A DNA stretch of 60,326 nt from Chitinophagales bacterium (GTDB lineage: Bacteria > Bacteroidota > Bacteroidia > Chitinophagales > UBA2359). Each line of letters begins with the position of its first letter. Positions within the stretch are counted from its first letter, which is position 1. The stretch lies in the NCBI GenBank assembly GCA_016787295.1, contig JAEUUX010000148.1, forward strand, positions 1 to 60,326, given 5' to 3'. The notes below the pieces were generated by a model, which saw nothing but the letters and a program-made list of their open reading frames with translations, ran no database searches and was not told the origin of the DNA. The position numbers were made by a program, and so were the translations under genes. This document shows positions 1 through 60,326 of this stretch, piece by piece.

Positions 1-446
1 TTTACGTCCACGACCTAAACTTTTACGTCCACGACCTAAACTTTTACGTCCACGACCTAAACTTTTACGTCCACGACCTAAACTTTTAGGTTCTCGACCT
101 AAACTTTTAGGTTCTCGACCTAAACTTTTAGGTTCTCGACCTAAACTTTTAGGTTCTCGACCTAAACTTTTACGTCCACCTACGTAAAACTTTACGTCCA
201 CGACCTAAACTTTTAGGTTCTCGACCTAAACTTTTACGTCCACCTACGTAAAACTTTACGTCCACGACCTAAATTTTTACGTCCACCCACGTAAAACTTT
301 ACGTCCACGACCTAAATTTTTACGTCCACCCACGTAAAATTTTACGTCCACGACCTAAATTTTTACGTCCACCCACGTAAAATTTTACGTCCACGACCTA
401 AATTTTTACGTCCACCTACGTAAAATTTTACGTCCACGACCTAAAT
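1..446. repeat. Tandem array of about 21 hairpin-forming units
   Basis: About 21 head-to-tail units of 20, 21 or 23 bases run from the first base, so the array may extend to the left. Three versions occur: TTTACGT-ccacg-ACCTAAA (units from 1, 21, 42, 63, 191, 255 and later), TTTAGGT-tctcg-ACCTAAA (units from 84, 105, 126, 147, 211) and TTTACGT-ccacc(t/c)-ACGTAAA (units from 168, 232, 275, 318, 361, 404). In the second and third the arms are perfect 7-base inverted repeats; in the first they mismatch at one position. From 255 on, 20- and 23-base units alternate as a 43-base higher-order repeat. No open frame spans the array. Confidence 0.95.
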
Positions 447-658
447 TTTTAGGTATTTGACTACTGCGGGTATCGTCATCAAAATCCAAAGAAATGATAT
501 TAATCAACAACTTTACAATATTATATAGCCCAAACTCAATAATTCAAATTTAATTTTCTGCCACTAATCCAACGTTCACAATATTTCCTTATTTTTGCAA
601 TGTTAATATAGCATAATACCTTCGGCTATACTTTAACATCATTAAACCTCATTTGTAA
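447..658. other. AT-rich spacer with a promoter candidate
   Basis: This spacer joins the repeat array to the first gene. It starts with one more truncated arm (TTTAGGT) and then becomes ordinary AT-rich sequence. The only signal seen is a Bacteroidota -7 box near 590. Confidence 0.5.
590..597 (+). promoter_or_regulatory. -7 promoter box (TATTTTTG)
   Basis: TATTTTTG fits the Bacteroidota TAnnTTTG consensus and lies 61 bases upstream of the ATG at 659. No clear -33 TTTG is seen at the right distance. Confidence 0.45.
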
Positions 659-2260
659 ATGAAAAAAACTACAATTAGCCGAACAGATTCCATAGTGGTC
701 TGTATTTGGGCAATAGTATTACTTGGCAGCGCTTTTTTGCAACCTTTGCAAGCACAAACTCCTTCTTTGAAATTGGGTCTCAATGTCTATTATCCGGGCA
801 ACGAGGCTTTTGTCAAACACCTATTTTCGTCTGCCAACAACGAACATTATTTGCTGTTGGGCGACATTAAATCGGGATTCGCGCCACAAATCACCCCTAT
901 TTTGGCAAAATATGATTCTACGTGGAAAGAGGTTTTTCGCCAAGACTATGTTGCCGCCGACAAAAACACCAGCTTAGAAGCCTTTGAATATGTGAATGGC
1001 AAATTTTTGTATGGCACTATGAAGCAAGACAAAAAAACTAATATTGTTGCCTATTATGCCACTTCTATCGAGCCTAATGGCATAACACACACACCACAAC
1101 CATTGATAAAGGTGGGTTATGATGATAAAAATACCTACAAAAGTGCTTGGCATGTTTCGGAAGACACCACAAAATTGCTCTTTGCACTCCAATTTTATGA
1201 AAAATCTACCCAAAAAACGTCTTTCTTTATGGCTGTAATAGACCACAATGCCCAAACCATTTGGTCAACCAACACTACTTTGCCCTATACCGAAAAAGAA
1301 ATGGCAATGATAGAATGGGGTGTGAGCAACGAAGGCAAAGTCTATTTGCTGACACAAATCAACAATAACAAATCAGCTACCAACTACTGCGAAGTGCGCG
1401 TCTATAGCGCCCAATCAGACAACAAAGACAATACCTACAAAATTGCTATAGCCGACAAAGTGCCAATTGCTACACGTTTGAGCCTCGACCAACACAACAA
1501 TTTCCATTGTTTGGGTTTTTATGCCGAACAAAATAATGGCAGATTGAAAGGTGTGTTTTATACGCGGCTCGATGCCCAAACTGCCCAAATGTCACCTATT
1601 CAACAACATGCTTTCACGGCTGCCAATTTGGGCAATATGGCAAGAGAAGACAAAAAAGTGAGCAAAGACGGCACAGCCAGCATTGACAAAGATTTTCGGT
1701 ATCGCCAAGTTCGATATCAGCCCAATGGCAGTTTGTTTGTCGATGCCGAGCAGTTTTTTCGCTCAACCTTCAGCGACCCTAATAGCAAAGAAATTACGAA
1801 ATTTGTCAATTCGCATGATATTTTGACTCTATCTATCAAAGATGATGGCGAACTCGAATGGTTAGTGACCATTCCGAAAAAACAACAACAAGCTGACCCG
1901 CGCTACCTTTCATGGGCATACGACCCAACTGATGTTCCTGTTTTCATTTCACACACCACTATGCAAACCGACAAAGGCGATATTTTTTGTTTCTACAACG
2001 AATTTAATCACAATATTGACCTGCCACTCAACGAAAAAGTTAGCGATAGAGGGTCTATCAAAAACCTAACCACAGCCATTGTCCACATCACGACGGACGG
2101 CAAAGCAACCCGCAAAGCCTTTGAAGAAACACGCCAAAAACGCCTTTTGATTATCCCACAAGATTGCCACCAAATAGACTCCAAGCGCTTATTTGTTCGC
2201 CTCAAAAGCAACACTTTGACCGATAAACATTATCATTATGGTTTGATTACGATAGAATAG
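659..2260 (+). CDS. Secreted protein of unknown function
   Basis: Family not recognised. The 533-residue product begins with a Sec-type signal peptide (basic start, hydrophobic core at about 13-27, cleavage near LQAQ), so it should be exported. The mature part has many short strands spaced by turns with conserved-looking aromatic and Asp residues (LLLGDIKSG near 62, LLTQINN near 231, IFCFYNEFN near 441). This is compatible with a beta-propeller, but no repeat is clear enough to assert it. There is no lipobox and no type IX sorting domain. It stands alone and ends at a strong terminator shared with the convergent protease gene. Confidence 0.8.
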   Translation: MKKTTISRTDSIVVCIWAIVLLGSAFLQPLQAQTPSLKLGLNVYYPGNEAFVKHLFSSANNEHYLLLGDIKSGFAPQITPILAKYDSTWKEVFRQDYVAADKNTSLEAFEYVNGKFLYGTMKQDKKTNIVAYYATSIEPNGITHTPQPLIKVGYDDKNTYKSAWHVSEDTTKLLFALQFYEKSTQKTSFFMAVIDHNAQTIWSTNTTLPYTEKEMAMIEWGVSNEGKVYLLTQINNNKSATNYCEVRVYSAQSDNKDNTYKIAIADKVPIATRLSLDQHNNFHCLGFYAEQNNGRLKGVFYTRLDAQTAQMSPIQQHAFTAANLGNMAREDKKVSKDGTASIDKDFRYRQVRYQPNGSLFVDAEQFFRSTFSDPNSKEITKFVNSHDILTLSIKDDGELEWLVTIPKKQQQADPRYLSWAYDPTDVPVFISHTTMQTDKGDIFCFYNEFNHNIDLPLNEKVSDRGSIKNLTTAIVHITTDGKATRKAFEETRQKRLLIIPQDCHQIDSKRLFVRLKSNTLTDKHYHYGLITIE

Positions 2261-2291
2261 AGCAAAATACATTCCGCAATATCACACAAAA

Positions 2292-2324
2292 AACCTTCGG
2301 AAGATTGTTATACCTCCGAAGGTT
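2292..2324. terminator. Bidirectional hairpin terminator
   Basis: Ten-base perfect arms AACCTTCGGA (2292-2301) and TCCGAAGGTT (2315-2324) are flanked by A-runs on the left and T-runs on the right. It sits between the convergent genes ending at 2260 and 2408. Its ACCTTCG core recurs in the terminator at 29424. Confidence 0.85.
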
Positions 2325-2407
2325 TTTTATGTGTTTCTATAATGATTCTTTTTTGGCTTTGTATAGAGTTTAAACCCTATTTTCTTCAAAAAATATCAAG
2401 TATCTTA

Positions 2408-4204
2408 TTACGACTCCATTTGCAAATACTTGGCACTCACAAATTCATCTGCCAATTTCGCCCAGCCTTCATTAATCGATTCCACCCAAACTACTTCTCC
2501 TTCTTTGAGGGTTCTTACAATGGTATCTGCTGATTTGGCAGATGGCACCGACCGCACATTGAGCGAAATATTGCCATTCAACCGAACTACTGCTTTTTTA
2601 CGCACAATTGTAGTAGTGGCAGGTGGTGGTGGTGTGGTGACAGGTGGCGTAGTGGTGACAGGTGGTGGTGCGGTAGTGCTGGTGGGTAGTGGTGGTATTA
2701 CGCCCGATTGCGCCATCTTCACGGCTTTGGCAGCATTCACCCTACCATAGCCATAGCGAACAGAGTGTCCGTTGGTGTATTCAGAGGGGTGTCCTATTTT
2801 ATCGGCAGTCAAAATAATAGCGCGGCGAAGTTCGGCGGCTGTCAAATTGGGATTAGCCGATAGCATTAAGGCACAAATACCTGCCACCAAAGGTGTAGCT
2901 CCTGATGTACCTGTAAAATGGGTATATTGGTCAAATCTGCCATCGCTGGGCATTTGGAGTGAATACCAGTGGGAAGATTCCCAATTGGCTTTGGGTGCGA
3001 TGAGGGGCCAATCGCCGCCGGGTGCGCACACGGTTACTTCTGCCCCAATGTTGGAATAGCCCGCATGATAGTCGCGGCTTGTGGAAGCTCCTACGGTAAT
3101 GACGTTGGGGTGTGTGCCAAGATAATTGACGCGATAGAGTCCTTCATTACCTGCTGCTACCAATACAATAGTGCCTTTGCCATTGCGCCCTTTGGTCAAT
3201 AAGCGGTCTATTTCGGCTTTGATAATATTGTCTAATGGATAGCGAAAATCTGCAATGGTTTCGCCCCAGCTAAGACTCAACACATCTACTTTGTTGGCAA
3301 TACAATAGTCTACCAATTTTCGGAAATGGTTGCGGCTGTTTTCTATGCCATGCAAACACAACAATTTGGCGTTGGGTGCCACGCCTACTGTTCCAGCGTC
3401 GGTCGAGGCGGCGGCGGCAACTCCTGCGCAGGGTGTTCCGTGCGAAAAACGAACATCTTGGTAGTCATTGTCGAGTGGCTCTTCTGTCCAAAGGTTGTAG
3501 AACGCTGCCACTTTTCCGGCTACGCTTAGGTCGGGGTGTTGTAAATCGAAACCCACATCATTGACCGCAATTCTAATACCAGTGCTGCCACCGTTGCCCA
3601 AAATGCGCCACGCTTCTGCTATTTTAGCATCAGCACCTTTGCGCATCTCGAAAGAAGAACTTTGTACATCAATTAGGCTGCCCAAATTTTCTAAATGCCA
3701 TTGGTGATAATAAAGGTCGTCGTTTGGAATAAAGCCATACAATTGCGCTTCGGTTGCCAAGTCAACATCTACATCAACAATTTCGGGTAAAGCCTCTAAG
3801 GTTGAGACCAGCTCAATAGGATTGGTGTTGCTTACTTTGACCAACCAACAATGTTCATATTCTTTGACCAAAGTAAGCTTGTATTGTTGCAAAATAGTTT
3901 CTTTTTGAGCTTTCAAAACATTTGGCTTAAACACAATAGACATCTCACCGGTGGGCATCATCAATTGTTGTGTGTTGGCATCGCGATAGACCGGCATTTG
4001 AAAAGCACCAGAACGGTCAGTAATGTCGCGCTCCTTGGCAGTTTTTTGTACAATCGGATATTGCCCAATTTGCCCTACTACCGTTTGTACGGTTGTGACA
4101 CCTAAGCCGCGCTCTTTTACAGTGGGCTGTTGCAAAATTTGGTGTTCGGCGGATTGTTGTAGTTCAAGTTTATGTCCATTGTGGTTGATAACATGATGTG
4201 ACAT
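2408..4204 (-). CDS. Subtilisin-like S8 serine protease with C-terminal SH3b domain
   Basis: A 598-residue subtilase. The catalytic triad is visible as Asp216 (NDVGFD), His255 (SHGTPCAG) and Ser434 (GTSGATP), with the oxyanion Asn353 in AAGNEG. Residues about 85-150 resemble an I9-like inhibitor propeptide. A Pro/Thr-rich linker (about 490-540) leads to an SH3b domain (about 545-598), which usually binds cell-wall or protein ligands. There is no signal peptide at the chosen ATG: the N-terminus is hydrophilic and His/Gln-rich and the open frame gives no better upstream start. It may therefore work in the cytoplasm or leave by an unusual route. It is a monocistronic gene, divergent from the Crp-like regulator. 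Confidence 0.92.
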   Translation of the reverse strand: MSHHVINHNGHKLELQQSAEHQILQQPTVKERGLGVTTVQTVVGQIGQYPIVQKTAKERDITDRSGAFQMPVYRDANTQQLMMPTGEMSIVFKPNVLKAQKETILQQYKLTLVKEYEHCWLVKVSNTNPIELVSTLEALPEIVDVDVDLATEAQLYGFIPNDDLYYHQWHLENLGSLIDVQSSSFEMRKGADAKIAEAWRILGNGGSTGIRIAVNDVGFDLQHPDLSVAGKVAAFYNLWTEEPLDNDYQDVRFSHGTPCAGVAAAASTDAGTVGVAPNAKLLCLHGIENSRNHFRKLVDYCIANKVDVLSLSWGETIADFRYPLDNIIKAEIDRLLTKGRNGKGTIVLVAAGNEGLYRVNYLGTHPNVITVGASTSRDYHAGYSNIGAEVTVCAPGGDWPLIAPKANWESSHWYSLQMPSDGRFDQYTHFTGTSGATPLVAGICALMLSANPNLTAAELRRAIILTADKIGHPSEYTNGHSVRYGYGRVNAAKAVKMAQSGVIPPLPTSTTAPPPVTTTPPVTTPPPPATTTIVRKKAVVRLNGNISLNVRSVPSAKSADTIVRTLKEGEVVWVESINEGWAKLADEFVSAKYLQMES

Positions 4205-4411
4205 AGCGATAAATTTAAGTTTGGTTAAACGGATATTTATAATTTTGTAATTAGCCTATATGGTGCGGCAAAGCTACCTTAAATTATTGGAAAGAAAAAA
4301 TTTTAGGAGCATTTGAAATAGTTTTTCTTTAAATTTGGTTTTAATTGTACTTTTTAGTGCTGCAATAACTCCATAAAATAAGTTTGGCACAAAAAAGTCT
4401 ATTAATTATAG

Positions 4412-4419
4412 TATCTTTG
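4412..4419 (+). promoter_or_regulatory. -7 promoter box (TATCTTTG)
   Basis: It matches TAnnTTTG. A TTTG at 4383-4386 lies 25 bases upstream, somewhat too far for a standard -33 box. It would drive the regulator at 4527 with a leader of about 100 bases. Confidence 0.5.
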
Positions 4420-4488
4420 TGCATTTATTTTTCAATACTCTTTTTTCAAAGCAGTAAACATAACAATAGCAATATGCACAAAAAAAGC

Positions 4489-4507
4489 AAAAAACACTGT
4501 GTTTTTT
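4489..4507. promoter_or_regulatory. Palindrome in the leader of the Crp-like gene
   Basis: AAAAAACAC-T-GTGTTTTTT is a perfect 9+1+9 inverted repeat ending 19 bases before the ATG of the regulator. It could be an autoregulatory operator or a leader hairpin; the sequence cannot decide. Confidence 0.4.
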
Positions 4508-4526
4508 TCTCTAAACAAAATACAAT

Positions 4527-5222
4527 ATGAACACAGACCTTAAGTATTGGTATTTGCGTGACCATCGACTTTTTAGCACCCTAAAATCCGATGAGCTGAA
4601 ACAACTATGTGTTATTATAGGTTTTAAAAAAGCCCAAAAGGGTGATATAATTTATTTCACGGATACCGAGATTCCGCGAATTTATTTTCTCAAAAAAGGT
4701 GCAATAAAAATTGTTAAAATCAATAGCGAAGGCGAAGAATTTATACAAGACATTATCCAAAAAGGTGATTTGTTTGGCGAATTGAGCCTCGATAACCGTC
4801 CCGCCGCCGATGAATATGCCATTGCTTTGACCAATGATGTGGTTCTATGCAGTTTTTTGTTATCCGATTTTGAGGCATTAATGCTCCGAAAACCCGATTT
4901 GGCACTAAGCTATACCAAGTTAATGGGTTTGCGATTTAGGCGCATAAGCAACAATTATCAAAATCTTATTTTCAAAGATGCTGCCACTCGCCTTGGGCTT
5001 TTTTTGATGAATTGGGCAATAAACGAAGGACAAACCCTCAACGAAACAATAGTCATAAACAACTATTTGACCCAGAACGACATAGCACAAATCATTTGTA
5101 CAACTCGACAAACAGTTGTTTCATTGCTCAATGAATGGGAAAAAAACGGCATCATACAATACGATAGAAAACAAATTGTGGTGTTTAACACCGAAAAATT
5201 GAAAAAAATAGCGAAAATGTAA
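4527..5222 (+). CDS. Crp/Fnr-family transcriptional regulator
   Basis: The 231-residue protein has an N-terminal cyclic-nucleotide-binding-type beta-roll (about 15-130; KKGAIKIVKINSEGEEF, then GDLFGELSL) and a C-terminal winged helix-turn-helix (about 175-225; LTQNDIAQIICTTRQTVVSLL). The N-terminal cysteine cluster of an oxygen-sensing Fnr is absent and the phosphate-binding Arg of true cAMP receptors is not evident, so the effector is unknown. Only 63 bases separate it from the YHS-DoxX-Msr operon on the same strand, which has its own promoter. That makes the operon its most likely target (inference). Confidence 0.92.
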   Translation: MNTDLKYWYLRDHRLFSTLKSDELKQLCVIIGFKKAQKGDIIYFTDTEIPRIYFLKKGAIKIVKINSEGEEFIQDIIQKGDLFGELSLDNRPAADEYAIALTNDVVLCSFLLSDFEALMLRKPDLALSYTKLMGLRFRRISNNYQNLIFKDAATRLGLFLMNWAINEGQTLNETIVINNYLTQNDIAQIICTTRQTVVSLLNEWEKNGIIQYDRKQIVVFNTEKLKKIAKM

Positions 5223-5233
5223 AATAGCCGACA

Positions 5234-5262
5234 TTTGGTTGTGTAGCATTGCCGTAGCTTTG
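5234..5262 (+). promoter_or_regulatory. Promoter of the YHS-DoxX-MsrBA operon
   Basis: TTTG (5234-5237), a 17-base spacer and TAGCTTTG (5255-5262) form a complete Bacteroidota promoter 23 bases before the ATG at 5286. Confidence 0.7.
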
Positions 5263-5285
5263 CACCATAAAAATTGTTGAACATT

Positions 5286-5759
5286 ATGAAACAGTTATTG
5301 TTTGTTGTAGTTGTATTTTTTTTGTCGCTGACCGCCACCACAACCATTTGGGCGCAAAGCAACAACACCAGAGTCAAACACTATCACCTCGACGGACAGT
5401 TGGCAATAAAGGGGTATGACCCTGTTGCCTATTTCACACAACACAAAGCAGTACAAGGCAAAGCAACATGGTCGGCATCGGTGGAAGGTGTCACCTACTA
5501 TTTTTCGAGTGCTGCGAATAAAGCCATTTTCCAAAAAAATCCTATGCAATATGAACCACAATATGGCGGCTGGTGTGCATATGCAATGGGCTACAATGGT
5601 AAAAAAGTTGATATTGACCCCGAAACATTCAAAATACTGAACGGGAAATTATACCTATTTTACAATGCTTACTTTAACAACACACTAAAAAGCTGGAACA
5701 AAGACGAAGCAAACCTACAGAAAAAAGCCAATGCCAACTGGGCAAAAATAATCCAATAG
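5286..5759 (+). CDS. Exported YHS-domain protein
   Basis: The 157-residue protein starts at ATG 5286; a TTG at 5274 is in frame but the signal peptide begins at the ATG. The signal sequence is followed by a YHS domain (GYDPVAYF, then FSSAANKAIFQKNP, then QYGGWCAYAMGYNGKKVDIDP), a small fold linked to metal (Cu/Fe) binding in exported proteins. It should lie in the periplasm. It opens the operon YHS - DoxX - MsrBA downstream of a Crp/Fnr-like regulator, so a role in metal or oxidative stress is a reasonable inference. Confidence 0.88.
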   Translation: MKQLLFVVVVFFLSLTATTTIWAQSNNTRVKHYHLDGQLAIKGYDPVAYFTQHKAVQGKATWSASVEGVTYYFSSAANKAIFQKNPMQYEPQYGGWCAYAMGYNGKKVDIDPETFKILNGKLYLFYNAYFNNTLKSWNKDEANLQKKANANWAKIIQ

Positions 5760-5784
5760 TAATCATTTTTCCAAATTTTATATC

Positions 5785-6201
5785 ATGAAAAATTCCATTG
5801 TTAACTATATCTCTTGGGCGTTGCAAATCCTAATTGCTCTTATCTATTTGCAAACCTTGTATTTCAAATTTTCGGCACACCCCGATTCGGTATATATTTT
5901 TTCTACTTTGGGATTAGAACCGTATGGCAGAATCGGCATTGGCATTTTTGAACTCATTACCTCAATCCTCATTTTATTACCCCAAACGCGCATTTATGGA
6001 GGGATATTAAGTGTTGGTGTTATTTTGGGTGCTATACTGGCGCATTTGGGACCATTAGGCATTGTAGTACATAATGACGGTGGCAAAGTATTTTATTTAG
6101 CGCTTACAGTTCTTATAGCTTCCCTTCTGTTTTTGTGGCTCAACCGAAATGATGTATTGCGTATTTATCACCAATTCAAACAAAAAATCTCTCCAAAATG
6201 A
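5785..6201 (+). CDS. DoxX-like four-helix membrane protein
   Basis: The 138-residue protein has four predicted membrane segments (about 8-28, 50-70, 74-94, 105-125). The pattern of an early LYFKF motif, GLEPYGRIGIGIFE, and Pro/Gly-rich helices fits the DoxX/DoxD-like family of quinone- or redox-associated membrane proteins. Its stop overlaps the start of msrBA (ATGA at 6198-6201), which implies translational coupling. The substrate is unknown. DoxX proteins have been reported to act with redox enzymes, which fits this operon. Confidence 0.85.
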   Translation: MKNSIVNYISWALQILIALIYLQTLYFKFSAHPDSVYIFSTLGLEPYGRIGIGIFELITSILILLPQTRIYGGILSVGVILGAILAHLGPLGIVVHNDGGKVFYLALTVLIASLLFLWLNRNDVLRIYHQFKQKISPK

Positions 6202-7268
6202 AAAACCTATTTGTTATTTTTGCCAATCTGTTGCTATTACTCAACAGTTGCGCTCAAACCACTCCCATAGAAAATCACACCACCACCGCTTCCTCTTCTA
6301 CAACAAATATACCCATGAAACGAACAGAAACAGAATGGAAACAACAACTTAATCCCGAACAATACTATATTTTGAGAGAAAAAGGCACCGAACCTGCTTT
6401 TTCGGGTGAGTTTGTTTTTCACAAAGAAAAAGGCGTTTACAAATGCGCCGCCTGCGGTAGCGAACTGTTTACCGACGACATGAAATTTCCTTCACATTGT
6501 GGCTGGCCCAGTTTTGACAGCGAAATAACAGGCGGCAAAATCATACAAACCGAAGACCTATCACACGGTATGCAACGCATCGAAATCACTTGCGCCAACT
6601 GTGGAGGTCACTTGGGACATATTTTTGATGACGGACCAACAGCCACAGGCAAACGCTATTGCGTCAACTCTTTGTCACTATCTTTTGAGCCTGCTAATCC
6701 CACACAAAACGCCGAAAAATCGTCCAAATCGGAGCAAATTACGCTTGGTGGCGGTTGTTTTTGGTGTATTGAAGCCATTTTTGAGGCGCTAAAAGGCGTA
6801 GAAAAGGTAGAATCGGGCTATAGCGGCGGACAAAAAGCTCAACCGACCTACAAAGAAGTTTGCACAGGCAATACGGGTCATGCCGAAGTGGTGCAAGTTA
6901 CCTATCAACCCCAAGAAATTAGCCTTGAAGAAATTTTAGAGGTTTTTTTCACTCTCCACGACCCCACAAGCCTCAACCGACAAGGTGCAGATGTGGGAAC
7001 ACAGTATCGGTCTGCTATTTTTTATCACACAGCCGAACAAAGAGCTATTGCCGAAAAAGTTATCCAAACCCTTAACGACAACAAGGTGTTTGATCGTCCT
7101 ATTGTGACCGAACTCACTGCTTTCGACAAATTCTATAAGGCAGAAAACTATCACCAAGAGTATTTTGCTCTCCACCGCGAAGAACCTTATTGCAAAGCCG
7201 TCATTCAGCCCAAAATGGACAAGCTACACAAAGTTTTTAAGGAAAAAATGAAATCCAATGTAGAATAA
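6198..7268 (+). CDS. MsrB-MsrA fusion, methionine sulfoxide reductase lipoprotein
   Basis: The 356-residue bifunctional enzyme reduces both methionine-S- and methionine-R-sulfoxide. The lipobox LLNSC places the lipid-bearing Cys at 18, so it is probably envelope-anchored. The MsrB domain comes first (about 43-165), with Zn ligands Cys83, Cys86, Cys132, Cys135 and catalytic Cys155 (RYCVN). The MsrA domain follows (about 180-345) with catalytic Cys187 in GGGCFWC. The order B then A is the reverse of the common MsrAB fusions. A methionine at 40 could give a cytoplasmic form, but the coupled start and lipobox favour export. It needs an electron donor; none is encoded beside it unless DoxX supplies it. 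Confidence 0.96.
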   Translation: MKNLFVIFANLLLLLNSCAQTTPIENHTTTASSSTTNIPMKRTETEWKQQLNPEQYYILREKGTEPAFSGEFVFHKEKGVYKCAACGSELFTDDMKFPSHCGWPSFDSEITGGKIIQTEDLSHGMQRIEITCANCGGHLGHIFDDGPTATGKRYCVNSLSLSFEPANPTQNAEKSSKSEQITLGGGCFWCIEAIFEALKGVEKVESGYSGGQKAQPTYKEVCTGNTGHAEVVQVTYQPQEISLEEILEVFFTLHDPTSLNRQGADVGTQYRSAIFYHTAEQRAIAEKVIQTLNDNKVFDRPIVTELTAFDKFYKAENYHQEYFALHREEPYCKAVIQPKMDKLHKVFKEKMKSNVE

Positions 7269-7273
7269 ACTAC

Positions 7274-7322
7274 AAAATAATCGCCAAATTTGCCACAATA
7301 CGGCAAATTTGGCGATTATTTT
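7274..7322. terminator. Very strong hairpin terminator
   Basis: Perfect 21-base arms at 7274-7294 and 7302-7322, with a 7-base loop, follow the msrBA stop by 5 bases. The outer arm ends supply A- and T-rich flanks. The core is GCCAAATTTGCC / GGCAAATTTGGC. Confidence 0.88.
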
Positions 7323-7377
7323 ATTGAGCTTATCGGTTTTTATAACCACAAAGATATTTTTTGACGCAATTAAATAG

Positions 7378-7385
7378 TATTTTTG
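7378..7385 (+). promoter_or_regulatory. -7 promoter box (TATTTTTG)
   Basis: It matches TAnnTTTG 51 bases before the ATG at 7437. A TTG at 7361-7363 is closer (14 bases) than the usual -33 spacing. Confidence 0.45.
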
Positions 7386-7436
7386 CGCCTTGTTAGCCAT
7401 TGTTAAAAACAAGGACATTCACCCATAATTTGTACT

Positions 7437-9359
7437 ATGACACAAAAATTTCCCTATTGGGCGGCGCTTGCATTTGCTATAGCCTTGCTCATTTTGGCGG
7501 TCTTATCTGACGGCACATGCGACGAAGGAGATAGCATTATGCACTATATTATTGCACGCCATGCTTTTGAACACCCTATCAATTTTTTTGACCATTGGGG
7601 AAAACCTGTTTTTACTCTTTTGGCAGCGCCTTTTGCTTATTGGGGGTTTATGGGCATGAAATTGTTCAATATTTTGGTGAGTAGCCTTGCTGTTTTTTTT
7701 ACCGTCCGCATTGCCCAAATGCTCCGATTCGCTCGTCCTTATTTGGTGGCGATATTGTTGTGTTTTGCACCAATGTATATCACCAACGCATTGTCGGGTC
7801 TCACGGAGCCTTTGATGGCATTGACCCTTAGCATTGCGCTCTATCTTTGTTTGCGACAACAATTGCTGTGGGCAACTTTGCTCATTTCGTTCACCCCTTT
7901 TATGCGGTCGGAGGGGCTAATCATCTGCGGCGTTTTTGCAGCTTATCTTGTTCATCATTGGCGTTGGAAATACCTACCTTTGTTATTGTTTGGACATTTT
8001 GTGTATAGCATAGCAGGTTATCCTTATTACCACGATTGGCTGTGGGTGTTTCACAAAATCCCCTACAGCACTCTCGAACCTGTATATGGTTCGGGAAGTT
8101 TGTTGCATTTTGTCAAAAAAATACCCGAAGTAGTAGGTCGTCCTGCCAATATCTTTGTTGCCTTGGGACTCTGTTATGGCATCTGGCGTTTGGCAAAAGA
8201 TATTTGGCAAAATTGGCGGGTTTCGGTCACAAACCAAACCGATAATTGGGTAGCGGCTTTGTCTATTCATCATGACGCACAAAGCATGAGCCGCGAAGAA
8301 TTTTGGTTAGTCTATGGTTGGTCAATAACGTTTTTTGTGGCGCATTCTTTGTTTTGGTATCTGGGTATTTTTGCCTCTTTTGGTTTAATGCGAGTGCTGA
8401 TAGGTATCTTGCCTTTGTTGGCATTGATAGGTGTGCGTGGCATCAATTTCGTTTTAGATGACCTATTATTATTTGTTCCCTCAAAGGTCAAAAACGCTTT
8501 GGCAGGTATTATAGCTTTGTTGGTCATTGGCATAACCATTAGCGGTTTTCATTGGCAAACACATTTTGGTTTAAATGCTGCTCAACGTGCTTTTGACAAA
8601 ATAAGCCAATTTGTGGGCAACCGCTATCCACAACACACTTTTTATTTCGATGCCATTTATGGTGTGATGAGTCTGCCCAAAAATTTCTATGACCCCATGC
8701 AATATCGCCCGACAACTGCTCTCTACGACGGTTCGCCCATACCCGACAAAAGTTTGGTTATCTGGGACGATTGGTTTTCGGTGGTGGAGGCACACAATTC
8801 GTTAGAAAAAATAAGCCAAGATTCGCGTTTTAAATTGCTACAATGCTTTGAAGAAGAAGTACCTATCTACAAAAACCACAGAAAATTATGCGTTTTTGAA
8901 AAACAACCCACACCCGATTCCCTACAGAACCAACTTTTACACCACACATTTGATACTGCTCCATTTGATACAAGCCGTAGCAAGATAGGTAAAGGGTCTG
9001 CAAAATTAGATTCCAACAACGCTTTTTCGCTGGGTATGGACATCTATAGCGCCTATCTACCACCCGACTGCAAGGCGTTGAGGGTCACAGCATGGGTCTA
9101 TCAAGAGCAAGTCATGGATACTACAGCCGCCCTACCCAAACTGGTGCATAGTTACCAACAATTTCAGGAAGTATATGGCTGGAATGGGCAAGATATCCCA
9201 CACAATTTGCCACTTCAGCAATGGCACGAACTTAGTTATACTATCCCGATTCGAGCCGAACATCGCCACAAAGAACGCTTGCAACTATACTTTTGGAATC
9301 CCAATCCCACACCTATTTGGATAGATGATTTGGTTGTGACTCTACAAAAAAATCCTTAA
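7437..9359 (+). CDS. GT-C type membrane glycosyltransferase
   Basis: A 640-residue protein with about ten membrane helices in residues 5-375 and a soluble C-terminal half. The first external loop carries an acidic motif (DGTCDEGDS, about 25-33), typical of the catalytic loop of GT-C enzymes that use polyprenyl-phosphate sugars (GT39/PMT-like). Residues about 490-640 look like a beta-sandwich, perhaps carbohydrate-binding. The acceptor is unknown and no cell-wall or O-glycosylation cluster adjoins it. Its stop overlaps the convergent kinase stop by 4 bases. Confidence 0.75.
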   Translation: MTQKFPYWAALAFAIALLILAVLSDGTCDEGDSIMHYIIARHAFEHPINFFDHWGKPVFTLLAAPFAYWGFMGMKLFNILVSSLAVFFTVRIAQMLRFARPYLVAILLCFAPMYITNALSGLTEPLMALTLSIALYLCLRQQLLWATLLISFTPFMRSEGLIICGVFAAYLVHHWRWKYLPLLLFGHFVYSIAGYPYYHDWLWVFHKIPYSTLEPVYGSGSLLHFVKKIPEVVGRPANIFVALGLCYGIWRLAKDIWQNWRVSVTNQTDNWVAALSIHHDAQSMSREEFWLVYGWSITFFVAHSLFWYLGIFASFGLMRVLIGILPLLALIGVRGINFVLDDLLLFVPSKVKNALAGIIALLVIGITISGFHWQTHFGLNAAQRAFDKISQFVGNRYPQHTFYFDAIYGVMSLPKNFYDPMQYRPTTALYDGSPIPDKSLVIWDDWFSVVEAHNSLEKISQDSRFKLLQCFEEEVPIYKNHRKLCVFEKQPTPDSLQNQLLHHTFDTAPFDTSRSKIGKGSAKLDSNNAFSLGMDIYSAYLPPDCKALRVTAWVYQEQVMDTTAALPKLVHSYQQFQEVYGWNGQDIPHNLPLQQWHELSYTIPIRAEHRHKERLQLYFWNPNPTPIWIDDLVVTLQKNP

Positions 9360-10873
9360 TCTTTGCTTTCCAGCTTATAAATCTCACCATTCTGGGTCAA
9401 TGTCATGGTGAGTCTTTGGCGGCGAGTTTTGCCTTGTTCATTATCCAACACCACCAACGTATAGTCAAGTATATAATAGTTTCGGTCTAAAATGGCATAT
9501 CCAAAATTGCTCCAATCTATCTGGTATTGACGGTTGGGATATTGCTTAAAAACCGTTTGCAAAGACTGCCGCATTTGAATGTGAGAAGGTTGATGATAAT
9601 CAAAATACTGGTCAGGACGTTTGACATAGTAACTCAACACTGTGGCAGCTTGTTTATCTTGCATAGCGCCGTAATAGACAGTTAATAGTTGCTTAAAACC
9701 TGCTTCGGTTTTAGGAAAATCGCTTATTGCCACGGTATTGGATTTTTTCGGGGAATTATCACTCCAAAAATCGCTCAACACCCAATAACCTCCTATCAAC
9801 ACCAAAAGCGTGAACAACAATAACCACCAATCACTAAAGTCTTTTTGGGACGTGGTAGTGGGTGAGGAGTTCGCACTTGCTTGTTGTTGTGCAGGTTGTG
9901 ACGGTTTGTTAGTAGGTGGTTTATTCACCACAGGCGGTGGCACATCTTGCACCTTTTTGACTTGTGGTGGCGGTATTGGTGGTGTTTGTGATTTGGGTGG
10001 TGGTGGCGGAGAGCTATTCACTTTGTTGGCAAGTTGTTCCAAATCGGCTTTCATGGCGGCACAATTTGGATAGCGTTTTTCGCGTTCTTTTTGTGTGGCG
10101 TGGTCTATGATTTGCTGCAACAAAGGTGTACCCTGATACCCAAATTCGCTAAGGCGGGGCAAAGGTTTGGTGACAATGCTCATCATCACCTCGTATTCCG
10201 ACGTAGCCGTATTGCGGGTAGCGTATGGTGCCTGCCCAATAGCCGCCTCCATAATGGTCACACCCAAAGAATAAATATCGCTTCGGACATCTAAAGGCAA
10301 AGATTTTCCGCTGCTATCTTTGGTGGGATAAATGCGCTCGGGGCTCATGTACATCACCGTACCAATGGACGTGCCTGTGGCAGTGAGGTTGTCGGCGCTA
10401 ATTTTGGCTATCCCAAAATCCAACAATTTCACTTCGCCTTCGGGCGTAAGCATGATGTTAGCGGGTTTTAGGTCGCGATGAATAATGCCCTTTTGATGCA
10501 CCACGCCCAAGATATCCAAAACCTGCCGAAAGACATTCTGTAGTTTTTCGACAGACAGGGCACCATTTTTTTTCACATAATCTGCCAAATTGTCTCCTTC
10601 GACATATTCGGTGATGATGTATTGGGCATTTTCGTCTTCTATATAATCAAAAAAACGCACAATGCCGGGGTGCTGCACCAATTGGTACAGGCTGAGGGCT
10701 TCGCGCCGAAACCGTTCGCGAAAGTCTTCGTTTTCGGTTAGATGAGCATGTATGACTTTGATGGCGGCGGGAGTTTTTAGGTGAATATGGTGTGCCAGAT
10801 AAACACGCCCCATGCCGCCTTTGCCCGATAAAAGCGATTCGATGCGATAAGTGCCTATTGTTTTGCCTATCAT
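9356..10873 (-). CDS. Membrane Ser/Thr protein kinase with extracytoplasmic domain
   Basis: A 505-residue Hanks-type kinase. The kinase domain covers about 8-280: glycine loop GKGGMGRVY (17-25), Lys39 (AAIKV), catalytic HRDLKPAN (Asp134), DFG (152-154) and MSPE (176-179). A Pro-rich juxtamembrane stretch (about 288-340) leads to one transmembrane helix (about 350-366). The outer domain (about 385-505) looks like an NTF2/SnoaL-type fold, not PASTA repeats, and could sense an envelope ligand. All catalytic residues are present, so it should be active. Substrates are unknown. Confidence 0.93.
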   Translation of the reverse strand: MIGKTIGTYRIESLLSGKGGMGRVYLAHHIHLKTPAAIKVIHAHLTENEDFRERFRREALSLYQLVQHPGIVRFFDYIEDENAQYIITEYVEGDNLADYVKKNGALSVEKLQNVFRQVLDILGVVHQKGIIHRDLKPANIMLTPEGEVKLLDFGIAKISADNLTATGTSIGTVMYMSPERIYPTKDSSGKSLPLDVRSDIYSLGVTIMEAAIGQAPYATRNTATSEYEVMMSIVTKPLPRLSEFGYQGTPLLQQIIDHATQKEREKRYPNCAAMKADLEQLANKVNSSPPPPPKSQTPPIPPPQVKKVQDVPPPVVNKPPTNKPSQPAQQQASANSSPTTTSQKDFSDWWLLLFTLLVLIGGYWVLSDFWSDNSPKKSNTVAISDFPKTEAGFKQLLTVYYGAMQDKQAATVLSYYVKRPDQYFDYHQPSHIQMRQSLQTVFKQYPNRQYQIDWSNFGYAILDRNYYILDYTLVVLDNEQGKTRRQRLTMTLTQNGEIYKLESKD

Positions 10874-10908
10874 TGCAGGAATATTGGAATAAGATGATTT
10901 TGGACAGA

Positions 10909-10916
10909 CAAAGTTA
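10909..10916 (-). promoter_or_regulatory. -7 promoter box for the kinase gene
   Basis: The reverse strand reads TAACTTTG, matching TAnnTTTG, 36 bases upstream of the kinase start. Confidence 0.5.
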
Positions 10917-10961
10917 AGCAGAACTATGCAAAAATTGATGTATTATGCCAAAAAACTATAA

Positions 10962-10997
10962 AAAAACAGTCTTGAAGTCGCCTCCAAGACTGTTTTT
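10962..10997. terminator. Terminator of the Pit transporter gene
   Basis: Perfect 13-base arms AAAAACAGTCTTG (10962-10974) and CAAGACTGTTTTT (10985-10997) with a 10-base loop lie 18 bases past the transporter stop and upstream of the kinase promoter. Confidence 0.85.
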
Positions 10998-11015
10998 AGC
11001 CATAAAATTGTTTTT

Positions 11016-12410
11016 TTAGGTAAACAAACGGAATAAATAGAACAAACCACCCGACAAAATAATGGTGACGGGCAGGGTGAGTATCCATGCCAAAGCAATG
11101 TTGGTGATGGTATTTTTTTGTAGGTTTTTTACCCCTTTGGAGGCAACCATTGCACCTGCTACGCCCGACGAGAGGACATGTGTTGTACTTACAGGCAAGC
11201 CCAATTTGGTGGAGACCATGATGGTGCTGGCAGCAATCAATTCGGCGGTCATGCCTTGAGCGTATGTCATATGGTTTTTGCCAATTTTTTCGCCAATAGT
11301 CACCACAATACGTTTCCACCCCACCATAGTACCTAAACCCAAAGACAACGAAATAAGCAAAATTGCCCAAAATGGTGCAAAATCGGTGTATTCTTTCAAG
11401 GCTTTGGTTTCTTTTCTAAGCGTACTGCGGTCGGCAGCATTCGTAATAATCGTATTGTCTTCGAGCAAGGCATCGATGTTTTTGCTCAAAAGATGAATAC
11501 GTTTGCGAATGTTAAACACTTGTTTTACGTCCTGTCCATTGCCCGATTGTATGTCATGTTGCAAGGCATCGATGGTTTTGATGGTCGCATCAATTTCTTT
11601 ACCCACAGGACCATCGGCGGCGTAGGGCGTTATGTGTTGTTGAATTTCTTCTAAAGAATGCAAGTTTTTTTGGGGTTCAAAGCTTTTGAGTGCAAATTGT
11701 AGGGGCAAGAAAGTCATGAGAATAATCATCAATAAACCCACACCTTTTTGTCCGTCGTTGGAGCCATGCGCAAAACTCACGCCCGTACAAGTGCCAATCA
11801 ATACGGCGCGTATCCACAACGGAGTGGGTTTATCAGGAGTAGGTTCTTTGAAAATGCTTTTGTCTTTGATGAAACTTCGCATGATAAACATCAGCACAAT
11901 TGCCATCGAAAAACCAAACAAAGGAGAAATTAGCAAAGACATACCAATGTCTTTTGCCTTTGCCCAATTCACTCCCACACCCGTAATATTTTCGGGTAGA
12001 TAGGAGAACACAATGCCTACACCCAAGAGTGAGCCAATCAAGGTGTGAGAACTTGAACAAGGAATGCCCACATACCAAGTTGCCAAGTTCCAGATAATAG
12101 CCGCAAACAAGGCAGCTAGTACTAAGGCTATTTTTAGTTCAATGGTTTGCTCTATCAGAATGTCAATAGGCAATAAATTGATGATGCCCAAGGCAACAGC
12201 AATTCCACCTGTTACAACACCAAGAAAGTTCCAAACTCCTGACCAAATGACCGCTGTTCGGGGTTCGAGTGATTTGGTATAAATAACGGTCGCTACGGCA
12301 TTGGCAGTATCATGGAAACCATTGATGAACTCAAAAATACAGACTACCAAGATACAAATAATGAGCAAAATGCCCAATCCTGTACTTAAGCCAAAAATTA
12401 ATCCTAACAT
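11016..12410 (-). CDS. Inorganic phosphate transporter, Pit family
   Basis: A 464-residue membrane protein that takes up phosphate (often as a metal-phosphate) using the proton or sodium gradient. The duplicated Pit signature is seen in GFHDTANAVATVIYTKSL (about 29-46) and in the second half (LGLPVSTTHVLSSGVAGAM, about 407-425), with AHGSNDGQKG near 214. About 90 hydrophilic residues in the middle (about 245-335) form a predicted cytoplasmic, helical loop that may be regulatory. No PhoU-like gene adjoins it. It stands alone between a divergent MerR regulator and its own terminator. Confidence 0.95.
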   Translation of the reverse strand: MLGLIFGLSTGLGILLIICILVVCIFEFINGFHDTANAVATVIYTKSLEPRTAVIWSGVWNFLGVVTGGIAVALGIINLLPIDILIEQTIELKIALVLAALFAAIIWNLATWYVGIPCSSSHTLIGSLLGVGIVFSYLPENITGVGVNWAKAKDIGMSLLISPLFGFSMAIVLMFIMRSFIKDKSIFKEPTPDKPTPLWIRAVLIGTCTGVSFAHGSNDGQKGVGLLMIILMTFLPLQFALKSFEPQKNLHSLEEIQQHITPYAADGPVGKEIDATIKTIDALQHDIQSGNGQDVKQVFNIRKRIHLLSKNIDALLEDNTIITNAADRSTLRKETKALKEYTDFAPFWAILLISLSLGLGTMVGWKRIVVTIGEKIGKNHMTYAQGMTAELIAASTIMVSTKLGLPVSTTHVLSSGVAGAMVASKGVKNLQKNTITNIALAWILTLPVTIILSGGLFYLFRLFT

Positions 12411-12435
12411 AAACTAAAAATTAAAGAAAGGACGG

Positions 12436-12443
12436 CAAAAGTA
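12436..12443 (-). promoter_or_regulatory. -7 promoter box for the Pit gene
   Basis: The reverse strand reads TACTTTTG, matching TAnnTTTG, 26 bases upstream of the start at 12410. Confidence 0.5.
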
Positions 12444-12629
12444 GGTAGATTTTGCACACCATACATTATATAGCATGTTATTAAATTGTTAAATTTTGGA
12501 TAAAATAGGTATATGGCAACGAAAAACAACAAAAAGCAACATTTTTACAACAAAATCGTTTTTCTTTTGTTTGTTTATCAAGCCTTACTGTACCATTATT
12601 TTTTTCGATAGTTTTTTATTCAACTAAAC

Positions 12630-13523
12630 ATGGCAATTTATTCTATTAAAGATATAGAGTTGTTATCAGGCATTAAAGCACATACTTTGCGCATCTGGGA
12701 ACAACGTTATGACATTTTTCGCCCTAAACGGACACAAACCAACATCCGACTGTATGATGATGAAGATTTGCGCCTTATCCTAAATGTTTCTATTTTACTT
12801 CAAAATGGGTACAGAATCGGACGAATAGCTCGTTTAGAACAACGCGAAATTTGTAGCCATATTGCCAAATTATTGCTACATGATAATGAAACCAATACAC
12901 AAATACTCGGACTAATAACTGCTATGCTCAATTTAGATGAAGTTAATTTTGAAAACATAGTAGAGCAAAATATCCAAAAAATAGGTATCGAAAAAACCAT
13001 GTTCACTATGGTATACCCTTTTTTGGAGCGCATAGGTATTATGTGGGCATTGGGTTCTATCAATCCTGCTCAGGAACATTTTATTTCCAATCTGGTGCGT
13101 CAAAAAATTATTGCAGCCATTGATAACCTTAAGGAATATGTTTGTGCCAATACTCCCAAGTATTTGCTTTACCTTCCCGAAGGTGAATGGCACGAAATTA
13201 GTTTATTATTATTGTGTTATATGATAAAATCGCGGAACAACAAAGTCGTCTATTTGGGTGCCAATGTGCCTACTTCTGCTATGATTAGTGTTGCTCAAGC
13301 CCTACAACCTCAATTTATTATTAGTATTTTAACAACCGAGATGGCAATAGAACAGATAGCGAAACATACACAACAAGTTTGCGAAAATTTTCCATTCGCC
13401 CAGCATTTGTTTATCGGGAAACAAGCTCACAAATTAAGTGTTTTGCCTCCTAATGGCACACATATTAAAAGTATACAGGAAATTTTGAGTTTGGTTGAAC
13501 AACAACAACATGTTCAAATATAG
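12630..13523 (+). CDS. MerR-family regulator with cobalamin-binding domain (CarH/LitR-like)
   Basis: A 297-residue regulator. The N-terminal MerR helix-turn-helix covers 1-70 (IKAHTLRIWEQRY). A four-helix cap domain contains W-x9-EH (Trp139, Glu149, His150), the signature of adenosylcobalamin-binding photoreceptor regulators. A Rossmann-like domain follows with E-x-H-x-x-S around His188, where the family usually has D/ExHxxG; this His would be the lower cobalt ligand. The residue after Trp139 is Ala, whereas Thermus CarH has a His (His132, from memory) that forms the light adduct. It is divergent from the Pit gene. No carotenoid or photolyase genes, the usual targets, are in this window. Confidence 0.85.
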   Translation: MAIYSIKDIELLSGIKAHTLRIWEQRYDIFRPKRTQTNIRLYDDEDLRLILNVSILLQNGYRIGRIARLEQREICSHIAKLLLHDNETNTQILGLITAMLNLDEVNFENIVEQNIQKIGIEKTMFTMVYPFLERIGIMWALGSINPAQEHFISNLVRQKIIAAIDNLKEYVCANTPKYLLYLPEGEWHEISLLLLCYMIKSRNNKVVYLGANVPTSAMISVAQALQPQFIISILTTEMAIEQIAKHTQQVCENFPFAQHLFIGKQAHKLSVLPPNGTHIKSIQEILSLVEQQQHVQI

Positions 13524-13714
13524 TTTATTGTGTGTATTATTGAGGCTTTGAAGTGTTCGACAAACAAACGATAAAATTAACTTTTGTCTATTTGTCGCTA
13601 AACTGCGGTTTTTCTTCGCAAAAAATTGCCTCATATCTGGTTCATACTGCTCTTTACTTTTAGTCCATAGTGATATAATCCATTTTACAATTATTAGTTA
13701 ACCTCCCTCTCTCT

Positions 13715-14065
13715 ATGGAACAGACTTTTTTAAACGAAACAACCCAACTAATAACCCACGATTTGGGTGCCAATTTACAATTAGTTGACCAATGGGAACT
13801 TTTGCGCCAACAATTGACGCAATTTGTTGCCTATTTACTCCAAACAGACCGAGCGCGCCTATATCACTATCTTTATAGAATCGATGTAGAAGAAAAACGT
13901 ATCAAATCTGCTATGGCACAAGACCCGAATGCTGATATGGCAAGTTTGTTAGCCAATTTGATTATTGAGCGAAGTTTACAGACGGTCAAAACCAGAGCAA
14001 AGTACCGAAAATGGCAAGAAGAACAAGATGCCGATGGTAGTTTTTTTGATGCTGAAAGGTGGTGA
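13715..14065 (+). CDS. Small conserved-type cytoplasmic protein, function unknown
   Basis: The 116-residue product is helical, charged and has no signal peptide or membrane segment. The middle part (ARLYHYLYRIDVEEKRIKSA, about 49-68) looks like a short helical module also seen in small Bacteroidota proteins of unknown role. That likeness is from memory and no family name is claimed. The gene has normal codon use, an ATG start and its own terminator 42 bases after the stop, which support its being real. Confidence 0.7.
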   Translation: MEQTFLNETTQLITHDLGANLQLVDQWELLRQQLTQFVAYLLQTDRARLYHYLYRIDVEEKRIKSAMAQDPNADMASLLANLIIERSLQTVKTRAKYRKWQEEQDADGSFFDAERW

Positions 14066-14106
14066 AAAAATCTATAAACATTCGAGTCAACACCATAATC
14101 CAATAA

Positions 14107-14143
14107 AAAAACTGTACCTACCCAATGGGCAGGTACAGTTTTT
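14107..14143. terminator. Bidirectional hairpin terminator
   Basis: Arms AAAAACTGTACCT (14107-14119) and AGGTACAGTTTTT (14131-14143) enclose a loop that can itself pair (CCC/GGG). It separates the convergent genes ending at 14065 and 14187. Confidence 0.85.
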
Positions 14144-14186
14144 GTTTTTAGGCTATTAATTTTTGCTTTATTGTATTGGTAAGCGA

Positions 14187-16289
14187 TTAGCGTGTAACAG
14201 CTAATTTTTCGATAGCTACTTTTTTGCCATCTACCATAAATTGGCAGAAATAGAAACCTTGTGGGAAAGTAGCTGTTGGAATGCTAACAGTGGCACTATT
14301 AGCAGCCGTAGCATATACCACTTTGCCATTCAAATCGAGAACTTGCAATTGTAGGTTATTCACAATGCCATTGATGCTAACGGTTGCAATTTCGTTAGCA
14401 GGATTTGGCTGGATAGTATAGCCAAAGTTGCTGCCATTAACATTGATAATACCTACTGTTATTAGGCTAACGCATTGTGGTTCTGATTCACAACCAGCCG
14501 CATCAGTAACAGTTACACAATATTCGCCCGGAGCAAGGTTGTTAATAGTAGCTCCTATAGCGCCATTGCTCCATGTATATACATAGTTGCCCATACCACC
14601 ACTGGCAGTTACACTAGCACTACCATTCAACATACCTGATGTAGGAGGGTTGCCTTGAACGCTCGCTGTGGGAGGTGTACAAGCTTCCACTGCTGTGAGG
14701 TTGACATCATCGATATATAGGTTGTTGCCATAACCACTTTCACCTGAGAATTTAACCAATACATTGTTGTCAACATAGTTGCTCAAGTCGATGGTTTCTG
14801 TTCTCCATTGGCTTGCTGTTGGGCTAAATTCACTAGTAGTAGCCGACGCTGTAGCTAATGTGGTGTTGCCTTTGTGGTATACTTGTGTCCAGTTATCTCC
14901 ACAGTTGGTTGAAACATATACATACAAGTCGTCTGTATAGGTAGCATCATACGGAGCATAAGCCACACGGAAAGTTAATTGTGCCGATGAACTATTAGTA
15001 AGGTCGGCTGTTGGCATTACCAATTCATCTGTACCGCTCTGAATGGCGTAGAAATTGATAAATGCAGCTCCACTACTACCTGTGGGTGTGGCACGTTCCC
15101 ATGAAGCATCTCCATCAGGATTCAACAAAGCCCAGCCAACTGGAGGGAAAGTTGTTGAGCTATAGTTTTGCGTAATAGGAGCAGGAAGACCAATAGAACT
15201 CAAGAAGTTGAAAGGTTGCGAAATGACATTGTTAGCCAAATAGTTGTCGGTAGACTGACCATTGATGCTCATAATTTCCACTTCAAACAAACCTGATACA
15301 GCAGTAGTAACTTCGGGTAAAGCAACATTTTGAGTAGCACCTTGAGCAATATTGCCAGTCCAAGAGTAAGTACCAACATTGTCACCTGCCAATGACATGC
15401 TAAATTCAACATTTGTAATGTTGGAGCTACCTGTATTACCCAAAACAACTGATGGAGTAAAAGTGGCATAATCCCCGCAAGAAATATCTGTTGGAACACC
15501 TTGCATAGCATTTACGGCTGCATCTAATTGGAAAACAGGGTCAACTGAAATGTGTTTAGCTTGTTTAACATCTTTGGTTGTATTGTTTTGTACAAAACCC
15601 ACCAATGCCATTTGGTACACATCATAAATATAAGTAGGCACTGCTGTAGAAAGCGTAATGGTTTCTGTTTGACCTGCTGTCCAAGTGCTTGGCAAAGCAG
15701 TACCACTTGCACTAGGCATCATTTTGCGCATAACACTAAAAAACTCTGTTTCGCCATTGCTACCCGGAGGGGCATTGAACACAATGTGGTCTTCTGTTAA
15801 TGCCAAATGGAATTTTAAATTACTTTCGGTTACAGCGCTCAAAGCCGTGATAGTTGCAGTAACATTGAGGGTAGCAAAATCTGCACTATATGTATGGGTC
15901 AAATCAATAGTAAAAGGGGTTGTTTCACTCGCTTCAGCATTCAAAACTGCTTGGGTTAGAGAATATGGGTCTCCCGAACCTGCTACATCAGCACCGTCCA
16001 TAACAACGTGGGGAACACCTTGAACACCATAGTAGGAAACACGAGGACCTACCCAAGTTTGAGTTTGTGTGTTCATAGGGTCGTTGCCAGGCCAGTTGGT
16101 TTGATACTTAACAGAAACCACGCGGTCTGTGTTGGCATTTAACAAAGTGTTTAATCCGGGGTTAGCAGCAGCACAAGGACCACAAGAAGCCTGTGTAAAT
16201 TCTTCTATCAGAACTGTTCGTTGTGCCTGAGCCATGGTATTTTGCCATGCAACAATACAAAGCAACAATAAAAAGAAAATGTTTTTCAT
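14187..16289 (-). CDS. T9SS-exported Omp28/thioredoxin-like multidomain protein
   Basis: A 700-residue secreted protein. The signal peptide is followed by a thioredoxin-like Omp28 domain with a CGPC active-site motif (about 36-39) and a GVQGVPHVV cis-Pro loop. Next come an Omp28 C-terminal beta region (to about 350), a MAM-like 'choice-of-anchor' beta-sandwich (about 365-535; DDLYVYVSTNCGDNW, then NNLYIDDVNL), one SprB-type repeat (YTWSNGAIGATINNL, about 570-610) and a type A T9SS sorting domain (YTIQPNPANE to the end). The thiol motif suggests disulfide exchange or thiol sensing at the cell surface, which is an inference. It is monocistronic. Confidence 0.9.
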   Translation of the reverse strand: MKNIFFLLLLCIVAWQNTMAQAQRTVLIEEFTQASCGPCAAANPGLNTLLNANTDRVVSVKYQTNWPGNDPMNTQTQTWVGPRVSYYGVQGVPHVVMDGADVAGSGDPYSLTQAVLNAEASETTPFTIDLTHTYSADFATLNVTATITALSAVTESNLKFHLALTEDHIVFNAPPGSNGETEFFSVMRKMMPSASGTALPSTWTAGQTETITLSTAVPTYIYDVYQMALVGFVQNNTTKDVKQAKHISVDPVFQLDAAVNAMQGVPTDISCGDYATFTPSVVLGNTGSSNITNVEFSMSLAGDNVGTYSWTGNIAQGATQNVALPEVTTAVSGLFEVEIMSINGQSTDNYLANNVISQPFNFLSSIGLPAPITQNYSSTTFPPVGWALLNPDGDASWERATPTGSSGAAFINFYAIQSGTDELVMPTADLTNSSSAQLTFRVAYAPYDATYTDDLYVYVSTNCGDNWTQVYHKGNTTLATASATTSEFSPTASQWRTETIDLSNYVDNNVLVKFSGESGYGNNLYIDDVNLTAVEACTPPTASVQGNPPTSGMLNGSASVTASGGMGNYVYTWSNGAIGATINNLAPGEYCVTVTDAAGCESEPQCVSLITVGIINVNGSNFGYTIQPNPANEIATVSINGIVNNLQLQVLDLNGKVVYATAANSATVSIPTATFPQGFYFCQFMVDGKKVAIEKLAVTR

Positions 16290-16378
16290 GGAAAGATATT
16301 TTGTTTAAAATATAGAATTAAAAAATGTGGCTACCGATAACAGGTTGTTTTGAATGTGTTTTGGATAATTTATCGTGG

Positions 16379-16386
16379 CAAAGGTA
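16379..16386 (-). promoter_or_regulatory. -7 promoter box for the Omp28-like gene
   Basis: The reverse strand reads TACCTTTG, the commonest -7 form in this window, 90 bases upstream of the start at 16289. Confidence 0.5.
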
Positions 16387-16465
16387 AGGTATAAATGGCA
16401 AAAAAAAAACTAAAATGAGAAAAAAAAGAAAAAAAACAGCTTAGTTTTTTTGCCCTATATAAAAC

Positions 16466-16510
16466 ACTGAAAAACAATAAACTATAAAACTGAAAAACAA
16501 TAAACTATAA
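16466..16510. repeat. Two direct 22-base repeats
   Basis: The 22-base sequence at 16466-16487 recurs exactly at 16489-16510 with one base between (period 23). It lies just past the stop of the GH36 gene and upstream of the Omp28-like promoter. It looks like a local slippage duplication. Confidence 0.7.
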
Positions 16511-16536
16511 GGCAATTTTAAGGCGTTCTGTAGTGG

Positions 16537-18549
16537 TTATGAATAATACTTCCAAATACTTATACCTTGTATATTTTCGGCGCTTATCCAACGGTCATTA
16601 ATAAGTTTTTTACTACCTACTGAATCAGCCACTAAATAGACCTGTGTTTTATATGGCAGTGGCTCAAATAGTTGTAACAACATTCTTTCACCTGATGTTT
16701 CAATCTTTTTTACCTCGCTACCTGCAAACAAAGCTCCACAACTACCTATGACCGTTCCTGTTTTGGGTTGTAACGCACTGCAAAGATACAAAATACTTTG
16801 ATAGGGCGCTAACAAAATTTTGTTTTCTGCCTCAAATTGATGGTTTAAGCAATTAAAATATAGGCGGTCGTTGGGCAGGTCGAAAAATTGGGGTTCGTTG
16901 CTCCAATTGCTGTAAGAGCGATAGGTAAGTTGCTCGATTCGAAAATCAATGACATAGCATTCAGTATTGCCTACCACTTCCACTCGGTCGACAAACTTGT
17001 TTTGGAGGGGAAATTGGGCGGCATATATTTGCAAAGTATTGGTAGAATAATCGTCGATGTTATCTGAAATAAATTGTACATTACCAAAAATTTGGTTCAT
17101 CAGCCACAAAGTCATTTGTTGTTCGGGCAAAAGGTGGTGTTTTTTGTGGCGCAAAATAGCCACGTCGGGATCGTTGCCAAACACCAAACCATTGAGGTGA
17201 CGATTATATACGGTGCTTCGCAACGCGTTGTGTGTGGAGACGCGCTCGCGATTTCGCAAGCGGTGCAAAATGCCAAATTCCCACTCAAGATGCACATCGG
17301 CACCAATACGACAATAATCTGCCTGTCCAAAAGCACTACCCAATGGCACGCCACAAGCCAAAATGGTGCGTCCTTGCGTTTGTTGGCGCAGCCATGCCAT
17401 TGCCTCATACATTGCTTCGCCTTTTGTTTTGTGAGCAGGTGGCTGTAGCGCAACAGCATACAGAAAGTCCAATTTGAGCCAATCAAAGCGCCAGCATTCG
17501 AGCAAAGTTCGCAATACCAATGACAAGTATTCGCGCACTTCGGTTTGATAAAAATCCAAGACATACATTTCGCTTTTCCACAATACATTGTAGCCCGCAG
17601 TCACCAATTTGCCTGATTTTTGGTGTAGCAACCAATTTTTGTGGTGCTTAAAAATCGTCGATTGTTGGATACAAACAAATGGAGCTATCCATAAACCTGC
17701 TTGATACCCTGCTTGGTGAATTTGCTCAACAAGCTGTGCCAAACCATTTGGGAATTTGGCATTTACATTCGTCCAATCACCAACGGCTGTTTGCCAACCG
17801 TCGTCGATTTGCATGACTTGGATGGGCAGTTGGCGGCGCTGAAAGGCTCGTAAATTGTTCAAGACTATTTTTTCGGACACGCGTGTATAGTAGTGATACC
17901 AACTCGTCCAGCCTGCTATGGGTGTTGTATTGGTGATGTGTCGTTTGGTGGGCAGTAATTGTTGCTTATATTCCTCAAAAACACTTGCTTCGGTGCCTTT
18001 GGTGGTATAAATATCTAAGGCTGTCCATGTTTCGGATTTCTGTAGCAAACGATTTTTGCATTCTTTCCTGATAGTAAGTGACTGTTGTGGTGTATCAAAA
18101 ACAAACAAAGTATAGCCACTTTGCTCCGATAATGATGCCCAAAAATGGTATGTATCGTTGTTTTTTTTGCAATAAGTGTATGTCCAAGAATGGAGAACAC
18201 CCACCTTGAAAGGATAGCGATAGAGGTCATAATCTCCCATTGCACTTGCAAATTTGTTGAGCAACAAGCTCATAGGAGCCATCCGTTCTTGAGGCATAAA
18301 TTCGCGCGTTTGTGACCACGACTGAAAACCATTGCATAAGATTCGGTCGTTTTTGTCAATAGCAATGTTTTGGATAATGGCTATTTTTTTGAGAACGACG
18401 GGGGCAGTGGCAGTTAGTTGGATTTGCCATCGGTCTTCACTACAATGGCAATTAACCAACACGTCTTCGAGCCTATAGTGTTGGTTGATTAAGGGCAAGG
18501 TAGTACGAATTTTTTCGCCTTTGCTGGTCGTGTATTGGATACTTATCAT
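16537..18549 (-). CDS. GH36-family glycosidase (alpha-galactosidase-like)
   Basis: A 670-residue enzyme with the GH36 plan: an N-terminal beta-supersandwich, a (beta/alpha)8 barrel and a C-terminal beta domain. The barrel shows GWTSWYHYY (213-221), QIDDGWQ (247-253), the likely nucleophile Asp361 (WLKLDF) and the likely acid/base Asp418 (RIGADVH). There is no signal peptide, so it should act in the cytoplasm on imported galactosides such as raffinose-type sugars. Substrate specificity cannot be read from the sequence. No transporter gene adjoins it; the nearest sugar symporter candidate is at 56472. Confidence 0.9.
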   Translation of the reverse strand: MISIQYTTSKGEKIRTTLPLINQHYRLEDVLVNCHCSEDRWQIQLTATAPVVLKKIAIIQNIAIDKNDRILCNGFQSWSQTREFMPQERMAPMSLLLNKFASAMGDYDLYRYPFKVGVLHSWTYTYCKKNNDTYHFWASLSEQSGYTLFVFDTPQQSLTIRKECKNRLLQKSETWTALDIYTTKGTEASVFEEYKQQLLPTKRHITNTTPIAGWTSWYHYYTRVSEKIVLNNLRAFQRRQLPIQVMQIDDGWQTAVGDWTNVNAKFPNGLAQLVEQIHQAGYQAGLWIAPFVCIQQSTIFKHHKNWLLHQKSGKLVTAGYNVLWKSEMYVLDFYQTEVREYLSLVLRTLLECWRFDWLKLDFLYAVALQPPAHKTKGEAMYEAMAWLRQQTQGRTILACGVPLGSAFGQADYCRIGADVHLEWEFGILHRLRNRERVSTHNALRSTVYNRHLNGLVFGNDPDVAILRHKKHHLLPEQQMTLWLMNQIFGNVQFISDNIDDYSTNTLQIYAAQFPLQNKFVDRVEVVGNTECYVIDFRIEQLTYRSYSNWSNEPQFFDLPNDRLYFNCLNHQFEAENKILLAPYQSILYLCSALQPKTGTVIGSCGALFAGSEVKKIETSGERMLLQLFEPLPYKTQVYLVADSVGSKKLINDRWISAENIQGISIWKYYS

Positions 18550-18597
18550 GGTATAACGTTATTTGGGGCAAGAGCATCGAATAACCACAAAACCACA

Positions 18598-18629
18598 AAG
18601 GGCAAAGTCCATCGAAAGACTTTGCCCTT
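18598..18629. terminator. Hairpin between the ompH and GH36 genes
   Basis: Twelve-base perfect arms AAGGGCAAAGTC (18598-18609) and GACTTTGCCCTT (18618-18629) follow the ompH stop on the minus strand, but the run of T behind them is imperfect. It may be a weak terminator or a processing site. Confidence 0.6.
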
Positions 18630-18650
18630 ATGGTGGGTGTCAAAAACTGC

Positions 18651-19169
18651 TTATTTTATGGTTTTAAATTTTTCTAATACCAAAGGACTAACATCGCCCG
18701 CAGGGTCTTGATATATGACAAAACCTTCCGAAACGTCGATGATATAGGTATAGTTACCTTCGCGCGCCACTGCTTTCAACGCTTCATTCAAGCGTTTTTG
18801 GATGGGGGCGGTCAGTTCCTGTTCTTTGCTATTTACTTCGTCTTGTGCAGTAGCTTGCAACTGTTGAAAGTTTTTTTCTTCGGTCTGGATTTTGACAATC
18901 AATTCTTCCTCCAGTTTAGGGCTTAAAGTTCCCGACTGTTTGCGGGTTTCATAGTCTGCTACCATCGCTTGCAAAGACTTTTGTTTGTCTTCCAACATTT
19001 TTTTCTTCATGTTGAGGTAATCTTCAAACTGTTTTTCAGCCAATTTCCATTCAGGAATGTTCTGTAAAATGGCTTTTTGGTCTAAGTGACCAACTTTGAG
19101 GGTTTGAGCTTGGCAATAGAATACCGACCCAAGTAGTGTTAATACAACGACAAAAAATAGTTGTTTCAT
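18651..19169 (-). CDS. OmpH/Skp-family periplasmic chaperone
   Basis: The 172-residue protein starts at the ATG at 19169; a longer in-frame start at 19199 exists, but the signal peptide (MKQLFFVVVLTLLG) begins here. The mature part starts with KVGHLDQKAIL, then a long charged coiled coil (about 40-125) of the kind that forms the tentacles of the Skp trimer, which holds unfolded outer-membrane proteins in the periplasm. The usual neighbours bamA and a second ompH copy are absent. Confidence 0.9.
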   Translation of the reverse strand: MKQLFFVVVLTLLGSVFYCQAQTLKVGHLDQKAILQNIPEWKLAEKQFEDYLNMKKKMLEDKQKSLQAMVADYETRKQSGTLSPKLEEELIVKIQTEEKNFQQLQATAQDEVNSKEQELTAPIQKRLNEALKAVAREGNYTYIIDVSEGFVIYQDPAGDVSPLVLEKFKTIK

Positions 19170-19347
19170 GGTGGATAAATATAATGAGAAAATAGACAAT
19201 GATGTGTTCTTTGAGGAAATTTGGCTTTGTTTTTGGGATTTGATAGTATAAATGCAGCAATTTTATGGTTAGACAAAAAAAATAGCAGGAAGTTAAACGT
19301 GTTGCTAACTTCCCACTAAATTTATTCATTAATCACTTAACCACTTA

Positions 19348-19423
19348 TGGTTGGTCCACCAGGGGTCGAACCTAGACTCTTCTGAACCAAAATCAGACGT
19401 GTTGCCAATTACACCATGGACCA
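19348..19423 (-). tRNA. tRNA-Gln (anticodon TTG)
   Basis: On the minus strand the acceptor stem TGGTCCA/TGGACCA pairs perfectly over 7 bases. The D arm (GTGT/ACAC), anticodon stem TCTGA/TCAGA with loop TTTTGGT (anticodon TTG, reading CAA) and T arm (CTAGG-TTCGACC-CCTGG) are all present. The discriminator is A at 19351, and CCA is encoded at 19350-19348. Confidence 0.97.
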
Positions 19424-19452
19424 ATCTCGCAAACGTTTTTTGTTTTGCGGTG

Positions 19453-19484
19453 CAAAGGTAGCGCCTTTTTTTGGTTCTACCAAA
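19453..19484 (-). promoter_or_regulatory. Promoter of tRNA-Gln
   Basis: Reading the minus strand, TTTG (19484-19481), a 20-base spacer and TACCTTTG (19460-19453) form a textbook Bacteroidota promoter 30 bases before the tRNA 5' end. Confidence 0.75.
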
Positions 19485-19526
19485 TTTTTTGTTTATTTGT
19501 CAAACATTTTTTTTTTGATAATCTGT

Positions 19527-20117
19527 TTATTGCCACAAAAAAAACAAACTTTGTCCCACAAAGCCAACTAAATAGCCTTGGTAGACTTCCGAAAGTTGGT
19601 GTTTTTGGAGGTATAGTCGTGCTGTTCCCACCAAACCAGCTATGACCAAACCCAGCAAAAAAGGCAATGATACATCGATGGTAGCATAATGGGGCAGGAT
19701 TATCAAAAACGCTACGAATGCGCCCATGCCCATGGCGTGCCAGCTAATTTTGTTGTTAACTGCCAAAAAAACAACTGACAGCACGATACTTGCTGTTGCA
19801 GCATAGGAAATATCTGCTAAAAGTGGGTGATATTTTTTGTACATAATCAGCGAACACCAGCTATAGAAAAACAATGTGGGAATGGCAGCCACAATGCGTT
19901 CGCGTCGGTCGGGTAGTTCATAACTGCTAACAAAGTCGAGCCGTTTCATCAAAAACAATGATACTAAGGGATAAAAAGCAGTATAAAAAACGATTAATGC
20001 CACATCATACATTTTGATAATATAGGGATTTGCCCATAGTAACAAAATCGCCATATAGCTAACTATAAAGATAGGGTGAAAAATAAATGATACCCATTGT
20101 GCTATAATATATTGCAT
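19527..20117 (-). CDS. PAP2-like membrane protein with altered catalytic motifs
   Basis: The 196-residue protein starts at the ATG at 20117, the first start downstream of the promoter; an upstream extension would overlap the divergent gene. Six membrane helices are likely. The end (RLYLQKHQLSEVYQGYLVG, about 169-187) resembles motif 3 of PAP2 lipid phosphatases, and KISWHAMGMGAF (about 128-139) sits where the PSGH motif would be. Motif 1 is not seen and PSGH is changed, so activity is uncertain. It may act on polyprenyl or phosphatidyl lipids. It is divergent from a prenyltransferase, a context that fits lipid metabolism. Confidence 0.7.
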   Translation of the reverse strand: MQYIIAQWVSFIFHPIFIVSYMAILLLWANPYIIKMYDVALIVFYTAFYPLVSLFLMKRLDFVSSYELPDRRERIVAAIPTLFFYSWCSLIMYKKYHPLLADISYAATASIVLSVVFLAVNNKISWHAMGMGAFVAFLIILPHYATIDVSLPFLLGLVIAGLVGTARLYLQKHQLSEVYQGYLVGFVGQSLFFLWQ

Positions 20118-20137
20118 CGAACTTAGTTTTTGGGCTG

Positions 20138-20145
20138 CAAAGGTA
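20138..20145 (-). promoter_or_regulatory. -7 promoter box for the PAP2-like gene
   Basis: The reverse strand reads TACCTTTG, 21 bases upstream of the ATG at 20117. This supports the shorter start chosen for that gene. Confidence 0.6.
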
Positions 20146-20220
20146 CAAATTATTGGTTTAGATTTCTGTTTTTGCCTAAACAACTGTACTTTTGCGCCCA
20201 AATAAACCAAAAAAATAATT

Positions 20221-21075
20221 GTGCAACAGTACTTATCCCTAATTAAGTTTAGCCATACCATATTTGCCCTTCCTTTTGCCATCATTGGGTTCTTCTTGGC
20301 TACCCAGTATTTTGGCTATGATTTTTCGTGGCAAGTCTTGGGTTTGGTCTTGCTTTGTATGGTGTTTGCCCGCAGCGCCGCCATGGCGTTTAACCGCTAT
20401 ATTGACCGCGACATAGACAGTCGCAACCCACGAACAGCCATTCGCGAAATCCCTGCGGGTGTGATTTCGCCACAACGTGCTTTGCTGTTTGTTGCGCTAA
20501 ACAGTCTGGCTTTTATCATCACCACTACCTATATTAATTGGTTGTGTTTTTTTCTTTCGCCTGTGGCTTTGCTCATTGTGCTGGGCTATAGCTATACCAA
20601 ACGTTTCACTCATTGGTGTCATCTAATCCTGGGTCTGGGCTTGTCATTGGCACCCATTGGCGCTTTTGTAGCGGTGAGTGGTGAGTTCAGCGAGTTATTG
20701 CCTATTTTGTTTAGTGCTATTGTGTTGTTTTGGGTTAGTGGCTTCGATATTATTTATGCCCTACAAGACGAACAATTTGACAAGGATAACCAACTGCACT
20801 CTGTTCCTGCCGAAATGGGTAAAAACAAAGCCCTTACCGTATCGGTTTTGCTGCATTTTGTTTGTGCATTATTGGTAGTTGGTGTTGGTTTGTATGCTGG
20901 TTTTAGGGCGTGGTATTGGCTTGGAGCTATCATTTTTATTGGCTTACTCATTCGCCAACATCAATTGGTTAAACCCAACGACTTGAGCAAAGTCAATCTC
21001 GCTTTTTTTACTACCAATGGCATTGCAAGTGTGGTGTTTGCCATAGCTGTTTTGTTAGAGCTATTTTTGGCATGA
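20221..21075 (+). CDS. UbiA-family prenyltransferase
   Basis: A 284-residue membrane enzyme that joins a polyprenyl chain to an aromatic acid. It has about eight helices and both Asp-rich motifs: NRYIDRDID (about 59-67) and DEQFDKD (about 182-188). The start is GTG at 20221; no ATG precedes the conserved IKFSHTIFALPFA segment. It lacks the marks of MenA and is closer to 4-hydroxybenzoate-type enzymes. In menaquinone-using Bacteroidota, such genes can be the MqnP of the futalosine route; that is inference, as no mqn gene is in the window. It is followed by bshA 55 bases later. Confidence 0.9.
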   Translation: MQQYLSLIKFSHTIFALPFAIIGFFLATQYFGYDFSWQVLGLVLLCMVFARSAAMAFNRYIDRDIDSRNPRTAIREIPAGVISPQRALLFVALNSLAFIITTTYINWLCFFLSPVALLIVLGYSYTKRFTHWCHLILGLGLSLAPIGAFVAVSGEFSELLPILFSAIVLFWVSGFDIIYALQDEQFDKDNQLHSVPAEMGKNKALTVSVLLHFVCALLVVGVGLYAGFRAWYWLGAIIFIGLLIRQHQLVKPNDLSKVNLAFFTTNGIASVVFAIAVLLELFLA

Positions 21076-21130
21076 TAAATATTCATTGATCTTCGCTACC
21101 TCTTTTTTTTTACACAAATTCACAATAATT

Positions 21131-22276
21131 ATGAAAATAGGCATTGTTTGTTATCCGACTTATGGCGGAAGCGGTGTAGTGGCAACAGAATTGGGCAAGG
21201 CTTTGGCAGAAAAAGGGCACAATGTGCATTTTGTTGCCTATAGTCAGCCCGCCCGCTTGAGTAGTTTTCACGAAAATATCAACTATCACGAAGTTAGTTT
21301 TGCCAACTATCCTCTCTTTGCTTTTCCTCCCTACGAAGCCGCTTTGACCAGCAAATTGGTCGATGTGGTGCGGTATCACCGCCTCAATATCTTGCATGTT
21401 CATTATGCTATTCCTCATGCAACAGCCGCTTTTTTGGCAAAGCAAATTTTGTTGCAGCATGGCACCTATATCCCTGTGGTTACGACTTTGCATGGCACCG
21501 ATATTACGTTGGTGGGCAAAGACCCAACTTTTCAACCAGTAGTGGAATACTCCATTAATATGTCGGACGGTGTAACGGCAGTGTCGGAGAGTTTGCGTCA
21601 ACAAACATACGATACTTTTGCTATTCATAGACCCATCGAAGTCATACCCAATTTTATAGACTTTCGCGATTTCCAAAAATTTAACAAAGACCACTTTAAA
21701 AAGGCATTGGCTCCGAATGGCGAACGCATTTTGATGCATACTTCCAATTTTAGGAAAGTCAAACGGATTGAAGATGTGGTACAAGTGTTTGCTTTGGTTC
21801 ATCAAAAAATACCTGCCAAACTATTATTAGTTGGTGATGGTCCCGAACGAATCAAGGCTGAACAGTTGTGTAGGGATTTGGATTTGTGTGATGATATTCG
21901 GTTTTTGGGTAAGCAAGATGCCATTGGAGAGTTGTTGGCGATTGCCGATTTGTTCCTCATGCCGTCCGAAGCCGAAAGTTTTGGTTTGGCAGCTTTGGAG
22001 GCGATGGCGTGCGAAGTGCCGGTGGTGTCGTCCAACGCAGGTGGCATTCCCGAAGTCAATATCCATGCCCAAACGGGTTATTTGAGCAATGTGGGCGATG
22101 TGGAAGATATGGCGCGTCATGCTATTTCGATACTAAACAACGACGAAGTATTGGCACAATTCCGCAAAAATGCACTCGAACAAGCTCAACAATTTGATAT
22201 TAACCGCATTTTGCCTTTGTATGAACAATACTACGAAACGGTTATTGCCCAAAACATACACAAAAATAATGTTTAA
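21131..22276 (+). CDS. bshA: BshA, N-acetyl-glucosaminyl L-malate synthase
   Basis: A 381-residue GT4 glycosyltransferase that catalyses the first step of bacillithiol synthesis, UDP-GlcNAc plus L-malate. The start is the ATG at 21131; an upstream in-frame TTG is ignored. The N-terminus MKIGIVCYPTYGGSGVVATELG, the TLHGTDIT segment and the GT-B donor site EAESFGLAALEAMAC are characteristic of BshA rather than other GT4 enzymes. bshB and bshC are not in the window. Bacillithiol is a low-molecular-weight thiol, so this gene links to the redox-repair theme at 5286-7268. Confidence 0.95.
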   Translation: MKIGIVCYPTYGGSGVVATELGKALAEKGHNVHFVAYSQPARLSSFHENINYHEVSFANYPLFAFPPYEAALTSKLVDVVRYHRLNILHVHYAIPHATAAFLAKQILLQHGTYIPVVTTLHGTDITLVGKDPTFQPVVEYSINMSDGVTAVSESLRQQTYDTFAIHRPIEVIPNFIDFRDFQKFNKDHFKKALAPNGERILMHTSNFRKVKRIEDVVQVFALVHQKIPAKLLLVGDGPERIKAEQLCRDLDLCDDIRFLGKQDAIGELLAIADLFLMPSEAESFGLAALEAMACEVPVVSSNAGGIPEVNIHAQTGYLSNVGDVEDMARHAISILNNDEVLAQFRKNALEQAQQFDINRILPLYEQYYETVIAQNIHKNNV

Positions 22277-22318
22277 TGCTACTATAGCTATTTTGTTATC
22301 TATAAAAATGTGATAATT

Positions 22319-23008
22319 ATGTCATTGATACAAAAAATCCAGTATTGGCAATTTTCAAAATCGCGCATGGAAGCATTTAGCGATGCCGTTTTTGCCATTA
22401 TAATCACCTTGTTGGTCTTGGAAATCAAAGTACCACACATTGAAAACCATCATAGTACTGACATGATGTTACAGGCTTTGTGGAAATTAATGCCACGTAT
22501 CATCAGTTGGGTAATCAGTTTCGTTTTTTTAGCGGTCATTTGGATTCAGCACCACAACATTATGCTTTTGTGCAAAAAAGCAGATTATGGTTTGTTGTGG
22601 CTAAACAATCTGTTATTGATGGCGGCTTGTTTTTTGCCTTTTCCAACGGCTTTGGCAGGAGAATACGCCTCCAATCAGGTAGCAGTTTTGTTGTTGGGTG
22701 GTATTTTGGCACTCACATCTTTCTTATTGGTATTGTTGTATTGGTATGTAGCCAAATACCATTTAGTGCCAGAGTATGATCCTGTTTCGATGATGAAAAA
22801 TGTTAAGCGGTCGTTTTTCTTAGCGCCAATTTTTATTGTTGTTGCAACAATAGCAAGTTTTGTGCATATTTACATTCCTTTTGTAGTGTATTTTTTAGTG
22901 TCTTTGTTGTTCTTGTTTCCGTTGGACAAGCCCATTGAGTCATCAGTGGCAAGCAATAATTTGGCAACACCAACAGAAGATGCATTAGAAAATAAAACAG
23001 ATGAGTAG
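22319..23008 (+). CDS. TMEM175/DUF1211-family potassium channel-like protein
   Basis: The 229-residue membrane protein starts at the ATG at 22319, with an in-frame GTG nine bases before. RMEAFSDAVFAIIITLLVLEI (about 17-37) contains the R-x3-FSD signature of the TMEM175 family, whose bacterial members form K+-selective leak channels. Six helices fit one repeat of that family. It is convergent with the TraB-like gene; the two stops are separated by one base. Confidence 0.88.
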   Translation: MSLIQKIQYWQFSKSRMEAFSDAVFAIIITLLVLEIKVPHIENHHSTDMMLQALWKLMPRIISWVISFVFLAVIWIQHHNIMLLCKKADYGLLWLNNLLLMAACFLPFPTALAGEYASNQVAVLLLGGILALTSFLLVLLYWYVAKYHLVPEYDPVSMMKNVKRSFFLAPIFIVVATIASFVHIYIPFVVYFLVSLLFLFPLDKPIESSVASNNLATPTEDALENKTDE

Positions 23009-23009
23009 G

Positions 23010-24377
23010 TTATAAGGGCTTAAACTTATAAAAAAACAAATCCACCTTTGGGTCGTTGATGCGCCGTGTAGTGCCTACGATGGTCAGTAGATAAAGGTTT
23101 TTTCGCCCGCGTAACAACAAAAAACGGGTGTTTTTTTGGGGAATAGGTGATGTCATTTCTCCTTCGACGGCGGTTTGTTGGTCTATGGTGCGTTTGTTTT
23201 TCCAAAGAATTTGCGTTCCTTGTTTGGTTTCCAAGTCCTTGAGCGCACGTTCATAAAAAGTTGTGTCGCCTATAGTATCTTTTATGGCAAGGTAGGTAAT
23301 GCTAAAAAACAAATCATTTTGGGTATCTTCATAAAAATAATTCATGTTTTTGACGGTTATGGAGTCGGTGCTGTTGTAGGCAGGCAGAGCAGGAATCATG
23401 GTTTCGAAGTCTTCGGCATTGCTTCGAAAAGGTATCCAAGCTGTTTTGTATATCACTTTATCGGGATTATAGGCAGAGTATATGGGCGAAACCTGATAGC
23501 CTTTTTGACGCAACAAGATAATGACTCCCGGCAAGTGCAATGCTCCCACTGCCACAAAAGTGCTTTGTTTTGCGATTATATCACTAATGCGGTCTGCCAT
23601 CACTATATTGCGGTTTTGTAGAATGGCTTGGTCAAAAATGGAACTTGCATCGGTGTTTTTTTGATAATAGTGCAACAAGCCGTCCAAGTTTTGTTGTCCA
23701 TAATAATCGATAAGTGTTGTCATTTCGTTGGTGTTGGACGGAGCATCTACCATTTGCAAAAGCATGTCGGCTTGCTCTGTGAGTGGCACTTGGTCGAGCG
23801 CACCCAATTGTTCTTGTGGTTTTTCGATGGCAATAAGGATTTTCTTTTGGTCACGTGCCAATTTCTCTAAATATTGGTCTAAGGGCAATTCGCGCGATGG
23901 GTTGGTTGTTTTGTTGGTATCGGTTTTGGTGTTAAATTCGCTAGCAAAAACACTTAAATAAATGGGCTTCAATTTATCGACATTTAAAATACCAGCCATA
24001 AAACCCATTTTATCTTTGAGATATTTTTTTACACGTTGATACTCGTCGGGTGTATAAAGGTCTTTGAGGGTTGTGTCGCTTTTGATAAGCATACTAGACA
24101 ACATGCTCATAGGATTCAAATCGTTGGATAATAACTCCAATGCCAAAGCTTGGCTGTGGTCAAATTTTACCATCACCGAATCGCCAAACCGAAAAACGCG
24201 CTCGTCGGTCGTGTGCATCGTACCATAAAGGTAGGACGGAGTGGAAAGTGTGGGGTGTTCTATTTTCCACAGCAAAGTTCGGTATTCGCGTGCCAAACTA
24301 TCTTGGGCTGTTGCTGTCTCCACAACAACTAACAACACCAAAAATATATTACATAAAAACAAAAAAACATTTTTCAT
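23010..24377 (-). CDS. TraB/GumN-family exported protein
   Basis: The 455-residue protein starts at the ATG at 24377, where the signal peptide begins; an upstream extension is in frame. The first half matches the TraB/GumN group: YLYGTMHTTDERVFRFGDSV (about 49-68), ALELL, and FVAVGALHLPGVIILLRQKGY (about 274-294). These proteins keep GTMH and GxxH motifs and are related to TIKI-type metalloproteases. The second half (about 310-455) is an added domain not recognised. It is probably periplasmic or surface-exposed. Confidence 0.88.
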   Translation of the reverse strand: MKNVFLFLCNIFLVLLVVVETATAQDSLAREYRTLLWKIEHPTLSTPSYLYGTMHTTDERVFRFGDSVMVKFDHSQALALELLSNDLNPMSMLSSMLIKSDTTLKDLYTPDEYQRVKKYLKDKMGFMAGILNVDKLKPIYLSVFASEFNTKTDTNKTTNPSRELPLDQYLEKLARDQKKILIAIEKPQEQLGALDQVPLTEQADMLLQMVDAPSNTNEMTTLIDYYGQQNLDGLLHYYQKNTDASSIFDQAILQNRNIVMADRISDIIAKQSTFVAVGALHLPGVIILLRQKGYQVSPIYSAYNPDKVIYKTAWIPFRSNAEDFETMIPALPAYNSTDSITVKNMNYFYEDTQNDLFFSITYLAIKDTIGDTTFYERALKDLETKQGTQILWKNKRTIDQQTAVEGEMTSPIPQKNTRFLLLRGRKNLYLLTIVGTTRRINDPKVDLFFYKFKPL

Positions 24378-24412
24378 AAACAATAGGTAATTACGGTTTT
24401 TCTTAGGTGCTG

Positions 24413-24420
24413 CAAAGATA
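24413..24420 (-). promoter_or_regulatory. -7 promoter box for the TraB-like gene
   Basis: The reverse strand reads TATCTTTG, 36 bases upstream of the ATG at 24377. Confidence 0.55.
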
Positions 24421-24712
24421 GTCATTTTATTGTCGTTAATGAAATATATGGCACAATTTAGAAAAACTACCTTGTCAATGCGTTCTAGCAGAAGTAGGCG
24501 TTCAATCGCGTTTAGCTCATTTTTTTATTTGGCAAACAATTGAACTATTTAGTCCAGTATTTTGGGTCTATTTGTGTAATCAAATGCGTAAATACTTCGC
24601 TCTTGATTCAATTTAGTATTATTATTTGACCAAAGTTATTGTCTTTAAAACAAATAAACGTATAACCACAAAAAAAATGTGTACAAATAACGCGTAAATC
24701 AATTATTTTCCA

Positions 24713-24720
24713 TAGCTTTG
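24713..24720 (+). promoter_or_regulatory. -7 promoter box for the YjgN-M48 operon
   Basis: TAGCTTTG matches TAnnTTTG and lies 75 bases before the ATG at 24795. No good -33 box is seen. Confidence 0.5.
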
Positions 24721-24794
24721 CATTTCCATAAAGACCAATATCTATATGGCACTTACTAAGTTATATTTTTTTTCACCTACCAACCTTATTTATT

Positions 24795-25811
24795 ATGTCA
24801 GAATTTTATACCTACACCACTACCTACACTCCCGAAGGCAATAATCCGCCGAATACTCAACCGAAAAAATTATCTTTCACAGGTGAGGGTTCAAAACTTT
24901 TTGGGATTTATATTGTCAACATGTTGCTCACCGTAGTCACTTTAGGATTCTATTACCCTTGGGCAAAAGCAGCAAATTTGCGCTATCTGTATCAAGAGAC
25001 TGCTCTCGACAACGACCATTTTACTTTTCATGGCACAGGCAAAGAGATGTTTCGCGGATTCATCAAAGCAATATTACTTATTTTTGGTTTGTATTTGGTA
25101 GTAGGTTTAATATCATACTTTGCAACAAAAACAGGAATTGTCTTGCTTTCGTTACTGAGCTTTTTGGTTCTTATGGGCGGTTTTATGTACCTGATTCCTT
25201 TAGCCATACATGGTTCTATGAAATATCGTTTATCTCGTTCATCTTGGCGCGGCATACACTTCGGGTATAGAGGCGATAGAGCTACTTTGATGAAAGAATT
25301 TTTTATTGGCACTATTTTAGCTATGTTGACATTAGGTTTATACAATTCATGGCTCATAACTACATTGTATCGCTATGTTATTGGACACATTCGCTTTGGA
25401 AATGTAGCGTTTAGTTTCGAGGGCAAAGGTGCCGACTTTTTTGTGATAAATCTCAAAGGAGTCATATTGAGCATCATAACATTGGGTATCTATATGTTTT
25501 GGTACATGAAAGAACGTGCCGAATTTTTGGTTCACAACACCAAAATGCAGCAAGATGACAGAACTATTGACCTTCACATTGATGCCCAAGTAGCAGATTA
25601 TTTTGCTTTGTTTATTGGAAACTTTTTTTTAGTAGCCTTTACGTTGGGTCTGGGTACGCCTTGGGCAATAGTACGGACAATGGAATTTTATACGCGCTAT
25701 ATTACCATTGGCGAAGGTTTAGATACCAATTCGATTCGTCAAACAGAAGCGGATTATCGCGATGCCACAGGCGAAGACCTTTCCGACATGATGGATTTGG
25801 GTATAGTTTAA
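24795..25811 (+). CDS. YjgN/DUF898-family membrane protein
   Basis: The 338-residue protein has repeated membrane modules, each ending in a TLGFYYPWAKA / TLGLYNSW / TLGIYMFWY type motif (about 53-63, 178-186, 229-237) and a fourth TLGLGTPWA (about 283-291). This internal repeat pattern is diagnostic of YjgN (DUF898). The function is unknown. It is the first gene of a two-gene operon with an M48-type protease (26-base gap), a pairing that suggests the two work together in membrane-protein turnover. Confidence 0.9.
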   Translation: MSEFYTYTTTYTPEGNNPPNTQPKKLSFTGEGSKLFGIYIVNMLLTVVTLGFYYPWAKAANLRYLYQETALDNDHFTFHGTGKEMFRGFIKAILLIFGLYLVVGLISYFATKTGIVLLSLLSFLVLMGGFMYLIPLAIHGSMKYRLSRSSWRGIHFGYRGDRATLMKEFFIGTILAMLTLGLYNSWLITTLYRYVIGHIRFGNVAFSFEGKGADFFVINLKGVILSIITLGIYMFWYMKERAEFLVHNTKMQQDDRTIDLHIDAQVADYFALFIGNFFLVAFTLGLGTPWAIVRTMEFYTRYITIGEGLDTNSIRQTEADYRDATGEDLSDMMDLGIV

Positions 25812-25837
25812 TTTTTTATTTTTCAAATTAATATACA

Positions 25838-26926
25838 ATGACAAATGCCACTTATTTTAATGGACAAGTATCCAAAGGTTTTGAGGCACAATGGACTCCA
25901 CACAATGGCTATTGGATTATTCAGTACTATGACGATTTCTATGAGTTGCAGACAATTCGTTGGGAAATTAGCGACATTATGGCAGGAGACTCCACACCTC
26001 AAAAAAGCACCTTTCGCTATGGAGAATTTCCGCACCAAAGCCTCTTGCTCGATACCCAAATAGCAGCGCCCCACCTGCCCGAACACATACAAAATCATAC
26101 CGTAGATAGTTGGATTCAGAACAATGGACTGCGCGGCGTGTTAATGGCTACTGCTTGTTTGGTGGGTTTGGTGGTGTCTGTGTATTGGTTCATTTTGCCT
26201 CCTTTGGCAGAGCGTTCTGCCCAATTTATGCCAATGACGTATGAAAAACAATTGGGCGACGAATTGTTTGAAAAACTAACCGCCGATTATACCATCAACG
26301 AAGAAGCAACCACAATCATCAACGAATTTGCACAAGAAATTGATTTTAATACCGACTATGATATACGGATTAAGGTCGTGGAAAGTGATGTTGTGAATGC
26401 TTTTGCTGTACCCGGTGGCAACATCGTAGTTTTTACTCCATTACTGCAAAAAATGGATAGACCCGAACAATTGGCAGCTTTATTGGGACATGAAGTAGGG
26501 CATGTAACGCACCGTCATTCTCTCAAATCTTTGTTCCGAACCTTGTCGCGCTATATGTTTGTCTCTTTGCTAACCAGCGACCTCAATGGCGTTAGCACTA
26601 CCCTGTTGGACAATGCAAATACCTTGTTTAATCTACAATATTCGCGCGAATTGGAGGAAGAGGCAGACCAAACCGCCCTCGAAACACTTGCCGATAACCA
26701 CATAGACCAAGAAGGTTGCACCGAATTGTTTCAAATTCTCAAAAAAACCACAGAGGAAGAAGACGATTTAGGTTTAGAAATGCCAGCATTTTTGTCCACA
26801 CATCCCTTGACCGACAGTCGCATAGAAACCGCTCGCTCTGCTGCACTACAACAAACTAATGCCGAAAAACAACCAAATTTGGAAGCTATTTTCGCTCGTT
26901 TACAAAAAACAGTAGTAGAAGAATAA
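25838..26926 (+). CDS. Membrane M48-family zinc metalloprotease
   Basis: A 362-residue protein. Residues 1-90 form a hydrophilic domain (FNGQVSKGFEAQWTPHNGYW), then comes one membrane helix (about 100-120) and an M48 peptidase domain with HEVGH (about 211-215, zinc His and catalytic Glu) and the downstream EEEAD (about 270) supplying the third ligand. The peptidase would lie outside the cytoplasm. It shares the operon with the YjgN gene. A second, unrelated-looking M48 lipoprotein is encoded at 50601. Confidence 0.9.
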   Translation: MTNATYFNGQVSKGFEAQWTPHNGYWIIQYYDDFYELQTIRWEISDIMAGDSTPQKSTFRYGEFPHQSLLLDTQIAAPHLPEHIQNHTVDSWIQNNGLRGVLMATACLVGLVVSVYWFILPPLAERSAQFMPMTYEKQLGDELFEKLTADYTINEEATTIINEFAQEIDFNTDYDIRIKVVESDVVNAFAVPGGNIVVFTPLLQKMDRPEQLAALLGHEVGHVTHRHSLKSLFRTLSRYMFVSLLTSDLNGVSTTLLDNANTLFNLQYSRELEEEADQTALETLADNHIDQEGCTELFQILKKTTEEEDDLGLEMPAFLSTHPLTDSRIETARSAALQQTNAEKQPNLEAIFARLQKTVVEE

Positions 26927-27142
26927 ACTGTTTTGAGCCTCACACAATTGTTTTTAAATAGAACTCAAAAGATTTATTTAGCGATTCGTAGCAATCCAAA
27001 TACTTTCGGGGCAAATACTTTGCATAAAAAACAAAGGTATTTGCCCCATTTTTTGCCTTAAAAAACGATTTTTTTGTTCTACAATGGCATTTCTGCCCAA
27101 TATTCGTCCGAAATTCCCTATCTTTGCAGCACAAAAAACAAA
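26927..27142. other. Intergenic spacer
   Basis: The 216-base AT-rich region contains only an imperfect inverted pair (GGGGCAAATACTTTG near 27008 and AAGGTATTTGCCCC near 27035), possibly a terminator for the M48 gene, and a -7 box at 27119. Confidence 0.45.
27119..27126 (+). promoter_or_regulatory. -7 promoter box for the DUF721 gene
   Basis: TATCTTTG lies only 17 bases before the ATG at 27143. This supports the short start and predicts an almost leaderless transcript. Confidence 0.6.
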
Positions 27143-27442
27143 ATGGATAACTTTCGCCACCGTAACCAACTGCCCTTAAAAGCAGCTATCGATTTATTAC
27201 TATCACAATATGGTTTAAAAACGCAATACAAAAACGCCCAAATTGCTGCCCATTGGGAGCGTTTGATGGGAGTGGCTATTGCGCGCCAAACCCGTTCGGT
27301 GCGCGCGGTTGATGGTATATTGTTTTTGCGAATCGAATCAGCCTCGTTGCGCCAAGAGTTGGTATATGCCAAAGAAAAAATTATCCAATTGGTCAACGAA
27401 GATTTGCAAGAAAATTATCTGACCGATGTGGTCTTTAGATAA
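27143..27442 (+). CDS. DUF721/DciA-like protein
   Basis: The 99-residue protein starts at the ATG at 27143; upstream in-frame codons would precede the promoter. The core W-x-x-LMGVAIARQTRSV (about 38-52), then LFLRIESASLRQELVYAKEKI (about 60-80), fits DUF721, whose best-known member DciA helps load the replicative helicase in bacteria without DnaC. It is a small basic protein, with dnaN 2.1 kb away on the other strand. A role in replication is inferred from the family. Confidence 0.88.
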   Translation: MDNFRHRNQLPLKAAIDLLLSQYGLKTQYKNAQIAAHWERLMGVAIARQTRSVRAVDGILFLRIESASLRQELVYAKEKIIQLVNEDLQENYLTDVVFR

Positions 27443-27521
27443 AAACACACTATACCCGCCCAATGCAACTCCCTACTCAACTATAAATACCTATCACCTA
27501 TTTTATTGAATAGCCCAAAAC

Positions 27522-28598
27522 ATGAAAACACTATTGTATATAACTTTCATCGGATTGTTTATCTATGCTTCTCCCATGCTGTTGGCACAAATAGACTCGA
27601 CCGCCACAGAAGAAAAAGGCGTTTTGAAAAATCCCAAAGGTTTTGAGATGTTTGGCGAAGAGGAAGAGGAAACAACACCCATTGCTCCTGCTACGCCCAA
27701 TGCAACTCCCGCAACGGTTGCCACACCCGAAAGTTCGCCCGCCGCTCCCTATATAGAGCAAAATCCCTTTGACTCAACAATGCCAACTACCACAACTTCT
27801 ACCACAAAAAAGAAAAAAGTAAGCAAACCCAAACGCAATGGCAGCGAATTGGCAGTCGATTTAGACGCTATTTTGTATGACATAGAATTTCAAGAAGCGG
27901 TGGAAGTAAAGGCAGTGCGCGGCAAAAATATGACTTTCAAACAAAAAGAAGACAACAAATACTACTACAACCAAGCCATTTTGCGGGTGAGCAAAAAAGA
28001 CTATGGTGGAGCTATCGACTTTTTGGACAAATGTATCAAAGCCGATCCCTACAACAAAGAGTTGTTGCAACTGCGTGGTAATGCTTATACCGAAGTGGGT
28101 AAATACAAATCGGCGGTGCGCGACTTCCAGATTGTTACCAAAATCACTTCCACCGACCCTGTGGTATATTATAACTATGCCACAACCTTGTCAAAAATGG
28201 GGCATTTTGAGGAATCTATCAAAATGTATGATCAAGCCATTTTGTTACGTCCCGACTATCTATATGCTCTGCAAGGACGCGCTTCCACCAAAACAATGTC
28301 TCGCAATTTTGAAGGAGCAGTCGAAGACTATAACGGCGTTTTGGAACTCAACAGCACTTTCACACCTGCTTTGCGTGGCAGAGGCGTAGCTAAGGCGATG
28401 TTATCGCTTTATGATGAAGCTATTAACGATTTCACATCGGTCACCGAACTTACCCCTTCCGACGGTTTGTCCTATTATTATCGCGGTCTGGCATATTCGG
28501 CAACCAATATGTCTAATAGGGCTTGCTCCGATTTTGAAAAAGCCTATCAATTGCGCATCGAAAAAGCCTTGTATGAATTAGAACAAAACTGCAAATAA
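27522..28598 (+). CDS. Exported TPR-repeat protein
   Basis: The 358-residue protein has a signal peptide (cleavage near LLAQ, about 22), an acidic then Pro/Thr/Ala-rich linker (about 45-95), a basic KKKKVSKPKR stretch, and five to six tetratricopeptide repeats from about 145 to the end (YYNQAILRVSKKDYGGAIDFLDKCIKADP and so on). It is a periplasmic scaffold of unknown partner. It lies between the DciA-like and enoyl-CoA hydratase genes on the same strand, with gaps of 79 and 18 bases, so it may be co-transcribed with the hydratase gene. Confidence 0.88.
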   Translation: MKTLLYITFIGLFIYASPMLLAQIDSTATEEKGVLKNPKGFEMFGEEEEETTPIAPATPNATPATVATPESSPAAPYIEQNPFDSTMPTTTTSTTKKKKVSKPKRNGSELAVDLDAILYDIEFQEAVEVKAVRGKNMTFKQKEDNKYYYNQAILRVSKKDYGGAIDFLDKCIKADPYNKELLQLRGNAYTEVGKYKSAVRDFQIVTKITSTDPVVYYNYATTLSKMGHFEESIKMYDQAILLRPDYLYALQGRASTKTMSRNFEGAVEDYNGVLELNSTFTPALRGRGVAKAMLSLYDEAINDFTSVTELTPSDGLSYYYRGLAYSATNMSNRACSDFEKAYQLRIEKALYELEQNCK

Positions 28599-28616
28599 AA
28601 ACAAATAACAAAAAAT

Positions 28617-29396
28617 ATGTCACAACTACAAGTTAGTATCGAAAACGGTCAAATTTTGGTAATTAGCATCAACCGTCCCGACAAAATGAATGCGCTTAAC
28701 ATTGCACTCATAGCAGAATTGGGCGAAGTATTAGCCAAATATGACGATGACAATGCCATACGCGGCGTAATTTTGACCGGCGTGGGTACAAAAGCCTTTG
28801 CAGCAGGTGCGGATATCGCCGAATTTGCCCACTTCACAGCCGACGAAGGAGAAAACCTATCGCATCGCGGACATGTGATTTTTAAGGTCATCGAACACTA
28901 TCCCAAGCCAATCATCGCTGCTGTCAATGGTTTTGCTTTGGGTGGCGGGTGCGAATTGGCAATGGTGTGTCATTTGCGCGTGGCTACTGCTAATGCCAAA
29001 TTTGGGCAACCCGAAGTCAATTTGGGCATTATTCCGGGCTATGGCGGCACACAACGTTTGGTGCAATTGATTGGTAAAGGCAGGGCTTTGGAACTCCTCA
29101 TGACTGCCGATATGATTACTGCCGAACAAGCGCTATCTTTTGGACTGGTGAACCATGTAGTGCGAGACCACGCCGATTTGCTGCCCAAATGTACCGAAAT
29201 TATCAACAAAATTGCTAAAAAAGCACCACTTGCCATCGCTAAAATCATCGACTCGGTCAATGCACATTTTGCACACAACCGTGATGGTTTTGCTGCCGAA
29301 ATCCAGCATTTTGCCGATTGTTTCTTGACCGAAGATTTCAAAGAAGGTACTACAGCTTTTATCGAAAAACGTTCTGCTACTTTTGTGGGTAAGTAA
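28617..29396 (+). CDS. Enoyl-CoA hydratase (crotonase family)
   Basis: A 259-residue cytoplasmic enzyme that adds water to 2-enoyl-CoA in fatty-acid beta-oxidation. It has the oxyanion-hole segments KAFAAGADIAEF (about 60-71) and NGFALGGGCELAM (about 102-114). Both catalytic Glu residues of true hydratases are in place: FGQPE (about 128) and ALELL (about 148). No other beta-oxidation gene adjoins it. Confidence 0.93.
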   Translation: MSQLQVSIENGQILVISINRPDKMNALNIALIAELGEVLAKYDDDNAIRGVILTGVGTKAFAAGADIAEFAHFTADEGENLSHRGHVIFKVIEHYPKPIIAAVNGFALGGGCELAMVCHLRVATANAKFGQPEVNLGIIPGYGGTQRLVQLIGKGRALELLMTADMITAEQALSFGLVNHVVRDHADLLPKCTEIINKIAKKAPLAIAKIIDSVNAHFAHNRDGFAAEIQHFADCFLTEDFKEGTTAFIEKRSATFVGK

Positions 29397-29423
29397 AAAA
29401 CAAATTAATACACAAAAAAATAA

Positions 29424-29457
29424 AAACCTTCGAAAGTTTTTCGGCTTTCGAAGGTTT
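29424..29457. terminator. Hairpin terminator of the hydratase gene
   Basis: Perfect 13-base arms AAACCTTCGAAAG (29424-29436) and CTTTCGAAGGTTT (29445-29457), followed by a T-rich run. It shares the ACCTTCG core with the terminator at 2292. Confidence 0.85.
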
Positions 29458-29523
29458 CTTTTGTAGGTCTTGGGTTAGGTTCTTATTATTAAATTTATCT
29501 TTGCCAATTTTAAGCATAAAAAT

Positions 29524-29551
29524 CCCCCTTTCAACTAAGGTCGAAAGAGGG
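29524..29551 (-). terminator. Terminator of dnaN
   Basis: On the minus strand CCCTCTTTC and GAAAGGGGG pair over 9 bases (one G-T) with a 10-base loop and are followed by ATTTTTA. It lies 27 bases after the dnaN stop. Confidence 0.7.
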
Positions 29552-29577
29552 AACCATATTATTTCACCAATTTAAAA

Positions 29578-30702
29578 CTAATAGTTGTTCAACATAATTG
29601 GCATTACAAGCATCACAATTTCCTCGTTTTCGCTACTTTCGGTGGGTGTCACCAATACAGCACGGTTGGGAGTTGACATGCTCAGTTGTACCTCTTCTGT
29701 TGAAAGGTTTGCCATAACGTCGCTCAAAAAACGACCATTGAAAGCAATATCCATATCTTCGCCCTCAAATTCGCAGTCCATTATTTCGCTGGCTTCGTTG
29801 GCATAATCCAAATCTTGTGCGTTTAGGGTGAGCTGTGTACCTTTGATTCGCAACACAATTTGGTGGGTGGTTTTGTTGGAGAAGATAGAAATACGGCGCA
29901 CCGAGTTTTGGAAACCAGCTCTGTTGAGGGTCAATAAGTTGTCGTTGTTGGAAGGAATGACCGACGCATAATCGGGAAAACGAGCGTCAATCAGACGGCA
30001 TACTAAGCGAATTTCATTGAAACTGAAGTACGCATTCAAGCGGTCAAATGAAAGCTTAACTTCTACATCGCTGGTTGGCAAAGTCGATTTCAGCAAATTG
30101 AGGGCTTTGCGCGGCACAATAAATTGCGTTGTCTCGTTGCTAAGGTCTAAACCGTTGACGGTATATTTGACTAAACGGTGGGCATCGGTAGCCACAAAGG
30201 TCACAGCATTGGATTCTAACACAAACAACACACCCGTCATAGCAGGTCGCAATTCGTCGGTACTCACTGCAAACAAAGTGCGGTTGATAGCAGTACTTAG
30301 GGTCAAAGCACTTAGGCTAACAGAACTTTCGGTGCTGGCTTCGGGAATGCGTGGGAAGTCGTCGCCATCTTCGCCGCTTAATTTATATTTACCATTTAAG
30401 GTTTGTAGTTCGATAGCAAAGGTGTTGGTATCGACACGAAACATAAGTGGTTGTTCGGGCAATGCTTTTAGCACTTCCAACAAAATTTTGGAAGGCACAG
30501 CCACTGCTCCATCACTATCTGCATTTACTACCAATTCGGCAACCATCGATGTTTCTAAATCGGTGGCTGATATAGTTAGTACAGAATTTTCTACACGAAA
30601 CAAAAAGTCGCTTAAAATAGGCAAAGTGGCATTGTTGCCTATGGCTCCGCTCACCGTTTGGAGTTGTTTGAGCAGCGCTGAGGAAGAGACAGTAAACTGC
30701 AT
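29578..30702 (-). CDS. dnaN: DNA polymerase III beta subunit (sliding clamp)
   Basis: The 374-residue full-length clamp ties the replicative polymerase to DNA. All three clamp domains are present (about 1-120, 127-245, 246-374). LPILSDFLFRVENSVLTISATDLE (about 27-50) and the C-terminal LVMPIMLNNY (where MPM(R/K)L forms part of the partner-binding pocket) are typical. The gene stands alone with its own promoter and terminator, away from dnaA, as is common in Bacteroidota. Confidence 0.97.
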   Translation of the reverse strand: MQFTVSSSALLKQLQTVSGAIGNNATLPILSDFLFRVENSVLTISATDLETSMVAELVVNADSDGAVAVPSKILLEVLKALPEQPLMFRVDTNTFAIELQTLNGKYKLSGEDGDDFPRIPEASTESSVSLSALTLSTAINRTLFAVSTDELRPAMTGVLFVLESNAVTFVATDAHRLVKYTVNGLDLSNETTQFIVPRKALNLLKSTLPTSDVEVKLSFDRLNAYFSFNEIRLVCRLIDARFPDYASVIPSNNDNLLTLNRAGFQNSVRRISIFSNKTTHQIVLRIKGTQLTLNAQDLDYANEASEIMDCEFEGEDMDIAFNGRFLSDVMANLSTEEVQLSMSTPNRAVLVTPTESSENEEIVMLVMPIMLNNY

Positions 30703-30754
30703 AATTGGATATACTATTTTTAGGAGTTTTTTAAAAAATTGACATTTCGAGCCG

Positions 30755-30762
30755 CAAAGGTA
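30755..30762 (-). promoter_or_regulatory. -7 promoter box for dnaN
   Basis: The reverse strand reads TACCTTTG, 53 bases upstream of the dnaN ATG. Confidence 0.6.
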
Positions 30763-30962
30763 CGATTTTTTTCTAAAATTTGGAACATTGTGCTAAAAAA
30801 ATAGCCGTTTTTGCTCTTTTATTGTCACAATTACTGTTTCCACAATTATTGAGTAATGCCCCAACACAGAATCTATATTGTCAATAATGTTATCAAAACT
30901 GTTGGGCAATAAAGAAAAAGTAGGAGGAAACGGTTATGCTTGTTATCCAAAATCCGCCTCAG

Positions 30963-31008
30963 AAAAATACCGCATATTCCTACATAAAAAAGGATATGCG
31001 GTATTTTT
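30963..31008. terminator. Hairpin terminator
   Basis: Arms AAAAATACCGCATAT (30963-30977) and ATATGCGGTATTTTT (30994-31008), extended by CC/GG after a one-base bulge, have A- and T-runs on both sides. It most likely ends the minus-strand gene stopping at 31091. Confidence 0.8.
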
Positions 31009-31090
31009 TTGGGGATAATGTTCAACATCTAATTCGCTGAGATATATCTTGATAATGTTGATGCGTTTGTTATTTTTTTTTCAAACAACA

Positions 31091-32341
31091 TTAATACTGA
31101 ACATAGCTCACGCCCATAACACCTGCATTAAGTCTATTGAAATTATAATCGGCTACTGTCACACGAGCGTCGTAGTTAACATCGCTGCGTTTGTATTGTT
31201 TGATGCTTGTTTCGGTGATGTATATGTTAGTAAAATCGGGTACGCTAATGCGTCCGTCACTGTTAAAATCACCTGCATATAAACCATAAATGGTATATTC
31301 GTCACCTGTGGTACCGCCCGGAGTTGGGTCATAAACACCGAGACTCTTCATTTGGTTATTGCCATATACTTGGTCTAAACTGCGGGTGAAGTCATACTGT
31401 GCATAGTTGGACAAATAAATAGGCATTTTGGTCATCACGGGCAAGTGTCCGCGTGTGCGTACAATAATATAGTAGTTGGAATTGGGCAAAACCCCATCAA
31501 CTTCTATGGCTTTTGTTGGGTCGGAGTGTTTTACGACTGTGCCATTACTCAACAACAAACCTGCCGCTCGTCCCACGATTTGAGAATAGTTAAGCGGGTT
31601 TCGCAGTTCTATCAACACCCAATCTACAACATTGGTAGGCAAAGTAGCGACGTTTGTAATGGTCTCGGTGCCTGTATAACCCCAAGGCGAACCGCTGAAA
31701 GGTTGCGAAGGCGGAATAAGGTTGTTGGCTCGGAGGGTTGTTTTCATCAAACCATTGCTCAAATAAGCGCCTTCCAGCATCACTTTGAGGTCTGCCCTTA
31801 TGCGTGGGTTGGTGGGTATGGGCGTGTGTGTGCAACCTAATTCGGAAGTACAACCGTCAATGGTATTGGGGTTGTTGTCGTTGCAGCGGTAGACAGAAAT
31901 ACTGTCCAAAGCGCTCCAGCACAATGCGTCCCATTCGGTGGTGCAGCAACTACCATCGAAGTATATCATCTCAAACAATATGCCGTCTAAACCGTCGGGA
32001 GGGTTGGAACCGGGGGGTGGATTAAAGCTGGAATAGGACGGACAAGGGGTAGGACAAAACGGAAACGGTGTTGCAGTACAACCAGTGGCTTTACATTGTT
32101 CAAAACGGCATGCGTTGGTATTGATGTCGCAAATGGTGAGCATTTGTTCGACACAAAAAGCATCAAATTCGTTGGAACAACAAAGCGGGTCGGCTGCAAA
32201 AACGGCTTGTATACAGGGATAGGTATTGGGGTAAGGTGGCGGAAAAGCCGACTCGTAGGAGGAGCAGCCCTGCGCTATGACTTGGGTAGTGTGCAGACAA
32301 TATAGGAGTGTAAATGCAAGTATTTGGTATATTTTTTTCAT
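31091..32341 (-). CDS. Cys-rich secreted protein with dockerin-like end
   Basis: The 416-residue protein has a signal peptide. Residues about 24-175 are Cys-rich with two similar blocks (CCSNEFDAFCVEQM and CCTTEWDALCWSAL), suggesting a disulfide-stabilised repeat. Residues about 185-345 form a beta-rich module (DLKVMLEGAYLSNGLM, then VDWVLIELRNP). The end has two calcium-loop-like motifs (GDFNSDGRISVPDF and DVNYDARVTVADY) resembling a type I dockerin pair. The last 230 residues are clearly homologous to the tail of the protein at 42424. No type IX sorting domain is seen. It is probably a surface protein of unknown role. Confidence 0.85.
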   Translation of the reverse strand: MKKIYQILAFTLLYCLHTTQVIAQGCSSYESAFPPPYPNTYPCIQAVFAADPLCCSNEFDAFCVEQMLTICDINTNACRFEQCKATGCTATPFPFCPTPCPSYSSFNPPPGSNPPDGLDGILFEMIYFDGSCCTTEWDALCWSALDSISVYRCNDNNPNTIDGCTSELGCTHTPIPTNPRIRADLKVMLEGAYLSNGLMKTTLRANNLIPPSQPFSGSPWGYTGTETITNVATLPTNVVDWVLIELRNPLNYSQIVGRAAGLLLSNGTVVKHSDPTKAIEVDGVLPNSNYYIIVRTRGHLPVMTKMPIYLSNYAQYDFTRSLDQVYGNNQMKSLGVYDPTPGGTTGDEYTIYGLYAGDFNSDGRISVPDFTNIYITETSIKQYKRSDVNYDARVTVADYNFNRLNAGVMGVSYVQY

Positions 32342-32393
32342 AATCTCAGCATTATTTGGTTGGAAAAAGTTTTTTTATGGGTTTTAGGAGTGT

Positions 32394-32879
32394 TTATTGT
32401 CCGCTTTCGATAATAGCTTTGAAATCGGGATATTGGTCGGGATGTTGGCGCATATAGGTTTTGCGCGTTTCCGAAAACGTTGCCCACCATTCGGCAGGTG
32501 TTTGGGGTTTGAGTGCCATGCTTTCCATAAAAGCTGTTTCTTGTGGTCCTTGTTGATGGATAGGTTGTGCCGCTTCGGACACTTCCTCCATGTCGGGATA
32601 GCGGGCTATCATGCTTTTGAAATAGGGATATTGGTCGGGATTTTCGCGCAAATAATTGCGGCGTTGGGGCGACAAAATATTCCACCTTTCCTCAACACTC
32701 ATAGCTTGAAATTTTTCGCGATAAGATTCATAGTCGATTTGGGTACGGCTCGATTGCTCACTTGTTTTGCCAACAACTGTGGCGGTGTGGGGGGTGGTAG
32801 GTACTTGGTCTTTGGTTGTATTACAAGCACTCCAACACACGCCCAACAAGCAAAGCAATGTTAGTATGGGTGGTTTCAT
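32394..32879 (-). CDS. Lipoprotein with duplicated DQYP-FK motif
   Basis: The 161-residue lipoprotein has a lipobox ending CWSAC, with Cys near 19. It carries two copies of one short helical module: ERWNILSPQRRNYLRENPDQYPYFKSMI (about 64-91, key residues W, R, Y, NPDQYP, FK) and a match at about 129-158 (W, R, Y, HPDQYPDFK). The module is not recognised as a named domain. It is probably co-transcribed with the dockerin-like gene 52 bases downstream. Confidence 0.78.
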   Translation of the reverse strand: MKPPILTLLCLLGVCWSACNTTKDQVPTTPHTATVVGKTSEQSSRTQIDYESYREKFQAMSVEERWNILSPQRRNYLRENPDQYPYFKSMIARYPDMEEVSEAAQPIHQQGPQETAFMESMALKPQTPAEWWATFSETRKTYMRQHPDQYPDFKAIIESGQ

Positions 32880-32963
32880 AAATAATAAATTTTTAAAGCC
32901 AAATGGTGCTATGGGTTATTTTGGGTGCTAAGATAGTGCTTTTTTGTGAAAAACTGAAAAAAC

Positions 32964-33017
32964 AGGGCAAGTTTTGCCAAAAAATACGCCTTATTATGTG
33001 TGTTTTTGCCTTGCCCT
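32964..33017 (-). terminator. Terminator of the RemB/Wzi-like gene
   Basis: On the minus strand AGGGCAAG (33017-33010) pairs with CTTGCCCT (32971-32964) and is followed by GTTTTTTC. The 38-base loop can form a second small stem. It lies 11 bases past the stop at 33029. Confidence 0.6.
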
Positions 33018-33028
33018 ATTGAATTTCG

Positions 33029-34717
33029 TTAAAATAAATACTCTTTTCGGTGGATATTCCAGCGCAAGCCTCCACCAATATAGTGCGTATCCATCGGCAA
33101 AATTAGGCTTTGGTCACTTCGGCTGTGGCGGTATCTGTAGTTAATATCGAACCAAAAATTGTGTTTCCACATATAGCTAAAGGTAAGGTCAGACAAAAAA
33201 GTATTGGTTTTGTCGCCTTGCAAAAGGTGGTTATCGTAGTCTTGTTCGTGGGTGGTGTTGTCCAAAAAAATGTTGCTGCCCCAGTTGGTGCTGTCTATAT
33301 CTGCACCTTGTTGGGCATAGAGTAAGTTCCATTTGATGTTGGCATATCGTTTGAATCGATAGTTGTTGGACACCAAAATCTCCCTAAAATTAGCGCCCAA
33401 AGGGTGTGCTAAGGATTGGTTATAGTGTGTATAGTTGGCTTGGGCATCATTGTGTGTGTAGGTATAAGGCATTGCCATATTGTATTCTATTTGGCTATCC
33501 AAATTGTTGATGCCAAACGTATTGACTATTTTTAGTCCTGTTTGTAACGCCAATTTGTTTGCCCACCAGCCTTTGCTTATTTCGCCAAAACTGAATTCGT
33601 CCAAAACAAATTGCCCATACAAAGAATAGCGTTTCAAGAAATTGGCTTTCCAGTCGGCTGCCAACAGCACATTGTCGGGGCTGCCCAAATGGTATTCTAT
33701 GGCGCGATAAAAAATGATGGGATTGAGGTATTGTAACTCAAAACCATTGGAACGGCTAAACACAACCGTCTCCGAAACACCCACATTGAGCCATTTGGTG
33801 AGATTGATAGACAAGTGGTGCATGGCAGCATATTTTTTTGTCAGCAAAGAGTCTTTGTCGTGGCGATATTGGTGAGTAAGTTCCATAAACAGGTTTTGGT
33901 ATTGCAATTTCCAGACTTGTGTTTGCAATTTCAGGAACAGATAGCTGTTGCTATTGTCCGATAAAATCAGGGAACGAATGCCATCGCCAATAAAATTTTT
34001 GTCATGCCCAAACTGCACCCGCACACGCTCCATCGGTTGAAAAGTGACATAGCCCCGCGCACCAAAATAATCGACACCACGCACAAACAAACTATCACCC
34101 ACACGGCTCACAAAATCTTTGTAGCGCCCTTCGCCCAATACTGCCTCTTCGTTCCGATTTTTCTCCTGCACATAGTTTGGAAAACCCGATTGGTTTTCGG
34201 TCAACAAAGCATAAAATCCCAAACGCTCGCTCACCATGCCGCGCAGTTCTATGCCGCGCGTGTTTTCGTAACGCAAGCCTTTTTGGTTTGCCTCCACGCC
34301 CAATTCGGTGTGCAAAACAGGATTTATTTTGAGCAAAAAATCGCTATAATCTTTGATATGCACCAAATCGGCATGATAGGGATAGAAGTACTTGAGGAAA
34401 GGTTTTTTGCTTTTGACCAAACCCCAGTCGGTCCATTCGTTGTTGTCTTTGTAGATATAAAATTGGTTAAAACGGTCTTGTGACCTAAAATCGATGCCCA
34501 CCATTTCGTCGGGACTTTCTGCCACCGAAACCGCATCAACACGCAAATAAGGTTTGACCGATGTATGCACAAAATCATTGATCCGTCCTGATTTGATTTC
34601 TATGCGGTCGATGGTGCGATAAGCCCAATTGTGTAGTGGCACAAAAGTACTTTGCGCCATAGCTGATAAAGAAAAAAAACATAGCCAACCCAAAATTAGG
34701 GCATTTTGTTGTGTCAT
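33029..34717 (-). CDS. Outer-membrane beta-barrel, Wzi/gliding RemB-like
   Basis: The 562-residue protein has a signal peptide (about 1-21). Alternating hydrophobic strands through residues 130-560 and a final aromatic residue (Phe) indicate an outer-membrane barrel. FGHDKNFIGDGIRSLILSDN (about 234-253) and the following WKLQYQNLFMEL are the kind of segment found in the capsule-assembly Wzi family and the flavobacterial RemB proteins linked to gliding. Family placement is by recollection of that segment. No capsule or gld genes lie beside it, so the actual role is open. Confidence 0.75.
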   Translation of the reverse strand: MTQQNALILGWLCFFSLSAMAQSTFVPLHNWAYRTIDRIEIKSGRINDFVHTSVKPYLRVDAVSVAESPDEMVGIDFRSQDRFNQFYIYKDNNEWTDWGLVKSKKPFLKYFYPYHADLVHIKDYSDFLLKINPVLHTELGVEANQKGLRYENTRGIELRGMVSERLGFYALLTENQSGFPNYVQEKNRNEEAVLGEGRYKDFVSRVGDSLFVRGVDYFGARGYVTFQPMERVRVQFGHDKNFIGDGIRSLILSDNSNSYLFLKLQTQVWKLQYQNLFMELTHQYRHDKDSLLTKKYAAMHHLSINLTKWLNVGVSETVVFSRSNGFELQYLNPIIFYRAIEYHLGSPDNVLLAADWKANFLKRYSLYGQFVLDEFSFGEISKGWWANKLALQTGLKIVNTFGINNLDSQIEYNMAMPYTYTHNDAQANYTHYNQSLAHPLGANFREILVSNNYRFKRYANIKWNLLYAQQGADIDSTNWGSNIFLDNTTHEQDYDNHLLQGDKTNTFLSDLTFSYMWKHNFWFDINYRYRHSRSDQSLILPMDTHYIGGGLRWNIHRKEYLF

Positions 34718-34755
34718 TGTTACAAGTTTTGGTAAAAAATTGGTAAATTTGCAGC

Positions 34756-34763
34756 CAAAAGTA
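34756..34763 (-). promoter_or_regulatory. -7 promoter box for the RemB/Wzi-like gene
   Basis: The reverse strand reads TACTTTTG, 39 bases upstream of the ATG at 34717. Confidence 0.5.
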
Positions 34764-34831
34764 AGGCTTTTTAGACATATACCGCTTTATTTCGTAACAA
34801 ATAACGCTATTTTTGCTAATTCCGTATAATC

Positions 34832-36487
34832 ATGTCTCCCAAAATAGTATTTTTATTTTTATTTTTTTGTTCTACGGCTTTATTCGCACAAAAAAAAGCC
34901 AAATCTACCACCTCCACACCCAAATTGGTAGTAGGCATCGTAGTAGACCAAATGCGCTACGATTATCTCTACAAATACTACGACAAGTTGAGCGACAAAG
35001 GTTTCAAAAGGTTGCTTCGTGAAGGATTTTCTTTTGATAATTGCCAATACGACTATATGCCAACCTATACAGGACCCGGACACGCCACCATTTTTACAGG
35101 CACAACACCTTCTGTACATGGCATTATTTCGAACGATTGGTATGTGCGCGACTCGGCAAAAATTATGTATTGCGCCACCGATACACGCATGAAAACCATC
35201 GGAGCAAATACCTCCGCAGGGCAAAAATCGCCCCACCAACTATTAGCCACCACCATCGGCGACGAGTTGCGCTTGTCCAACAATTTTCAGTCAAAAGTTA
35301 TTGGTGTGGCGCTCAAAGACCGTAGCGCTGTTTTCCCCGCAGGGCGCGGAGGCAATGCGGCTTATTGGTACGATGCTGCCAACGGTGCTTTTGTGACGAG
35401 TAGCTATTATGGCATGACGCAACTGCCCGAATGGTTGCAACGTTTCAATGCCCGAAAGTTGGCGGATAAGTATTTGTCCGAAAAATGGGAAACATTGTTG
35501 CCTATCGAGCAATATGCACGCTATTGCGCTGCCGACAATACAGCGTATGAACACGTTTTTGAGGGCGAAACTACCAGCAGTTTTCCACATGATTTGCCCA
35601 AAATTTTTCAGACCAGCGGCGATTACGAAATTTTGCGAAGCACACCCGCAGGCAGCCACCTCACCAAAGACATCGCCATTGCAGCACTCGAAGGCGAAAA
35701 ATTGGGCAAAAATGGCATGACTGATATGCTCACAGTTAGTTTTTCGTCGCCCGACATCATTGGACACGGTTTTGGTCCCCAATCTATCGAAGTGATGGAT
35801 TGTTATTTGCGCTTAGACCAAGATATTGCTGATTTGTTGACCTATTTAGACCAACACTATCAACAACAAGAGGTATTGGTGTTTTTGACCGCCGACCATG
35901 GAGCCGCCCAAAACATAGGCTATATGAAAGACCACCGTTTGTCGGCAGGTAGCGTATCGGAGTCGGGTATAGAGACACAATTTCGGGATTTTAGCAAAAA
36001 ACGCTGGAACGGACAAGATTTTGTATTGGCATATAGTAGTCAGCAACTTTATTTAGACCACACCAAAATAACACAACTTGGTATTTCGCTTGCTGATGTG
36101 CAACAACAATTTGCCGATTTCGCCCTGCAATTCGATGGCGTTGCACAAACCATTACCGCCAGCAATTTGCGCAACAATGACTATTCGCAAGGTATTTTGT
36201 ATTTCGTGCAAAATGGTTTTTATGCCAAACGCAGCGGAGATGTGGCACTCAACTACAACCCCGGTTATATGGATTGGAGCGAAATCGGTACTTCGCACGG
36301 TTCGCCTTTTAACTACGATACCCATGTGCCGTTAATATGGTATGGTGCGGGTATTCCTGCGGGCAATTCGAGCGCAGCGGTGCGCGTCAAAGATATTGCT
36401 TCTACTGTTGCGATGGTGTTGCACCTGCCTTTTCCGAATGGTAATTTGGGCAATCCTTTGAACGGTTATTGGCTGAAGAGAAAGTAG
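34832..36487 (+). CDS. PafA-like alkaline phosphatase
   Basis: A 551-residue exported phosphomonoesterase of the alkaline phosphatase superfamily. The signal peptide (about 1-19) is followed by VVGIVVDQMRYDYL (first metal Asp), the nucleophile Thr in YTGPGHATIFTGTTPSVHGI (about 75-94), FSSPDIIGHGFGP (Asp/His ligands, about 303-315) and TADHGA (about 353-358). This layout, with a Thr nucleophile and an N-N-pair, matches flavobacterial PafA, a calcium-dependent phosphate-irrepressible enzyme of the periplasm. It can supply phosphate to the Pit transporter at 11016. Confidence 0.93.
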   Translation: MSPKIVFLFLFFCSTALFAQKKAKSTTSTPKLVVGIVVDQMRYDYLYKYYDKLSDKGFKRLLREGFSFDNCQYDYMPTYTGPGHATIFTGTTPSVHGIISNDWYVRDSAKIMYCATDTRMKTIGANTSAGQKSPHQLLATTIGDELRLSNNFQSKVIGVALKDRSAVFPAGRGGNAAYWYDAANGAFVTSSYYGMTQLPEWLQRFNARKLADKYLSEKWETLLPIEQYARYCAADNTAYEHVFEGETTSSFPHDLPKIFQTSGDYEILRSTPAGSHLTKDIAIAALEGEKLGKNGMTDMLTVSFSSPDIIGHGFGPQSIEVMDCYLRLDQDIADLLTYLDQHYQQQEVLVFLTADHGAAQNIGYMKDHRLSAGSVSESGIETQFRDFSKKRWNGQDFVLAYSSQQLYLDHTKITQLGISLADVQQQFADFALQFDGVAQTITASNLRNNDYSQGILYFVQNGFYAKRSGDVALNYNPGYMDWSEIGTSHGSPFNYDTHVPLIWYGAGIPAGNSSAAVRVKDIASTVAMVLHLPFPNGNLGNPLNGYWLKRK

Positions 36488-36576
36488 GGAGGAGAGGTTA
36501 AAGCCATAATGCTTTTAGAAAATACTGCTTCTATCGGAAAAAAAGAAACAATTACCAAAGAAATAGAACTAAAAGA

Positions 36577-37245
36577 ATGAAAAAAGCTATTTTAATCATC
36601 GCAATTATTTCTCTGAACATTATCGATCTTATGGCACAACAGTATCCCTTTCCTTGCGCCATACCCCATCGAAAAACCGTAGCTTTTAGAGAGATAGAAA
36701 ACCCATATAGTTTGTTTTTCCTTGTTGATACCCTAACAGCAGATACTTTAATGGTATATGAGGTGCTTAAAAAACCTGTTAAGGAAAGGATTTTGGAAAA
36801 CTTTCAACGAGATGCGTATATTTGTAATGACAAATTATGGTTAGAACAAAAAATTCAAGGTGACAGATCTGTATTAGAGCTGAAATACTACGAAAATGGG
36901 GATTTATTGTACATAAGTAAGCAGGATAGAAAAGACAGATGGGTTCATATAGTGTTTTACGAAAATGGTAGTATTCAATATTTAGAGGCATTTGTAGACA
37001 ATTCTGATGCTTACAAAAACCCTACCAAAGTGGATTTATCAAAACCCCTCAAACAACAATTACTTCCGGGCGATTATCAACATGGTTGGGCATTTTACTA
37101 CAATCCTGATGGCAGTTTGCGGGAAAAAGTGTTATACGAATACAATGAGGTGGTAGAAAGACAAGTCTTTACAAACGAACAGCAAAATACCAAAGACAAA
37201 AAATTGTGGAAAATTATTTTAAATAAGCTTTTGGGAAAAGAATAA
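36577..37245 (+). CDS. Secreted MORN/YwqK-like protein, function unknown
   Basis: The 222-residue protein has a signal peptide (cleavage near LMAQ, about 21). Two or three short motifs of the type Y-Y/F-ENG-x-(L/I) (KYYENGDLLYIS, VFYENGSIQYLEAF, YYNPDGSLREKVLYEYN) resemble MORN-like repeats found in YwqK-type proteins. Whether it has an antitoxin or any other role is not shown. It opens a stretch richer in A and T than its surroundings (to 38904) that also holds two tandem lipoprotein paralogs. Confidence 0.75.
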   Translation: MKKAILIIAIISLNIIDLMAQQYPFPCAIPHRKTVAFREIENPYSLFFLVDTLTADTLMVYEVLKKPVKERILENFQRDAYICNDKLWLEQKIQGDRSVLELKYYENGDLLYISKQDRKDRWVHIVFYENGSIQYLEAFVDNSDAYKNPTKVDLSKPLKQQLLPGDYQHGWAFYYNPDGSLREKVLYEYNEVVERQVFTNEQQNTKDKKLWKIILNKLLGKE

Positions 37246-37410
37246 CAGATGCAAAACCCACTAAGCCAATATTTCCGCCGCGCCACAAGGAAAACATAAA
37301 AACAATATAGCTGAATTTTACAATCAAACAAAGCCTGAAAGAATTTTGTTTATTTAGTATAAGCAAACCATCTTTATGTTGTATTCAAACACTCATAAAA
37401 CCACAATACA

Positions 37411-38133
37411 ATGCAAAAAGCTTTTTTATTCACGATTATTGTGCTTTTTTCATCTTGTTTTTCTGCTTCTAAAACCACAAAAATAAATCTCACACAAAGC
37501 GTAGATGATTCTGTTTTTCGTTTCAAAGCAGACACCTCTAAGCGCGCTTTTCCCATTATAGGCGAGATATATGGGCATAAAGTTATGGTGCTTGAAGATA
37601 CCCTCTCGTATAAGAATCATAGCGGAATTTTAAGTACTTTCTTTACTACAGATAGTACTTATATAGCCATAGACGGAGATAATATAATGCGTTTTGATGA
37701 GCCTTGTGAAAATCCGATTACCATAAAACAAACCATAAAATTTTATGTCAACGGACAAAAAACCAAGGAATATGTGTACGACCCTCCAACGATTCAAATA
37801 CAACTGTCTAACAACAAAATTATTCGTGTAAATACTTTCAATATTAGTTCTATTGGTATTATAGAAGGAGATAATAGGTTTATATGGAGTGTATGGGGTG
37901 GGCGCGTTATGTATCCAGAATTTCACAAATTGTATGATATGAACGGGAAAAAATTGTATAGCAAACTTGGCTACAAATATGATAATTTTTATGATTGGAA
38001 AATAATTAAACATTTGACTAAAAATTACGGAATGACAAACTTCTTTTCATGTACTCCAAGTAATTATATAGGTATGTCTTATTCTAGGCATATACTCTAT
38101 GATTTAAGTAATTGCACTGAGTATGGTTATTGA
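37411..38133 (+). CDS. Lipoprotein, tandem paralog 1
   Basis: The 240-residue lipoprotein (lipobox LFSSC, Cys near 15) has no recognised domain. The first about 130 residues are almost identical to those of the next gene, also at DNA level. Beyond about residue 130 the two share less than half of their residues. Conserved points after the switch include ISS-x-GIIE, GG-V/N-YP, LYDM-GKKLYSKL and a late Cys. The pattern suggests recent duplication with gene conversion, or selection for tail change. The codon use is more AT-rich than in the neighbouring genes. Confidence 0.78.
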   Translation: MQKAFLFTIIVLFSSCFSASKTTKINLTQSVDDSVFRFKADTSKRAFPIIGEIYGHKVMVLEDTLSYKNHSGILSTFFTTDSTYIAIDGDNIMRFDEPCENPITIKQTIKFYVNGQKTKEYVYDPPTIQIQLSNNKIIRVNTFNISSIGIIEGDNRFIWSVWGGRVMYPEFHKLYDMNGKKLYSKLGYKYDNFYDWKIIKHLTKNYGMTNFFSCTPSNYIGMSYSRHILYDLSNCTEYGY

Positions 38134-38178
38134 CAAATTAAAGCATATGGAATTAAATACATATAGAAATACAGTAAA

Positions 38179-38904
38179 ATGCAAAAAACTTTTTTATTCG
38201 CGGTCATTGTTCTTTTTTCATCTTGCTTTTCTGCTTCTAAAACCACAAAAATAAATCTCACACAAAGGATAGGTGATTCTGTTTTTCGTTTCAAAGCAGA
38301 CACCTCTAAGCGCACTTTTCCCATTGTTGGTGAGATATATGGACATAACGTTATGGTGCTTGATGATACCCTCTCGTATAAGAATCATAGCGGAATTTTA
38401 AGTACTTTCTTTACTACAGATAGTACTTATATAGCCATAGACGGAGATAATATAATGCGTTTTGATGAGCCTTGTGAAAACCCGATTATCATAAAACAGA
38501 CCATAAAATTTTATGTCAACGGACAGAAAACCAAGGAATATGTGTACGACCCTCCAACGATTAAAATACAATTATCTAATAATGAAATTGTTGATGCAAA
38601 TCTGTTTAATATCAGCAGTATGGGGATTATAGAAGATAACTCAGGGTTTGTATGGCGTATATCGGGTGGCAATGTTAGGTATCCAAATTTTCAGCAATTG
38701 TATGACATGGATGGGAAAAAACTATATAGCAAGCTAACCCGTACAGATCACAATCCCTATAACTGGAGAATTATGAAGTATCTGTATCAGAATTATGAAA
38801 TAGTAGGCAGTCCTTCATACATTTCAGATTGTGTGAAAAAAAACTGTTCGTTAGATATACTTTATGAGTTAAGCGGTTGTACCCATTACGTTATGACTCA
38901 ATAA
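38179..38904 (+). CDS. Lipoprotein, tandem paralog 2
   Basis: The 241-residue lipoprotein (LFSSC lipobox) is the second copy of the pair that starts at 37411, 45 bases downstream of it. The head (about 1-130) has few differences from copy 1, including a fully identical DNA run of more than 90 bases around the segment IAIDGDNIMRFDEPCENP. The tail differs strongly and carries extra Cys residues (SDCVKKNC). No function is known. Downstream is the unrelated idi gene. Confidence 0.78.
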   Translation: MQKTFLFAVIVLFSSCFSASKTTKINLTQRIGDSVFRFKADTSKRTFPIVGEIYGHNVMVLDDTLSYKNHSGILSTFFTTDSTYIAIDGDNIMRFDEPCENPIIIKQTIKFYVNGQKTKEYVYDPPTIKIQLSNNEIVDANLFNISSMGIIEDNSGFVWRISGGNVRYPNFQQLYDMDGKKLYSKLTRTDHNPYNWRIMKYLYQNYEIVGSPSYISDCVKKNCSLDILYELSGCTHYVMTQ

Positions 38905-38953
38905 CAAACAAACTTTAATAAAATAAATTAAAAAACCTTCCCTTCTCAAAACC

Positions 38954-39541
38954 ATGACCCAAACATCTCAAGAAGATTATGTGCTGTTGGTTACTCCCAG
39001 TGGAAACATCATAGGAACAAAAGAAAAAATGCAAGCTCACCATGATGGCGATTTGCATAGAGCATTCAGCGTTTTTTTGTTCAACAACGAAGGAAAGATG
39101 CTCATCCAACAGCGTGCTGATAGCAAATACCATTTTGCGGGTTTGTGGAGCAATGCCTGCTGTAGTCATCAGCGTGTGGACGAAAACAATTTGGCAGCCG
39201 CACACCGCCGTCTGCCCGAAGAACTCGGCTTCGACACCCCTTTGACCGAAGCTTTTACTTTCTTGTACAAAACATACGACCCCATTAGCCACCTCACCGA
39301 ACACGAATTGGATACAGTGTTGGTGGGAATATACAATGACCGAACCGATATATTTAACCCCAAAGAGGTGAAAGCTGTGCGCTGGATTGGTATAGCAGAA
39401 CTGTTTTTTGATATCGATAAAAATCCTAATGCTTATACTTTGTGGTTTAAAATCGCTCTCAACGAACTGCGCGGGCGCAAACTATTGTCAGTGGCAAATA
39501 TCAAAAAACAATTTAAAAAAAATAATAGCGCCATCGAATAA
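38954..39541 (+). CDS. idi: Isopentenyl-diphosphate isomerase, type 1
   Basis: A 195-residue Nudix-fold enzyme that interconverts isopentenyl and dimethylallyl diphosphate. The active-site Cys lies in WSNACCSH (about 58-65) and the catalytic Glu in HELDTVLVG (about 116-124). Metal-binding His residues are in AHHDGDLHRAFSVFLF (about 28-43). The Nudix-like stretch reads RRLPEELGF rather than the common RLxEELGI. It feeds the polyprenyl supply used by the UbiA enzyme at 20221. No mevalonate or MEP gene lies next to it. Confidence 0.94.
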   Translation: MTQTSQEDYVLLVTPSGNIIGTKEKMQAHHDGDLHRAFSVFLFNNEGKMLIQQRADSKYHFAGLWSNACCSHQRVDENNLAAAHRRLPEELGFDTPLTEAFTFLYKTYDPISHLTEHELDTVLVGIYNDRTDIFNPKEVKAVRWIGIAELFFDIDKNPNAYTLWFKIALNELRGRKLLSVANIKKQFKKNNSAIE

Positions 39542-39684
39542 AAAACAAATTTGAGTGGTCTAAGCCGTAACAAGCAACCCCCAGAATGGTATTTAATCAA
39601 TAAATCTATGCCTATAGCCAACAAAACAGCGGTTTTGTGCGTATTGTAAGACAATAGTTCCTAACTAAAAATACAATACCAAAT

Positions 39685-40695
39685 ATGGACAGAAAGAAGT
39701 TTTTGCAGCTATCAGGACTCACAAGTTTGGGTTTGGTGGTACCTAACACACAACAAAACATTGCCCAAACCCAACAAACAACCGAAGGAGGTTGTGTCAT
39801 AATTCCTACCGAAACACAAGGTCCTTTCCCCTTGGACTTGAGCGCCAATACCTACTATTTCCGCCAAGATGTGCGCGAAGACCGTGCAGGCATCCAACTC
39901 AATTTGCGCCTCAAAGTATTGGGACTCGGCAACTGCCAACCCATGCAAAATGTGCGGGTCAATATCTGGCATTGTGACAAAGATGGCTCATATTCGGGTT
40001 ACAGCAACAATATGAACCCAGGACAAGCCGGACTGACCTACTTGCGTGGCTATCAAATCACTGATGCTAATGGCGAAGTAGATTTTATTACCATTTTTCC
40101 CGGATGGTATTCTGGCAGAATCTGCCATATTCATTTCCAAGTGTATGTCAGTAGTAGTTATGCTGCCATTTCGCAACTGTCTTTTGACATTCCTACCAAA
40201 AACGCACTCTACCAAGCCCATGCCGATGTATATACTGACGGTGTAGACCCACAAACTTTTAATAGCGATAATATCTTTTCTGATGGCTATGCCTACCAAA
40301 TAGCTACCCTAACGCCCAATACCACCACAGGCGGTTATGACTCCTATTTTGAAGTCACCGTACAAGGTTTGGGCAGCGCCACAGGTATGGGACATTTGGA
40401 AAAAGAAACTGCCAAACAAGTCATTCTGGAGCAAAATTTCCCCAATCCTTTTGACACCCAAACCAATATTCCTTTCCAATTATTCAAAAATTCGGAAGTA
40501 TGCCTCGATATTTGGAACTTGGCAGGGCAAAAAGTACACACTTTCCAGTTGGGGCAAATGGCAGCAGGCAAACACCAAATTGCACTAAACCTTCCTCAAC
40601 TCAATTTGCCTATTGCCAATTATGCTTATCAAATCAACATAAACAACAAAGATGGACGATTTAGTGATTGCAAACTAATGACTCATCGACAATAA
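39685..40695 (+). CDS. T9SS-exported intradiol ring-cleavage dioxygenase
   Basis: A 336-residue protein. Its N-terminus MDRKKFLQLSGLTSLGLVV resembles a Tat-like or Sec signal. The catalytic domain (about 35-225) carries all four non-haem Fe(III) ligands: Tyr103 (DGSYSGY), Tyr142 (PGWYSG), His148 and His150 (RICHIHF). These enzymes open catechol rings between the hydroxyls. The C-terminus (about 250-336) is a type A T9SS sorting domain starting at LEQNFPNPFDTQTN. It would therefore act on aromatic compounds at the cell surface. No aromatic-degradation genes adjoin it. Confidence 0.93.
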   Translation: MDRKKFLQLSGLTSLGLVVPNTQQNIAQTQQTTEGGCVIIPTETQGPFPLDLSANTYYFRQDVREDRAGIQLNLRLKVLGLGNCQPMQNVRVNIWHCDKDGSYSGYSNNMNPGQAGLTYLRGYQITDANGEVDFITIFPGWYSGRICHIHFQVYVSSSYAAISQLSFDIPTKNALYQAHADVYTDGVDPQTFNSDNIFSDGYAYQIATLTPNTTTGGYDSYFEVTVQGLGSATGMGHLEKETAKQVILEQNFPNPFDTQTNIPFQLFKNSEVCLDIWNLAGQKVHTFQLGQMAAGKHQIALNLPQLNLPIANYAYQININNKDGRFSDCKLMTHRQ

Positions 40696-40777
40696 ATTAA
40701 AACAAACCAAATTTGACCCAAAGACAACTTTGCGTCTAAATCCCAAATAATATCTATTCAACTAAATAGTTTATACC

Positions 40778-41359
40778 ATGAAAAACCTATTTTTTGCAAC
40801 TATATGCATCTGGGCTTTTACTGCCTCCGCAGCATGGGCACAAAGTTGTGTGGGAACTGCCAACTTAGCTGTTACCATTGTTCCGCCACCTTCCATTCCT
40901 ACCATCACTGTATCAGGAGACAACTTGGTGAGTAGTAGCGCTACAGGCAACCAATGGCTTTTGAACGGCACACCCATCGCAGGTGCCACGGGGCAAAGCT
41001 ATAACCCCACACAGGCAGGCAACTACAGCGTCGAGGTCAATATCGATGGCTGTACAGCTACCAGTTCTGCCTTGTTTTCAACGGCTGCCACCTCGCTACA
41101 ACTGAACAATAGCGTGTCTTTACATCCGAACCCTTCTACCATTGGCACCACCATTTGCAGCATCGCTACCACCCGAAACGAAACAGCAACAGTCTTGTTG
41201 TTTGACCCAACAGGCAAACTATTGTACCAAACAGCATGGTCATTACAAGCAGGTAGTAACGATATAGTGCTACCTATCCAACAACTAAGTAAAGGTATGT
41301 ATTACCTTCAATTGCGTGGCGAAAATTGGTATAATGTCCAAAAATTGGTCAAACAATAG
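40778..41359 (+). CDS. T9SS-sorted surface protein with shared QSCxGT head and Ig-like domain
   Basis: A 193-residue protein: signal peptide (cleavage AWAQ), the head SCVGTANLAVTIVPPP (about 23-38), an Ig/PKD-like domain (WLLNGTPIAGATGQSYNPTQAGNYSVEV, about 60-87), and a type A sorting domain (VSLHPNPSTIG to the end). It is the first of three adjacent genes with the same head and Ig-like domain but different tails. It could be a surface adhesin or fibre subunit; the sequence gives no direct evidence of function. Confidence 0.82.
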   Translation: MKNLFFATICIWAFTASAAWAQSCVGTANLAVTIVPPPSIPTITVSGDNLVSSSATGNQWLLNGTPIAGATGQSYNPTQAGNYSVEVNIDGCTATSSALFSTAATSLQLNNSVSLHPNPSTIGTTICSIATTRNETATVLLFDPTGKLLYQTAWSLQAGSNDIVLPIQQLSKGMYYLQLRGENWYNVQKLVKQ

Positions 41360-41361
41360 GA

Positions 41362-41416
41362 TTTTTGTCAAGAATTGTTGGGTTTTTGTCAAAAAAAGAT
41401 ATGTAAGTGACAAAAA
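41362..41416. promoter_or_regulatory. Three TTTTTGTCA boxes upstream of the second surface-protein gene
   Basis: TTTTTGTCA occurs at 41362-41370 and 41383-41391, exactly 21 bases apart, and inverted (TGACAAAAA) at 41408-41416. The region lies 94 bases before the ATG at 41510. The spacing of two helical turns is what a cooperative regulator would need, but no regulator is identified. Confidence 0.4.
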
Positions 41417-41509
41417 GTCAAGAAAAAAACCTAACTTTCGCCCGAAATATTACCACTATTATTGTATAGAATAATTTTTAGCAAACAAACCAAAAACAAA
41501 TTGTATCGT

Positions 41510-42262
41510 ATGAAATATTTGCACACTTTATTAGTCATTGCTATGCTTTGGATAACCTATACAGAGGCAATAGCACAATCTTGCTCTGGTACAGCCACTT
41601 TCAATGTTACCATCAATCCAACACCTACTCCCAGCGTTTTGGTAGGCGGTAATTCGTCAGGTGGAGGTACAGTACAAAGTAGTTACCAACTTCCCTGCGC
41701 CTCACAAACCAACCCATCTTGCAAAGTATACTTGAAATCAAGCTATACTAACATCACCAATTTCACCTTGAAATGGTATAAAAACAACAACGAACTTACG
41801 CAATACCAAAACTATTTGGGTGGGTATGTCAAAAAAAATGGCGTTTACAAACTAAAAGTTATTCGTAACTCAACAGGTTGTGAAGCATTTTCGCAAACAG
41901 TTACTATTACAGGCGGTTTAATGGCAATGTCAAACACAGGAGAAGTAGCCAATACCGATGCAACATCTAACAAAAACGAAGAAGAAATCTTTTTTGATAC
42001 CGAAACAATACCAATGGGTTTGGAACTATATCCTAATCCCGCCAGCGATATTGTAACTATCAACTATGATTTGGGTAGCAATACTGCCGCTCGTTTGGAA
42101 GTATATGACATTTTGGGTCGCGTACAAACCACACAAACCATCAATTTGTCCGAAGAAAACACCCTACAATTAAATTTAAGCAACTATACACCCGGTACTT
42201 ATATCATACAAATCGTAGGTGATACTGGTAGTGTAACACGTCATTTAACCATTACGCGCTAA
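41510..42262 (+). CDS. T9SS-sorted surface protein, second of the QSCxGT cluster
   Basis: The 250-residue protein starts at the ATG at 41510, where the signal peptide MKYLHTLLVIAMLW begins; a TTG/ATA-type upstream extension is not favoured. The head SCSGTATFNVTINPTP (about 24-39) matches those of both neighbours. The Ig-like module (about 50-135; LKWYKNNNELTQYQNYLGG, GVYKLKVIRNSTGCEAF) has an extra Cys pair. A type A sorting domain (LELYPNPASDIVTINYD, about 181-197) ends the protein. The gene has its own terminator. Confidence 0.82.
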   Translation: MKYLHTLLVIAMLWITYTEAIAQSCSGTATFNVTINPTPTPSVLVGGNSSGGGTVQSSYQLPCASQTNPSCKVYLKSSYTNITNFTLKWYKNNNELTQYQNYLGGYVKKNGVYKLKVIRNSTGCEAFSQTVTITGGLMAMSNTGEVANTDATSNKNEEEIFFDTETIPMGLELYPNPASDIVTINYDLGSNTAARLEVYDILGRVQTTQTINLSEENTLQLNLSNYTPGTYIIQIVGDTGSVTRHLTITR

Positions 42263-42287
42263 TTTAGCGTTGTTGCTTGCATACAAC

Positions 42288-42326
42288 AAAAGGTTTATTT
42301 CCATAATTATGAGAAATAAACCTTTT
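42288..42326. terminator. Hairpin terminator
   Basis: Perfect 14-base arms AAAAGGTTTATTTC (42288-42301) and GAAATAAACCTTTT (42313-42326) lie 25 bases after the stop at 42262. Confidence 0.82.
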
Positions 42327-42364
42327 ATTTCATTCGATTGATACGTTATTCAAAAATAAAATTG

Positions 42365-42372
42365 TACCTTTG
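42365..42372 (+). promoter_or_regulatory. -7 promoter box of the third surface-protein gene
   Basis: TACCTTTG matches the consensus, 51 bases before the ATG at 42424. A TTG at 42338-42340 is 24 bases upstream, slightly long for a -33 element. Confidence 0.55.
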
Positions 42373-42423
42373 CAATGCAAAAACGGTCTGATTTTTGTGA
42401 GTTTACCAAAAATCTATCTTTCT

Positions 42424-43452
42424 ATGAAAACCAATACTTCTATTTTTAGTTTATTAGGCATTATTGTCTTGTTCTTTACTCCCAATTTATATGCCCAATC
42501 TTGCGTAGGTACCTCAACCATCAATATAACCATCTCTGCGCCACCTACCGCTACTATTACCAATGGAGCTAGTGTAACCATACCCATAGGTGGAAATGTG
42601 GTTTTGACTGCCAATGCCATTTCGGGTGCTACTTATGAATGGATGCTCAATGGCACAGTAGTGGCTTCGGGCATTAACCTCAATACCTATACTGCTACCC
42701 AAGCAGGTAGCTATACGGTGGAGATTACCAATGCCGCAGGTTGTTCGGGCATCTCGGCTGCTACGGTAGCCGCTGTTCCAAGTGGTTTCAATGTGCCATT
42801 CAAAATTTTCTTGCAAGGTGCTTATGCTACAGGCGGCAATGCCATGACCACCAATTTGGCAGCCACAGCAGGCACTATCCCCACAGCACAACCTTACAAT
42901 ACTTCGCCTTGGAACTATAGTGGCAACGAAAGCCTGTCAAGTATCCCAAGCAATATGACTGACTGGGTATTGATAGAAGCAGTGAATGCCACCACCTATA
43001 GCTTGGTAGAAAGCCGCGCAGCCGTGTTGCTCTCCAATGGCAGTGTACAAGATGTGAACGGAGCAACAGGTGCCACCTTCACCACCCTCGCCAATGGCAG
43101 TAGCTATCATTTCATTATTCGCCACCGCAACCACGTGGCAGTAATGACTTCTACACCCATCACCATCAGTGGCACCATGACCGCCTACGATTTTACAACG
43201 GCTGTAACAAAAGCATTTGGTACTAATCAAATGAAAGCCCTAAGCGATGGCAGATTTGGACTTTTGTCGGGTGACACCAACGCTAATGGTATCATTACCG
43301 TTGCCGACTACAACGTTTATGCAGGTCAGTCTTCACAATTCGGCTACCGTGCAGGTGACTGTAACCTAAACCGTACTGTAGAAGTAGCCGATTTTAACCA
43401 ATACCAAGTCAATGCCAGCCACATTGCGATTCCGCAAGTGCGCTACCAATAA
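42424..43452 (+). CDS. Surface protein, third of the QSCxGT cluster, dockerin-like tail
   Basis: The 342-residue protein starts at the ATG at 42424, after the promoter at 42365. It has a signal peptide, the head SCVGTSTINITISAPP (about 24-39), an Ig-like domain (about 40-110; YEWMLNGTVVASG, ATQAGSYTVEITNAAGC), a beta-rich module (about 120-270; FKIFLQGAYATGGNAM, TDWVLIEAVN) and two calcium-loop-like motifs (GDTNANGIITVADY, GDCNLNRTVEVADF). From the beta-rich module on, it is homologous to the protein at 31091. It has no T9SS type A domain, so the dockerin-like tail may replace it as anchor (inference). Confidence 0.83.
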   Translation: MKTNTSIFSLLGIIVLFFTPNLYAQSCVGTSTINITISAPPTATITNGASVTIPIGGNVVLTANAISGATYEWMLNGTVVASGINLNTYTATQAGSYTVEITNAAGCSGISAATVAAVPSGFNVPFKIFLQGAYATGGNAMTTNLAATAGTIPTAQPYNTSPWNYSGNESLSSIPSNMTDWVLIEAVNATTYSLVESRAAVLLSNGSVQDVNGATGATFTTLANGSSYHFIIRHRNHVAVMTSTPITISGTMTAYDFTTAVTKAFGTNQMKALSDGRFGLLSGDTNANGIITVADYNVYAGQSSQFGYRAGDCNLNRTVEVADFNQYQVNASHIAIPQVRYQ

Positions 43453-43478
43453 GGCATACATACAATTCTTGCCAATAC

Positions 43479-43514
43479 AAAAGGACAAACCTATTTACAT
43501 AGGTTTGTCCTTTT
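43479..43514. terminator. Hairpin terminator, plus-strand gene
   Basis: Perfect 16-base arms (43479-43494 and 43499-43514) with a TTAC loop are followed by more T. It ends the gene stopping at 43452. Confidence 0.9.
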
Positions 43515-43524
43515 TTGTTGTACA

Positions 43525-43565
43525 AAAACCCCTTCGCAGATTCGACATCTCTACGAAGGGGTTTT
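43525..43565. terminator. Hairpin terminator, minus-strand gene
   Basis: Perfect 12-base arms AAAACCCCTTCG (43525-43536) and CGAAGGGGTTTT (43554-43565) lie 27 bases past the minus-strand stop at 43592. With the hairpin at 43479 it separates the two convergent genes. Confidence 0.85.
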
Positions 43566-43591
43566 GTGCAAATTTCATGCAAGAGTTCGTG

Positions 43592-44077
43592 TTACTTTAC
43601 AATAACCACACCATCTGCCATAAACGATACATTGATTTCGGGAGTATTAATGGCTTCTATTTCGGCGGTAGATTTTCCTGCATCTTCGGCATAGTGGCGC
43701 AACATAGCAACCGACACTGTATCGAGTTTGGCAATGCCTTCTGCCACAACCGTATGACCCGCCAAATCTTTGGGCATAAAAAAGGCATAATCCTTGAATT
43801 TGACGCGCATATCTGCGCTACCTTTGTTTTCTAAGGTCATCCAACAGCCTTTGGCTTGACAAACTGCCTGTACTTTGCCTGTAATTTTGGCGGGCATTTC
43901 TTTGAGTTTTTGCTGTTCCATCTTTTGCACCACATCACCCACGCTTTGTGCGCGGTCAACAGTAATGACTTTACCAAACTGTTGATTAGGCTGGAATGAA
44001 AGTGCTTTTTTGTTGGACGAACATGACACGCCTGCACCCATAATTGCCACAAGCAACAAAGAATAAACTATTTTCAT
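43592..44077 (-). CDS. DUF4920-family lipoprotein
   Basis: The 161-residue protein starts at the ATG at 44077; a longer open frame runs upstream but would pass through the promoter. The lipobox is GAGVSC (Cys near 19). The core VCQAKGCWMTLENKG (about 72-86), then FKDYAFFMPKDLAGHTVVAEG (about 92-112), is the mark of DUF4920, an OB-like domain common in Bacteroidota envelope lipoproteins. The two conserved Cys (VCQxKGC) may bind a metal or form a disulfide. The function is unknown. Confidence 0.88.
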   Translation of the reverse strand: MKIVYSLLLVAIMGAGVSCSSNKKALSFQPNQQFGKVITVDRAQSVGDVVQKMEQQKLKEMPAKITGKVQAVCQAKGCWMTLENKGSADMRVKFKDYAFFMPKDLAGHTVVAEGIAKLDTVSVAMLRHYAEDAGKSTAEIEAINTPEINVSFMADGVVIVK

Positions 44078-44112
44078 CGTAATATTTTTTAAAAAAATAG
44101 AGAAATCAGGTG

Positions 44113-44120
44113 CAAAGATA
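44113..44120 (-). promoter_or_regulatory. -7 promoter box for the DUF4920 gene
   Basis: The reverse strand reads TATCTTTG, 36 bases upstream of the ATG at 44077, and fixes the shorter start for that gene. Confidence 0.6.
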
Positions 44121-44141
44121 GTACTTTTGAGCGGTTTTTGT

Positions 44142-44570
44142 TTATGATGGTGTGTTTTTTCTAGGTGGTTTTTGTAGCCAGTAACAGAGTTTATCGAGGC
44201 TTTGTTGCATTTTTTCGTACAAAAAATCATATTCCAAAGGTTCTTTGCCGACAAAAATAAACATAATAGACAATTGTTTTTGTTGTTGGGTCAAGAGGTC
44301 TTGCAGTGTTTTTTTCTGCAATCTATAGCTTTCGCGCATTTGTCTTTTGATACGGTTGCGTTGGTTGGAGCGTTTCGAATAGCGCGTCGAAACACTAAAG
44401 GCAGCCTGCAAAGGATTTTGTGTGTGGTTGGGCATCTCATTATTTACTATCCACACTAAACGATAAGGAAAAATCGTATAACTGTTGCCCGATGTGAAAA
44501 GTTGTTGAATGGTGCTGCGGCTTTTGAGCCGTTCTTGTTTCGACAGAGTGAAAGGAGAACGTGGAGGCAT
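44142..44570 (-). CDS. rnpA: Ribonuclease P protein component
   Basis: The 142-residue basic protein helps RNase P RNA remove 5' leaders from tRNA precursors. The hallmark SNQRNRIKRQMRESYR (about 68-83, RNR motif) and the early FTLSKQERLKSRSTIQQLF are present. The C-terminus is longer than the E. coli protein and Gln/Lys-rich. The usual partners rpmH and yidC are not adjacent. It follows a methyltransferase gene on the same strand by 45 bases. Confidence 0.95.
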   Translation of the reverse strand: MPPRSPFTLSKQERLKSRSTIQQLFTSGNSYTIFPYRLVWIVNNEMPNHTQNPLQAAFSVSTRYSKRSNQRNRIKRQMRESYRLQKKTLQDLLTQQQKQLSIMFIFVGKEPLEYDFLYEKMQQSLDKLCYWLQKPPRKNTPS

Positions 44571-44615
44571 TTTTTCTGGAATTAGTTTTTTGGAGGGAGG
44601 AAGAAATAGTGAGTG

Positions 44616-45362
44616 TTATCCTATTTTTCGCGCCACAAACACCCAAGTAGGAAAAGCATAAGAATCTTTGGGGTATTGTGCAATGACTTCAAAGCCGCTT
44701 AGTTGCAAAAAAAGGCGTATTTCGTCGGCGGTGAAACTGCGCAAAATATTGTCATCTTTGCCCAAAAGTTGTGCTGGTGCATCGGTGGCGTTTTGTTGAA
44801 AATACTGTGCTGCCCAGTGCCATGTCCAAGCTGTTTCGAGGTGGCACGAAAACACACTATCGCGCCAATAGGTGGTGCCATTGTCCTCTACCGTGTGGCG
44901 AAGGCTAAGGGCGGGCTGAATAGTGGGCAAAAACTGAAACGCATCTATGACATCAAAAACAAGAATACCATTGCTGACCAAATGTTGGCGGGCGCAACGC
45001 AACATGTTCAGGATAGCGCTGTTGGTGAGCAAATAGGCTGTTGTCCTGCCCACCAACAGCACTGCCGAAAAGTTGCGGTTGAGGTAAAAATCGCTCATAT
45101 CGGCTTGCACAAAAACGCCCAACGGCAACCTTTTGCGCGCCAAAGCCAACATATCGGCACTCAAATCCAAACCAATATAGTCGTAGCCATTTTGCAACAT
45201 GCGCTCGGCATTGTTGCCCGCACCACAACCCAACTCCAACACAGACTTCACGTTGTTTTGTTGCAATAAGGCGTGATAGTAGCTAAATTCGCTATCGTAG
45301 TCCATGAATTGCCGATACATGATTTCATAAACCCGCGCCATGTCAGTGTATAGTTTGTCCAT
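44616..45362 (-). CDS. Class I SAM-dependent methyltransferase
   Basis: A 248-residue enzyme with a Rossmann-like SAM-binding fold: motif I VLELGCGAGNNAERML (about 40-55), the acidic end of strand 2 in YIGLDLSADML (about 61-71), and FVQADMSDF (about 84-92). The N-terminus YTDMARVYEIMYRQFMDYD resembles small-molecule or lipid methyltransferases of the same class. The substrate is unknown. It starts 2 bases from the stop of the GWxTD gene, so it is translated in the same operon. Confidence 0.9.
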   Translation of the reverse strand: MDKLYTDMARVYEIMYRQFMDYDSEFSYYHALLQQNNVKSVLELGCGAGNNAERMLQNGYDYIGLDLSADMLALARKRLPLGVFVQADMSDFYLNRNFSAVLLVGRTTAYLLTNSAILNMLRCARQHLVSNGILVFDVIDAFQFLPTIQPALSLRHTVEDNGTTYWRDSVFSCHLETAWTWHWAAQYFQQNATDAPAQLLGKDDNILRSFTADEIRLFLQLSGFEVIAQYPKDSYAFPTWVFVARKIG

Positions 45363-45364
45363 GT

Positions 45365-46825
45365 TTAAAAACCCGAATTGCTTTTCATACCATGATTTTT
45401 TGTATTGTCTACTCGGTTTCTTACTTTATCGTCCCAGCCGTTATTTTTCACTTCACCTGTCACATCGGAATGTATTAGTTTCCACTGTCTGCCTGTATAA
45501 TCTTCATTTTCAAATACAAATTTTACATTAGCTTGTGTCTGCACTTTATAATAGTGCCAAATTTGTAAAGGAGCTTGAGCAGCGGTTGTTGGCTTATCGG
45601 CATCAGCACTTAGTAAGTCTTTGTTGAAGTTTACTATAGTTTCTTTATCCCATTTAATTATATCATCAGGTTTGCCATACTGCAAACGGACTCTACCTAA
45701 GTCGGTCGAATAACCCGCTGTTTTGTGGCTGCCATACAATTGTTGCACTTCGTCGACGGAGCGTTTGTAGGCATTAAACCCAATTTCGGCTTTGCCCGGC
45801 ATTCGTTCTTCCCAAAAGTTAAATACAAATTGTCGCATCAAAGTTGTGTCGGAGCAACGACCTACGCGCAAAATATATTCTTTTTCGGTGTCACTCCCCA
45901 CAGGATACAACGACATTAGGTAGAAATAAGCATCTTTGTTGGACAATTGGGCTGCAAAGGTGTTTTCTATGCCAATATTTGCCAAAAGTTCGTTGGACAA
46001 CACATTACTGCGCTGAAAATTAGTACTTTTTTGGCTCACCAATTCATTTTTTTTGTTTCTAATTTCCACAACCGCCTCATAGTTACCCGATGGCAATTCG
46101 CTGACATCAAATTCTGCCACTACCACCTGAACGGCTTGAGCAGTGCTGCGTTTCACTTTTCGCAAATTACTCACCACTTTGTCGCTGGCATCGCCTTGTC
46201 GTTTGATATAATAAACGGTCAAAAAATCGGGTTCGGACAAAGACAAAGTATTGTAGATTTCGGCATAAAAACGCACATGTTTCATGCCACTTGGATAATA
46301 CGCCAAGGCGTTGGGAATGAAATCATAGCCATTTTTGGTGTAAATGGTAGGCGAGCTACTGGCTTGGTAGCTTTCTACCAACATAATATCCGAAATGCTG
46401 GGCGTTGCTGCTATGGTTGGCATGATGATGTCGGCTTCCAACTTTTGAGGAACGGCATTAGCATCGTTGAGGTCTTTTAGGCTTATCTCCAAATGATAAG
46501 TACCACTTGGCAGGCTATTGCGTTTGAGGTCTACCAAATTGACATAACTCACCGTATCGGCAATGGTTTGGCTGTTGAGTACATATTTATCATACGCCAC
46601 AACCTTGTCGCCTGCCGAAAAAATCATGCTTATTTCTGCTTGTGCTTGTTTTTGTTGTTGGTCATTTTTTTTGAACACCAGCGATTTGCCTTCCACAAAA
46701 AGATAGGTTTCTATATAACCTTTGCTATCAGGTGTTTGAAAAATGGCATAATCAAATTCGCCTTGAATGGCAGCCTGCGCCGACAAACTACCCAGCAATA
46801 CTGCTAATAAATAAAATGGTTTCAT
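45365..46825 (-). CDS. GWxTD-domain exported protein
   Basis: The 486-residue protein has a signal peptide (about 1-18). The N-terminal two thirds are beta-rich with strands such as YIETYLFVEGKSL and GTYHLEISLKDL. The C-terminal third (about 330-486) holds the GWxTD-type segment: YILRVGRCSDTTLMRQFVFNFWEERMP, then a GRVRLQYGKPDDIIKW stretch and a final DYTGRQWKLIHSDVTGEV. Such proteins occur in Bacteroidota and Acidobacteriota envelopes; their role is not established. It is the first gene of the operon GWxTD - methyltransferase - rnpA. Confidence 0.87.
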   Translation of the reverse strand: MKPFYLLAVLLGSLSAQAAIQGEFDYAIFQTPDSKGYIETYLFVEGKSLVFKKNDQQQKQAQAEISMIFSAGDKVVAYDKYVLNSQTIADTVSYVNLVDLKRNSLPSGTYHLEISLKDLNDANAVPQKLEADIIMPTIAATPSISDIMLVESYQASSSPTIYTKNGYDFIPNALAYYPSGMKHVRFYAEIYNTLSLSEPDFLTVYYIKRQGDASDKVVSNLRKVKRSTAQAVQVVVAEFDVSELPSGNYEAVVEIRNKKNELVSQKSTNFQRSNVLSNELLANIGIENTFAAQLSNKDAYFYLMSLYPVGSDTEKEYILRVGRCSDTTLMRQFVFNFWEERMPGKAEIGFNAYKRSVDEVQQLYGSHKTAGYSTDLGRVRLQYGKPDDIIKWDKETIVNFNKDLLSADADKPTTAAQAPLQIWHYYKVQTQANVKFVFENEDYTGRQWKLIHSDVTGEVKNNGWDDKVRNRVDNTKNHGMKSNSGF

Positions 46826-46855
46826 ATCACAAAAGTTTGTTTGTAAAATATGGGC

Positions 46856-46863
46856 AAAGTTAC
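46856..46863 (-). promoter_or_regulatory. -7 promoter box for the GWxTD operon
   Basis: The reverse strand reads TAACTTTG, 31 bases upstream of the ATG at 46825. Confidence 0.55.
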
Positions 46864-47053
46864 GGCTTTTTGCCTATAATATACTGCATTGAACACAATT
46901 TTTGGTATAAATCTATAGGGTTTTATCGCAACAAATTATCTTTTTTTTATTGTCTAAAAAATTGATAGTCAGCATATTACACTTTTTTTATCGATTATCT
47001 ATGAAGCTGATTAGGGTAAAAATAGCTATTGTTTTTGTGTTATTTTTGAGTGT

Positions 47054-47073
47054 TTTGCCTATTAATAGGCAAA
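47054..47073. promoter_or_regulatory. Perfect 20-base palindrome
   Basis: TTTGCCTATTAATAGGCAAA is fully self-complementary with no loop, in the middle of the divergent spacer. It looks more like a dimer-binding operator than a terminator, although AT-rich sequence with a T-run follows at about 47083. Confidence 0.4.
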
Positions 47074-47192
47074 CAAAAATATTATTTTTTTGTAAATCAG
47101 CACAAGTTTCAGGAGTTTTTTTTGAAAATATTTAGTCATTTGGGCGCAAAAATCCCTAAAATACCTGCATCTTTGTCCGCAAAAAGCGAAAA

Positions 47193-47251
47193 AAGGTGGT
47201 TAAGTCAGGATTGGTGCAAAATTATTTCGCTCCATTTAACTTAACCACCTT
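47193..47251. promoter_or_regulatory. Inverted repeat in the leader of the TPR lipoprotein gene
   Basis: Perfect 13-base arms AAGGTGGTTAAGT (47193-47205) and ACTTAACCACCTT (47239-47251) enclose 33 bases and end 43 bases before the ATG. No T-run follows, so it is not a typical terminator. It may be an mRNA leader structure or a paired protein site. Confidence 0.5.
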
Positions 47252-47294
47252 CTAATAGTCTATTATTCACCTCTTTATTTAACAAAAAACGCCC

Positions 47295-47792
47295 ATGTTG
47301 CAACGATTTTTTATGATGTGTTGGCTAATGAGCCTTAGTCTGTGGTATATTGGCTGTCAAACAACCGATGGTGTGGTAGAAAAATATATGAATTACCAAT
47401 ACCATGAATTGAATATGAGCCAAGAACAGCGCGAAAAAAACCCTCTTTTGGCAGGCGCTATGGACTATTACCTAACCAAAGATTATACCTTAGCAATTGG
47501 TAAATTGCAAGAACAAATCAATCTTCACAATGCTGATGGTGTATCTTATTTCTACATTGGCTTGAGTCAGATGTATTTGGGGCGTTATGCAGACGCTATT
47601 ACCGCTTTTGAACAAAGTATTGCTGCCGATCCTGAATTGTATGACTATACTTCACATTGGTATATGGGGCTTTGTTACCTTAAATTAGACCAGAACGACA
47701 AAGCTCGTCCGCATTTGCAATACATCTTAGACCATGATGTTGATAAACCACTTTACAAAGAAAATGCTCGCATCTTGTTGGAGCAATTGTAA
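47295..47792 (+). CDS. TPR-repeat lipoprotein
   Basis: The 165-residue protein has a lipobox WYIGC (Cys near 21). Three tetratricopeptide repeats fill residues about 55-160 (YFYIGLSQMYLGRYADAITAFEQSIAADP is the clearest). It is probably anchored in the outer membrane as an assembly or docking factor. The partner is unknown. It is convergent with the acyltransferase gene 25 bases away. Confidence 0.85.
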   Translation: MLQRFFMMCWLMSLSLWYIGCQTTDGVVEKYMNYQYHELNMSQEQREKNPLLAGAMDYYLTKDYTLAIGKLQEQINLHNADGVSYFYIGLSQMYLGRYADAITAFEQSIAADPELYDYTSHWYMGLCYLKLDQNDKARPHLQYILDHDVDKPLYKENARILLEQL

Positions 47793-47817
47793 GGAGGATT
47801 GCAATTGGTAGTAGATT

Positions 47818-49017
47818 TTATTTTTCAAAACCCCATGTTTTTTGTTGGATTTGATGACCACGATAGCCTGCCAACAAAATTGGTATCCAGCCCACAATGG
47901 GAATGAAAAACGAAATTAAAAACGGATTGCGGAATAAGATGGAGAAAAAAGACCACCAATTTAGGTGCATATCCTTGACAGGAAGTCCATTGTTTTGGGC
48001 ATATAAACGCTCATGCTCGGAGAACAACAAAGCCCAACCGGGTGACGAAAAGAACGGAATTTTGGTGATATTGCTTAGATTGTTAAGCAATAAATGTTTC
48101 CATTGAAAAGGTTCGCGCCCATATTCGGCAACAGCCTTATCCAAACCATTTTGCATAGTGGTTTGTATTTGGTCGCGAATCTGGTTAATTTCCTCTTGGC
48201 TCAACGAATCATACTCTTTGTTGTTCATTTCGTAGGGTTTGATAGGGTCGCCCAAAACGTAGGTCAGCCGAGCCGGAAAGGCAAAGTAGAACAACCAAGG
48301 TTGCACCAATATCAACAAGGTCATGATGCTCAAAGGCAAGAAAGGAATGCCAATTTTTTGTACCAATTGGTCTATCCAAGGCAGGCGATAGCTGTAGGGA
48401 TTGATGTATTCGCCATTCACCGTATAAACAGGAATGACATCGGTTTTGTATTTCAGACTCATGCGCACAAAAGAGGTGGAAAAACGCTGCAATTGATAGC
48501 GTTTGTCAAAACCCTTGCCAATGCCCGGCACACCTTCGGGATAAATCAATATATTGGCAAAATTGTAGTGCATAAGGGTTTCGAAATTGAGGCTTGTGGC
48601 ATCAATACCACCCACACGCTTCCAAAAATGGTGTATCAAAAAAGGGTGCATGAGGCGCGACATGGACAACATAGGAGCTGTGAGTCCGCGACAAGCATGG
48701 TAAAAATCGTGCTTGTTCATCTTAAAAACTCCTGCTCCAAAAACCATAGCGTCCCAAGGAAAAGCCATGCCCGAATGATTGCTCGCAAAAATCAGCGGGC
48801 GGTCGGGGTTGTTGCGCTGTGGATAGTTTTCGAATCCAATGAAGCGCGACCTAAAGTAGTGTTTGTTGATGTGGTCAAAGATATTTTTCTCCAAACTGAT
48901 GGTATAGTTTGGGTCAAAATAATCGTCGTAGATGTGTTTGTTTTGCTCGACCAAGTCGGCAATTTGTTGGCTATTTAGCCCCTGTAGTTTCGATTCTTGT
49001 TGCGCAGATTTTGCCAT
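47818..49017 (-). CDS. Phospholipid/glycerol acyltransferase-like membrane enzyme
   Basis: The 399-residue protein starts at the ATG at 49017; the longer reading would need a TTG at 49041. A PlsC-type domain spans about 55-265: block I reads NHSGMAFPWDA, with seven residues between His and Asp instead of the usual four, and block III reads YPEGVPG. Hydrophobic segments lie near 215-235 and at the C-terminus (about 360-390). It probably esterifies a lysophospholipid or a lipid precursor; the exact acceptor is open. Confidence 0.85.
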   Translation of the reverse strand: MAKSAQQESKLQGLNSQQIADLVEQNKHIYDDYFDPNYTISLEKNIFDHINKHYFRSRFIGFENYPQRNNPDRPLIFASNHSGMAFPWDAMVFGAGVFKMNKHDFYHACRGLTAPMLSMSRLMHPFLIHHFWKRVGGIDATSLNFETLMHYNFANILIYPEGVPGIGKGFDKRYQLQRFSTSFVRMSLKYKTDVIPVYTVNGEYINPYSYRLPWIDQLVQKIGIPFLPLSIMTLLILVQPWLFYFAFPARLTYVLGDPIKPYEMNNKEYDSLSQEEINQIRDQIQTTMQNGLDKAVAEYGREPFQWKHLLLNNLSNITKIPFFSSPGWALLFSEHERLYAQNNGLPVKDMHLNWWSFFSILFRNPFLISFFIPIVGWIPILLAGYRGHQIQQKTWGFEK

Positions 49018-49112
49018 ACCAATTTGTTTTTTAAACCCCAAAGCAATAAATGGTCAATTTTTTGTGCGAATTTGATAGTTTTTATGCAAAAAAACAAACT
49101 TTAACACTCATT

Positions 49113-49145
49113 TTTGTAAAAATACTGCCTAAAGCCGTAACTTTG
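49113..49145 (+). promoter_or_regulatory. Promoter of the secreted-protein gene at 49223
   Basis: TTTG (49113-49116), a 21-base spacer and TAACTTTG (49138-49145) fit the Bacteroidota consensus, 77 bases before the ATG. Confidence 0.65.
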
Positions 49146-49222
49146 TGGCAATTTAGCGCCCCAATGCGTCGTTTTGGACGCTCAAAAACCTAAATGCAAT
49201 TATCCTAACCCCACTTTTAAAC

Positions 49223-50368
49223 ATGAAAAAATACCTCCTTGTTTGTTTTGTGCTAGGGCTAAACAGCCTTGTTCTGTGGGCGCAAAGCGAATGGAATGCC
49301 GAAGGAAATGGCAAAGCTAAAGCGGTTAAAACCAAAAAAGAAAACATTAAGTATAGTTATCACGTTGGGGCTGCTTTGCTCAAAACAGGACTCACCTTAA
49401 GTGGCAAATTCCAGTTCAATGACAAAGACAACGACCTGCCTGACTACAATTTTATTGACACCCTCACCAACAAACGCAAATCGGTACCTATCTCGATGAT
49501 AGAACGTATGGTGCTGGCTGGTGCCGAAAAAGGCATCACCGCCCGCAACGACTCGACCGAATTTGTGTGGATAGATAAGTTTAAAGACCTCTACCGAAAA
49601 GTCCGAATCGGCACTATCGAAATCTATGACAATTCGCGAATCATTGACGAAAAATACGAAAATTTGGAAGACTATCTGTTAGTGGCAGGACACCAACAGC
49701 ATGGCTATAAACTTATCAAAAAAGTAGCCGATGTGACACCCCTCATGACCGACCGACCTTATTTTATGCAGTCATTGGCAGCCACAGGCAGGTCAGAAAG
49801 CAAGGATTTTCGCATTCTTATCTATCTCGTCGACCTATTCAACGAAAGCAATCCCATGCGCGTCCTAAAATGGCAAGATATGACCCTCGAACTGCGCAAA
49901 GTGGCAGGCGGTGGCACGTTGCAAGCCAAAGGCTATGTGCAACCTTTAGACCTCCGCAACGAATATGTACAAACAGGAAGTATTGGCTATGTGCATATTT
50001 TTGATGGCAAAGATTTTCGGCTACTCACCTCCAACGATATCGAAAAATTGACCATTAATGGCACTACCTACGAAAAGGTTTTTTATGGCGTAACCCAAAA
50101 GTATTGCTGGGCAACATCATGGAAATATAAAGAAGAAAATTATATGGTTACAAAACGCATCATCACTGCCAACAACTATTTTTTCCGTCACAAAGTAAAC
50201 GACGGACAAGATTTGGTGATTTTGCGTTCGGCGGGCGATGCCTACAACAAACCCATCAATGAACCCGAATTGCGCAAAATATATCTCACCGAAATCAAAG
50301 TAAAAGAAAGCCTAAATACTCCTCCTCCTGCTACAGATATTGCCCTGCCAGCAACCAATAACGAATAA
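49223..50368 (+). CDS. Secreted protein of unknown function
   Basis: The 381-residue protein has a signal peptide cleaved near LWAQ (about 20). It has no recognised domain, no lipobox and no sorting domain. The mature part is charged, with mixed helix and strand; ITARNDSTEFVWIDKFKDLYRKV (about 99-121) and DLVILRSAGDAYNKP (about 331-345) are notable. It ends in an Ala/Pro/Thr-rich tail. It is monocistronic with a good promoter. Confidence 0.78.
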   Translation: MKKYLLVCFVLGLNSLVLWAQSEWNAEGNGKAKAVKTKKENIKYSYHVGAALLKTGLTLSGKFQFNDKDNDLPDYNFIDTLTNKRKSVPISMIERMVLAGAEKGITARNDSTEFVWIDKFKDLYRKVRIGTIEIYDNSRIIDEKYENLEDYLLVAGHQQHGYKLIKKVADVTPLMTDRPYFMQSLAATGRSESKDFRILIYLVDLFNESNPMRVLKWQDMTLELRKVAGGGTLQAKGYVQPLDLRNEYVQTGSIGYVHIFDGKDFRLLTSNDIEKLTINGTTYEKVFYGVTQKYCWATSWKYKEENYMVTKRIITANNYFFRHKVNDGQDLVILRSAGDAYNKPINEPELRKIYLTEIKVKESLNTPPPATDIALPATNNE

Positions 50369-50600
50369 TTTTTGAGGAAAATACCTATTTCTACTTATTT
50401 GGGCTTCACAAACAGTCACAACTTTACCATTTGGACTATATTTCTAATAACAAGCAATAAATTTACAACAAAGGTAAGAATAATGCTGTTTTTTTAGAAA
50501 TTTTTACGCATTTTTTATAACAAAATCTACCTTGTAGCGTAACTTTATCCGCTTATAATGGTCTAAATGACAGTATTCTAAATCAAAAAACCTTTTTCTA
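50369..50600. other. Intergenic spacer
   Basis: The AT-rich 232 bases contain a near-consensus -7 box (TAACTTTA at about 50539) 55 bases before the M48 lipoprotein gene. No gene or terminator is seen. Confidence 0.4.
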
Positions 50601-51560
50601 ATGAAAAAATACGCTTTTGGCACCTTGTTGTTGGTGTTTTTTATTGCAGCCTGCTCAAAAGTGCCTGTCACAGGACGCAAACAATTCAGTTTAGTACCCG
50701 ACGACATGATTAATAACATGAGTTTTTCGCAATACAAATCGGTATTGCAAGAAAATAAAGTTATTACTACAGGTACTGATGCCCAAATGGTAAAAACCGT
50801 AGGACAAAAAATTGCAGGTGCCGTAACCACCTATTTGCAACAAAACAAAGCTGCCAACCGTGTTAACGATTTCAAATGGGAGTTCAATCTGATTGAATCG
50901 AAAGATGTCAATGCGTGGTGTATGCCCGGCGGCAAAGTAGCCGTATATACAGGCATATTGCCCTTGACCCAAAACGAAACAGGTATGGCAGTTGTTATGG
51001 GACACGAAGTAGCCCATGCCGTTGCACGACACGGCAGCGAGCGTATGAGTCAGGGTTTGGTACAACAATTGGGAGCTGTTGGCTTGGCGGTTGCCTTGAA
51101 AGATAAACCTGCTCAAACACAAGCACTATTCAATCAGGCGTATGGCATTGGAACAACAGTGGGCGTTATGTTGCCTTTTTCGCGCAAACATGAAAGCGAA
51201 GCCGACAAATTGGGCTTAATTTTTATGGCAATGGCAGGCTACAACCCACAAGAAGCCGTCCCTTTCTGGCAACGCATGAGCAAGGCAGGCGGTCCCAAAC
51301 CACCTGAGTTTTTGAGTACGCACCCCAACGATGCCACACGTGTCAAAGACATACAAAGTTTTTTGCCAACTGCTCAAAAATACTATAAAGGAAAAACAAC
51401 AGGTGGCATCAAACCAAGTACTACATCTGGCGGAACGAAAAGCAATACTGGTGTAAAAAGTAGCACAGGTACCACTTCTCCTACCAAATCTAATACAAAT
51501 AATAACAATACAGGTGGCAAGGTAAAAGCCCCCTCTAAAGTAAAAAGCCCCAAAAATTAG
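50601..51560 (+). CDS. M48-family metalloprotease lipoprotein
   Basis: The 319-residue protein has a lipobox FIAACS (Cys near 18) and a periplasm-facing M48 domain (about 50-260): HEVAH (zinc His and Glu, about 135-139) and the later KHESEADKLG (about 197-206) with the third ligand. It resembles BepA/LoiP-type outer-membrane quality-control proteases, but lacks a TPR tail. Instead it ends in a low-complexity Ser/Thr/Lys/Asn-rich tail of about 50 residues (SGGTKSNTGVKSSTGTTSPT), probably disordered and perhaps cell-wall binding. Confidence 0.92.
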   Translation: MKKYAFGTLLLVFFIAACSKVPVTGRKQFSLVPDDMINNMSFSQYKSVLQENKVITTGTDAQMVKTVGQKIAGAVTTYLQQNKAANRVNDFKWEFNLIESKDVNAWCMPGGKVAVYTGILPLTQNETGMAVVMGHEVAHAVARHGSERMSQGLVQQLGAVGLAVALKDKPAQTQALFNQAYGIGTTVGVMLPFSRKHESEADKLGLIFMAMAGYNPQEAVPFWQRMSKAGGPKPPEFLSTHPNDATRVKDIQSFLPTAQKYYKGKTTGGIKPSTTSGGTKSNTGVKSSTGTTSPTKSNTNNNNTGGKVKAPSKVKSPKN

Positions 51561-51572
51561 TTCATTCAGCCC

Positions 51573-51607
51573 AACGCCATTTACTTTTTTCGGAAGTAAA
51601 TGGCGTT
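51573..51607. terminator. Hairpin terminator
   Basis: Perfect 14-base arms AACGCCATTTACTT (51573-51586) and AAGTAAATGGCGTT (51594-51607) are followed by ATTTTTTTG. It lies 13 bases past the M48 lipoprotein stop. Confidence 0.9.
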
Positions 51608-51766
51608 ATTTTTTTGTTTGATTTTCATAAACAACATCAAAAACGCAACAATTCAGCCGAGTGACATAATCCTATCACATAGTTTTTTGCACAAAAAAGC
51701 CATTTTTTTAAACAAAAAACACTATTGTTTTGTTTACGCCCGAAACAAACATACTATTAAATTTTT

Positions 51767-53497
51767 ATGGCAAACTACGACGTGTCTGTCTTTGACCCGA
51801 TACAGAAATTTTTTCGGGTTTTGCAGCCCGACAAAAAAGATGTGCTATATCTTTATATCTATGCATTTTTTAACAGCCTCATTGCTCTTTCACTGCCTTT
51901 GGGTATCCAAGTCATTATCGGCTTGGTTGTTGGTGGCAATATGAACGCTTCGGTAGTGTTGTTGATAAGCCTCATTACTTTAGCCACTTTGTTGTCGGGT
52001 GTGTTTCAGGTCATACAATTGTATATTATCGAAATTATACAACGCCGCTTGTTCAGTCGAGCCGCTTTTGACTTTGCCTACCGCATTCCGCGATTCCAGT
52101 TCGAAAAAATTTCAGACCAATATATCCCTGAAGTTGTTAACCGTTTTTTTGAAACCCTAACTCTCCAAAAAGGATTTTCAAAAGTATTGATGGATTTTTC
52201 TGCCTCTACTTTGCAAATCTTTTTTGGTTTGTTGCTCATTGCCTTCTATCATCCTTTTTATGTGTTTTTTAGTATTATTCTATTATTAATTGTCTTCATT
52301 ATTTTTTATTTTACGGGTTCAAAGGGTTTGCAAACAAGCCTCAAAGAGTCGTCCTACAAATACGAAGTGGTGCATTGGTTAGAGGAATTGGGTAGAACAA
52401 TGAACAGTTTTAAACTATCAAGCAATATGTCGCTACCACTCCAGAAGTTAGACCCTATGGTGAGCAACTATATTTATGCCCGTCGCAAACACTTTCAGAT
52501 TTTGAGCTGGCAATATTTGAGCATCATTGTGTTTAAGACAAGTGTAATCGCCGCCATGTTGCTTATTGGTAGTTTTTTGGTCATAGACAACCAAATCAAT
52601 ATCGGACAGTTCGTTGCCGCCGAAATCATTATTGTCGGAGTGGTAAATGCCGTCGAAAAACTAATCATGAGTATGGATACGATTTATGATGTTATGACAG
52701 CCGTTGAAAAATTAAGTGTCGTAACAGACATACCATTAGAATCAACATCAGGTAGTTCTTTTGACAGCCTTAATACTAAAAAAGGTATAGCAGTACAACT
52801 CGAACGCTTCAGTTTCCAATTTGAACCAAATACTGTTAAGGTATTGGACGATATTTCGCTACAAATCAAAGGTGGTGAAAAAATTTGCATATCAGGTTAT
52901 AATGATTCAGGCAAATCAACTTTATTAAAAGTTTTGGCAGGTTTTTACAAGGATTTTCAAGGTGGTTTGTTGTATAATGGTATTCCGCTACAAAATCTAC
53001 AATTGGATTCGCTGCGCAGTTATATTGGGGGAGTTTCTGCCGCCGATGATGTGTTTAGTGGCACCTTTGCCGAAAATATCACCATGAACCAAAACGAAGC
53101 ATCTTTACAATACCTGCAAGAAATAGCACAAGTAGTCGGGCTTTTGCCTTTTATACAACAACAACCCAAAGGCTTTGATACGCCCATTGTGTCGAGTGGT
53201 CGGTCGTTGCCGCATAGTGTAGTAAATAAAATTATGTTGGCGCGAAGTCTTGCCATGCAACCACAATTGTTGCTCATCGAAGACCTCTTTAGCAACCTTG
53301 AAATAGCTGATTTGCTAAAAATTGTGCAACATCTTACTGCTGCCCAACAGCCTTGGACACTCCTCATTGCCAGCAACAAAAAGGTGATTGCAGAACAATG
53401 TGAACGTATATTAGTGATGCAAAACGGTTGTCTTATAGCCGATGCTCCATCTACCACCATCTTGAAAGACCAACAATATGCGTCACTATTCCATTAA
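51767..53497 (+). CDS. ABC-type exporter protein with non-canonical ATPase domain
   Basis: A 576-residue protein with a membrane domain (six helices in about 25-320) fused to a nucleotide-binding domain (about 345-576), the plan of type I secretion exporters, but without a C39 peptidase domain. Walker A is intact (GYNDSGKST, 377-385). Other motifs depart from the consensus: the Q-loop site reads VSAADD, the signature reads SSGRSLP, Walker B reads LLLIED (Asp and Glu exchanged), and the H-loop His is Asn537 (ASNKK). I recall related Bacteroidota proteins with similar changes, so this may be a family trait. HlyD and TolC genes follow. Confidence 0.9.
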   Translation: MANYDVSVFDPIQKFFRVLQPDKKDVLYLYIYAFFNSLIALSLPLGIQVIIGLVVGGNMNASVVLLISLITLATLLSGVFQVIQLYIIEIIQRRLFSRAAFDFAYRIPRFQFEKISDQYIPEVVNRFFETLTLQKGFSKVLMDFSASTLQIFFGLLLIAFYHPFYVFFSIILLLIVFIIFYFTGSKGLQTSLKESSYKYEVVHWLEELGRTMNSFKLSSNMSLPLQKLDPMVSNYIYARRKHFQILSWQYLSIIVFKTSVIAAMLLIGSFLVIDNQINIGQFVAAEIIIVGVVNAVEKLIMSMDTIYDVMTAVEKLSVVTDIPLESTSGSSFDSLNTKKGIAVQLERFSFQFEPNTVKVLDDISLQIKGGEKICISGYNDSGKSTLLKVLAGFYKDFQGGLLYNGIPLQNLQLDSLRSYIGGVSAADDVFSGTFAENITMNQNEASLQYLQEIAQVVGLLPFIQQQPKGFDTPIVSSGRSLPHSVVNKIMLARSLAMQPQLLLIEDLFSNLEIADLLKIVQHLTAAQQPWTLLIASNKKVIAEQCERILVMQNGCLIADAPSTTILKDQQYASLFH

Positions 53498-53544
53498 AAA
53501 AAGCACGATTTCGTTTCCTCATAGACCTCTAAAACCTATTATTT

Positions 53545-54927
53545 ATGCTCAATATATCTCCATATAACAGTACCGCACACCTAAACAAACAACCTTACAA
53601 AACTTTTGAGTTGTTGAATACAGCCGCTTTGTCACAAAAATTGGCTTATTGGCTATTGTTTTTTTTAGTATTGTTTGTTATTATACTGTTTTTACCTTGG
53701 ACACAAAACATTCGTGCCAAAGGAAAAGTAACGACTTTGTATCCCAACGAACGTCCACAAACCATACAGACTACTATTGCAGGACGAATCGAAAAATGGT
53801 TTGTCTCCGAAGGACAACTTATCAAAAAAGGTGATACCATCGTTTTTATTTCCGAAATCAAGGATGACTATTTTGACCCGCAACTACTGCCGCGCACAGC
53901 ACAGCAAATCGCCGCCAAAAAATCGGCAGTGGGCGCTTATGGTGATAAAGCCAAAGCCTTGCAACAACAAATAGCTGCACTCCAACAAAATCAAAGCCTC
54001 AAAAAAAATCAAACTCTCAACAAAATCAAACAAATCAGGCTTAAAATTCAAACAGATAGCATAGACCTTTCGGCAGCCTTGACCAACTATGACGTGGCGC
54101 TGAAACAGTATGAACGTATGCAGCAGTTGTATCAACAAGGGCTAAAATCACTCACCGAATTGGAACAAAGAGAGCTGAAGTTTCAAGAAGCATTAGCAAA
54201 AAAAATTAGTTCTGAAAACAAAATATTGGTGAGCCGCAACGAGTTAAGCAACACCCAAATAGAACTGAACAGCATCGATGCCGAATATGCCGATAAAATT
54301 GCCAAATCGGAATCGGATTTGTTTAGCAGTCTTTCGACACAATATGACGCAGAAGGCAATGTAGCCAAATTGGAAAACCAATATGCCAACTACAGCGCCC
54401 GACAGGGTTTTTACTACATCACCGCACCACAAGATTGCTATGTGACCAAAGCCGTTAAATCGGGCATTGGCGAAAACCTCAAAGAGGGAGACCCTGTTGT
54501 GACCATTATGCCGTATCCTTTCAATAGGGCAGTCGAAATGTACATAGCTCCCATCGACCTTCCGTTGGTGAGTATTGGCAGCGCTGTCCGTATGCAATTT
54601 GATGGTTGGCCTGCTATTATTTTTTCGGGTTGGCCCGGTGCCTCTTATGGCACGTATGGCGGCAAGGTTGTTGGGATTGACAATGTGACCAACAGCGAAG
54701 GCAAGTATCGCCTCTTGCTCAAGGAAGACCCCAACGAACCCAAGTGGCCCGAGGCTTTGCGCGTCGGGTCGGGTGCCAACTGTATGGCTTTGCTCAAAGA
54801 CGTACCCGTTTGGTATGAACTATGGCGACAACTCAACGCCTTCCCGCCCGAATTTTATGAAACTACCGACGACGAAGAAAGCGAAAAATATAAACAGAAA
54901 CCTGCTAAAAAATCGTTTTTTAAATAG
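53545..54927 (+). CDS. HlyD-family membrane fusion protein
   Basis: The 460-residue adaptor has a single N-terminal membrane helix (about 31-52). A barrel/lipoyl half-motif (about 60-95; NERPQTIQTTIAGRIEKWFV, GQLIKKGDTIVFI) is followed by a long coiled-coil hairpin (about 120-275) and a second lipoyl and beta-barrel part (IGENLKEGDPVVTIMPY, about 309-325). It bridges the inner-membrane ABC protein and the TolC channel across the periplasm. It starts 47 bases after the ABC gene. Confidence 0.93.
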   Translation: MLNISPYNSTAHLNKQPYKTFELLNTAALSQKLAYWLLFFLVLFVIILFLPWTQNIRAKGKVTTLYPNERPQTIQTTIAGRIEKWFVSEGQLIKKGDTIVFISEIKDDYFDPQLLPRTAQQIAAKKSAVGAYGDKAKALQQQIAALQQNQSLKKNQTLNKIKQIRLKIQTDSIDLSAALTNYDVALKQYERMQQLYQQGLKSLTELEQRELKFQEALAKKISSENKILVSRNELSNTQIELNSIDAEYADKIAKSESDLFSSLSTQYDAEGNVAKLENQYANYSARQGFYYITAPQDCYVTKAVKSGIGENLKEGDPVVTIMPYPFNRAVEMYIAPIDLPLVSIGSAVRMQFDGWPAIIFSGWPGASYGTYGGKVVGIDNVTNSEGKYRLLLKEDPNEPKWPEALRVGSGANCMALLKDVPVWYELWRQLNAFPPEFYETTDDEESEKYKQKPAKKSFFK

Positions 54928-55054
54928 TAAAAAAATTAACCCGACATTCGTCTCCAAGAAATTTTGCTACATAAACTACTGATTATCAGCGATTTATGCA
55001 ATTTTTTGGAGGTTTTATTCACCTACAGTTGTACTGAACAAAGTTCCCTACAAA

Positions 55055-56455
55055 ATGAAATTTTACTATCTCTTTTGCATAACGATGTGTTGGCAAATGG
55101 GTCTTATAGCACAAAGCAATGATAGTTTGCGAATATTAACGCAAAACGATTTTTTTGCATTAATTCGCCAAAATCACCCTTTAGCCAAACAAGCCTATCT
55201 GCTCGACGAAGTGGCAGCCGCTACCCTGCAAGCAGCCAAGGGCAATTTCGACCCACAAACTTTTGCTTATTTCAACAACAAAAATTTTACGAACAAAAAC
55301 TATTATTCACTATTGCAGTCGGGTATAAAAATTCCGCTATATCCAGGTCTCGACCTCAAGGTAGGCTATGATTATGCGAACGGTTATCAGTTGAATCCCG
55401 AAAATAAACTACCCGAACAAGGGCAAGCAAGTGTGGGTGTGAGTGTACCTTTGTGGCAAGGTTTGAGAATAGACCCGCGTCGCGCCGCTTTGCAACAAGC
55501 CAAAGTGTTTGCACAGTCGTCGCGAAACGAGCAAAAAATATGGCTCAACGAGCTGTTTTTTAATGCAGCCATCGATTATTGGCAGTGGACAAAAAACTAT
55601 AACGAGCTACTCATCGCACAAAAAGCACTACAATTGGCAACACAACGCTTTGAGTGGATAAAAAGCAATTATAGACTGGGTGATATTGCCGCCATCGACA
55701 CCCTCGAAGCCTTGTTGCAGGTGCAAACCCGCCAATTTGAACTAAACCAAGTGCAAAACCAATACCGTAATGCAGCAGTTATTTTGGATAGCTATTTGTG
55801 GGACGAAAACGGACGCGGACGCAACATTAGTCAAGAAGTGCAACCCTATCGCACACAATTTGTGGTCACACAGCCGCCCATTGACAACAACCCACCACCT
55901 GTCGACGAACAGCACCCACAATTGCAACTATACCGCTTCAAGTTACAAAACCTCGCAATTGACCGCCGCTGGAAAATTGAAAAACTAAAGCCCAAACTCA
56001 ACCTCAACTACAATTTGCTGGGGAATAGTTGGCTTCCGATAGGCAACGAAACCATACCCATAGTGGATAACTACAAAATTGGTGTTGAATGGAATATGCC
56101 GCTTTTTCGCCGAACTGCCAAAGCAGAGCTAAAATTAGCCGACATCAAAATACAACAAACGCAATTGGATTTGCAGCAAAAACAACAAGAATTACAAGCC
56201 AAACTCAATGTATACTATAATGAATGGCGAAACAACGAACAACAAATCCAATTATACCAACAAATGACCCAAAACTATAGCCGCCTACTGACCGCCGAAG
56301 AAACAGAGTTTAGGGGTGGCGAGTCAAATTTGTTCATTGTCAACTCGCGCGAAAATAAATTGGTAGAAGCTCAAAATAAATTGATAGATTTGCAGGTCAA
56401 ACAGCAAATTATTCGCAATACCATCTTATATTTGCGCAATACACTGGCAGATTAA
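55055..56455 (+). CDS. TolC-family outer-membrane channel protein
   Basis: The 466-residue protein has a signal peptide (about 1-20). The two halves share the helical repeats of the outer-membrane efflux family, e.g. RILTQNDFFALIRQNHPLAKQAYLL (about 26-50) and a long coiled coil (about 365-460). A Pro-rich stretch (PPIDNNPPPVDEQHP, about 276-290) joins them. It should form the outer exit of the exporter whose other parts are encoded just upstream. The gap to the adaptor gene is 127 bases. Confidence 0.92.
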   Translation: MKFYYLFCITMCWQMGLIAQSNDSLRILTQNDFFALIRQNHPLAKQAYLLDEVAAATLQAAKGNFDPQTFAYFNNKNFTNKNYYSLLQSGIKIPLYPGLDLKVGYDYANGYQLNPENKLPEQGQASVGVSVPLWQGLRIDPRRAALQQAKVFAQSSRNEQKIWLNELFFNAAIDYWQWTKNYNELLIAQKALQLATQRFEWIKSNYRLGDIAAIDTLEALLQVQTRQFELNQVQNQYRNAAVILDSYLWDENGRGRNISQEVQPYRTQFVVTQPPIDNNPPPVDEQHPQLQLYRFKLQNLAIDRRWKIEKLKPKLNLNYNLLGNSWLPIGNETIPIVDNYKIGVEWNMPLFRRTAKAELKLADIKIQQTQLDLQQKQQELQAKLNVYYNEWRNNEQQIQLYQQMTQNYSRLLTAEETEFRGGESNLFIVNSRENKLVEAQNKLIDLQVKQQIIRNTILYLRNTLAD

Positions 56456-56471
56456 ACATCATAAGACAAAC

Positions 56472-57824
56472 ATGCCCAACAAAACCACCGCCTTTCCTAC
56501 TACTGCTACTCAACCTGTTATGCCTTCCAACACACTTTTGTTGCTCTATGCAGTGGGACAATTAGGTTGGTCTTTGGCAAGTTTTGCCCCCATCAATTTG
56601 CTCAACTACTATTATCTGCCACCCGAAGACGGAAAAATGCGTTTTTTGCCTTTGTTGGCAATGCCTTTTTTGTTGGGTGTTATCAACGGAGCTTCGCGCG
56701 CCTTTGATGCCTTTATTGACCCCTTAGTAGCCAACAGTTCCGACCGCTCCAAATCATCTTTGGGCAGGCGAAAAGTTTTTATGCTAATTGCCTTTTTGCC
56801 TTTTGCTGCCCTGTCGGTCTTGGTTTTTTGTCCGCCTGTGGTGGGTGAGTCTTGGGTCAATACGCTATTCGTGGCAGCGATGATTTTTCTGTTCCACATT
56901 TTTTTGAGCCTATACACCACTCCTTATAGCGCTTTGGTTAGCGAACTGGGACACACCTCAACTGCACGCCTAAAAATTAGCTCGATGATTTCTATTGCTT
57001 ATGCTTTGGGATTGGGCATTGGCAACCAAGTATATGCGGTCGAAGCCTATTTAGACAATTTTTTCTTGTCTGATACTGCCTTTAGGCTTACATTGGTCAT
57101 TTTCGCGGGCATTGCTGCCGTGTGTATGGTAGTTCCGATACTGTTTGTGAACGAAAAAAAATATTGCGCCCAACAAATATCCGACAAAACCAGCACCGAA
57201 GCTATTCGTTCGGTTTTGCAGCGGCGCGATTTTCGCATATTCATTACCGCCGATTTGGTGTATTGGATGGCGCTAACTTTTGTGCAATCAGGTTTGGTGT
57301 ATTATGTGACGGTGCTGCTTCGAATGGACAAAAGTGTTATTTCGTTAATGACTCCTGTGGTGTTGCTGCTCAATGTGGCAATGTATGTGCCTGTCAATTA
57401 TTGGGCAAATCGTTATGGGAAAAAAGTGCTGTTACAGCATTCTTTTCTGTTGTTTGCATTTGTATATGCTTGGGTAGCTATGTTGGGTAAAATCCCTTTG
57501 CCTAATTATATGCAAGGTTTGTTATTGATAATGCTGCTTATTGTGCCTATGACAGTGTTCAGCATTCTGCCGACGGCGGTGGTGGCAGATATTGCAGATG
57601 CCGACGGCAAACAAACAGGTGACTACAAAGCTGGTATGTTTTTTGGGGTGCGAATTTTGGCAATGAAATTGGGTGTTGCGTTGGCAAATGTGCTGTTTTC
57701 GTGGTGTTTGTTGCTCGGCAAAAGTACTGCCAACGACTTTGGTATTCGCTTAACGGCTATTGGTGCAATGATGGCTTGTTTGTTGGCTTGGCGCATTTTT
57801 GCAGATTTTAGGACAGAATCTTGA
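56472..57824 (+). CDS. GPH-family (MelB-like) sugar/cation symporter, MFS fold
   Basis: A 450-residue protein with 12 likely helices. The GPH signature is clear at about 75-99: RAFDAFIDPLVANSSDRSKSSLGRRK (Asp near 78 and 82, the S-x-S-LGRRK cytoplasmic loop). The second half has VADIADADGKQTGDYKAGMFFG (about 367-388), also typical. Members import sugars with Na+ or H+. It starts 16 bases after the TolC stop, so it belongs to the exporter operon, an unusual mix of import and export genes. The GH36 enzyme at 16537 could use such a transporter, but that is speculation. Confidence 0.9.
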   Translation: MPNKTTAFPTTATQPVMPSNTLLLLYAVGQLGWSLASFAPINLLNYYYLPPEDGKMRFLPLLAMPFLLGVINGASRAFDAFIDPLVANSSDRSKSSLGRRKVFMLIAFLPFAALSVLVFCPPVVGESWVNTLFVAAMIFLFHIFLSLYTTPYSALVSELGHTSTARLKISSMISIAYALGLGIGNQVYAVEAYLDNFFLSDTAFRLTLVIFAGIAAVCMVVPILFVNEKKYCAQQISDKTSTEAIRSVLQRRDFRIFITADLVYWMALTFVQSGLVYYVTVLLRMDKSVISLMTPVVLLLNVAMYVPVNYWANRYGKKVLLQHSFLLFAFVYAWVAMLGKIPLPNYMQGLLLIMLLIVPMTVFSILPTAVVADIADADGKQTGDYKAGMFFGVRILAMKLGVALANVLFSWCLLLGKSTANDFGIRLTAIGAMMACLLAWRIFADFRTES

Positions 57825-58300
57825 AATATTTAGCCGTTTTTTTGGTGAATTGTTAAAAAAGACTTAATTTTGTTGCTGTATTGATACAAAAAAATAATTA
57901 TCCTTGCCCATGGGGAGATTGCGTTAGGGATGCGGAGGGTGGCGTTAGCCAGTGCGGAGCTTGCGAAGCACCGCAGCGAAGCGAAGCCCGTAGCAGCCCG
58001 ACCCGTAGGGAAACGCCCAAAATAAAGAAAAAGAATTTATTTTTTTAAACCTTTTAGACTATATTGCGTCTAAATAACAAAAACAAGAAGAATGCCATGC
58101 TGTTGCTCGATATAATGTCATAATTTAGGTTTTTATTATTATGTATTTTCCTGAAATTTAGGCAGTTATCTGCAATAAGGCAAAAGTTTTGTTTTTTTTG
58201 TGTCTATTGGTTATGTAGCTATTAAGCCATAACTCTTTCTTTCAAAGTGGTAATAACAATACCTTCAAAATATATTTTTTCAACCATCAAAGAAATAACT
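57825..58300. other. Long intergenic region with a GC-rich repeat
   Basis: The 476-base AT-rich region is interrupted by the GC-rich repeat at 57921-58018. No gene is seen, and no good promoter box was recognised ahead of the ATG at 58301. Confidence 0.5.
57921..58018 (+). repeat. GC-rich dispersed repeat, copy A
   Basis: The 98-base sequence runs from GCGTTAGGGATG to GGGAAACGCCC and is far richer in G and C than its surroundings. It holds a hairpin (57953-57975): TGCGG-A-GCTT-GCG-AAGC-A-CCGCA. Copy B at 60154-60252 matches it in reverse orientation over its whole length with scattered changes. No protein-coding frame is conserved. Confidence 0.9.
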
Positions 58301-59626
58301 ATGAATTTGTTTCATTTTTTTGCCGCATTTATTGGTTTAAGTATTTCAATGGTTGCGCTTGCACAAGACGATGTGTACGACTACCAACCAAACACCAACA
58401 CCCCCACACAAACTACCACCACAAACACCACAGAAGGTGGTAATACCTACATTACCAACAACAATTATTATGACACCGATGGTGGTGGTTTTGATGATGA
58501 TGAGTATGACTATTATTATAGCTCTCGCATTCGCCGCTTCCACAGTCCTGTGACGGGCTGTAGTTATTATAGTGGTTATTATGTTGACCAATATTGGTAC
58601 AATCCTGACCCATTTTTCTGGGGACAAACTATTTATTATAACCCTTACTCGCCCGTAGTGGCAATGTATCAGCCTTGGTGGTCTTGGTGGCGACCTCGTC
58701 CTATTATCCAAGTCAACTATTACAACAACGGCTGGGGTTGGAACAACTATAATAACGGTTGGAACAACGGCTGGAACAACTACTATGGCGGTTGGAATAA
58801 TGGCTGGAACAACTATTACAATTGTGGCTATAATTCTTGGAACAACGGCTGGGGTTATGGCAACTGGCAAAATGTGGTAGTGAACAACTACTATTCTGGT
58901 CCCTACTATAATGGCGATTCAGACAATACGTATGGCGGTCATCAAGGACCTCGTCCGGGTAAAGATTCTTATGGCGGTCGCAATAATGGTGGCGCAGATG
59001 TAGGAATTTATAACACCAACTATAACAATGGTGGTGGCGTTCGCCCTAATCCACACAATACAGACACACAAGGTGGTAAAAATGATGGCAACGTTGGTAT
59101 TGGCAATACAGTACGTCCATCAAAAAATACGAATGTTTCGCCTTTCCAACAAAACGACAATAATAGCACGCCAGTAAAAACTGTTCGTCCAAATCAAAAC
59201 AATAACGATACGGACAATAACAACAATTTTGACCCAGCGGATAATACTAACAACAATAATAGTGGTAGTGACCGTCCAAAACCTAAAAAAGGAAACGTGG
59301 TTTTTGACCAACAAACAGAGATGAACAACAATAGCCAACCAGTTAAAAATCAATCTCAAGAACAAGGTGGTTATGAAAAACCTAAAAAAGGTGGTCATGA
59401 CTCGGCTCCTGTGATGGAACAACCCAAAAAAGGTAAAGATCGCGACCATAGCCCTTCTATCGACAAACCTCGTCAAGACAAACAACCTAAATCGTACAAT
59501 AGCGGTGATGGTTCGAGCAAGTCGTATAGCTCTGCTCCAAGTCGCAATAGCAATAATAGTCAGCCTTCACGCAATAGCAACAATAACAATAGCAACAACA
59601 GCGGTGGCTCGCGCAAACCTCGTTAG
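58301..59626 (+). CDS. Low-complexity Asn/Gly/Trp/Tyr-rich secreted protein
   Basis: The 441-residue protein starts at the ATG at 58301, where the signal peptide MNLFHFFAAFIGLSISM begins. Residues about 25-115 are Asn/Thr- then Asp/Tyr-rich; about 140-205 contain iterated NNGW / NNYYGGWNNGWNNYYN units; and about 215-441 are Asn/Gln/Ser/Pro/Lys-rich with recurring VRPN-NN and (K/Q)PKKG motifs. Four Cys are spread in the first half. No enzyme or sorting domain is present. It is probably disordered or self-assembling on the cell surface (inference). It lies between two inverted GC-rich repeats. Confidence 0.82.
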   Translation: MNLFHFFAAFIGLSISMVALAQDDVYDYQPNTNTPTQTTTTNTTEGGNTYITNNNYYDTDGGGFDDDEYDYYYSSRIRRFHSPVTGCSYYSGYYVDQYWYNPDPFFWGQTIYYNPYSPVVAMYQPWWSWWRPRPIIQVNYYNNGWGWNNYNNGWNNGWNNYYGGWNNGWNNYYNCGYNSWNNGWGYGNWQNVVVNNYYSGPYYNGDSDNTYGGHQGPRPGKDSYGGRNNGGADVGIYNTNYNNGGGVRPNPHNTDTQGGKNDGNVGIGNTVRPSKNTNVSPFQQNDNNSTPVKTVRPNQNNNDTDNNNNFDPADNTNNNNSGSDRPKPKKGNVVFDQQTEMNNNSQPVKNQSQEQGGYEKPKKGGHDSAPVMEQPKKGKDRDHSPSIDKPRQDKQPKSYNSGDGSSKSYSSAPSRNSNNSQPSRNSNNNNSNNSGGSRKPR

Positions 59627-59665
59627 TGCTTAACTACTACAATTGTATGTGCTTGTTGAAACAAC

Positions 59666-59698
59666 AACCCGTCGGGCGAAATTTTCGCGCGACGGGTT
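59666..59698. terminator. Hairpin terminator
   Basis: Arms AACCCGTCGGGCGAA (59666-59680) and TTCGCGCGACGGGTT (59684-59698) pair with one G-G mismatch and are followed by TGTTTTT. It ends the low-complexity protein gene. Confidence 0.85.
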
Positions 59699-60153
59699 TG
59701 TTTTTGGCGTTAATATCAATGTGTTTAATTGGATACAAAGCGTATAAAAATTAGGAAAACTCCTTTTTTATACAATATTATTAATAAATTTTGATAATAT
59801 GAATCAATACGATTCTTGATGCTAAGTTGTTAGATGTTTATTGAAAATGCCCAAATAAGATGGAGGAACAATCGATAAAAATCCTAATGGAGCAACGTTA
59901 TTGAATCCCAAACAAATAATATCATCTCTATTCACCCTTGTTCCTTATTCGTTATTTTCTGCGATTATTACATCTCATCAAGGATTTATCAACCCAAATT
60001 TTAATGTTTTTTTACTGTCGCTCCATTGTTACTATACCACTAAACAATGCCTTTGTCAAAATAATAATAGGCTATCACAGCGATATTTCGAACCAACAAA
60101 ACACTACTGTTTCATTTTGGTTAAATAGTTCGATAATAATACATTGTCTTTTT
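59699..60153. other. Apparently non-coding AT-rich stretch, possible gene relic
   Basis: Only short overlapping open frames occur, none with a convincing start. Two frames give protein-like fragments (DGGTIDKNPNGATLLNPK near 59855-59910, and NTTVSFWLNSS near 60100-60130). The second resembles a strand of LamG-type domains. This may be the decayed end of a gene cut by the GC-rich repeat; the support is weak. Confidence 0.3.
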
Positions 60154-60252
60154 GGGGCGTTCCCTGCGGGTCGGGCTGTTCTGGGCTTCGCTGCCGCTTC
60201 GGTGCTTCGCAAGCTACGCACTGGCTAACGCCACCCGCCACATCCCTAACGC
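60154..60252 (-). repeat. GC-rich dispersed repeat, copy B
   Basis: Read on the minus strand it runs from GCGTTAGGGATGTGG to CAGGGAACGCCCC and aligns with copy A (57921-58018). The inner hairpin GCTT-GCG-AAGC is kept, while the outer stem is altered. Its orientation is opposite to copy A. Confidence 0.9.
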
Positions 60253-60326
60253 GCTTCGCCACTCGAACAAGTGAGATGATATTGTGCTGAATAATAGCAT
60301 TTCATTCCGACAAAATAACCAAAATG
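60253..60326. other. Window end, no feature seen
   Basis: The last 74 bases return to AT-rich sequence after the repeat. No open frame of note is present. Confidence 0.4.

Follow-up and report, generated by a model that had tools for sequence, protein, structure and literature searches.

The catalytic residues of the nucleotide-binding domain (NBD) are lost as a fixed feature in a Bacteroidota family of ABC-type half-transporters, and one branch nested within this family has deleted the domain altogether, the transmembrane domain (TMD) and the operon partners HlyD and TolC being retained. Because the catalytic residues are gone in nearly every relative examined and the deletion left the partner genes in place, the pumps of this family are probably powered in another way than by hydrolyzing ATP themselves. 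On balance, we favor a tripartite exporter related to type I secretion systems, composed of an ABC-type TMD dimer, HlyD and TolC, in which transport would be uncoupled from hydrolysis by the protein itself. The member described here is encoded in the window, i.e., the whole stretch of 60,326 nucleotides of Chitinophagales DNA that was analyzed. From the sequence patterns presented below we infer the loss of hydrolysis, a homodimeric assembly, the coupling to a gradient, the direction of transport and the kind of substrate.

The window gene and its operon

The gene (51767..53497, + strand, as are its parts and the HlyD and TolC genes given below) is an intact open reading frame of 576 amino acids, and its description as an exporter half-transporter with an intact TMD and a catalytically degenerate NBD is based on this frame, on Pfam matches and on alignment. 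The TMD (residues 28-285, 51848..52621), which is kept family-wide and is the most conserved part of the protein, matches PF00664 with 32.4 bits (gathering score 28), and the NBD (residues 343-576, 52793..53494), the part missing in the NBD-less clade, matches PF00005 over residues 360-504 with 57.2 bits (gathering score 25), the domain pairing of ABC exporters with a type IV TMD. As the preliminary description had pointed out, the gene is intact and precedes HlyD and TolC genes. These encode a HlyD-type periplasmic adaptor of 460 amino acids (53545..54927), the only such adaptor that turned up in the genome, and a TolC-type outer-membrane channel of 466 amino acids (55055..56455). These three genes form a conserved unit in 134 of 138 loci; beyond HlyD and TolC no neighbor is common to all members at these loci, and the remaining window neighbors are not kept, even in close relatives. 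Among the latter, a GPH-type sugar/cation symporter gene (56472-57824) starts 17 bases past TolC and does not adjoin the operon in close relatives, and a further gene (58247-59626) encodes an Asn/Tyr/Gly/Trp-rich low-complexity protein that falls in no assigned family and is probably exported.

Within the NBD, the Walker A motif GYNDSGKST (residues 377-385, 52895..52921) is perfect, in agreement with the preliminary description. The Q-loop Gln, the LSGGQ signature, the order of the Walker B acids and the switch His had been noted there as altered, and this is borne out both by an alignment to solved exporters, in which the motif columns are placed without any indel, and by a 229-sequence alignment giving identical columns. 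The Q-loop Gln is replaced by Ala425 (53039..53041), the signature position reads LPHSV (residues 481-485, 53207..53221), Walker B reads LLLIED for the canonical LLLLDE (residues 501-506, 53267..53284), the acids being exchanged from D-E to E-D, and the switch His is replaced by Asn537 (53375..53377). Furthermore, the D-loop Asp is replaced by Glu512 (53300..53302), a change that the earlier reading lacked, as it lacked the NBD-less sister clade. The two alignments rule out that canonical motifs were displaced by a misread insertion.

A nucleotide site is formed by the Walker A and B motifs and the Q- and H-loops of one chain together with the signature of the other (PMC7756269). The window chain is broken on both of these faces and therefore, given this architecture, a consensus site would be missing from a homodimer and equally from a heterodimer with an intact chain. 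The heterodimeric exporters TM287/288, TmrAB and TAP likewise deviate from the consensus at Walker B, signature and switch, including the change of the Walker B Glu to Asp, but one of their sites stays canonical since the two chains divide the signature and Walker B defects between them, whereas the window protein carries both losses in one chain encoded by a single gene without partner. Among the matches listed for the searches with the window protein and with an NBD profile, the window contig (C190) has no second ABC ATPase and thus no adjacent half-transporter gene that would provide one canonical site, in agreement with the earlier statement that no separate ATPase gene lies nearby.

The NCBIfam models closest to the window protein include TIGR03375 and TIGR01846, which represent type I secretion transporters of the HlyB/LssB kind and share with it the HlyD and TolC partners of the operon. 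Nevertheless, its scores are far below the family cut-offs (190.3 bits against 693.1 and 160.6 bits against 725.6, respectively), and the family differs from those systems in having lost the catalytic motifs and, in many members, the N-terminal domain, and in one clade also the NBD. Some members do carry an unannotated N-terminal extension of about 150-190 amino acids or more (L013, L015, L016, L019, L044, L062-L073) at the position of the C39-like domain of HlyB; Pfam scans of some of these members gave no match for it, and it is missing in the window protein and in the NBD-less members.

Motif loss and domain deletion across the Bacteroidota

The family spans the Bacteroidota, relatives being present in 75 of 292 good genomes in a phylum-wide search; a TMD query against the class to which the window belongs detected them in 180 of its 339 good genomes. 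The NBD-bearing degenerate set comprises 103 members, window protein included, and 30 canonical exporters served as controls; since the rows were sorted into sets by the motif table and the tree, the percentages that follow describe clades and not a blind sample. The.S.G[QE] signature is kept in 0% of the 103 members, the Q-loop Gln in 2%, the switch His in 5%, the Walker B Glu and Asp in 17% and 24%, and the D-loop Asp in 27%; by contrast, 92% retain the Walker A Lys, and conservation extends to the A-loop aromatic residue. In the controls, the Q-loop, signature, Walker A, Walker B, D-loop and switch residues are each kept in 93-100%. The agreement of 103 relatives in being degenerate at these positions, against 30 controls that are canonical there, excludes chance as the origin of the changes, and the question of whether they are fixed among orthologs, raised in the preliminary description, is answered positively. 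A sister or outgroup set of 11 proteins has lost the Q-loop Gln and keeps the Walker B Asp in 100%, the Glu in 91% and the His in 82%; it looks like an intermediate state, and the loss of motifs thus looks stepwise.

A wide variety of residues now occupies the lost signature, Q-loop, D-loop and switch positions. Yet LP[RK]S is a frequent substitute for the signature, and Arg493 and Asn437 are invariant in the degenerate NBDs, which argues that the domain has been reshaped and is not decaying. Its dN/dS of about 0.05-0.24 in measurable pairs, a rough estimate with synonymous sites near saturation in many of them, indicates that it is still under purifying selection; this selection and the intact Walker A show that the degenerate NBD still does something. 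The same range and the intact frame rule out pseudogene decay of the window gene, in line with what had been assumed at first. In 5253 of 5253 pairs of family members, similarity is higher in the TMD than in the NBD (mean 51% vs. 31%), an inversion of the pattern of canonical exporters, 98% of whose pairs have the NBD as the more similar domain. A few NBD-bearing lineages scattered over the tree have lost Walker A as well, with the TMD still conserved (L047, L065/L089, L107, L205, L211, L217, L224).

The first sign of NBD loss came from four distant relatives with only about 340 residues. A search of named genomes yielded 80 NBD-less loci, in Pedobacter, Mucilaginibacter, Sphingobacterium, Chitinophaga, Hymenobacter, Olivibacter, Taibaiella, Terrimonas and others. 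In 80 of 80 the frame stops at 333-380 amino acids, corresponding to a TMD of about 335 amino acids, and is directly followed by HlyD, with TolC coming after HlyD in 78; an NBD-like open reading frame is found within 8 kb in only eight of the 80 loci and within the operon in none. The TMD of these proteins has a median dN/dS of 0.02, and PF00664 is the only known transporter family that an NBD-less member matches above its cut-off. That the NBD-less form is a frameshift or assembly artefact is ruled out by the 80 named loci, their monophyly, the dN/dS of about 0.02 and the HlyD gene immediately after the stop. One further candidate, L188 (G546), was dropped as its gene is cut by the contig end.

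The NBD-less proteins form a single clade inside the degenerate clade (bootstrap 100, SH-aLRT 99), their sister being the NBD-bearing protein L016 (support 100/98), and the alternative topology with a separate degenerate clade is rejected by the AU test (p 0.028). The HlyD tree displays the same nesting of NBD-less within degenerate members, although it counted as NBD-bearing three loci (L140, L142, L157) that are all NBD-less. Because of this nesting, the deletion is placed last, and the most likely order of change, as read from the trees, would be canonical, partly degraded, fully degenerate, deleted.

Several other features accompany the NBD-less operons. The NBD-less gene is immediately preceded, in the same orientation, by an open reading frame of about 110-130 amino acids (L109:7499-7834, L110, L111, L166 and about 50 more loci); its product has one N-terminal hydrophobic stretch, commonly ends in PTPPP and has no Pfam match. 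In some Pedobacter genomes, a single contig carries two oppositely oriented NBD-less operons separated by about 24 kb (L120/L153, L129/L155, L125/L156), and in one Pedobacter cryoconitis strain the TolC frame is split in two (L182:10350-11793).

Three options for the NBD had been offered in the preliminary description, namely slow hydrolysis, a nucleotide-gated scaffold and the need for a second ATPase, with no driving force besides ATP being weighed, and as a set they are only partly supported. Slow, non-canonical hydrolysis sufficient for a low-turnover exporter would be compatible with the intact Walker A and with the Walker B change from Glu to Asp, which is mild and known from degenerate sites (PMC7756269). 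We nevertheless regard it as improbable, as the signature, Q-loop, D-loop and switch were lost together and drifted to many residues, and the NBD is the faster-evolving half of the protein. As a power source it is unlikely since the signature and the Walker B and switch residues are broken in one and the same chain, and a whole sister clade lives without the domain.

The scaffold option is possible, given that the Walker A Lys and the A-loop aromatic residue are kept. In a related explanation, opening would be set by ATP binding, with negligible hydrolysis, and the substrate would run down its own gradient through TMD, HlyD and TolC, the gate having been lost or replaced in the NBD-less clade. 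The conserved binding residues, the purifying selection on the NBD and the recurrent LP[RK]S, which suggests a new constraint instead of decay, all fit this gated exporter or channel; yet gating by ATP could not be essential where Walker A is lost or where the NBD is deleted with the operon kept, and we hold it to be a rather doubtful account of the family. In the uncoupled tripartite exporter that we prefer, the TMD dimer would perform alternating access and the substrate would be carried out by HlyD and TolC, with an NBD that does not hydrolyze but, because of the retained Walker A Lys and A-loop aromatic residue, probably still binds ATP and may act in structure or gating. Since one clade deleted it, this domain would be dispensable on an evolutionary scale.

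The possibility of an ATPase supplied in trans

Alternatively, power could come from a partner of the TMD, either a canonical half-transporter or an NBD encoded on its own. The genomes examined contain many other ABC exporters, and the degenerate gene is immediately preceded by a fully canonical ABC exporter gene in one bacterial family (L094, L095, L096, L100, L105). However, this upstream gene was rejected as an operon part, since it is not conserved at the other loci; the conserved operon contains no NBD gene; and in a heterodimer both sites would be compromised by a window chain devoid of the signature and of the catalytic Walker B and His.

The genomes of the NBD-less clade provide a further line of evidence. 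When a profile built from the degenerate NBD was applied to two genomes carrying this domain, it reached 279-309 bits, and in nine NBD-less genomes the profile search did not find it: the best matches there are canonical-type full-length exporters, with at most 184 bits, and stand-alone NBDs reach about 105 or less. Each of the nine genomes has one family member at the cut-off used. Moreover, the docking element itself is relaxed in this clade. In ABC exporters the NBD docks on coupling helix 2, and the corresponding region (residues 208-228, 52388..52450) is the least conserved stretch of the NBD-less relatives, with length changes and a z of -1.08 vs. +0.30 in canonical exporters, for region boundaries that we set ourselves. 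A short coupling helix is still predicted, with moderate confidence, in the NBD-less structure model (pLDDT 74). The recruitment of an unrelated ATPase would be conceivable in principle. Altogether, supply in trans seems unlikely to us, and the option of a second ATPase is disfavored by the lack of a companion NBD in the operon and of a related NBD in the nine NBD-less genomes.

Transmembrane residues, possible driving force and evolutionary meaning

Several residues of the TMD are invariant or nearly so in NBD-less and degenerate proteins and not in canonical exporters: Glu89, Lys135, Lys139, Tyr161, His162, Lys198, His242, Glu286, Glu297, Lys298 and Asp308. Two of them, Glu286 and Glu297, sit within the hydrophobic stretch of TM6. 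Position 286 (52622..52624) is acidic in 85 of 85 NBD-less and 103 of 103 degenerate proteins and in 0 of 30 canonical ones; the adjoining pair Glu297-Lys298 (52655..52660) is Glu or Asp followed by Lys throughout the family and rare in canonical exporters, position 297 being acidic in 85/85, 103/103 and 3/30, respectively. Invariant charged residues occur also in the cytoplasmic helix extensions of the TMD. The retention of the operon partners in 134 of 138 loci would likewise be expected if the TMD did not transport and were an inner-membrane platform lending HlyD and TolC to another pump; but the low dN/dS of the NBD-less TMD and the invariant charges of TM6 and of the helix extensions exceed what an anchor needs, and we consider this explanation very improbable.

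The NBD-less protein is predicted, with the same pLDDT of 74, as a complete ABC-exporter TMD that superposes on HlyB 8dck (Z 26.8, 324 residues) and on a TmrAB chain (Z 27.1); SbmA is absent among the structural matches listed for this model, a result that is informative neither way. In a model of the whole window protein, computed with an alignment of NBD-less rows only, the NBD has a pLDDT mostly below 50 and is unreliable.

For the uncoupled exporter, the replacement energy source would be an ion gradient, probably of protons, acting through Glu286, Glu297 and Lys298 of TM6. Such a drive is possibly analogous to that of SbmA, which is related to a different ABC family, has only a TMD and is proton-driven through a glutamate ladder; SbmA-like transporters arose from a full-length ABC transporter already bearing part of this ladder, as do NBD-bearing relatives of SbmA (PMC13316013). 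The NBD-less members resemble these SLiPT proteins (SbmA/BacA) in being an ABC TMD minus the NBD, and their invariant TM6 acids would be compatible with proton drive. There are also differences: SLiPTs are importers, have an extra TM0 domain and lost the coupling helices, of which a short one in an unconstrained stretch is still predicted in the NBD-less members. The latter match PF00664 and not SbmA_BacA (no match even at E up to 1, as for the window protein at E up to 0.001), are encoded together with HlyD and TolC, and form part of a distinct branch, close to type I secretion, whose intermediates are still alive. Furthermore, the window protein itself retains its NBD, which is absent only in the nested relatives, and the import by SbmA is a counterpoint to the analogy, as the HlyD-TolC operon looks like that of an exporter. 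The TM6 acids are already present in the outgroup, where Walker B and His are retained; they are therefore older than the motif loss and may serve substrate binding. As to the substrate, a TetR-type regulator directly upstream in 24 NBD-bearing loci (L064, L067, L077, L189, L191, L194, L197, L198, L201 and 15 more) hints at small-molecule efflux.

With more reserve than for the exporter itself, we put forward that in this family an ABC transporter has, for a second time and independently, turned into a secondary active transporter, here within a tripartite exporter and with all stages alive, i.e., canonical ATPase, partly degraded, fully degenerate (the window protein) and deleted. The HlyD-TolC operon is common to the two latest stages. 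No description of degenerate homodimeric or NBD-less HlyD-TolC exporters was found in open-access PMC text.

ABC transporters are defined by ATP hydrolysis, and the present family, which roughly half of the genomes sampled from the class of the window possess, deviates from this rule. The departure is visible step by step in living species, up to an endpoint consisting of a TMD, an adaptor and an outer-membrane channel without any ATPase, so that the conversion of a primary into a secondary pump becomes directly testable. In turn, this suggests that many ABC-domain genes of the Bacteroidota do not use ATP in the way their family names imply.
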